Positions 1 to 36,104 of a stretch of 36,104 nt of DNA are shown in pieces. This DNA comes from an uncultured Bacteroidia bacterium (lineage in GTDB: Bacteria > Bacteroidota > Bacteroidia > Bacteroidales > UBA932): positions 1 through 36,104 of the forward strand of contig CACWOH010000018.1 in NCBI GenBank assembly GCA_902762435.1. Direction: 5' to 3'. Numbering within the stretch: position 1 is the first letter of the stretch; each line of letters begins with the position of its first letter. Below the pieces are notes generated by a model. The model was not told where the DNA came from. It searched no databases and saw nothing but the letters and a program-made list of their open reading frames with translations. A program made the translations under genes and the position numbers.

Positions 1-1
1 G

Positions 2-1225
2 TTCGAGATGACGCCCAAGGCCGAGATCAAGGCGCGGTGGATCGGCCGTACCGTCATCAATTCCGACTACCGCCTGGACTATGACCAGGCGCAGCGGATT
101 ATAGAATCCGCCCCCGCAGTGGAGGCGGCAGTCGGTGATGAAAACCGTAGCCACCCTCGGCTCCGTAAGAGGGAGGGGCCCGCTGACGAAGTCAGTGGGA
201 GGGGTCCGGCGCAGCCGGACGTTTTCAGCACCGAGCTGCCGCGCAACGAAGGGCAGGCGGATCCGATGCTGGCCGAGGCGGTCCGGACGCTGAACCGGCT
301 GGCGGGAATCCTGAAGGAGAACGAGCGGAAGAACGGGGCGATCGATTTCGACCGGCCGGAAATGAAGGTCGAGGTGGACGAGAAGGGAAAACCGCTGCGC
401 GTGTACCAGAAGATCTCGAAAGAAGCCAACTGGCTCATCGAGGAATTCATGCTGCTCGCAAACCGCACGGTCGCGGAGTACGTGGCCACGGGCGGCCAGA
501 TGAACGGCGTGATCCACGGCGAACCCAACGAGCTGAAACTCGAGAACTTCTACACCTTCGCCAAGGGCTTCGGCTACCGGATCCCGACCGAGGCGCCCAC
601 CGGCGGGCGTGCGGCGGCGAAATCGCTGACCACCCTGCTGGACGCTGCCAAGGGCAAACCGGAGTCCGCCGCGATGGAAAACCTCGCCCTGCGGGCGATG
701 GCCAAGGCCTGCTACAGCACCGACAACATCGGCCACTACGGCCTGGCGTTCAAGTTCTACACGCACTTCACCTCGCCGATCCGCCGCTACCCGGACCTGA
801 TGGTCCACCGCCTGCTCGCCCTGTACCTGGACGGCGCGGAGAGCCGCAAGAAAGACAAGTTCGAGGAAGAGTGCCGCTACGCCTCCGAGCGGGAGCTCGT
901 GGCGGCGGATGCCGAGCGCACCTCCATCAAATACAAGCTGGTCGAGTTCATGATGGACAAAATCGGCCAGGAATTCGACGGCCACGTGTCCGGCATCACC
1001 GAATGGGGGATGTATGTGGAAATCGAACCCACGAAGATCGAAGGCATGGTGTCGCTGCGCGACATCCGCTCCGACTTCTTCGAGTTCGACGAGCCGCGCT
1101 ACCGCCTGGTGGGCAAGCGCAGCCACAAGATCTTCCGCCTGGGCGACGCGGTGCGCATCCGCGTGCTCAACGCCAATCTCGAACAGCGCATCCTGGATTA
1201 CGAACTCATTGAAAATCAACAATAA
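2..1225 (+). CDS. rnr: Ribonuclease R, 3' part (5' end outside window)
   Basis: This is a 3'-5' exoribonuclease of the RNB family that degrades structured RNA in the cytoplasm. The frame is already open at base 2, so the ATG at 8 is internal and the cold-shock domains and the catalytic Asp cluster lie upstream of the window. Visible are the second half of the RNB domain, including SPIRRYPDLMVHRLL (about 780-830), and a C-terminal S1 RNA-binding domain (about 960-1215; GMYVEIEPTKIEGMV). The linker that normally joins the EEAQ-like helix (here DQAQRIIE) to the LNRLA helix is lengthened by about 40 residues. These are largely encoded by the palindromic repeat at 139-227. The frame stays open and the downstream motifs are intact, so the gene looks functional. 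The family call is certain; tolerance of the insert is inferred. Confidence 0.95.
   Translation, partial: FEMTPKAEIKARWIGRTVINSDYRLDYDQAQRIIESAPAVEAAVGDENRSHPRLRKREGPADEVSGRGPAQPDVFSTELPRNEGQADPMLAEAVRTLNRLAGILKENERKNGAIDFDRPEMKVEVDEKGKPLRVYQKISKEANWLIEEFMLLANRTVAEYVATGGQMNGVIHGEPNELKLENFYTFAKGFGYRIPTEAPTGGRAAAKSLTTLLDAAKGKPESAAMENLALRAMAKACYSTDNIGHYGLAFKFYTHFTSPIRRYPDLMVHRLLALYLDGAESRKKDKFEEECRYASERELVAADAERTSIKYKLVEFMMDKIGQEFDGHVSGITEWGMYVEIEPTKIEGMVSLRDIRSDFFEFDEPRYRLVGKRSHKIFRLGDAVRIRVLNANLEQRILDYELIENQQ
139..227 (+). repeat. Palindromic repeat element inserted in frame in rnr (family A)
   Basis: The element starts with tgaaaaccgtagcc and ends with ggacgttttca, so its outer ends form an imperfect inverted repeat (TGAAAAC/GTTTTCA). 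Inside are two hairpins: CTGAC-gaa-GTCAG near 184-196 and GTCCGGC-gca-GCCGGAC at 205-220. A related sequence sharing the first 14 bases and later blocks occurs at 36033-36104, so this is a dispersed repeat and not ordinary coding DNA. It is translated as part of RNase R, giving a basic Gly/Pro/Arg-rich stretch (visible residues about 46-76) absent from typical RNase R. Element borders are estimated from the terminal inverted repeat. Confidence 0.75.
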
Positions 1226-1237
1226 CCCCACTGGCAT

Positions 1238-1483
1238 ATGGCTAATTCCAATTCATTCTTCACATTCCTGGCCGGCGCCATCACCGGTGCTGCGCTGCTG
1301 ATCCTCGCCAATACCGACAAGGGCGTGGAGGTCATGGAAGACATCAAGGAGAAAGGTTCGGAGGCTCTCAACGACGGCCGTGCCGCCGTCCTGAACGGCC
1401 TGGACAAACTCGAAGACGCCCTCAAGAAAAAACGGGCTGAACAGCAAGCCGCGGCGGACGCTGAGGAAGAGGAGGCCGAGTAA
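1238..1483 (+). CDS. YtxH-like small membrane protein
   Basis: This is an 81-residue protein with one hydrophobic N-terminal segment (about 7-24, FFTFLAGAITGAALLILA) followed by a charged helical tail ending in a Glu-rich run. This resembles the YtxH family: short proteins with one membrane anchor and a coiled-coil-like tail, often linked to envelope or general stress. It starts 12 nt after rnr and is followed after one base by the holin-like gene, so the three small genes are probably one transcript. The biochemical function of YtxH proteins is not established. Confidence 0.7.
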   Translation: MANSNSFFTFLAGAITGAALLILANTDKGVEVMEDIKEKGSEALNDGRAAVLNGLDKLEDALKKKRAEQQAAADAEEEEAE

Positions 1484-1484
1484 T

Positions 1485-1841
1485 ATGGCTAAGGAGAATT
1501 CCGCATTGGGCGTACTTGCGGGTGAGACCCGGGACTACGTCAACCTCGCCATCGACGAAGTCAAGCTCAAGACCACCCGCGGGCTCTCGACCGCCCTCGG
1601 GCAGATCCTCTCCTGGTTGATCATCATCGCGGTCCTGTCCCTCGTGCTCGGGCTGCTCTCCCTCGCCCTGCTCCAGTGGATCAACGGGCTGGTAGGCTCT
1701 CCCTGGGGAACGCTTATCGTCGCCGCCGTCTTCGGCCTGGCGCTTCTCATCCTGTTCCTGAACCGGCAGAAGCTGTTCCGCGACATGTTCGTCAAGTTAT
1801 TTATCGACGTATTCTACGACACCGACGACGATGAGCAGTAA
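1485..1841 (+). CDS. Phage_holin_3_6-like (holin superfamily III) membrane protein
   Basis: This 118-residue protein has an amphipathic N-terminal region (about 1-40, rich in Lys and Glu), two strong transmembrane segments (about 42-66, LSWLIIIAVLSLVLGLLSLALLQ split by a turn, and 74-92), and a short C-terminal tail ending in acidic residues. The layout fits the Phage_holin_3_6 family of small chromosomal membrane proteins. Despite the name, these usually occur outside prophages, next to YtxH-type and similar small genes, as here. No phage genes are present nearby. The ATG of the next gene overlaps its last 11 bases, suggesting translational coupling. Confidence 0.65.
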   Translation: MAKENSALGVLAGETRDYVNLAIDEVKLKTTRGLSTALGQILSWLIIIAVLSLVLGLLSLALLQWINGLVGSPWGTLIVAAVFGLALLILFLNRQKLFRDMFVKLFIDVFYDTDDDEQ

Positions 1842-2214
1842 ATTCGGAAAGATCAAGACGGCCGACGAACTGGAAAAAGCCATCATCGCCGTCAAGGCCG
1901 GCCAGAAGGCGCTCGGCACGGGCATCAGCAAGGATGCACGGCACCTGATGGACTCCATGAAGCCCTCCAACATCATCAGCAACTTCGTGCCCGCCACCAC
2001 CCTGAGCGACGCCGGCATCGGACTGATACACGGCATCAAAAAACTCTTCACCGCCCCGGACAAGTCCGGCAAGGCGAAGAAGAACCGGAAGAAAGCGGCC
2101 CCGGAAGAGGCTGTACCGCCCGAAGAAACCGTCGAAACCGCCGCCGAGGCTGCGGAGCAGGCCGCTGAGCCGGAGCCGGCAGCGGAAACGGAATCAGAAA
2201 CTCAGGCCGACTGA
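1831..2214 (+). CDS. Small charged protein of unknown function, third gene of the YtxH/holin cluster
   Basis: I do not recognise a family. The 127-residue protein has a Lys-rich start (MSSKFGKIKTADELEKAI), a central, mildly hydrophobic region (about 45-72, SNIISNFVPATTLSDAGIGLIHGIKKLF), then a low-complexity tail (about 75-127) that turns from Lys-rich to Ala/Glu/Pro-rich and is probably disordered. The start overlaps the end of the holin-like gene by 11 bases, and its stop overlaps the end of the convergent DUF3667 gene by 13 bases. By position it probably works with the two preceding small envelope proteins. Confidence 0.6.
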   Translation: MSSKFGKIKTADELEKAIIAVKAGQKALGTGISKDARHLMDSMKPSNIISNFVPATTLSDAGIGLIHGIKKLFTAPDKSGKAKKNRKKAAPEEAVPPEETVETAAEAAEQAAEPEPAAETESETQAD

Positions 2215-3032
2215 TCCGTTCGGCCGGTCTTTTTCCCGACCAGGTAGCCCAGGGCGAGGGTCCCGGCGATGAAGACCACCAGGATGGAAACGGTCGCGAT
2301 CTGCATCCCGACCGGATAAGACTCTGTGCCGGCATGGCCGAAGATGGCCATGACCAGCCAGAGCAGGAATACCACGAAGAGCAAACCGTCCAGCAGGACC
2401 AGCGCCGTGCGCCACAGGGTCCCCCATACGCCATAGCCGAAAAACTGCCGGTAGGCGATGAAGTAGTAAACGGGGATGAGCCAATACAGCCAAGGGGAAA
2501 CCCCGGCTCCGAATGCGCTGAAAATCAGCACCAGCGAGCTCATGAAGAGCTGGAGGAAAATGCCTTCGGGCCAGGTATGGCGGTTGTGGCGGGGCGAAAA
2601 GCGGAACAGGATCCAGGTGGGGAAGATCAGAAAAAGCGTCTGGATCAGCATGCCCCAGCCCAGGTTGTTCATCAGCCAGGTGACGGCTTTGGCCAGCACC
2701 TTGAACCGGCCCGCTTCCGGATAGGCGTCACCGCCGAGGCTGACCCCGGCCAGTTTCAGGATCAGCGAAACCACCACGGCCACCAGAAGCAGCAGGCTGA
2801 CCGGCGAAACACATACTTTCCGCCGGCCACCCGTATAATCGCTGATCAAATGTCCGGGACGCCACAGGAGATTGGCGATGGACGGCAACGCAGAATCAGC
2901 GTTGACGCCGAGTTTTTTCACCTCCTCCCAGACTGACCCCCAGTTCACACGTCCGACCGAGGATTTCTGCCCGCAAGCGGGACAGAAATCCCCTTCGAAC
3001 TCCTTCTGGCAGTTGTGGCAGACGTGTTTCAA
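2202..3032 (-). CDS. DUF3667 family membrane protein with N-terminal zinc ribbon
   Basis: This 276-residue protein begins with a zinc ribbon formed by C5, C8, C17 and C20 (CHNC and CPAC), followed by a conserved soluble stretch and about five hydrophobic segments (roughly 78-105, 120-147, 163-195, 205-232, 240-266). This is the layout of DUF3667 proteins, which are common in Bacteroidetes and of unknown function. The only sensible start is a TTG at 3032, seven bases after the gpmI stop. An in-frame stop lies just upstream and no ATG fits, and starting there puts the zinc ribbon where the family has it. It is the last gene of the operon that contains gpmI. Confidence 0.8.
   Translation of the reverse strand: MKHVCHNCQKEFEGDFCPACGQKSSVGRVNWGSVWEEVKKLGVNADSALPSIANLLWRPGHLISDYTGGRRKVCVSPVSLLLLVAVVVSLILKLAGVSLGGDAYPEAGRFKVLAKAVTWLMNNLGWGMLIQTLFLIFPTWILFRFSPRHNRHTWPEGIFLQLFMSSLVLIFSAFGAGVSPWLYWLIPVYYFIAYRQFFGYGVWGTLWRTALVLLDGLLFVVFLLWLVMAIFGHAGTESYPVGMQIATVSILVVFIAGTLALGYLVGKKTGRTDQSA
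2205..2234 (+). terminator. Rho-independent terminator over convergent gene ends
   Basis: GGCCGA (2205-2210) and TCGGCC (2220-2225) form a perfect 6-bp stem around a 9-nt loop, followed by TCTTTTT at 2228-2234. It sits on the stop codon of the small-gene cluster and inside the 3' end of the convergent DUF3667 gene, so it would end the plus-strand transcript. Confidence 0.5.
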
Positions 3033-3039
3033 CTTACTC

Positions 3040-4560
3040 TCAGATCAGCGGTTCGGCGGTCATCGCGGCCGGCTGCGGAATACCCATCAGTTTCAAGATG
3101 GTGGGCGCCACGTTGCACAGGGCGCCGTCCTTCACCTCCTTCACGGCGTCGCCCGCGTTCATCACAACGAACTGGACCGTGTTCAGGGAGTGCGCCGTAT
3201 TCGGCGTACCGTCCGGATTCACCTCGTAGTCGGCGTTGCCGTGGTCCGCGGTCAGCAGCACCACGTAATCGTGCGCGATGGCGGCTTCCACCACTTTGCC
3301 CACCAGTTTGTCGATGCATTCGACCGTCTTGGTCACGGCCGTATAAACGCCCGTGTGGCCCACCATGTCGCCGTTGGCGAAGTTCAGGATGATCAGGTCC
3401 TCCACCTCCGAGTTGATCTTGTCGATCAGCTTCTCGGCCACCTCGGGGGCGCTCATCTGCGGCAGCAGGTCGTAGGTGGGCACCTTCGGGGAGTTCACCA
3501 GGATGCGGTCTTCGTTCTCGAACTGCAGCTCGCGGCCGCCGTTGAAGAAGAAGGTCACGTGGGCGTATTTCTCCGTCTCGGCAATGCGCAGCTGGCGCTT
3601 GCCGGCCTTGGAGACCGTCTCGCCCAGGGTGTCGTTCACCAGTTCCTTGTCGAACAGGATATGCACGCCGGTGAAGGAGGCGTCGTAGGGCGTGAGGCAG
3701 CAGTAGTAGAGCGGCAGCGTGTGCATCCCCTCTTCCGGCATATCCTTCTGCGTGAGCACGGTGGTGAGCTCGCGCGCACGGTCGTTGCGGAAGTTGTAGA
3801 AGATGATGGCGTCGCCTTCCTCGATCTTGGCGAGGGGCTGCCCGTCCTTCGTGATCACGATCGGCTTGACGAACTCGTCGGTCACGTCGGCGTCGTAGGA
3901 CGCCTGGATACCGTCGATGGCGGAGGTGAACGCCGCGCCCTTGCCCTCGACCAGCAGGTCATAGGCCTCTTTCACGCGGTTCCAGCGCTTGTCGCGGTCC
4001 ATCGCGTAGAAGCGGCCGCACACCGAAGCGATCCTGCCGGTGGTCTCGGCCATCTTCTGCTCCAGCTCCTCGAGGAAGCCCTTGCCGCTGTGCGGGTCGG
4101 TGTCGCGGCCGTCCATGAAGGCGTGGACATAGACCTGCTCCAGGCCGTACTCGCTCGCAACGCGCAGGAACTCATAGACATGGTCCAGGGAGGAGTGTAC
4201 GCCGCCGTGGGAGGTGAGGCCCATCAGGTGGAGCTTCTTGCCGGAGGTCTTGACATAGTCGAAGACCCCCTTGATCTCGGCATTGTCGAGGAATTTGTGG
4301 TCGCGGACCGCCATGTTGATCTTGACCAGGTCCTGATAGACCACGCGGCCGGCGCCGAGGTTCATGTGACCGACCTCGGAGTTGCCCATCTGCCCGTCCG
4401 GCAGGCCGACGTACTCGCCGCAGGCCTGCAGGTGGCCGTAAGGATATTTCGCACGCAGGCCGTCGATCACCGGCGTACCCTGCGCCCAGATAGCGTTGGA
4501 ATAATCGTGTCTGCCCTCGCCCCAACCGTCGAGGATCATCAGAAGTACTTTTCTATTCAT
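3040..4560 (-). CDS. gpmI: 2,3-bisphosphoglycerate-independent phosphoglycerate mutase
   Basis: This enzyme interconverts 3- and 2-phosphoglycerate in glycolysis and gluconeogenesis with two metal ions and a phosphoserine intermediate. The 506-residue length is normal. The N-terminal metal-binding motif is MILDGWG (D11), the catalytic serine is S61 in MGNSEVGH, the substrate-binding region carries [11 protein letters not shown], and the C-terminal metal site includes [12 protein letters not shown] and TADHGNAD. It starts 13 nt after the M3 peptidase stop and is followed by the DUF3667 gene after 7 nt, so it is in the middle of a four-gene operon whose other products are not glycolytic. Confidence 0.98.
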
Positions 4561-4573
4561 GTTCTTGAAGGTT

Positions 4574-6574
4574 TTATTCAGTTAAACCGCGGGCGCGGAG
4601 CATCGCGGAAGAGTCGGGCTCGCGGCCGGCGAAGTTCTTGTAAAGCGTCATCGGTTCCTCGCTGCCGCCCTTCTCCAGGAAGGTCTCCTTGAACTTCTTC
4701 GCCAGGTTCAGGTCGTACGGACCGTCCGGGGAGGCGGCGAAGATGCTGAAGGCGTCCTTGTCCAGGACCTCGGACCAGAGGTAGCCATAATAGCCGGCGG
4801 CATAGCCGCTGGAGAAGATATGGTTGAAATAGGTCGAGCGGTAACGGTAGGTAATTTCGGGGATCAGGCCGATCTCCTCGGCGATCTGCTGCTCGAAGGC
4901 GTCGATATCGACACCCTTGGTGCTCTCCAGTTCATGCCAGCGCATATCGAGGATCGAGGCCGCGCAGAGCTCGGCGGTCATGAATCCCTGGTTGAACTTC
5001 TTGGCATTCAGGATCTTCTGGACGAGTTCCTCCGGGATGGGCTCGCCGGCGGCATTCTTGGCATACTGGGCGAGCAGCGAAGGCTGGAAGGCCCAGTTCT
5101 CGTTGAACTGCGAGAACATCTCCACGAAGTCGCGCGTGACGCTGGTACCGCTCACGGAAGGATAGCGGCACTGGGTGAGCAGGCCGTGCAGGGCGTGGCC
5201 GAACTCGTGGAAGGCCGTCTCCACTTCGTCGATGGACAGGTAATCGTCGGAGAAATTGCAGACGTTCACGATGATCGGGCGGACTTCCTTGCCGTCGGCG
5301 TCGAAATACTGGTCGCGGATGTTGTTCATCCAGGCGCCGCCGCGCTTGCTCGGGCGGGGCTTGTAGTCGGTGGTGAAGATGCCCAGCAGGGAGCCGTCCG
5401 CAGCCGTCACCTTGTAGGTGCGCACCTCGGGGTTGTACACGGGCACGCCTTCGAGTTCCTCGAAGTTCACGCCGTAGAGGATATGGGCGTTGGTGAAGAC
5501 GCCTTTACGCACGCTGTCGATCTGGAAATAGGGCTTGGTGAGCTCCTCGTCCAGGTCGAATTTCGCCTTGCGGACCTTCTCCGCGTAGTACCACCAGTCC
5601 CAGGGTTCGATCTTGGAGCCGGCCGGAAGCTTGCCTGCCTTGACTTCGGCGTCCATCACGGCCTGCATGTCGGCGAGTTCCTCCTTCGCCTTCGCGACGG
5701 CGGCCTTCATGATGCCGTCCAGGAACGCATCCACCGTCTGCGGGTCGCCCGCCATCTTGTTGGCGAGGATGTAGGAGGCGGCGTTCGGATAGCCCAGGAT
5801 CTTCGCCTTCTCGGCGCGCAAGTCCAGCACCTCCAGCAGGAGCTGGCGGTTGTCGAACTCGTTGCCGCGGTGGCCGCGGGAGGTGTAGGCTTCGTTGTAC
5901 TGGCGGCGCAGTTCGCGGTCTTCGGTGGTGGTCATCTTGTCCGGATAGGCGGCCACGCTGAAGCCGAACTTCTCCAGGAAGTCGTTGGACTCGGCGAGGA
6001 TGTTGTTGCCGATCTTCTGCGTCTTGGCGGCGATGTCGGCGTTGATCTGACGCAGGCGCGCCTGCTGCTCCTCGGGCAGGCCGATCCCCTCGCGCTCGAA
6101 GCTCTCGTAGGTCTTCTTCAGGACCATCTGCTGCTCGCGCGTGAGACCGCTCTGGTCGGCGTTGTATACGGCGGCGACGCGGTTGTAGAGCGCCTTGTTG
6201 AAGGAAATGTTGTTGCTGTGCTCGCTCATCAGGGGGATGGCTTCCTCCTCGACGGCGGCGAGGGCGTCGGTGCGGTCGGTCTCGGTGACGTTGTAGAACA
6301 CGCCGGACACCCGGGCAAGCAGGCGGCCGGAGAGCTCCAGCGCCGCGATGGTGTTCTCGAAGGAGGGGGCGTCGGGGTTCGCGGTGATCGCCTCGATCTC
6401 GGCGGTCTGCTCCTCGATGCCGGCCTTGATGGCCGGGATATAGTCTTCGGGAAGGATCTTCTCATACGGAGGGATGCCGTAAGGCGTGTCCCACTCGGCG
6501 AAGAACGGATTCGTTCGTTTTTGGCAGGCTGTCATGGCAAGGATGATGGCTGCAAGGGTAAGTACTCTTTTCAT
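4574..6574 (-). CDS. M3 family zinc metallopeptidase, peptidyl-dipeptidase Dcp-like lipoprotein
   Basis: The 666-residue enzyme carries the thermolysin-type zinc motif HEFGH (456-460) with the third ligand probably E485 in RDFVEMFSQ, as in M3 peptidases (thimet oligopeptidase, Dcp, oligopeptidase A). Sequence near the active site ([19 protein letters not shown]) is closest to Dcp, which removes C-terminal dipeptides from short peptides. The N-terminus ([17 protein letters not shown]) is a lipoprotein signal with the lipid-modified Cys at 17, so the enzyme is anchored in the envelope, where it would trim imported peptides. Its ATG directly abuts the stop of the upstream EEP-fold gene. The exact cleavage mode is inferred from family. 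Confidence 0.93.
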
Positions 6575-7639
6575 TTATTGTTGACTGATAATAATATACG
6601 TAGGGTAATGGTCGGAATAGCCGTTCAGGAACTGTCCGCCGGAAAGCGTGCGGAGCGGCGTGCCGGCGAAGCGCCCTTCCTGCTGCGTCAGGAACGGCGG
6701 GTCGAAGACGTAGCCGTAGTGGAAGGCGTCGCTGCGGCAGATCCCGTAGCCTTCCGCCGGAGCGGCGAGGGCCCTGTTCACGAGGATGATGTCGTAGATG
6801 CTCCATTCGCCGTGGTATTCCTGCGAGCCGAAACCGTCCTTGTGCATGCGCAGGAACGGGGAGAAGAAGTCTCCCTCCCCCACGTCCTCGATGCGCTCGC
6901 GGCCGTGCAGGTACACGGACATGCTCCTGTCTTCCGGATTGTCGTTCATGTCGCCCATCACCACGAGCTTGATGCCGGGATGGCGGCTTTCCTGCCGCAT
7001 CGCGTCGTTGTAGACGATCTCCGCGCCGCGGCAGCGGAGGTCCTCTCCTTTGTCGCCCGAGCGCGAAGGCAGGTGCGCGACGTAGAAGCCGAACATCTCG
7101 CCGCCCAGCCGGCCGCGGACGAACAGGACGTCGCGCGTCTTGAAGGAGCGCTGCTCCTGCGGCGTCTTCTCGAACACGATGTCGCTGTCGAAATCGAACG
7201 GCAGGGCGTACGACTCCAGCAGCTCGAAATCCGCCGGACGGTAGAGCAGCGCGCAGTCGATGCCGCGCACGTCGGGGCTCTCGTAATGCACGAAACGGTA
7301 GCCGGCGGCGGCGATCTCCTCCCGGGCGGTCAGGTCCTCCAGCACGCGGTCGTTCTCCACCTCGGCGAGGCCGAGCACGGCATGCCAGCGGCCGTTCTTC
7401 TCCGACATCGCCCGGATCACGGAAGCGAGGTTGGCGAGTTTCTTCCCGTATTTGTCGCCGGTCCAGTTGTTCTCCCCGTCCGGGAGGAAAGGCTGGTCGC
7501 TCTTCCCCCGGTCGTGTTCGGTGTCGAAGAGATTCTCCACGTTGTAGAAGCCGATGACATAAGCGTCTTCCGGCACCCGGGCGGTGCAGGAAAGCAGCAG
7601 GAGTGCCAGGAAAAAGCCGAAGAACCGTCTGATTTTCAT
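6575..7639 (-). CDS. Endonuclease/exonuclease/phosphatase (EEP) family lipoprotein
   Basis: This protein has the EEP fold: FYNVENLFDT near residue 31, the Mg-binding Glu in LGLAEVEN (E93), VMGDMNDNP in the middle, and YSDHYP close to the C-terminus. Members hydrolyse phosphodiester or phosphomonoester bonds; the substrate here is unknown. The frame extends upstream to 7720, but the start at 7639 is preferred because it gives a lipoprotein signal (MKIRRFFGFFLALLLLSC, Cys at 18) and is preceded by an A-rich AAAAGG leader. The chosen product has 354 residues. An extracellular nuclease or phosphatase role is plausible but unproven. It is first in the operon with the M3 peptidase, gpmI and DUF3667. 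Confidence 0.85.
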   Translation of the reverse strand: MKIRRFFGFFLALLLLSCTARVPEDAYVIGFYNVENLFDTEHDRGKSDQPFLPDGENNWTGDKYGKKLANLASVIRAMSEKNGRWHAVLGLAEVENDRVLEDLTAREEIAAAGYRFVHYESPDVRGIDCALLYRPADFELLESYALPFDFDSDIVFEKTPQEQRSFKTRDVLFVRGRLGGEMFGFYVAHLPSRSGDKGEDLRCRGAEIVYNDAMRQESRHPGIKLVVMGDMNDNPEDRSMSVYLHGRERIEDVGEGDFFSPFLRMHKDGFGSQEYHGEWSIYDIILVNRALAAPAEGYGICRSDAFHYGYVFDPPFLTQQEGRFAGTPLRTLSGGQFLNGYSDHYPTYIIISQQ

Positions 7640-7657
7640 ACCTTTTAAAAAATCTTG

Positions 7658-7665
7658 TAAATATA
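7658..7665 (-). promoter_or_regulatory. Possible -7 promoter element for the EEP-M3-gpmI operon
   Basis: On the minus strand the sequence reads TATATTTA, one base off the Bacteroidetes -7 consensus TAnnTTTG, 18 nt before the chosen ATG. There is no clear TTTG at the right spacing; only a T-rich tract is present there. Confidence 0.35.
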
Positions 7666-7678
7666 CGCTTTTCCAAGC

Positions 7679-7714
7679 AAAAAGAAAAGGCGCCGGCCCT
7701 GGACGGACCGGCGC
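7679..7714 (-). terminator. Rho-independent terminator after the BACON lipoprotein gene
   Basis: GCGCCGG (7690-7696) pairs with CCGGCGC (7708-7714), a 7-bp GC-only stem with an 11-nt loop. On the minus strand it is followed by CCTTTTCTTTTT. It lies 20 nt past the stop of the BACON/OB gene and separates that operon from the EEP operon. Confidence 0.85.
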
Positions 7715-7734
7715 ATTCAAAAAGCAGATAAATA

Positions 7735-9291
7735 TTATTCAGCAGCCTCGTGGCTCACGTAGAACGCGTTCTTCATCTGGGCGTTGCCGTTGTAGGAGGT
7801 CTTCGGACCCACCACGGTGATGGTGTCGCCTTCCTTCACGCCCAGCTTGGTCAGCAGATCCTGGCCGGACTGTCCGGTGAGGGTCGGGACCAGGCCGTAG
7901 ACATAGATCTTGTCCGTGTCGTCCTCGATGTAGAAGTTGCCGTACTTGTTGTACTTGCTCGCGTCGTCCTTGTCCATCACGATGCCGCTCACCTTGCCGG
8001 TGATCATATACAGGGCGGAACCGTCCTCCAGGGCGTTGAACGCCGCGCAGGTGGCCGCAGTGACGGAGGTGTGCTCCACGTAGTAGCCGTTCACCATCTG
8101 GGGATTCTCCTTGTAGGAGCCCTTCGGGCCCACCACGGTGAGCAGGTCGCCCGCCTTGATGCCCTTGGCCGTGATCACGTCCTGGCCGGACGCGCCGCCC
8201 GCCTCGGGAAGGAGGCCGTACACATACACCTTGCCGGAATCGTCGTTGAGGTAGAAGTTGCCGTACTTGTTGGGCTTGGTGGGATCGTCCTTGTCCATCA
8301 CGATGCCGGTCACGATACCCTTGAGCCGGTACAGGGCGTTGCCGTCCGGCAGGGCGTTGAAGTCGCCGGCGGCGATTTCAACGATGGAGCCGGTCTGGCT
8401 GACGGCCTGCTGGCAGCTGTATTCCTTCTTGCCGTCGGTGGTCTTGAAGGTGATGACGGTCTCGCGGTCGCCACCGGCGTTCGGGGCGGCGGTGAACGTC
8501 ACGACGTTGCCGGCCAGGGCGGAGATGGAGAGCCAGCTCTTGGCGTCCTCGGGGATCTCGACATACACGCCGTTGCCCTTGTTGGCGAGGGTGACGGTGA
8601 AGTCGCCGCCTTCGATGGGCAGGACCGCTTCTTCGGGATCGATGGATTCGACCTTGATGAGGGACTTGTTGATCTTGACCACGGTCACGTTCACGAGTTC
8701 GACCGTGCCGTTGTAGGTGGTCTTCGGGCCCTCGACGGTGACCTCGTCACCGACCTCGAGGCCGAGGCTCAGGAAGTTCTTCTCATTGCCCTTGGCGTCC
8801 AGCGTACCGTAGATGTACACCTCGCCGGTGTCGTCCACGAGATACCAGTTGCCGTAGGTCGTGTTGGCGATGCTCTTGACGGTACCGGTCACGCGGTAGG
8901 TCTTGCTGTCCGGACCGGCGATGATCTCGGCGCAGGTCGCGTTGGAGACGGTGGCGATGCCCTGGATCACGTTGATGCGCTGCACGGCGCCGTTGCACTC
9001 GAGCAGGAGCTCGGCGTTGCGGCCGGCGGCGGCTTCGGCGGAGAAGGTGACGTTGGTCGAGCCGGCAGGGCCGGAGAGCGGGCTGACGGTCAGCCACTCG
9101 GGGGCTCCGCTGATGGACCAGGCGTAGTTCGACAGGACACCGATGGTGGCGGAACCGCCTTCCGCCGGGACGGAGACGTAGGAGGAGGACACCGAGACCT
9201 CATCCAGATAATGGGACCCGACTTCTTTCTGGCAGCCGGCCAGGATGGCCAGGGCTGCGGTCAGGGAAGCGAAAATATACTTGGCTTTCAT
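7735..9291 (-). CDS. BACON/OB-fold repeat lipoprotein
   Basis: This 518-residue surface-type lipoprotein (signal MKAKYIFASLTAALAILAGC, Cys 20) has five domains in the order BACON (about 30-110), OB-like (113-207), BACON-like (214-301), OB-like (304-407) and OB-like (410-515). The OB-like units share YGNWYLVDDTG/YGNFYLNDDSG, a VYVYG strand, and GD-(x)-VTVEGPK or TVVGPK. The last two are nearly identical, also at DNA level, which points to a recent duplication. BACON domains are thought to bind carbohydrate or mucin; ligands of the OB-like units are unknown. The frame extends to 9348, but the start at 9291 gives the signal peptide. It follows the TonB receptor by 14 nt, so the two probably form a receptor-lipoprotein pair. 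Confidence 0.85.
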   Translation of the reverse strand: MKAKYIFASLTAALAILAGCQKEVGSHYLDEVSVSSSYVSVPAEGGSATIGVLSNYAWSISGAPEWLTVSPLSGPAGSTNVTFSAEAAAGRNAELLLECNGAVQRINVIQGIATVSNATCAEIIAGPDSKTYRVTGTVKSIANTTYGNWYLVDDTGEVYIYGTLDAKGNEKNFLSLGLEVGDEVTVEGPKTTYNGTVELVNVTVVKINKSLIKVESIDPEEAVLPIEGGDFTVTLANKGNGVYVEIPEDAKSWLSISALAGNVVTFTAAPNAGGDRETVITFKTTDGKKEYSCQQAVSQTGSIVEIAAGDFNALPDGNALYRLKGIVTGIVMDKDDPTKPNKYGNFYLNDDSGKVYVYGLLPEAGGASGQDVITAKGIKAGDLLTVVGPKGSYKENPQMVNGYYVEHTSVTAATCAAFNALEDGSALYMITGKVSGIVMDKDDASKYNKYGNFYIEDDTDKIYVYGLVPTLTGQSGQDLLTKLGVKEGDTITVVGPKTSYNGNAQMKNAFYVSHEAAE

Positions 9292-9305
9292 AAGATGTCC
9301 GGAGA

Positions 9306-12300
9306 TTAGTTGAACAGATACTTGAGACCGATGGAAGCGTACCAGCACTGGCCGAGCGAGTGGTTGTAGGTCCAGGTCTGGGTGTTTCCGTTGATGGAGG
9401 CCGGCGTGGAGAAGGTCGCATAACCATCGGCGTCGACGCCTTCATACTTGAGGATGCGGGCATCGGAACCGATGGCCGGGTTGAGGTACTTGCTCACGCC
9501 CCAGCTGGAGTTGAACAGGTTCAGCAGGTTCTTGATGTCGAGGTTGAGCTGCAGCGTGTTGGTGCTGTTACCGATCCTCACGGTGAAGTCATGCTTGTAG
9601 CTCAAGTCCACGCGGTGCACCCACGGGTTGTACACGCTGTAACCCTCCGCATACTGGCCCTGGTGCTTGCTGAGGTACTTGTCCTTGTGGACGAAGTCCA
9701 TGAAGCGGGTGGCGTCGTCGGGAGAGACGAAGCGGAAGTCGCCGGAAGCCACCTGGGCGTCGGTCGGGATGTAGATGGTGTCGTAGTTGTAGCCGTCACC
9801 ATTCATGTCGTTCGCCGTCATGTAGGAGTAGTTGTAACCGCCCTGCCAGGTTTCATAGATGAGGCTGTAGTGGTTGCCGCCCTTGTCGTTGAACGCCACG
9901 GAAGCGACGAAGCGGTCCGGGGTCACGTACTGGGAGTTGTGGAGGCCGATGTAGTTCGGGCCCTCGACGGTCGGCACATAGGTGAAGGCGGACTCGGCGG
10001 CGCTGCCCGGCATGCCCGTCACCTCCTTGGAGACGGTGTGCGTGTAGGCGGCCATGAGGCTCAGGCCCTCGACCGGACGGGCGTTGAGGGTGACGCTGCC
10101 GGACCAGCCGTAGCCGCGGCTGGTGTTCTCCAGCACGAAGGCCTTGGCGTTGGTGCGGTAACCGGCAGGATAGATCGGACGGTTGTCCACGCCGTTGAAG
10201 CGGGCGAAGCCGCCCACGTTGGGAATGCTCCAGTCGGAGATGGACACCGCGTTGACGGTCTTGTTGAAGATGCCTTCCACCTCGATGGAGAGCGGGAAGG
10301 AAGTCGGGAAGGAGTAGTCCACGGCCAGGGAGCTCTTCCAGACCTGCGGCATGCGGAACTTGGGATCCACGCCGTTGACGGCGGAAGGAACCGTGCCGTC
10401 CTCCGGAGAGACCGTGCTGGGATACCCCAGGCCGAGGAGCTTGTTGTACAGGGCGTCGATGGTGGCGTTGCCCTGGCCGTCGGTCACGAGACCGCCGTTG
10501 AAGACATCCATGTCGAAGCCTTTCTTCTTGGCGTTCGCGGCGTTGATCTGGGCCTGGTACTGCACCATACCGCCGTTGGTGGGCATGTTGGTGAAGAATA
10601 CGAGCGGGAGACGGCCGGAGAAGAGGCCGGTACCGCCGCGGACCTTCAGGCTCTTGTCACCGAGGACGTCCCAGTTGAAGCCGATGCGCGGGGAGACGGT
10701 CAGCTTGGAGGTAGGCCAGCGGCCGGTGTCGATGTGCTGCTCGGTGTAGCCGTAGGACTGCGGATAGTAGCTGAGCTTGTAGATGGCCGCGTTGGTCATC
10801 AGGTCGCTGTTGTTGAAGAACAGGCCGTCCAGGCGCAGGCCGGCGGTGAGCTTGAAGTTCTCGTTGACGTTCCACTCGTCCTGGCCATAGATGCCGGCCT
10901 TGTAGAACTGGACGCGGGCCGCGGGCTTCTGCTCGCCGTCGTAACCGTAGGTCAGGTTCACGATCTCCGGGGTGGCGCCGGCGAGGAAGTCGCTCACGGA
11001 GTTGTAGCGGTAGTAACCGGAGCCGTTGCGCATGTACTGGTTGTCGGCCATCTGGTATTCGAAGCTGACGCCGGCGGTGAGTTTGTGGTCACCGGCATAG
11101 TAGGTCAGGTCGTCCTTGATGTTGGCCACGGTGTTGTGCACCGCGTTGTTCCAGGTGAAGAGCTCGTAACCGAGGGCCATGTAGTTGTTGGTCCCGATGC
11201 CGTCCTCCATCAGGTCGCCGTCCAGGATGTCGATGAACGGGAACTCGGCGGAGTTGGTGCCGCGGACGTCGTCCAGCTTGGAATAGGTGGCGAGGAACTG
11301 GTTGGACAGCTTGTCGCTCAGGCGGCTGTTCAGGTCCACGGAGAAGGTGCTCACGATGTTCTGCATCGAGTACATCGAGTTCGCGAAGGACATCGAGTAC
11401 TGCGACATGCGGGAACCCGCCATACGGGTGCCGGCGTCCATGGACGTGGCGTTGGGCGCGCTCCAGCGGTTGTTGAGCGTATAGTTGTAACGGAAAGCGA
11501 GCTTGTGCTTGTCGTTGATGTTCCAGTCGATGCGGGCGAGGAGCTTGAGGTTGTTCTCGTCGGCCGGGAAGCTGGTCCAGGAGCCGGTGTCGTAGCCGTA
11601 CTTGGACTTCACGAAGTCGGAAACGGCCTTGAGGTCGGACTGGGTGGTGCGGGAAATGTAGTTGTCGGCGTCGGCCTTGCCGTTGGTGGAACCCTGCCAA
11701 CGGTTGGCGACGGTCGGGATCTTGGAATACTCGGCGTTGACGAAGAAGAAGAGCTTGTTCTTCACGATCGGGCCGCCCAGGGTGAAGCCGTAGGTGGTGT
11801 TGCGGTCCACGGCGCGGGCGCCGGAGATCTGCTCGCCGTCCACGGTGTCGCCGCGCATGTTCTCGTTGCGGTGGTACACGTAGGCGGTGCCGCGGAAGGT
11901 GTTGGTACCGGACTTGGTGATCGCGTTCACGCCGCCGCCGATGAAGTTGGTCTGGCGGACGTCGTACGGGGAGATCACGACCTGCATTTCCTCGATGGCG
12001 TCGATGGAGATCGGGTTGCCGCCGCCGGGCAGGCCGTCGGAAAGACCGAAGTTGTTGTTGAAGTTGGCACCGTCCACGGTGAAGTTGGCGGTACGGCCGT
12101 CAGCGCCGGCGAAGGTCATGCCGTTGCCGCCGTAAGGCGACAGGCGGGTGACGTCGGTGATGCTGCGGCTGACCGTCGGCAGCGCGGTGATCTGGCTGCT
12201 GGTGATGTTGGTCGCAGCACCGGTCTTCTCGGTGGCGAACTTGGAGGATGCCGTGGAGATGACGATGGCCTCACTCAGCATCTCGGTATCGTCGGTCAGG

Positions 12301-12626
12301 GTGACGTTCAGCGAGTATGCCTCGGCGAGCTGCAGCGTGATGTCGGTGTAGGTCACGTTGTTGAAACCCAGGCAGCTGACCTCGACGGTGTAGGGACCGC
12401 CGGTACGCATACCGTTGATGGAGAAACGGCCCTCCGCGTTGGCCACAGCGTAGTACTGCGTGCCGGACGGCGTGTGGACCGCGACGACTGCCGCACCGGC
12501 GACCGGCTCGCCGCTCTTGTCGGCCACGCGGCCGTTCAGGGCGGAGGTAGTCACCTGCGCATAGGCAGACACAACAAAAAGCATTGCTGCGAAAGACAGC
12601 AAAAGGCTCTTGATGGTTTGTTTCAT
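9306..12626 (-). CDS. TonB-dependent receptor, Oar-like
   Basis: This is an outer-membrane beta-barrel transporter of 1106 residues. After a signal peptide (MKQTIKSLLLSFAAMLFVVSAYA) come a carboxypeptidase-regulatory-like domain (about 27-105, LNGRVADKSGEPVAGA), a plug domain (about 130-240, with ITSSQITALPTVSRSITDVT and FTVDGANFNNNFG) and a long barrel ending GLKYLFN. The GGGNPISIDAIEEMQV and ITKSGTNTFRGTAYVY motifs are typical of the Oar subgroup, which is not paired with SusD. The substrate is unknown. The frame is open to 12743, but the start at 12626 gives the signal peptide and fits the promoter at 12687-12718. The BACON/OB lipoprotein is the next gene and its likely partner. Confidence 0.93.
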   Translation of the reverse strand: MKQTIKSLLLSFAAMLFVVSAYAQVTTSALNGRVADKSGEPVAGAAVVAVHTPSGTQYYAVANAEGRFSINGMRTGGPYTVEVSCLGFNNVTYTDITLQLAEAYSLNVTLTDDTEMLSEAIVISTASSKFATEKTGAATNITSSQITALPTVSRSITDVTRLSPYGGNGMTFAGADGRTANFTVDGANFNNNFGLSDGLPGGGNPISIDAIEEMQVVISPYDVRQTNFIGGGVNAITKSGTNTFRGTAYVYHRNENMRGDTVDGEQISGARAVDRNTTYGFTLGGPIVKNKLFFFVNAEYSKIPTVANRWQGSTNGKADADNYISRTTQSDLKAVSDFVKSKYGYDTGSWTSFPADENNLKLLARIDWNINDKHKLAFRYNYTLNNRWSAPNATSMDAGTRMAGSRMSQYSMSFANSMYSMQNIVSTFSVDLNSRLSDKLSNQFLATYSKLDDVRGTNSAEFPFIDILDGDLMEDGIGTNNYMALGYELFTWNNAVHNTVANIKDDLTYYAGDHKLTAGVSFEYQMADNQYMRNGSGYYRYNSVSDFLAGATPEIVNLTYGYDGEQKPAARVQFYKAGIYGQDEWNVNENFKLTAGLRLDGLFFNNSDLMTNAAIYKLSYYPQSYGYTEQHIDTGRWPTSKLTVSPRIGFNWDVLGDKSLKVRGGTGLFSGRLPLVFFTNMPTNGGMVQYQAQINAANAKKKGFDMDVFNGGLVTDGQGNATIDALYNKLLGLGYPSTVSPEDGTVPSAVNGVDPKFRMPQVWKSSLAVDYSFPTSFPLSIEVEGIFNKTVNAVSISDWSIPNVGGFARFNGVDNRPIYPAGYRTNAKAFVLENTSRGYGWSGSVTLNARPVEGLSLMAAYTHTVSKEVTGMPGSAAESAFTYVPTVEGPNYIGLHNSQYVTPDRFVASVAFNDKGGNHYSLIYETWQGGYNYSYMTANDMNGDGYNYDTIYIPTDAQVASGDFRFVSPDDATRFMDFVHKDKYLSKHQGQYAEGYSVYNPWVHRVDLSYKHDFTVRIGNSTNTLQLNLDIKNLLNLFNSSWGVSKYLNPAIGSDARILKYEGVDADGYATFSTPASINGNTQTWTYNHSLGQCWYASIGLKYLFN

Positions 12627-12686
12627 AACTGTTTGATAATATGAAAAATAATATAGTTTATCCAGGTCAGGTTTTCTTACGCGGCG

Positions 12687-12718
12687 CAAAGATAATTCAG
12701 TAAAACGAAAAGGGCAAA
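12687..12718 (-). promoter_or_regulatory. Bacteroidetes-type promoter of the TonB receptor operon
   Basis: On the minus strand there is TTTG (12718-12715), a 20-nt spacer, and TATCTTTG (12694-12687). This fits the Bacteroidetes primary sigma consensus TTTG-N19-21-TAnnTTTG exactly. The expected transcript starts near 12680, leaving a leader of about 55 nt. Confidence 0.8.
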
Positions 12719-12750
12719 CCCTTTCCCGTTTTTTTATCAACAATTATTGC

Positions 12751-12758
12751 TACCTTTG
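12751..12758 (+). promoter_or_regulatory. -7 promoter element of metK
   Basis: TACCTTTG matches TAnnTTTG and is followed by the frequent GCA. The -33 position holds only a T-run, with no TTTG. Transcription would start near 12764, just ahead of the riboswitch stem at 12774, which supports both calls. Confidence 0.7.
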
Positions 12759-12773
12759 CAGTCCAAACAACCC

Positions 12774-12822
12774 ACGAGGACAGATTTGATTGCTTGCAAC
12801 CTCGTCAAAAATGCTAAAAAAG
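12774..12822 (+). ncRNA. SAM-II-like riboswitch in the metK leader
   Basis: ACGAGG (12774-12779) pairs perfectly with CCTCGT (12800-12805) as helix P1. The 20-nt loop contains GATTTGA and CTTGCAA, matching GAUUUAA and AUUGCAA of the known SAM-II aptamer. After P1 comes an A-rich stretch and then GCTAAAAAAG, matching the GCUAAAAAGG strand that closes the H-type pseudoknot. GCA (12796-12798) can pair with TGC (12812-12814). The uridines that contact SAM in the known structure (U10/U11, U21, U44) correspond to 12785/12786, 12795 and 12815. The P1-to-GCT linker is about 4 nt shorter than the reference, and there is no GG Shine-Dalgarno. SAM binding by the pseudoknot would hide the start region of metK, giving end-product feedback. 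The identification rests on recalled consensus; no covariance search was run. Confidence 0.78.
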
Positions 12823-14042
<1,220 letters not shown>

Positions 14043-14046
<4 letters not shown>

Positions 14047-14501
14047 GCAAGGACAAGAAACCGCAGCAGGTGCGCATCACCAACAAGCGGGCGTCGTTCG
14101 ACTACGAGTTCCTCGAGGAGTACGACGCCGGCATCGTGCTGGTGGGCACGGAGATCAAGTCCATCCGCGCCGGCAAGGCCTCCCTCCAGGACGCCTACTG
14201 CTACTTCTCCGGCGGCGAGCTGTACGTGCGCGGGATGAACATCGCCACCTACTTCTGGGCCTCCGCCTGGAGCAGCCACGAACCGCTGCGCGACCGCAAG
14301 CTCCTGCTCACGAAACGGGAACTCAAGCACCTGGCCCAGGCGGTCAAGACCAAAGGCCTCACGATCGTCGCGGTGCGCGCCTACATCGCCGCGAACGGCT
14401 TCGCGAAGCTCCACATCGCCCTGGCGAAGGGCAAGAAGGAGTTCGACAAGCGCGCCACCATCAAGGAGAAGGACATCCGCCGCGAAATGGAACGCGAATA
14501 A
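14043..14501 (+). CDS. smpB: SsrA-binding protein SmpB
   Basis: SmpB binds tmRNA and brings it to stalled ribosomes for trans-translation. The 152-residue protein has the typical start of the fold ([22 protein letters not shown]), the conserved [11 protein letters not shown], and the basic C-terminal tail ([23 protein letters not shown]) that enters the ribosome's mRNA channel. The ATG overlaps the metK stop (ATGA), so translation is probably coupled. No ssrA gene is visible in the window. A longer frame reaches upstream into metK, but only the start at 14043 agrees with the family. Confidence 0.97.
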
Positions 14502-14507
14502 GCCGCC

Positions 14508-15308
14508 ATGCCCCGCCTCAAACACAGCATCCCCGCAGAACTGCCTCAGGCAGAGCAGCTTGACTTCGGGCAGCTGGCCGGCGACTATGCCGCGGGCCGC
14601 TGCGACCTGATTGTCGTGCTGGGCCCCACCGCATCCGGCAAGACGCGCTACGCGGTCTCCCTTGCGGAACGGCTCGGCGGCGAGATCCTCTCGGCCGACT
14701 CCCGCCAGGTCTATCGCGGGATGGACATCGGCACCGGCAAGGACCTCGCCGAATACGGCAGCATCCCCTACCACCTGATCGACATCGCCGAACCCGGCAC
14801 GCAGTACAATGTCTGGCAGTTCCAGCAGGATTTCCTGCGGGCGTATGCGGACATCCGCGCCCGCGGCGCCGTGCCCGTGCTCTGCGGCGGCACCGGGATG
14901 TACATCAACGCCGTCACGCGCGGCTACGATTTCTCGGAAAAGACGCCGCTCAGCGCCGCCCGCGAAGCACTCCCCCGCGAAGGATTCCCGCAGAAGCCTT
15001 TCTTCATCGGCACGCTGGTGGACCGGGATACGCGCAACGCACGCATCGACGCCCGCCTGGACGCCCGCCTGCAGGAAGGCATGGTCGAAGAGATCCGCGG
15101 GTTGCTCGAGCGGGGCGTTCCCGCCGAGGTCCTGATCTCCTACGGTCTTGAGTACAAGTTCGTTACGCTCTACCTACAAGGCATCCTCAGTTTTGAGGAG
15201 ATGAGAATACAACTCGCCACCGCGATCCATCAGTTCGCGAAGCGCCAGATGACCTGGTTCCGCGGGATGGAGCGCAGTGGCGCGCTGATTCATTGGGTGG
15301 AACCCTAG
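14508..15308 (+). CDS. miaA: tRNA dimethylallyltransferase (MiaA) homologue lacking the helical insertion domain
   Basis: MiaA adds a dimethylallyl group to N6 of A37 in tRNAs reading UNN codons. Visible here are the P-loop GPTASGKT (39-46), the ILSADSRQVYRGMDIGTGK segment and GGTGMYINAV, all typical of the catalytic core. Between that motif and the C-terminal core (FFIGTLVDRDTRNARIDARLDARL) there are only about 30 residues. In the usual enzyme of about 310 residues a helical swinging domain containing an IHPND-R motif lies there. The protein is thus compact, at 266 residues. It begins 6 nt after smpB. The stop uses a CTAG palindrome shared with the convergent PorV-family gene. Activity on tRNA is inferred. 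Confidence 0.85.
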   Translation: MPRLKHSIPAELPQAEQLDFGQLAGDYAAGRCDLIVVLGPTASGKTRYAVSLAERLGGEILSADSRQVYRGMDIGTGKDLAEYGSIPYHLIDIAEPGTQYNVWQFQQDFLRAYADIRARGAVPVLCGGTGMYINAVTRGYDFSEKTPLSAAREALPREGFPQKPFFIGTLVDRDTRNARIDARLDARLQEGMVEEIRGLLERGVPAEVLISYGLEYKFVTLYLQGILSFEEMRIQLATAIHQFAKRQMTWFRGMERSGALIHWVEP

Positions 15309-16195
15309 AAAGCGTATCCCAATCCGAGCATCAGGCTGTTGCCGATGGTCTTCGAGGCCGTGAGGAAGGCCAGGTCCAGGTGGACGCCGGCATACTTCAC
15401 GCCCAGGCCCAGGGAAGCGTAGGTCGGGATGGCCTTCGCGGCGTCGCCGTAGTGGAAGCCGCCGCGCAGGAACACGATGTCCGCGATGCCGTACTCCAGG
15501 CCCAGGCCCGCTATCAGCGCCCCGGCGAACAGATAGTCCACCTCCGCGCTCGCGGTCAGACCGGCGATGGAATAGGCGCCGCCGGCACGCACGACACCCG
15601 GCTGGGCGTAGTTGTCGCCGCCATAGTTGACGGGGGTTCCCACGTTGTTCACCGAGAGACCCGCCTGGAAGCCGTCTTTCTCATACTTCAGCGCAATGTC
15701 GGCACCGAAGGCGGATGCCTTGGCTTCCTCCGCCAGCGCGGAGCTCACATAACGGAGCGACAGGCCGGCGGAAAAACCGTCGGCAATCTGATAGGCGGCG
15801 CCCAGCCCGACGGCCATTTCCATCGGGGAGAAGGCGCCCTTCGAGCGGCCGTCCGCGGAGATGATCGAATACTCCGGATAAGCGAAATCCTTGAACTGCA
15901 GCCCGATGGCCAGTTTGTCCGTCACCCGGTAGTAACCGGCGGCGGAAATGACGTTGACCGCGGCGGCCTTGGGCTGCCAGCGGCCATAACCTACGGACAC
16001 GTCCATCGTGGGACCGCCCAGGGCGGCCGCCGCGATGTTGTTCTCCAGGGCATAGGCATCCGCGGTGCGGGCGACGCCGGTTCCGGCCAGCGCAGCGCTT
16101 GCGGGATCGGGATTGATATTCAGGAAAGCGACCCCCTGCGCCTGCAGGGAAAGGGACGCGGTCAATATCGCAAGGAGGGAAAGGATCCTTTTCAT
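15305..16195 (-). CDS. PorV/PorQ family outer-membrane protein
   Basis: This 296-residue protein has a signal peptide (MKRILSLLAILTASLSLQAQ) and then FLNINPDPASAALAGTGVA, matching the N-terminal signature of PorV/PorQ family proteins. Alternating beta-strands follow and it ends in an aromatic residue (LGLGYAF), as outer-membrane barrels do. In type IX secretion, PorV carries cargo from the translocon to the sortase-like attachment complex; PorQ-type members are accessory. It is the last gene behind a secreted protein of unknown function and an S8 protease with a T9SS sorting domain (7-nt gap), so it may handle that cargo. It is shorter than classical PorV, so the family is clear but not the exact member. 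Confidence 0.75.
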   Translation of the reverse strand: MKRILSLLAILTASLSLQAQGVAFLNINPDPASAALAGTGVARTADAYALENNIAAAALGGPTMDVSVGYGRWQPKAAAVNVISAAGYYRVTDKLAIGLQFKDFAYPEYSIISADGRSKGAFSPMEMAVGLGAAYQIADGFSAGLSLRYVSSALAEEAKASAFGADIALKYEKDGFQAGLSVNNVGTPVNYGGDNYAQPGVVRAGGAYSIAGLTASAEVDYLFAGALIAGLGLEYGIADIVFLRGGFHYGDAAKAIPTYASLGLGVKYAGVHLDLAFLTASKTIGNSLMLGLGYAF

Positions 16196-16202
16196 AGCTT
16201 TT

Positions 16203-18839
<2,637 letters not shown>

Positions 18840-18846
18840 TTCCAGT

Positions 18847-19509
18847 TTATTGGTTAAGGAATTCCGTGAGCGTCAGCAGGCTCTCCGGATCGTTCCATTT
18901 GATCTTGTGGGACTTGAGCCACTGCTTGAAAGCCGCTTTCTGCGCATCGTCCAGGGTGGACTCCACACTGCGCCGGTTGGCCTCATAGATGTGTCCGGGC
19001 GTCACGACGTAGAGCTTGTCCACGAGGTTCACCCGCTCGCCGCCGTGGCGGCTCTCCCACATTTCCATGTGGTTCTGGTTCGGCTGCCCGGCGATGTCCA
19101 GGGAGGTCAGCTTGCGGGTGGCGTCATTGACGGCGGAAGTGCCATAGGCGCCGCTACCCTGCATGAGGCGCTGGAAATCGCCCAGCGACAACTTGGCCAC
19201 GAAACAGTCGCCCTCGCCCGCGACCACCTTCATCATCTGGCCGCCCACGTTCATGTATCGGTCTTCTCCGATCTGGGCCGTCAGTACGTCGTTCAGGATG
19301 GCTTCCTTCACCACGCCGTCGTCGATGTAGTGCAGGGCGCTGCGGAGGATGTGGATGTTGAGCGGCTGCTGGAATTTGGTGCCGTCCATCAGGATGATCG
19401 TACCGTCCGTAAACGACGGATAGAGGTACGGCCAGGCCGTGGAATAATCCTGGGCACGGACGGAAAGGGCGGCGAGCAGCAGGAACGCTGCGGTCAAAAA
19501 TCTTTTCAT
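18847..19509 (-). CDS. Secreted protein of unknown function
   Basis: I do not recognise this family. The 220-residue product begins with a clear cleavable signal peptide (MKRFLTAAFLLLAALSVRAQ). The mature part has TIILMDGTKFQQPLNIH near residue 37, a mixed alpha/beta-looking middle (YMNVGGQMMKVVAGEGDCFVAKL), and a helical, Lys/Trp-containing C-terminus (AAFKQWLKSHKIKWND) suggesting a soluble envelope protein. It starts after the terminator behind the SusCD operon and ends 7 nt before the S8 protease gene. It is therefore probably transcribed with that protease and the PorV-family gene, and may assist either of them. Confidence 0.75.
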   Translation of the reverse strand: MKRFLTAAFLLLAALSVRAQDYSTAWPYLYPSFTDGTIILMDGTKFQQPLNIHILRSALHYIDDGVVKEAILNDVLTAQIGEDRYMNVGGQMMKVVAGEGDCFVAKLSLGDFQRLMQGSGAYGTSAVNDATRKLTSLDIAGQPNQNHMEMWESRHGGERVNLVDKLYVVTPGHIYEANRRSVESTLDDAQKAAFKQWLKSHKIKWNDPESLLTLTEFLNQ

Positions 19510-19532
19510 GGGAAGTCTTGTTTTCTACCAAA

Positions 19533-19563
19533 CGAAGGCGCCCGGTAATGCTGGGCGCCTTCG
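19533..19563 (-). terminator. Strong hairpin terminator after the SusC-SusD-Calx operon
   Basis: CGAAGGCGCCC (19533-19543) and GGGCGCCTTCG (19553-19563) form a perfect 11-bp stem with a 9-nt loop, 20 nt past the stop of the Calx-beta gene. The T-run after it on the minus strand is short (TTT), so some read-through into the protease genes is possible. Confidence 0.75.
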
Positions 19564-19582
19564 TATTGATAATCAGAGAGTC

Positions 19583-20527
19583 TTAGTTTTTGGCGGCCGT
19601 GAGGGGACCATAGACGTAGTTGATCGTACCGGCACCCGGGATGTAGGCGATGAGACCGGAACCGGCACCGGCAGGAGCGTTGTCCAGATCGAACACCATA
19701 CTGACGGCCTTGCCGCCCTGGTACGTGATCGTAGCGGAAACGCTGCCGCTGTCATAGATCTCATTGAACTCGGCATCCAGGGAGAACAGCGTGACGTGCT
19801 CGCCGTTGGAATAGGTGTACTCGGACTCCTGTCCCATCGGGACGGTGACCGTCGTAAGGTCCTCGGAAACGATGCCATAGTAGCTGATATCCCAGCCGTC
19901 AAAACCGGAACGGGAAAGGTAGACCAGGTCGTAGAACCAGATCATATGGTCGTCGGACTCGTCCTTGGCAATCTCGCTGGGCCATCTGGACATCTCACCG
20001 CGGCAGTTGGCGGAGAAGATCCAGTCGCCGAGCAGGGCGCTCATCGGATGGTCGATGTCCTTGATGGTCACGGTGCAGGCGTTCTGCCGGCTCGCGGCCA
20101 CGTCGCCCGTGCTCTTGAACTCGAGGCTGAACTTGAGGTCGCCGGTGTAAAGACCGGAGACACGCTCACCCTCTTCATACTCCACACCGGGATCCAGGAT
20201 CTTGACCTTGATGTACTGCGTACGCTCCGCCGGGCTGAAAGTCAGGGTGCCGGCGCCGTCCACGAGCTCAAAGTTGACTCCTTCCTTCGCGGAACCGTTC
20301 ACGGCGCCGTAGGAAACGGTCGTACTCATTCCGTTCAGGGAAGCGAGGGTCACGGGGATGCTGATCTCACCGTCCGTCTCGACGCAGCTGAAGGCCGCGC
20401 TGTTGAAAGCCACGAAGGCGTCGCTGTCGTTGAAGACCGGCTCCTTGTTGATATTGCAGGAAGCCAGCATCACCAGAGCGGCGGCAAGGGCGATAACAGA
20501 ATATATCTTTTTCATATTCTTCTTCAT
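19583..20527 (-). CDS. Calx-beta domain lipoprotein, third gene of the SusCD operon
   Basis: This 314-residue lipoprotein has the signal MKKNMKKIYSVIALAAALVMLASC (Cys 24; an alternative start is the second Met cluster at 20515). Residues about 35-155 resemble a Calx-beta immunoglobulin-like domain (VNGSAKEGVNFELVDGAGTLTFSP, then FSLEF and VTIKD). The C-terminal half (about 165-314) has a lipocalin-like beta-rich pattern (LLGDWIFSANC, VYLSRSGFDGWDISYYGI) without a family I can name. It follows susD by 6 nt. In such loci the third gene often encodes a surface ligand-binding lipoprotein (SusE/F position), which is the likely role here. Confidence 0.8.
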   Translation of the reverse strand: MKKNMKKIYSVIALAAALVMLASCNINKEPVFNDSDAFVAFNSAAFSCVETDGEISIPVTLASLNGMSTTVSYGAVNGSAKEGVNFELVDGAGTLTFSPAERTQYIKVKILDPGVEYEEGERVSGLYTGDLKFSLEFKSTGDVAASRQNACTVTIKDIDHPMSALLGDWIFSANCRGEMSRWPSEIAKDESDDHMIWFYDLVYLSRSGFDGWDISYYGIVSEDLTTVTVPMGQESEYTYSNGEHVTLFSLDAEFNEIYDSGSVSATITYQGGKAVSMVFDLDNAPAGAGSGLIAYIPGAGTINYVYGPLTAAKN

Positions 20528-20533
20528 TTTAGC

Positions 20534-22045
20534 TTAAAAACCGGGGTTGTGGGAGAGATTCTCGTTCACGTCGTATTCACGCTTCGGAATCGGAAGGGCC
20601 CAGAACTTGGAGGTAGCGTCCAGATTGGCGGGACGGCGAGGATCGGAATAGGTCACGGCACCGGAAGCGGTACGGGCCAGGTCGAACCAGTAGTGTCCCT
20701 CGAAGTTGAGCTCGAGACGACGCTCCAGGGCGACGGCGGCTGCACCCGCGGCGTTGAGCGGGGCGACACCGCGGTTCGCGCGGATCGTGTTCAGGTCGCC
20801 CAGGGCGGTGGCGCCGCTCACGCTGGCACCGTTCACGAGGGCCTCGGCACGGTTGAGGTACATTTCAGAAAGGCGCAGGACGATGACGTTGTTCACATCC
20901 GGGGTGGAGGTGGCGTCGCCAAGGCCCTTGCCATAGTACTTCATGGTCCAGAGCTCGCCGCCGGAGGCCTCGTCCTTGTCCGTGCAGAACATGACGGCAC
21001 CGTCGTCCGCACCGCGGACACCCTTGGAGCCACGCACGTCACCGGGCTCGAAGAGGTCGGTCAGGGCCTTGGAAGCGGCGCAGTCGGCATAGCCGATCGG
21101 GTTGGTCATATGGGAAGGACCCTCCCAGTACTCGTCGTAATCGTTGGACTTGTTGCCATAGACTTCGAAGATCACCTCGGAACCGCCGGTGGCGGCACTC
21201 CACACGGAAGGATACTCCTTGGCCGTCCAGAGCTTGAAGGCGCTGTTGTTGATGACCTTGGTCGCATAGTCCGCGGCACCCTGCCAGTTCTGGTTGTACA
21301 GGTACACGCGGCTCAGCAGGGCCTGGATGGCGGGCAGCGTAGCAGCGGCCTTCTTGTCGGTTATACCGGCACGGGTGTAATCGGCGGCCATCAGGGACTC
21401 AGCCGTGGTGAGGTCCTCAATGATCCGGGCATACACCTCGGACACCGAGTTGCGGGCGGGCTGCTCCTTGGCGGTCTTGTCGGTCTTCAGGATGATGGGG
21501 ATGCAGTCGCTGAAGTTCACGGCAGCGGCCTTGGCCGGGGAATAAGCATAGATACGGGCCATGTCGAACATCGACAGGGCGCGCAGGAAGTAGCACTCAG
21601 CCTGCAGGTTCTTCACGTCCTGCTCGGTGACGTCTCCCTTCGTATACTGGTCCATGCCGTTCTCCTCGATGGCTTCGAGGACGTTGTTGACGGCGGAGAT
21701 GACATAGTAGCCATAACCCCAGAGACCGACGGTGGCGTCGGCGCTGTAGGTCATGTAGAACGGCGGCTGGTAACGGCCGGACTGGAAGCTGGTGTTCGTG
21801 GGGATGGTGGCGTTGTCCGCACGCATCTCGGAAGTGAGCACGTAGTTAGCGCCATACCAGGTACCGTCAGCCAGCGGGGAATAAGCGCCGGCGACAGCCT
21901 TGTCGAGGGCGTTGTAGTCAATCAGTGCAAGCGCGTTGCTCTGGGTCAGGAAAGGCTCCTCCTTGAGGAAGTCCTTGCAGGACGACACAAACAGGGCGGC
22001 TGCGAACAGGGCGATATATGCAATCTTTTTCATATTCGATTCCAT
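20534..22045 (-). CDS. SusD/RagB family nutrient-binding lipoprotein
   Basis: This outer-membrane surface lipoprotein forms the lid of the SusC transporter and captures the ligand. The 503-residue length is normal. The lipoprotein signal ends in SSCKDFL, a classic SusD start, with Cys 23. It has the helical TPR-like framework (RALSMFDMARIYAY, VYARIIEDL, LPAIQALLSRVYLYNQNWQGAADYATKVI), and the C-terminal RagB region has LRLSEMYLNRAEALV, LNTIRANRGV and ERRLELNFEGHYWFDLAR. It lies 8 nt after susC. With proteases and no glycosidases around, a peptide ligand is more likely than a glycan, but this is inferred. Confidence 0.96.
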   Translation of the reverse strand: MESNMKKIAYIALFAAALFVSSCKDFLKEEPFLTQSNALALIDYNALDKAVAGAYSPLADGTWYGANYVLTSEMRADNATIPTNTSFQSGRYQPPFYMTYSADATVGLWGYGYYVISAVNNVLEAIEENGMDQYTKGDVTEQDVKNLQAECYFLRALSMFDMARIYAYSPAKAAAVNFSDCIPIILKTDKTAKEQPARNSVSEVYARIIEDLTTAESLMAADYTRAGITDKKAAATLPAIQALLSRVYLYNQNWQGAADYATKVINNSAFKLWTAKEYPSVWSAATGGSEVIFEVYGNKSNDYDEYWEGPSHMTNPIGYADCAASKALTDLFEPGDVRGSKGVRGADDGAVMFCTDKDEASGGELWTMKYYGKGLGDATSTPDVNNVIVLRLSEMYLNRAEALVNGASVSGATALGDLNTIRANRGVAPLNAAGAAAVALERRLELNFEGHYWFDLARTASGAVTYSDPRRPANLDATSKFWALPIPKREYDVNENLSHNPGF

Positions 22046-22053
22046 TTAAATCA

Positions 22054-25044
22054 TTAGAAAGATACCTCGATACCACCCACGATGGACTTGGTCATCGGAT
22101 AGACACCGGTTCCCATACCATCTACGCCACGCTCGGGATCCCACCAGTCTACATCGTGGAAGGTGTAGATGTTCAGGGCGCTGGCATACACCTTCACAGC
22201 GTTCAGACCGATCTGCTTGACGAAATTGGTCGGAAGGTTGTAGGAAAGGGTGATGTCCTTGATACGGAGGAAACTGCCATCCTGCATCCAACGGGTGCTG
22301 GCAAAAGTATTGGAGTTGGTAGCGTTATTGGCGACCGGTTTCGGGAACACGCCCGTGTCGCCCGGTTTCTGCCAGTAGTTGAGGGAACGAGCCGTCTGGT
22401 TCATGCTCATTTGCTGACCGTCGCTGTTGACATAACGGTTCTCCACGATGAGGACCTTGTTGCCGGTCTTGAACTCGAAGAAGGCGCTCAGGCTGAGGCC
22501 CTTCCAGGACAGGTTGGTGTTGAAGCCGCCCGTGAACTTCGGCTCCGGAGAACCGGCGTAGATGTAGGAGGCGTCGTTGTAGCTGTTGGTCAGGGTCGTG
22601 CTGGTGATGTTGCCGTCCTCGTCGAACTCGTGGTGACGCCACAGGGCCTCGCCGTTGGACGGGTTCACGCCGTAGTAATCCTTAAGATAGAAGGTGTAGA
22701 ACTGCTTGCCCACCTTGTGCTTGATACGGGAGTCGGAGTAGGTCATCTCGTCGGTGTCGCCCAGGTCGAGGAGCTTGGACTTGTTGTAGGACAGGTTGAA
22801 GCCCGCGTTCCAGGTCCAGTCCGCGTTGCGGATGATGTCACCGTTGATCTGGATCTCGAAGCCCTTGTTGGACAGGGAGCCGATGTTCATGAAGTTGGAG
22901 CTGAAGCCGGAAGTCTGGGGCACCTGCTTGTTGAGGAGCATGTCAGTGGTCTTGCGGCTGTAGGCGTCAATCTGGACATTCAGGCGGTTGTCGAAGAATC
23001 CGGCGTCGAGACCGACGTTCCAGGTGTAGTTCTTCTCCCAGGAGAGGGAGGCGTTGTCCGGCGTGGAAGGCAGGGTACCGTTGACGCCGTTGTAGGCGGA
23101 AGTGGCATACACGCCATAGGCACGGTACGGAGCGATGCTGTTGTTACCGTTCACACCGTAGCTGGCGCGCAGTTTCAGCAGGTTCAGCCAGCCGGAGGTG
23201 CCGCGCATGAAGTTCTCGTTGGTGATGTTCCAGGAACCGGCGACGGCCCAGAACAGACCCCACTGGTTTTCGGAACCGAAGAGCGAGGAACCGTCCTCAC
23301 GCAGGGAGGCCTTCAGGTAGTAACGGTTGTCGTAGTTGTAGTCGAACTGGCCGAAGAAGGAAAGGAGGGTGCGGGCGTTGCCGCTGTAGCCCACCTGGTC
23401 CTGCTCGGACACCATTGTAGAAGGATACGGGATGTTGGCATCCACGTTACCGTACATATAATAGTAAAGGTAATTGCGGCGCATCGCCTCCTGGCCAGCC
23501 AGGACATTGAAGTTGTGGTTGGACAGCGCGAAGTTGTAGGTCACGGTGTTGGAGGTGGTGAGCGTCACGTACTGGGTCGTGGAGGTCTGGAGGGTACCCT
23601 CGCTGTCGCCCGGATCCGGAGCCCAGTAGCGGCGGCCTTCGCCGAAGGTCGTCTCCACGGAGTTGTTGGTCTTGAAGATCAGGTTGCGGACCGGCTCCCA
23701 CTGGAGGTAGGCGGTGCCGTGCACACGGTACTGCTTCTCCCACTGGTCGTCATACTTGGCCGTGTAACGCGGATTGGTATTGGAGTTGGAAGGGAGCTTG
23801 AGGTTGAACTCGCCATCCTCGTCATAGAGCGGCAGCCACGGCAGGAGCGTCAGGCCCGCGAAGAACGGGTTGTTGTAGTAGAGGCTCTGCATCGGGGTAT
23901 CGTTGGACATCGTATAGGCGAGGTTCACGCGGGTACCGATCTCGATCGTGTTGGTCAGGCGATAGTCGGAGTTGACGCGGGCGGTGAACTTCTGGAAGTC
24001 GGTGCCGTAGGTGATACCGTCGTTCTTCTGGTAAGCCAGGGAGGAGTAGAAGCGGCCGCGGTCGGTGCCGGCGGAAGCGTTGATCTCATACTCCTGCAGT
24101 GCGCCCATGCGGGTGAAGTCCTTGAGCCAGTCGTGCGTGCCGTTGTCGAGCAGGGACATCGGGGCTTTTTCATCCGGGTTGGCACCGGCGTTGGCGTAGG
24201 CGGTGCGCTGCCAGTTGAGCAGTTCCTCGCCGGTCATCACGCGGAAGTGATTGTCGTTCGCGAGCATGGAGGCACCGAACTTGACGCGGGCGTTGAAGTT
24301 GGCCTTGCCGGAGCGTCCGCTCTTGGTGGTCACGAGGACGACGCCGTTGGCGGCACGGGAACCGTAGATGGAAGCCGCAGCGGCATCCTTCAGGACGGTG
24401 ATGGACTCGATGTCGTTCGGGTTGATGGCGGACATCGCGTTGGAGGTGTTGGTGAAGTAGGACTGGTCGCCCGTCTCCACAGGGATGCCGTCGATGACCC
24501 ACAGAGGATCGTTGCCGGCGTTGATGGAGGAGATACCGCGGATGCGGATCTGGGTGGCGGCACCCGGCTGGCCGGAGTTACCGGTCACCTGGACACCGGC
24601 CATCTTACCGGCGAGGAGCTTGTCCACGGAAGCGACCGGAGCCTCGGCGAGGCCGTCGTTCTTGAGGGAACTCACCGCACCGGTGTTGGCTTCGCGGCGG
24701 ACGGTACCGTACGCAACGACGATCGTTTCCTCAAGCATCTCGGAGTCGGGCTCGAGGTCCACGTTGATGACGGCGCGGCCGTTCACGGGAATCTCGGCGG
24801 TCTTGAAACCGAGGCAGCTGACGACGAGCGTACCGTCGGACGGGACCGAAATACGGTAATTACCGAGAGCATCCGTCATGGCATAGACGGTCGTGCTGCC
24901 CTTAAGCTGCACGGCTGCGCCGGTCACGACATCTCCGGCACTTTCCCGCACGACGCCGGACACCTGCACGTTCTGTGCGAAAAGTGTCACGCCAAGCAGC
25001 ACAAATAAAGCGCTGAAGAGCAGTTTTGCTTTTTTCATAAGCAT
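22054..25044 (-). CDS. SusC/RagA family TonB-linked outer-membrane transporter
   Basis: The 996-residue receptor has a signal peptide (MKKAKLLFSALFVLLGVTLFA), a carboxypeptidase-like domain (about 26-100, VSGVVRESAGDVVTGAAVQLKG), the region EETIVVAYGTVRR, a plug domain with LLAGKMAGVQVTGNSGQPGA, the SusC signature IRIRGISSINAGNDPLWVIDG and VLKDAAAASIYGSRAANGVV, and the TonB barrel up to its C-terminal Phe. With SusD it forms the import complex. At under 1000 residues it is of RagA-like size. The start could be 25044 or 25038, both in an A-rich context. It is first in the operon and divergent from the S41 protease across 434 bp. Confidence 0.97.
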   Translation of the reverse strand: MLMKKAKLLFSALFVLLGVTLFAQNVQVSGVVRESAGDVVTGAAVQLKGSTTVYAMTDALGNYRISVPSDGTLVVSCLGFKTAEIPVNGRAVINVDLEPDSEMLEETIVVAYGTVRREANTGAVSSLKNDGLAEAPVASVDKLLAGKMAGVQVTGNSGQPGAATQIRIRGISSINAGNDPLWVIDGIPVETGDQSYFTNTSNAMSAINPNDIESITVLKDAAAASIYGSRAANGVVLVTTKSGRSGKANFNARVKFGASMLANDNHFRVMTGEELLNWQRTAYANAGANPDEKAPMSLLDNGTHDWLKDFTRMGALQEYEINASAGTDRGRFYSSLAYQKNDGITYGTDFQKFTARVNSDYRLTNTIEIGTRVNLAYTMSNDTPMQSLYYNNPFFAGLTLLPWLPLYDEDGEFNLKLPSNSNTNPRYTAKYDDQWEKQYRVHGTAYLQWEPVRNLIFKTNNSVETTFGEGRRYWAPDPGDSEGTLQTSTTQYVTLTTSNTVTYNFALSNHNFNVLAGQEAMRRNYLYYYMYGNVDANIPYPSTMVSEQDQVGYSGNARTLLSFFGQFDYNYDNRYYLKASLREDGSSLFGSENQWGLFWAVAGSWNITNENFMRGTSGWLNLLKLRASYGVNGNNSIAPYRAYGVYATSAYNGVNGTLPSTPDNASLSWEKNYTWNVGLDAGFFDNRLNVQIDAYSRKTTDMLLNKQVPQTSGFSSNFMNIGSLSNKGFEIQINGDIIRNADWTWNAGFNLSYNKSKLLDLGDTDEMTYSDSRIKHKVGKQFYTFYLKDYYGVNPSNGEALWRHHEFDEDGNITSTTLTNSYNDASYIYAGSPEPKFTGGFNTNLSWKGLSLSAFFEFKTGNKVLIVENRYVNSDGQQMSMNQTARSLNYWQKPGDTGVFPKPVANNATNSNTFASTRWMQDGSFLRIKDITLSYNLPTNFVKQIGLNAVKVYASALNIYTFHDVDWWDPERGVDGMGTGVYPMTKSIVGGIEVSF

Positions 25045-25403
25045 TACTTTTAATTAAACAATAAACTATACTATACTAACCTGTTTAGTAATCCGTTCAG
25101 AGCCTCCAAAGCTGAAACATCCTATTACAATAGCCAATAAACGAGCGCAATTTCGCAACTTTTTTTTACAATTCCAAATATGTAAGTGGGACGCAGAATA
25201 TGCAGATTGATGGATTTCAAGGGGTAAACAGACTGGATTCGCGAGTTTATGAGATTTTAAATTACGAATTGTAATCAATTTGCCGATAAATCTTACATTT
25301 ATTAATATGTAAATTTTCATCTGGAGCTGTCCATGTGAACTAATCCTCTGATTTAAAACGCTTTAATGGCTAATTCCATTTGCCCGCAGCTCCGGGCCGA
25401 CAG

Positions 25404-25426
25404 GCCGTCACCCCCTGCCTGACGGC
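25404..25426 (+). other. GC-rich hairpin upstream of the S41 protease
   Basis: GCCGTCA (25404-25410) and TGACGGC (25420-25426) form a perfect 7-bp stem with a 9-nt loop. No T-run follows on either strand, so it is not an intrinsic terminator. It may be a regulator site or a repeat remnant. Confidence 0.45.
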
Positions 25427-25447
25427 GGTAATTTGGCAAAAAAAGCG

Positions 25448-25454
25448 TATATTG
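25448..25454 (+). promoter_or_regulatory. Possible -7 element of the S41-S8 protease operon
   Basis: AAAAGCGTATATTGCC precedes the ATG at 25479. TATATTG is TAnnTTTG with one T missing. The stretch AAAAGCGTATATT also occurs before the EEP gene on the other strand (near 7661-7673), suggesting a shared promoter type. No -33 box is visible. Confidence 0.35.
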
Positions 25455-25478
25455 CCCTTTCAAACGAAAAACGCTGGT

Positions 25479-26939
25479 ATGAGAATCATCCGGATATTCC
25501 TGTTCCTCTCCGCCCTGTCCCTCTGTGCCGCCGCCTGTTCCAAGGCGGACACGGAGCAGGCGAAGACCCGCTTGTACGTCAACACCTTCGCACGGGACTA
25601 CATGAAGAGCTGGTATCTCTGGAACAAGGAGATCGAAAAGGACCTGGATGCCTGGGAGAACACGGAGGAACCCGTCGCCAAGGTCGCGAAGATCCGCTAC
25701 AAGGATGCCAAGGGCGATGACATCGACCGCTGGACGATGGTCACCGACGACTTCGACAGTTTCTACGGCAGCGTGTCCGGGAACCGCAAGACCTACGGCT
25801 TCGACTTCGTCCTTTATTATACGGACGACACCCGTACGTCCCTGTGCGCCGTCGTGACCTTCACCTATGCCGGCAGCCCCGCGGAAAAGGCCGGCCTGAA
25901 GCGGGGCGACGCCATCTTCAAGGTGAACGGCAGGACGATTCCCGCGAAAGACTACGCTTCGACCGTCAGTGAACTGATGGGCGGAGACAGGCTCACGGCG
26001 GAACTCTACGACGGGCGGACGGTCACCCTGGAAGCCCGGGAGATGTACGAGAACCCGGTGCTGCTGGACAAGGTGTTCGAATTCGACGGAAAGCGGGTCG
26101 GCTATCTGGTCTATACCAGCTTCACGCTCGACTCCTACCGGGAACTGATTGACGCCTGCACCCGCTTCAAGGAGGCCGGCGTGAAGGAACTGATCCTGGA
26201 CCTGCGCTACAACGGCGGCGGGTTTGCCGCCGCGGAGGAGTTCCTGGCGTCCCTGCTCGCCCCGGAGGCGGTGGTGAAGGCCGGCGAAGTCCTGTCCACC
26301 GAAGTGTTCAACGCAGACCTGACGGACTATTACGCTTCGCAGGAGGACTTCGACGCCAACACCTACTTCAAGACCGAGTTCGAGATCGAGGCGTCGGACG
26401 GAAAGAAGTACTCGTTCAGCACGGCCGGCGCCAATCCCGACCTGGACAAGTTGTTCTGCATCATCACCAGCGGCAGCGCCTCGGCCTCCGAAGCCCTGAT
26501 CGGTGACCTGTTTCCCTATATGGACGTTACGCTCGTGGGAAAGAAGTCCCACGGGAAGTACTGCGCCGGGCTGATGCTGAAAGCGGATAATTATTATAAA
26601 AGTTACGCTGACCAGCTCGGGGAAGAGTTCGCTACAGAAGGCAGGCAGTTTACGCAGAACTGGGGCATGTACCTGATGTACAGCCGTTTTGCGGACAAGG
26701 ACGGCGTCACGCGCTGCATGCCGGACGGCCTCATCCCGGACGTCGTCGTGGACGACGATCCCCAAGACGGCATCCCGCTGGGCGACCCCGCGGAGGTGAT
26801 GCTCGCCCGCACGCTTTCCCTGTGCGGCTACACGCCCGCTCCGCAGGCCGCCCGCCGCAGCGCCCCGGTTCCCGCCCGGGAAAAGGCGGAAGTACAGCCG
26901 TTGCGTCCCGGCTTCGGCCTGATGATCAAAGGATTCTGA
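25479..26939 (+). CDS. S41 family (C-terminal processing type) serine peptidase, lipoprotein
   Basis: The 486-residue protease has a lipoprotein signal (MRIIRIFLFLSALSLCAAAC, Cys 20), an N-terminal helical cap (about 30-100), a PDZ-like domain (about 122-195, AGSPAEKAGLKRGDAIFKVNG) and the S41 catalytic core. The core has LDLRYNGGG (241-248), the nucleophile S335 in GSASASE, and K360 in GKKSHGK, 25 residues on, as in tail-specific proteases. The frame extends back to 25380, but 25479 gives the signal peptide. One base separates it from the following S8 protease gene, so they form an operon. It probably cleaves extracytoplasmic proteins or peptides delivered by the divergent SusCD system. Confidence 0.93.
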   Translation: MRIIRIFLFLSALSLCAAACSKADTEQAKTRLYVNTFARDYMKSWYLWNKEIEKDLDAWENTEEPVAKVAKIRYKDAKGDDIDRWTMVTDDFDSFYGSVSGNRKTYGFDFVLYYTDDTRTSLCAVVTFTYAGSPAEKAGLKRGDAIFKVNGRTIPAKDYASTVSELMGGDRLTAELYDGRTVTLEAREMYENPVLLDKVFEFDGKRVGYLVYTSFTLDSYRELIDACTRFKEAGVKELILDLRYNGGGFAAAEEFLASLLAPEAVVKAGEVLSTEVFNADLTDYYASQEDFDANTYFKTEFEIEASDGKKYSFSTAGANPDLDKLFCIITSGSASASEALIGDLFPYMDVTLVGKKSHGKYCAGLMLKADNYYKSYADQLGEEFATEGRQFTQNWGMYLMYSRFADKDGVTRCMPDGLIPDVVVDDDPQDGIPLGDPAEVMLARTLSLCGYTPAPQAARRSAPVPAREKAEVQPLRPGFGLMIKGF

Positions 26940-26940
26940 C

Positions 26941-29184
26941 ATGAAAAACATCCTTCCCCTACTTTTCCTGGCCGTCCTGTCCGCCGCCTGCACGCGGCAG
27001 GAACTTGCCGTCACGCCCCGTTCCGGCGAAAACCACCTCCGGCCGCAGTCCGTGCTGCCCGGCCGGGCGGCCGTCCTGCTTACCGAAGAGGCCGCCGAAG
27101 ACTTCTCGGCCGACGACTTCGTCCGGCAGGCGTCCGGACTGGGGGTCGTCTCGATGGAGCGGGTGTTCCCCGACGCCGGGGAGTTCGAGGCGCGCCACCG
27201 CGCGGCCGGCCTGCACCGCTGGTACCGCATCCGCTACGACGAAGGCGTGAGCGTCACGAAGGCGCAGGAGGGGCTCGCCTCCCTGCCGGGCGTGCAGACC
27301 GTGGACTTTCCGCGGCGCAAGGTGCGTCGCGCCCTCTTCAACGACCCCTACTACGCCTACCAGTGGCATTTCTACAATGACGGTTCCCTGGGCTCCCGCT
27401 TCAAGAAAGGCAGCGACATCAACGTCGAGCCCGTCTGGAAAGAATATACCGCCGGTCGGAGCGAGGTAATCGTGGCCGTCGTCGACGGCGGCATCGACCT
27501 GGAGCACGAAGACCTGAAAGGCGTCGTCCTGCCGGGCGGGAAGGGCGGCAGCCGCAATTTCGTCGCGGGGTACGGCTCCGACGACATCGTCCCCGACGAG
27601 CACGGCACGCACGTGGGAGGCACGATCGGCGCCATCAACAACAACGGCATCGGCCTGTGCGGCATCGCCGGCGGCAAGGACGGCCGTGGCGGCGTCCGCC
27701 TGATGTCCTGCATCATCTTCGCGGACAGCGACGAAGAATCCGACGGCGAAGAAGACGCCCGGGCGCTCGTGTGGGCGGCGGACAACGGCGCGGTCATCGC
27801 CAACAACAGCTGGGGCTACGAGGCCGAGTCGGAACGGGAGGCGGCGCAGTTCGCGAAGGACTTCCTCAATTACGACTCCCCCACCAAGGACGCCATCGAC
27901 TATTTCATCGAACACGCGGGCACCGACGCCTCCGGCAAGCAGACCGGCCCCATGAAGGGCGGCCTGGTCGTTTTCGCGGCGGGCAACGAGGGCTGGAGCC
28001 ACGACGCCCCCGGCGAATACGAACCCATCGTGGCCGTAGGGGCCTTCGGTCCGGACGGCAGGATGGCCGAATTCTCCAATTACGGGCCCTGGGTGGACAT
28101 CCTCGCCCCGGGCGGATCGGATTCCGACGAAGGGGAGGAGTGGATTGCCAGCACCGTTCCCGACGACGGTTACGCCTACCTGCCCGGCACCTCGATGGCC
28201 TGCCCGCACGTATCGGGCGTGGCCGCCCTGCTGGTCAGCCAGTTCGGCGGGCCGGGCTTCACCTGCGACGACCTGAAGGAGATGCTGCTGGGCGGCGCCG
28301 TCCGGGACGCCATCAAACTGCCTTCCGGACGCACGGTCGGCGGCGGAAAACTGGACGCCTACGGATCGTTCACCTACAAGTCCGGCGGCGGGGACAAGCC
28401 CGACATCCGCTTCACCACCGACTACACCGGCGACTACCGCTTCAAGTCGCACGAAAGCGTCACCCTGGACTGGCAGATCCTCGGCAACGAACGGGCGCGG
28501 CTGCAGGTCAGCGTGGACAGCGACTGCCCGGGCGTCACGGCCGAGTGCAGCACCTCCCGGGTGCAGATCCGCATCAACGCCCTCCAGGCCGATCCGGGCG
28601 AGTACCGCGCCACGATCCGCGTCGGCGACAGCGCCAGCCAGCCCGTCGATTTCACGATCCTGGAAAACCACGCCCCGCGGCTCGTCGTGCCGTTCGGCAA
28701 CGAGATCCTCAACGCGGCCTCCGACATCCCGCTCAGCGTCGCCCTCGCCTCCCATTTCGAGGACCCGGACGACGAGATCCTGGGCTACAACGTCACGCTG
28801 TCGGACAAGTCCGTCGCCATGCAGTCCTTCTCCGGCAGCACGCTCGTCCTGTCGCCCCTCGGCTACGGCCTCACGGAAGTGACCGTCACCGCCTTCGACG
28901 CGCGCCGCGCCGAGGCGTCCGACACTTTCCTGCTCCTGGGGCGCAACGCCTACCAGGACCTGGACATCTATCCCAACCCGGTGAAGGACTACCTCTATGT
29001 ACGTCCCGGCACGGACAAGGAGCTGGACATCAGCCTGTACAACCTGTCCGGCGCACTGGTTTACCGGAAAACGGATGCCGCCGCCGGCCCGTTCTACCCA
29101 CTGTCCGTCGACCTGCGGGAACAACCCGCTGGCACCTATACCCTCTTCGTCGGGGACAGGCGCTATACCATAGCAAAACAGTAA
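26941..29184 (+). CDS. S8 serine protease with lipobox and T9SS type A sorting domain (paralogue)
   Basis: This 747-residue protein has the same plan as the protease at 16203-18839: signal with Cys 17 (LSAAC), a prodomain-like region with VFPDAGEFEARHRAAGLHRWY, catalytic D182 (VVDGGID), H221 (EHGTHVGGT), S418 (GTSMACPHVSG) and oxyanion N349. Ig-like regions follow, then a T9SS domain from about residue 678 (IYPNPVKDYLYV). It lacks the fibronectin-like insertion of the paralogue, hence it is about 130 residues shorter. It is coupled to the S41 gene and ends 3 nt from the convergent atpG stop. The pair flanks the SusCD system, suggesting duplication with divergence in specificity. Confidence 0.92.
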   Translation: MKNILPLLFLAVLSAACTRQELAVTPRSGENHLRPQSVLPGRAAVLLTEEAAEDFSADDFVRQASGLGVVSMERVFPDAGEFEARHRAAGLHRWYRIRYDEGVSVTKAQEGLASLPGVQTVDFPRRKVRRALFNDPYYAYQWHFYNDGSLGSRFKKGSDINVEPVWKEYTAGRSEVIVAVVDGGIDLEHEDLKGVVLPGGKGGSRNFVAGYGSDDIVPDEHGTHVGGTIGAINNNGIGLCGIAGGKDGRGGVRLMSCIIFADSDEESDGEEDARALVWAADNGAVIANNSWGYEAESEREAAQFAKDFLNYDSPTKDAIDYFIEHAGTDASGKQTGPMKGGLVVFAAGNEGWSHDAPGEYEPIVAVGAFGPDGRMAEFSNYGPWVDILAPGGSDSDEGEEWIASTVPDDGYAYLPGTSMACPHVSGVAALLVSQFGGPGFTCDDLKEMLLGGAVRDAIKLPSGRTVGGGKLDAYGSFTYKSGGGDKPDIRFTTDYTGDYRFKSHESVTLDWQILGNERARLQVSVDSDCPGVTAECSTSRVQIRINALQADPGEYRATIRVGDSASQPVDFTILENHAPRLVVPFGNEILNAASDIPLSVALASHFEDPDDEILGYNVTLSDKSVAMQSFSGSTLVLSPLGYGLTEVTVTAFDARRAEASDTFLLLGRNAYQDLDIYPNPVKDYLYVRPGTDKELDISLYNLSGALVYRKTDAAAGPFYPLSVDLREQPAGTYTLFVGDRRYTIAKQ

Positions 29185-29187
29185 ATC

Positions 29188-30189
29188 TTATTGTGATGCG
29201 CCGCCGAGGAGATCCAGGATCTCGGCGGTAATCTTCTGCTGGCGGCCCTTGTTGTACTCGAGGGTCAGTTCGCCCAGCAGTTCCTCGGCATTGTCGCTCG
29301 CGGTCTGCATCGCGACGGTCCGGGCGGCGTGCTCCGCCGCGGCGGAATCCAGCACGGCGGCGTGGAACTTCAGCATCATCACCTGCGGCAGCAGGGTGGC
29401 GAGCAGCGTTTCCGCATCCGGTTCGATGATGTAGTCCTCCTTGAAAGGAGCTTCGGCGGAGGCGTGCGCGGGCGTTGTGGAGGGCGGAGCCGAAATTGGT
29501 TTTTCGGCAAACTTGTCCGAAAAATAATTTCGGTCCGCCCGCGAGGAAGACTCCGCCATACCGAACGGCAGATAAACCTCCGCCACCGGCTCCTGCCGGG
29601 CGGAGGAGATGAAACGGTTGTACACCAGCACCACGCGGGAGAGTTCCCCGGCCTGGAAACGCTCCGCCAGGGAACGGGCCAGGGCGGTTGACTTCTCGTA
29701 GGACGGATGGCCGATAATGTCGTTGAAGTCGGCGGGATTCGTATAACCGGCACGGCGCAGGGCCTCCGCCATCTTGCGGCCGACCGGAATGACCTCCACC
29801 TCGCCCTCGCAGGCTCGGATGGTCTCCAGCGCCTTCCGCACGACATTCGCATTGAACGCCCCGCACAGAGACGAATTCGAAGCAATCGCTATAATGGCAG
29901 TCTTTCCAGGGACGGGGGAGTCGTGCGTAGGCGTCGTGGAGGGTGGAGCGGAAATTGGTTTTTCGGCAAACTTGTCCGAAAAAAAATTTCCGTCCGCCCG
30001 CGGGGAAAGCGCCGCCGGCCCGACCGCTGACAGAATTTCGGCCAGCGTCCGTTCATACGGCCGCATCCCCTCGATGGCCTTCTGCGCCTTGCGCAACTTC
30101 GCCGAAGCCACGAGCTTCATCGCCGAAGTGATCTTCAGCGTACTGCGGACCGACCCGATCCTGTCCTTGGTTTCCCGAAGCGTCGCCAC
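29188..30189 (-). CDS. atpG: ATP synthase F1 gamma subunit with two repeat-derived insertions
   Basis: Gamma is the central rotor stalk of F1. The conserved coiled-coil ends are present: [20 protein letters not shown] at the start and [20 protein letters not shown] at the end, plus [13 protein letters not shown] in the middle. The product has 333 residues, against about 290 in relatives. The excess is two insertions, at residues about 62-95 and 215-245, both containing [17 protein letters not shown] and both encoded by copies of one 86-nt palindromic element. They fall where relatives vary in sequence and length. The start is GTG with a strong Shine-Dalgarno (GGGAGG, 5-nt spacing), unusual for this phylum. 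It is the last gene of the operon, 12 nt after atpA. Confidence 0.96.
29463..29548 (-). repeat. Palindromic repeat element B, copy II in atpG
   Basis: This 86-nt unit differs from the copy at 29922-30007 at only 8 positions. Its core (29483-29539) folds into one long interrupted hairpin. The outer arms are GGCGGA/TCCGCC, the middle arms CCGAAATT/AATTTCGG and the inner arms TTTTTCGG/CCGAAAAA, around a 9-nt loop. Read on the minus strand it encodes [20 protein letters not shown] and more, in frame with atpG. Confidence 0.9.
29922..30007 (-). repeat. Palindromic repeat element B, copy I in atpG
   Basis: This is the sister of the unit at 29463-29548, in the same orientation and reading frame, 459 bp away. 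The middle arms read CGGAAATT/AATTTCCG, so one C-G pair of the other copy has become G-C: both arms changed together. The outer arm has one C-to-T change (GGTGGA), leaving a G-T wobble. Confidence 0.9.
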
Positions 30190-30200
30190 CGTATCCTCCC
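30187..30200 (-). promoter_or_regulatory. Strong Shine-Dalgarno and GTG start of atpG
   Basis: On the minus strand GGGAGG stands 5 nt before GTG (30189-30187). No ATG is available between the atpA stop and the conserved MATLRE region. Genes around it have A-rich leaders without Shine-Dalgarno, as usual in Bacteroidetes, so this site stands out and decides the start. Confidence 0.7.
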
Positions 30201-30201
30201 T

Positions 30202-31793
<1,592 letters not shown>

Positions 31794-31794
<1 letters not shown>

Positions 31795-32270
31795 TATACG
31801 ATTCTGTTGTTTTGGATGACGAATTGCCGGCGTATGGTCTCGATCTGGCGGCGGACGCTCGCGTCGAGCAGGTAGTCCCCCACCTCGAGGGTAAAGCCGC
31901 CCACCAGGTCGGGATCCACCCGGCTCTCGATCCGCACCTCGCCGCCGAATTTCTTTTCCAGCATGCTCCGGAGTTTGTCTTCCAGCTCCCCGGCGGGCAC
32001 GGCGGTGGTCAGGTGCGCCACCAGGATGCCCAGGGACCGGTAATACATCGTGAGGAATGAACGGAAGATGAAGCGTACGTCATCGAGCCGGTCGTTTTTC
32101 ACCAGCAGGCGGACGAATCGCTCCAGCTCGGGTTCGAGCTTGCCGGGATTCTCCTCGGGATGCTCGAGCAGGCGCCGCACCTGGGCGCAAACCCGCTCCC
32201 CGCCGCCCGTCTCCTGCGTATAGCGGAGCAGGGCGGTGGCATAGCGTGAGGATAGGATTCCCGTGTTCAT
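31794..32270 (-). CDS. atpH: ATP synthase F1 delta subunit
   Basis: Delta links the top of F1 to the b stalk. The 158-residue protein is short and diverged, as usual for this subunit. Recognisable are the N-terminal helix ([15 protein letters not shown]) and the C-terminal domain pattern with [42 protein letters not shown], where VDP-L-GG is conserved in the delta/OSCP family. It lies 6 nt after atpF and overlaps the atpA start by one base. The call is firm from both motif and position. Confidence 0.95.
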
Positions 32271-32276
32271 CCGTCG

Positions 32277-32783
32277 TCAATTGGGGATCTGCGCCTGGGA
32301 AGCCTCCTCGACCATGCGGTCCAGGAGATCCTGCTGCCCGCCGGCGGCGTCCAGGTCCTTGCGTACGATCTTCTCCGCCACTTCCACCGAAATCATCGCC
32401 ACCTGGCGGCGGATGTCGCGGATGGCGCTTTCGCGCTCCGCGGCGATCTCCACCTTCGCGTGCTCGAGCAGTTTCGACGCCTCGGCGGCGGCTTCCTCCC
32501 GGGCCTGCGCGATAATGCTCTCGCGGGCCTCGGAAGCCTCCTTGAGGATGCGGCTCTGCTCCAGGCGGGTCTGTTCGATCATCTTCTGCTGCTCCTGCGC
32601 CATGTTTGCCAGCTGTGCCTGGGCCTCGTCAGCGGCCTTCAACGAGTCGGCGATATGGTCGGAGCGCTTCTGGACGGCGTTCGTGATCACCGGGAACCCG
32701 AACTTCGCAAGCAGGAAGAACACGATCCCGAAGATCACGACCATCCAGAAGAGGAGGCCGAAATCCGGTGTAATCAGCGACAT
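32277..32783 (-). CDS. atpF: ATP synthase Fo b subunit
   Basis: The b subunit forms the peripheral stalk. The 168-residue protein begins with one membrane helix (about 8-28, FGLLFWMVVIFGIVFFLLAKFG, followed by FPVI). A long, almost uninterrupted helical region rich in Ala, Glu, Gln and Lys follows (about 35-150), expected to form a dimeric coiled coil. Typical pieces are RSDHIADSLKAADEAQAQL and IAQAREEAAAEASKLLEHAK. It starts 6 nt after atpE. Only one b gene is present, so the stalk is likely a homodimer. Confidence 0.96.
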   Translation of the reverse strand: MSLITPDFGLLFWMVVIFGIVFFLLAKFGFPVITNAVQKRSDHIADSLKAADEAQAQLANMAQEQQKMIEQTRLEQSRILKEASEARESIIAQAREEAAAEASKLLEHAKVEIAAERESAIRDIRRQVAMISVEVAEKIVRKDLDAAGGQQDLLDRMVEEASQAQIPN

Positions 32784-32789
32784 ACGGCT

Positions 32790-33035
32790 TTACGACTGGG
32801 TAACTGCGAGCAGACAGACAAGCACGCCGAAGAGGCAGACGCCTTCGATGAGGGCGCCGATGATGATGGCCGTGGTCCGCAGGCCGCCGGCGATCTCCGG
32901 CTGGCGCGCCGAGGCTTCCATCGTGGACTGGGCGAGTTTGCCGATACCGAATGCGGCCGCGATGGCCACGATGCCGGCTCCGATGGCGCCGCCGAATTTG
33001 GCGAGCGCAGCTGCTTCAAGAAGAGTTCCTAACAT
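32790..33035 (-). CDS. atpE: ATP synthase Fo c subunit
   Basis: This 81-residue hairpin of two membrane helices forms the rotor ring. Helix 1 is Gly/Ala-rich (GGAIGAGIVAIAAAFGIGKL), the polar loop is ARQPE (43-47), and helix 2 carries the ion-binding E64 in GALIEGVCLFG. The Gln of helix 1 and the Ser/Thr after the Glu that mark sodium-type rings are absent (Ile and Gly here), so a proton ring is inferred. The gene sits between atpB and atpF, with a 13-nt gap after atpB. Confidence 0.97.
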   Translation of the reverse strand: MLGTLLEAAALAKFGGAIGAGIVAIAAAFGIGKLAQSTMEASARQPEIAGGLRTTAIIIGALIEGVCLFGVLVCLLAVTQS

Positions 33036-33048
33036 GATATTATGGGTT

Positions 33049-34053
33049 TTAGTTGGTTTCGTGTGCGGGTTTCTGATGCGCCAGGCCGATGAAGACGGAC
33101 GAGAGCATCGTGAATACGTATGCCTGCAGGAAGGCGACGAGCAGCTCCAGGCAGTCCAGGAAGACGCCGAAGAGCGCGGCGATGACGGTCAGGGAGCCGT
33201 TCAGTACGGGACCCATGGCCGCGGACAGGAATATCAGTGCGATCACGCTCAGGAGCATGATATGCCCCGCAAGGATGTTCGCGAAGAGTCGTATCATCAG
33301 CGAGAAGGGCTTGGTGAACATGCCCAGGATTTCGATGAGCGGCATGATGGGGATGGCCTTCAGGAAGAGCGGCACGTCCGGCCAAAGGATGTCCTTCCAG
33401 TAGTGCTTGTCTCCGAAAAGGTTGACCATCAGAAAGGTAAACAGGGCGAGGACGCCCGTCACGGCGATGTTGCCGGTAATGTTGGCCCCTCCCGGGAAAA
33501 TGGGGACGATACCCATCAGGTTGTTGATCAGGATGAAGAAGAAGGCGGTCAGCAGGTAGGGCGAGAAGCGCTTGTACTCCGGCCCCACGGCGTCCTTGAT
33601 CACATCCTGCTCGATCATCACGATCACGGGCTCCAGCAGCGCGGCGATGCCCGTGGGCTTCTCCTTCAGCACGTCGTGCCGTTTGTACCAGCGGGCGCAG
33701 AGCAGGATGAGCACCACCAGCAGGATGCTGTTGATGATGAGGCCCAGGACATTTTTGGTAATGGAGATGTCCAGCGGACGCCTGCCGGTCTGCGCATTGA
33801 CGAGTTTCCCGTTTTCATTGAGGGTATAGCCGTGTTCGGCGGCGTGGTGCAGGGTAAACACATGCACCCCGTTTTCAATCACGATGCAGGGAAGTTCGAT
33901 GGCGATGTCCTTCCCCTTGATGGTGGTGATATGCCACTCATAGGCGTCGCTGATATGTCCGAAAAGATACTCGTTCATATCCAGCCCGCCTTCCTCCGCC
34001 CGCAGCGGCAGCACCGGCAGAAGCAGAAGCAATATGAGCCACCAGCGTTTCAT
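33049..34053 (-). CDS. atpB: ATP synthase Fo a subunit
   Basis: The a subunit forms the ion channels at the c ring. The 334-residue product has an N-terminal signal-like helix (MKRWWLILLLLLPVLPLRA) and a periplasmic extension of about 80 residues, common in Bacteroidetes. Membrane helices follow, including the one with the essential Arg in FSLMIRLFANILAGH and the last helix LLVAFLQAYVFTMLSSVFIGL. The frame extends to 34068, but the ATG at 34053 overlaps the atpC stop as ATGA, pointing to coupled translation. I see no atpI/atpZ-like gene before it. Confidence 0.97.
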   Translation of the reverse strand: MKRWWLILLLLLPVLPLRAEEGGLDMNEYLFGHISDAYEWHITTIKGKDIAIELPCIVIENGVHVFTLHHAAEHGYTLNENGKLVNAQTGRRPLDISITKNVLGLIINSILLVVLILLCARWYKRHDVLKEKPTGIAALLEPVIVMIEQDVIKDAVGPEYKRFSPYLLTAFFFILINNLMGIVPIFPGGANITGNIAVTGVLALFTFLMVNLFGDKHYWKDILWPDVPLFLKAIPIMPLIEILGMFTKPFSLMIRLFANILAGHIMLLSVIALIFLSAAMGPVLNGSLTVIAALFGVFLDCLELLVAFLQAYVFTMLSSVFIGLAHQKPAHETN

Positions 34054-34301
34054 ACCGTCTCCGCACACACCGTGATTTCGTTGTTCAGGACCCGGACCAC
34101 GCCGCTGTGGACCGTGAAGCGCCGCTCCTCCTCCGCCACCACGCGGATATCTCCCTCACTGAGCGTGGAGATGATGGGCGCGTGGTCCGGAAGCACCTCG
34201 AAGGGGCTCACCGCGCCCGGCAGGAAGACGGCGCGCGCCGTCCCCTCGAACAGGGTGCCCTCAGGGGTGAGGATGCGTATGGTCAGGATCCGGTCTTTCA
34301 T
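34050..34301 (-). CDS. atpC: ATP synthase F1 epsilon subunit, short form
   Basis: Epsilon connects gamma to the c ring. With 83 residues this protein consists of the N-terminal beta-sandwich only (ILTIRILTPEGTLFEGTARAVFLPG, then VLPDHAPIISTL and VHSGVVRVLNNEITVCAE). The C-terminal pair of helices that inhibits ATP hydrolysis in many bacteria (protein about 135 residues) is absent. The gene does not look broken: it ends cleanly at the overlap with atpB. Short epsilon subunits are usual in Bacteroidetes. Confidence 0.96.
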   Translation of the reverse strand: MKDRILTIRILTPEGTLFEGTARAVFLPGAVSPFEVLPDHAPIISTLSEGDIRVVAEEERRFTVHSGVVRVLNNEITVCAETV

Positions 34302-34307
34302 GTCTCG

Positions 34308-35849
<1,542 letters not shown>

Positions 35850-35857
35850 TCAAATTG

Positions 35858-35889
35858 CAAATATAGCAATTTACCACCAATTCGCCAAT
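35858..35889 (-). promoter_or_regulatory. Promoter of the ATP synthase operon
   Basis: On the minus strand there is ATTG (35889-35886), a 20-nt spacer and TATATTTG (35865-35858). The -7 box is a perfect TAnnTTTG and the -33 box is one base off TTTG. Transcription would start near 35851. Confidence 0.75.
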
Positions 35890-36032
35890 CATTCTCCAGC
35901 TTACCGCCGCTCCGCGAAACGGCAAAAGAGCGTTTCGCTCGCGGCTCATTCCGCACCACCCCTACCGTTCCCGGCTCGCAGATGCTGTTACCCACAGAGA
36001 AGGCAGGCGCAGGACAGCAGGCAGGTTGCCCC
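35890..36032. other. Non-coding stretch upstream of the ATP synthase promoter
   Basis: I see no gene in this stretch. GCGAAACG (35914-35921) and CGTTTCGC (35931-35938) form a perfect 8-bp stem with a 9-nt loop; GAGC...GCTC (35928-35940) offers an alternative pairing. No T-run follows, so its role is unclear. It may be part of the repeat-rich segment that continues to the window edge. Confidence 0.5.
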
Positions 36033-36104
36033 TGAAAACCGTAGCCGCCCGTGGCTCATGAACGGGGGGACCGCAAGCGAAGCGCAGCGGTGGGACGAGG
36101 GAGC
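36033..36104 (+). repeat. Palindromic repeat family A, copy cut by the window edge
   Basis: It begins tgaaaaccgtagcc, identical over 14 bases to the element inside rnr (139-152), continues with a shared ccc-ggctc block, and has a CCGC...GAAG...GCGG centre that matches the position of the CTGAC-gaa-GTCAG hairpin there. The far end lies outside the window. This copy is intergenic. Confidence 0.7.

What the first reader, a model, noticed from the sequence alone, without database searches (positions are those of the whole stretch)
29463..30007. Two in-frame copies of one palindromic element inside the ATP synthase gamma gene
Seen: two 86-nt units 459 bp apart in atpG, 78 of 86 bases identical, same orientation and frame, both giving [17 protein letters not shown]. 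Gamma is about 40 residues longer than in relatives, and the insertions fall at two separate positions where relatives vary. Known: Rickettsia palindromic elements insert in frame into genes in this manner. Inference: this is a comparable protein-inserting repeat family in Bacteroidetes, tolerated even in a rotating essential machine.
Basis: partly seen in the sequence, partly recalled or inferred. Interest (0 to 1): 0.85.

Follow-up and report, generated by a model that had tools for sequence, protein, structure and literature searches.

The report
Mobile hairpin lodged twice in AtpG
A short hairpin-forming DNA repeat has inserted itself, in reading frame, into loops of several important proteins of gut bacteria, including twice in the rotor of the ATP synthase, which shows how selfish DNA can add new stretches to vital proteins.

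Summary
They belong to a dispersed family, here called A: 51 distinct copies collected, in 17 of 151 genus genomes; in a sample of 393 genomes of the order only the own genome matched. At least 23 of the 51 lie inside genes for unrelated proteins (AtpG, DapF, TrpC, MetH, ABC-F, RfbD, PrmC, MBOAT, a radical-SAM protein); 18 of 19 sense copies share one frame. Empty sites exist. The stem covaries, so the nucleic-acid fold is kept rather than the peptide. The AtpG model puts the inserts in disordered loops.

Most copies sit inside a site-specific inverted repeat of their own flanks, without direct target duplication; in trpC the insert is flipped between sister species with re-matched arms, as replication template switching would do. 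And the same AtpG loops are hairpin-rich in many relatives carrying other repeats.

It works like Rickettsia palindromic elements; homology to them is untested. What moves it is unproven.

The parts
29188..30189 (-). atpG, ATP synthase gamma subunit, 333 aa, GTG start, host of both copies
   Evidence: ORF; PF00231 E=1.2e-80
29463..29548 (-). element A, copy 1 (second loop of gamma), subtype A1 tail with a GGAGTCTTCC motif at its head as in subtype A2
   Evidence: 86-nt unit, 78 of 86 identical to copy 2; fold z -6.3; genome-wide relatives
29922..30007 (-). element A, copy 2 (first loop of gamma), subtype A1
   Evidence: no clear flank arms at this copy (longest exact inverted match 4 nt)
29551..29557 (-). 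upstream flank arm of copy 1 (GGCGGAG in gene sense)
   Evidence: inverted match with the downstream arm, 7 nt
29455..29461 (-). downstream flank arm of copy 1 (CTCCGCC in gene sense)
   Evidence: inverted match with the upstream arm, 7 nt
29478..29542 (-). core hairpin of copy 1, 25 pairs in the structure used for counting
29937..30001 (-). core hairpin of copy 2

Best explanation
The two units are copies of a small dispersed hairpin element (family A, about 86-93 nt) that has spread through one genus of uncultured gut Bacteroidales. Shown: it is repeated at unrelated loci, in frame inside unrelated proteins, with empty sites in relatives and a covarying stem. Inferred: when a copy lands in a gene it survives if it falls in a surface loop or linker and in the frame that gives the least hydrophobic, disordered peptide; elsewhere it is purged. 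After landing, the hairpin is remodelled during replication by template switching, which extends or re-matches the stem into the host flank (site-specific inverted arms) and can flip the insert. The hairpin is later deleted and leaves short tails (STTPTH, STTPAH) in the protein, so repeated rounds build linkers. How the element moves is inferred only weakly: an ssDNA route with an HuH (Y1) transposase is the likeliest candidate.
For: Dispersed: own genome has 5 full copies in 4 places plus partial ones; 17 of 151 genus genomes at E<=1e-3, with at most 6 candidates scored per genome; 7, 9 and 11 matches in G097, G058 and G119 when all candidates were scored at E<=0.01. In genes: 23 of 51 copies; hosts named by Pfam or, for the atpG loci, by tblastn, and L159 by its resemblance to the MBOAT gene in L165. 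Frame: 18 of 19 sense copies, or 8 of 9 sense sites (P=0.00097 against 1/3, post hoc), although all three sense frames are stop-free in 47, 50 and 48 of 51 copies. Empty sites: trpC of G008 and G148 and outgroups; dapF of most readable relatives; several atpG loci. Stem: 7 pairs and 25 cells with changes on both sides, 93.1% of cells paired, 0 of 500 shuffles reach any of these. Disorder: pLDDT 50-59 in both insert regions against above 90 for 215 residues. Arms: 34 A1 copies, own-flank score 278 against 120 +- 11 (largest of 20,000 permutations 169); longest exact inverted match 7.9 against 4.6 nt, 0 of 5000; direct match 3.7 against 3.6 nt, 823 of 5000. Flip with re-matched arms in trpC of G097 and G150. 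Tails: the five best tail matches in the own genome are all in genes; 2 and 3 serial tails in two ABC-F linkers.
Against: No movement was observed; many copies at one site in different species may be one inherited insertion, so 51 copies are not 51 events. About 7 of 34 A1 copies, window copy 2 among them, have no arms above control level. Two copies sit in the loop of a dispersed REP-like palindrome, so some arms pre-existed rather than being made after landing. The count of standard pair types in the stem did not exceed shuffles (13 against 13.0, 321 of 500). Y1 transposase genes are not significantly linked to carriers (11 of 17 against 62 of 134, Fisher P=0.20), and G119, with 11 matches, had no Y1 hit even at E<=1 (83% complete). 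Translation of the insert was not shown experimentally.
Confidence: 0.8

Rival explanations
1. The copies inserted into hairpins that were already there: the element targets loops of existing palindromes, and the inverted arms are simply the old target.
For: In L182 (G080) and L174 (G097) the arms match a REP-like palindrome ATTCGCCGG-N-CCGGCGAAT that is dispersed without A (27 places in G080, 9 in G108, 2 in G119, 2 in G058, 1 in G097). Insertion of REPs within palindromes is described for other families (PMC3733652, section 7).
Against: For the commonest arm (GGCTTGCC) no uninterrupted palindrome with a spacing up to 25 nt exists in five genomes whose copies have it (G080, G097, G119, G058, G150), though 2, 1 and 1 exist in G000, G108 and G065. 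In trpC the arms include host codons and the empty relatives show no palindrome; arms differ between sister species yet match within each.
Confidence: 0.35
2. Old internal duplication within atpG, kept because the peptide has a function in gamma.
For: Both copies lie in one gene and read the same peptide.
Against: The unit lies in eight other kinds of gene and outside genes; relatives lack it or hold other repeats in the same loops; the stem changes by compensatory substitutions that alter the peptide; the regions are predicted disordered.
Confidence: 0.03
3. The element is a regulatory RNA or terminator hairpin that only happens to lie in genes.
For: 28 of the 51 copies were not shown to be in genes, many lie between genes, and the fold is conserved.
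Against: No Rfam family matches (one sub-threshold hit elsewhere); the frame preference and continuation of the reading frame through the copies are not expected of a regulatory hairpin.
Confidence: 0.08
4. The mRNA insert is bypassed or removed rather than translated, as for the byp inserts of yeast mitochondria (recalled).
For: A stable hairpin inside essential genes would be a suitable bypass signal.
Against: The coding copies keep the frame without stops, and 18 of 19 sense copies use one frame, which bypassing would not require; the shorter copy in L186 lost 6 nt.
Confidence: 0.04

Closest known systems
Rickettsia palindromic elements (RPE)
   Same: Palindromic repeats inserted in frame in unrelated, probably working proteins, with a recurring peptide (passages of PMC10969869 and PMC3733652)
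   Different: Other phylum and sequence (homology not tested); about 86-93 nt against about 150 bp; few copies per genome; site-specific inverted flanks and flipped inserts were not mentioned in the passages seen
Intragenic REP sequences, GTAG and CGTC families
   Same: Hairpins inside genes; some REP families lie within palindromes; CGTC REPs are reported in Bacteroidetes (PMC3733652, passages and section 7)
   Different: Longer stem with bulges, no constant GTAG or CGTC tag at an end of the aligned copies, low copy number
Template-switch (quasipalindrome) mutation
   Same: Arm homogenisation and spacer inversion between short inverted repeats in coding DNA (abstract of PMC8604942) and creation of stems (abstract of PMC8794818)
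   Different: Here the spacer is a mobile hairpin and the arms are the host flanks of each insertion
MITEs
   Same: Short, non-autonomous, dispersed, palindromic
   Different: No direct target duplication and no parental transposon found

Membership tests
Rickettsia palindromic elements | palindromic repeat dispersed in the genome | tested here: met
Rickettsia palindromic elements | inserted in frame in unrelated protein genes, giving a recurring peptide | tested here: met
   nine kinds of host gene, 18 of 19 sense copies in one frame
Rickettsia palindromic elements | sequence homology to a described RPE family | not tested
   no RPE sequence was fetched; the order-wide sample lacks Rickettsiales
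REP (GTAG or CGTC type) | constant GTAG or CGTC tetranucleotide at one end | tested here: not met
   ends of 34 A1 copies read TTCC..GCAC with variable neighbours
REP / REPtron | cognate HuH tyrosine transposase (RAYT) gene flanked by the repeat | tested here: inconclusive
   Y1 genes occur in carriers at weak scores (7 of 8 at E<=1, 6 of 8 over the Pfam cut-off); one A copy about 0.3 kb upstream of one in G080 (L302); no significant link
MITE | direct target-site duplication | tested here: not met
   direct flank match 3.7 against 3.6 nt, 823 of 5000 permutations
MITE | parental transposon with the same ends | not tested
   no systematic search for a long element with these ends

The most novel reading that the evidence does not exclude
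Palindrome accretion: hairpin elements land in protein loops, template switching then draws the host flank into the palindrome and flips the insert, and deletion leaves short tails, so that loops and linkers of essential proteins grow by repeated rounds of hairpin insertion by several unrelated families. The loops of AtpG, TrpC and DapF in these bacteria would be records of this process.
Probability: 0.4. Interest if true: 0.85.

Novelty: new variant of a known kind. Interest (0 to 1): 0.7.

Why it matters
In-frame palindromic elements have been discussed mainly for obligate intracellular bacteria such as Rickettsia (passages seen). Here one occurs in a gut lineage, inside conserved housekeeping enzymes, with empty, filled, flipped and decayed states of the same site in related species. 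This makes it possible to follow, in sequence, how selfish hairpins enter proteins, which frames survive, and how template switching reshapes them. In seven literature searches of an open-access library I saw no description of this family; subscription papers and preprints are not covered.

Tried and rejected
Internal duplication: rejected, the unit is dispersed. Phage, plasmid or viral origin: no match among phages or plasmids and no exact match of a 33-nt core in IMG/VR. Known RNA family: none at E<=1 in the element; one sub-threshold msiK hit beside it. Y1 transposase as the mover: first search at E<=1e-5 gave 73 of 151 genomes, without G000, G058, G080, G108, G119, G150; a looser search found weak hits in 7 of 8 carriers; no significant link, so left open. 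Pre-existing palindromes as the only source of arms: partly rejected. Arms weaker in coding copies: not significant (17 against 17, P=0.11). First loop statistics by regular expression read only 44 of 81 loci and missed the window (69 loops, mean z -2.67, 41 below -2, control 4); replaced by an alignment-based version. Rows dropped: 3 of 51 copies (L187, L191, L195) left out of the stem alignment; 4 of 51 copies had no definable ends and 13 are subtype A2, so arm permutations used 34; 1 of 23 trpC and 7 of 30 fetched dapF loci could not be read by motif.

Full report
Check of the observation. Both fold into a strong hairpin. Chance is excluded. Gamma is 333 aa; the median of 81 atpG loci is 310.

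A dispersed family. BLAST of one copy against the own genome gave 14 matches at E<=1, of which five are long copies at E<=1e-16: the two in atpG, one in an ABC-F gene, two outside the reading frames I could assign. In the genus, 17 of 151 genomes matched at E<=1e-3, with at most 6 candidates scored per genome. With all candidates scored, G097, G058 and G119 had 7, 9 and 11 matches at E<=0.01. In 393 genomes of the order, including the own one, 2 others of the genus and 3 of the family, only the own genome matched at E<=1e-6 (only 2 candidates scored per genome). From 40 fetched stretches, the atpG loci and the own loci I collected 51 distinct copies at E<=1e-8. They are places, not independent events: L172 and L173 are one insertion in two species, and other shared sites may be too. 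Two subtypes differ at the ends: A1 (34 copies with definable ends) and A2 (13); 4 were unassigned.

In genes. At least 23 of the 51 copies lie in genes: 7 in atpG, 3 in dapF, 2 in metH, 2 in ABC-F, 2 in rfbD (one protein with two copies), 2 in an MBOAT gene, 1 in prmC in sense; and 2 in trpC, 1 in prmC and 1 in a radical-SAM gene in antisense (Pfam; atpG loci by tblastn; L159 by likeness to L165, since it had no Pfam hit). The other 28 were not shown to be in genes and were not each examined. Of the 19 sense copies 18 use the frame seen in atpG; the exception, near the start of rfbD, enters in another frame and returns to the usual one through a 1-nt shorter loop. By site it is 8 of 9 (P=0.00097 against one third, chosen after seeing the data). 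Stops do not explain this, since all three sense frames are open in 47, 50 and 48 of 51 copies. The used frame has the fewest hydrophobic residues (3 and 4 of 28).

Empty and filled sites. TrpC was found in 23 of 151 genomes and the loop could be read in 22. Six hold A or its remains (G119 and G150 full and antisense; G108 with A2 sense and an antisense head; G000, G097 and G058 shortened), G080 holds another repeat (ILRSAQDD), and 15 hold no recognised A; G008 and G148 are close relatives with a short loop, and G065 has a short insert that may be an A2 tail. In dapF, 23 of 30 fetched loci could be read: A in G058 and G108, a tail in G000, another repeat (HSERSEES) in G028, the rest without A; G065 has A according to L180. 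In AtpG the two loops vary from 11 to 81 and from 7 to 60 aa. Of loops of at least 20 aa, 52 of 86 have a folding z below -2 (mean -3.08), against 2 of 86 equally long stretches of the conserved domain (mean 0.0). By peptide pattern 20 of 81 loci could be assigned to seven repeat types, A being one with 5; most of these labels are mine and were not checked as DNA families.

Fold rather than peptide. In 42 distinct core sequences 7 of 25 pairs show changes on both sides, 25 cells in all, and 93.1% of cells are paired; none of 500 shuffles reached these values, and sliding the partners broke the pairing. The number of pair types did not exceed shuffles. These changes alter the encoded peptide, so the structure is what is kept. 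In the AlphaFold model of gamma the inserts (about residues 61-95 and 208-250) have pLDDT of 50-59 and no regular structure apart from a three-residue turn, while 215 of 333 residues are at 90 or more; solved gamma chains align on either side of both.

Inverted flanks. Left and right flanks of a copy match each other as inverted repeats. Over all 51 copies the median local score is 8.5 for own pairs and 6.0 for mixed pairs (6.7% of mixed pairs reach 8.5). For 34 A1 copies the sum is 278 against 120 +- 11, and no permutation of 20,000 exceeded 169. The longest exact inverted match averages 7.9 nt against 4.6 (0 of 5000), while direct matches do not exceed chance (3.7 against 3.6, 823 of 5000), so there is no sign of a direct target duplication. 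Arms run to 16 nt (ABC-F, L003). About 7 of 34 copies have no arms above control level; window copy 2 is one of them, and window copy 1 has 7 nt.

Origin of the arms. Two copies (L182, L174) sit in the loop of a dispersed REP-like palindrome (27 places in G080), so nesting in older hairpins occurs. For the arm GGCTTGCC no free palindrome with spacing up to 25 nt was found in G080, G097, G119, G058 or G150, whose copies have it; a few exist in G000, G108 and G065. In trpC the left arm overlaps the conserved Ala-Pro-Leu codons. G097 and G150 are sisters (96.7% identical over 425 residues of TrpC and DapF; branch support in that tree is low). In G150 the full insert is antisense between GGCCCCGTT and AACGGGGCC; in G097 the shortened insert is sense between GCCCCGCTTC and GAAGCGGGGC. 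Inverted spacer plus re-matched arms is what template switching does according to the abstract of PMC8604942; PMC8794818 (abstract) describes stems made this way. Two separate insertions at one site remain possible.

Decay. Tail motifs without a hairpin lie in trpC, dapF and a glycosyltransferase of the own genome; the last has the same tail and arms GGCGAACCTT/AAGGTTCGCC but another core. Two ABC-F linkers carry 2 and 3 tails in a row. This fits repeated insertion and loss.

What moves it. The carriers encode weakly scoring Y1 (HuH) proteins of about 290-390 aa, with NHVH and in some YIHRNP, signatures of the TnpA-Y1 family as described in passages of PMC6006769. One A copy lies about 0.3 kb upstream of such a gene (L302). 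Carriers do not have strong Y1 hits significantly more often (11 of 17 against 62 of 134, P=0.20). An HuH route is therefore a proposal.

Comparison with the known. It works like Rickettsia palindromic elements (passages of PMC10969869 and PMC3733652), but membership was not tested by sequence. It lacks the constant tag of GTAG and CGTC REPs and the target duplication of MITEs. Insertion of REPs within palindromes has been noted before (PMC3733652, section 7). New here, as far as seven searches of an open-access library show, are the host lineage, the site-specific inverted flanks with flipping, and the shared landing loops. I rate it a new variant of a known kind.

Noticed in passing
L006 1383-2435 (own genome, C4, dapF): The own DapF carries, besides the A tail [12 protein letters not shown], a second insert EILRQAQDDG that looks like another widespread repeat type.
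   Followed up: partly
L007 around 1501 (own genome, C4:47905, glycosyltransferase): An element with the same tail as A (CTCCACAACGCCCGCGCAC) and flank arms GGCGAACCTT/AAGGTTCGCC but a different core palindrome, in frame.
   Followed up: partly
L297, sense positions about 1272 and 2613: A Y1-like gene of the own genome is flanked on both sides by the same hairpin stretch CGTTATGTACGAAAACGGCCTTTTTCGTGA, as in a REPtron.
   Followed up: no
L302 (G080:C26), A copy at 1803 and Y1-like gene from 2109: One A copy lies about 0.3 kb upstream of a Y1-like gene, next to a tandem repeat CCAGGCTTGCCATCC.
   Followed up: no
G080, 27 places; G108, 9 places: A REP-like palindrome ATTCGCCGG-N5/6-CCGGCGAAT is dispersed in some carriers and absent in the own genome.
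   Followed up: partly
window 17423-18592 and 27140-28291: Several long inverted stretches, 73-77% alike, suggest two related genes on opposite strands; the second is an ORF of 747 aa with subtilase-like motifs (recalled).
   Followed up: no
window 7756-8361: Direct repeats of 115-149 nt spaced 321 nt, probably repeated domains of one protein.
   Followed up: no
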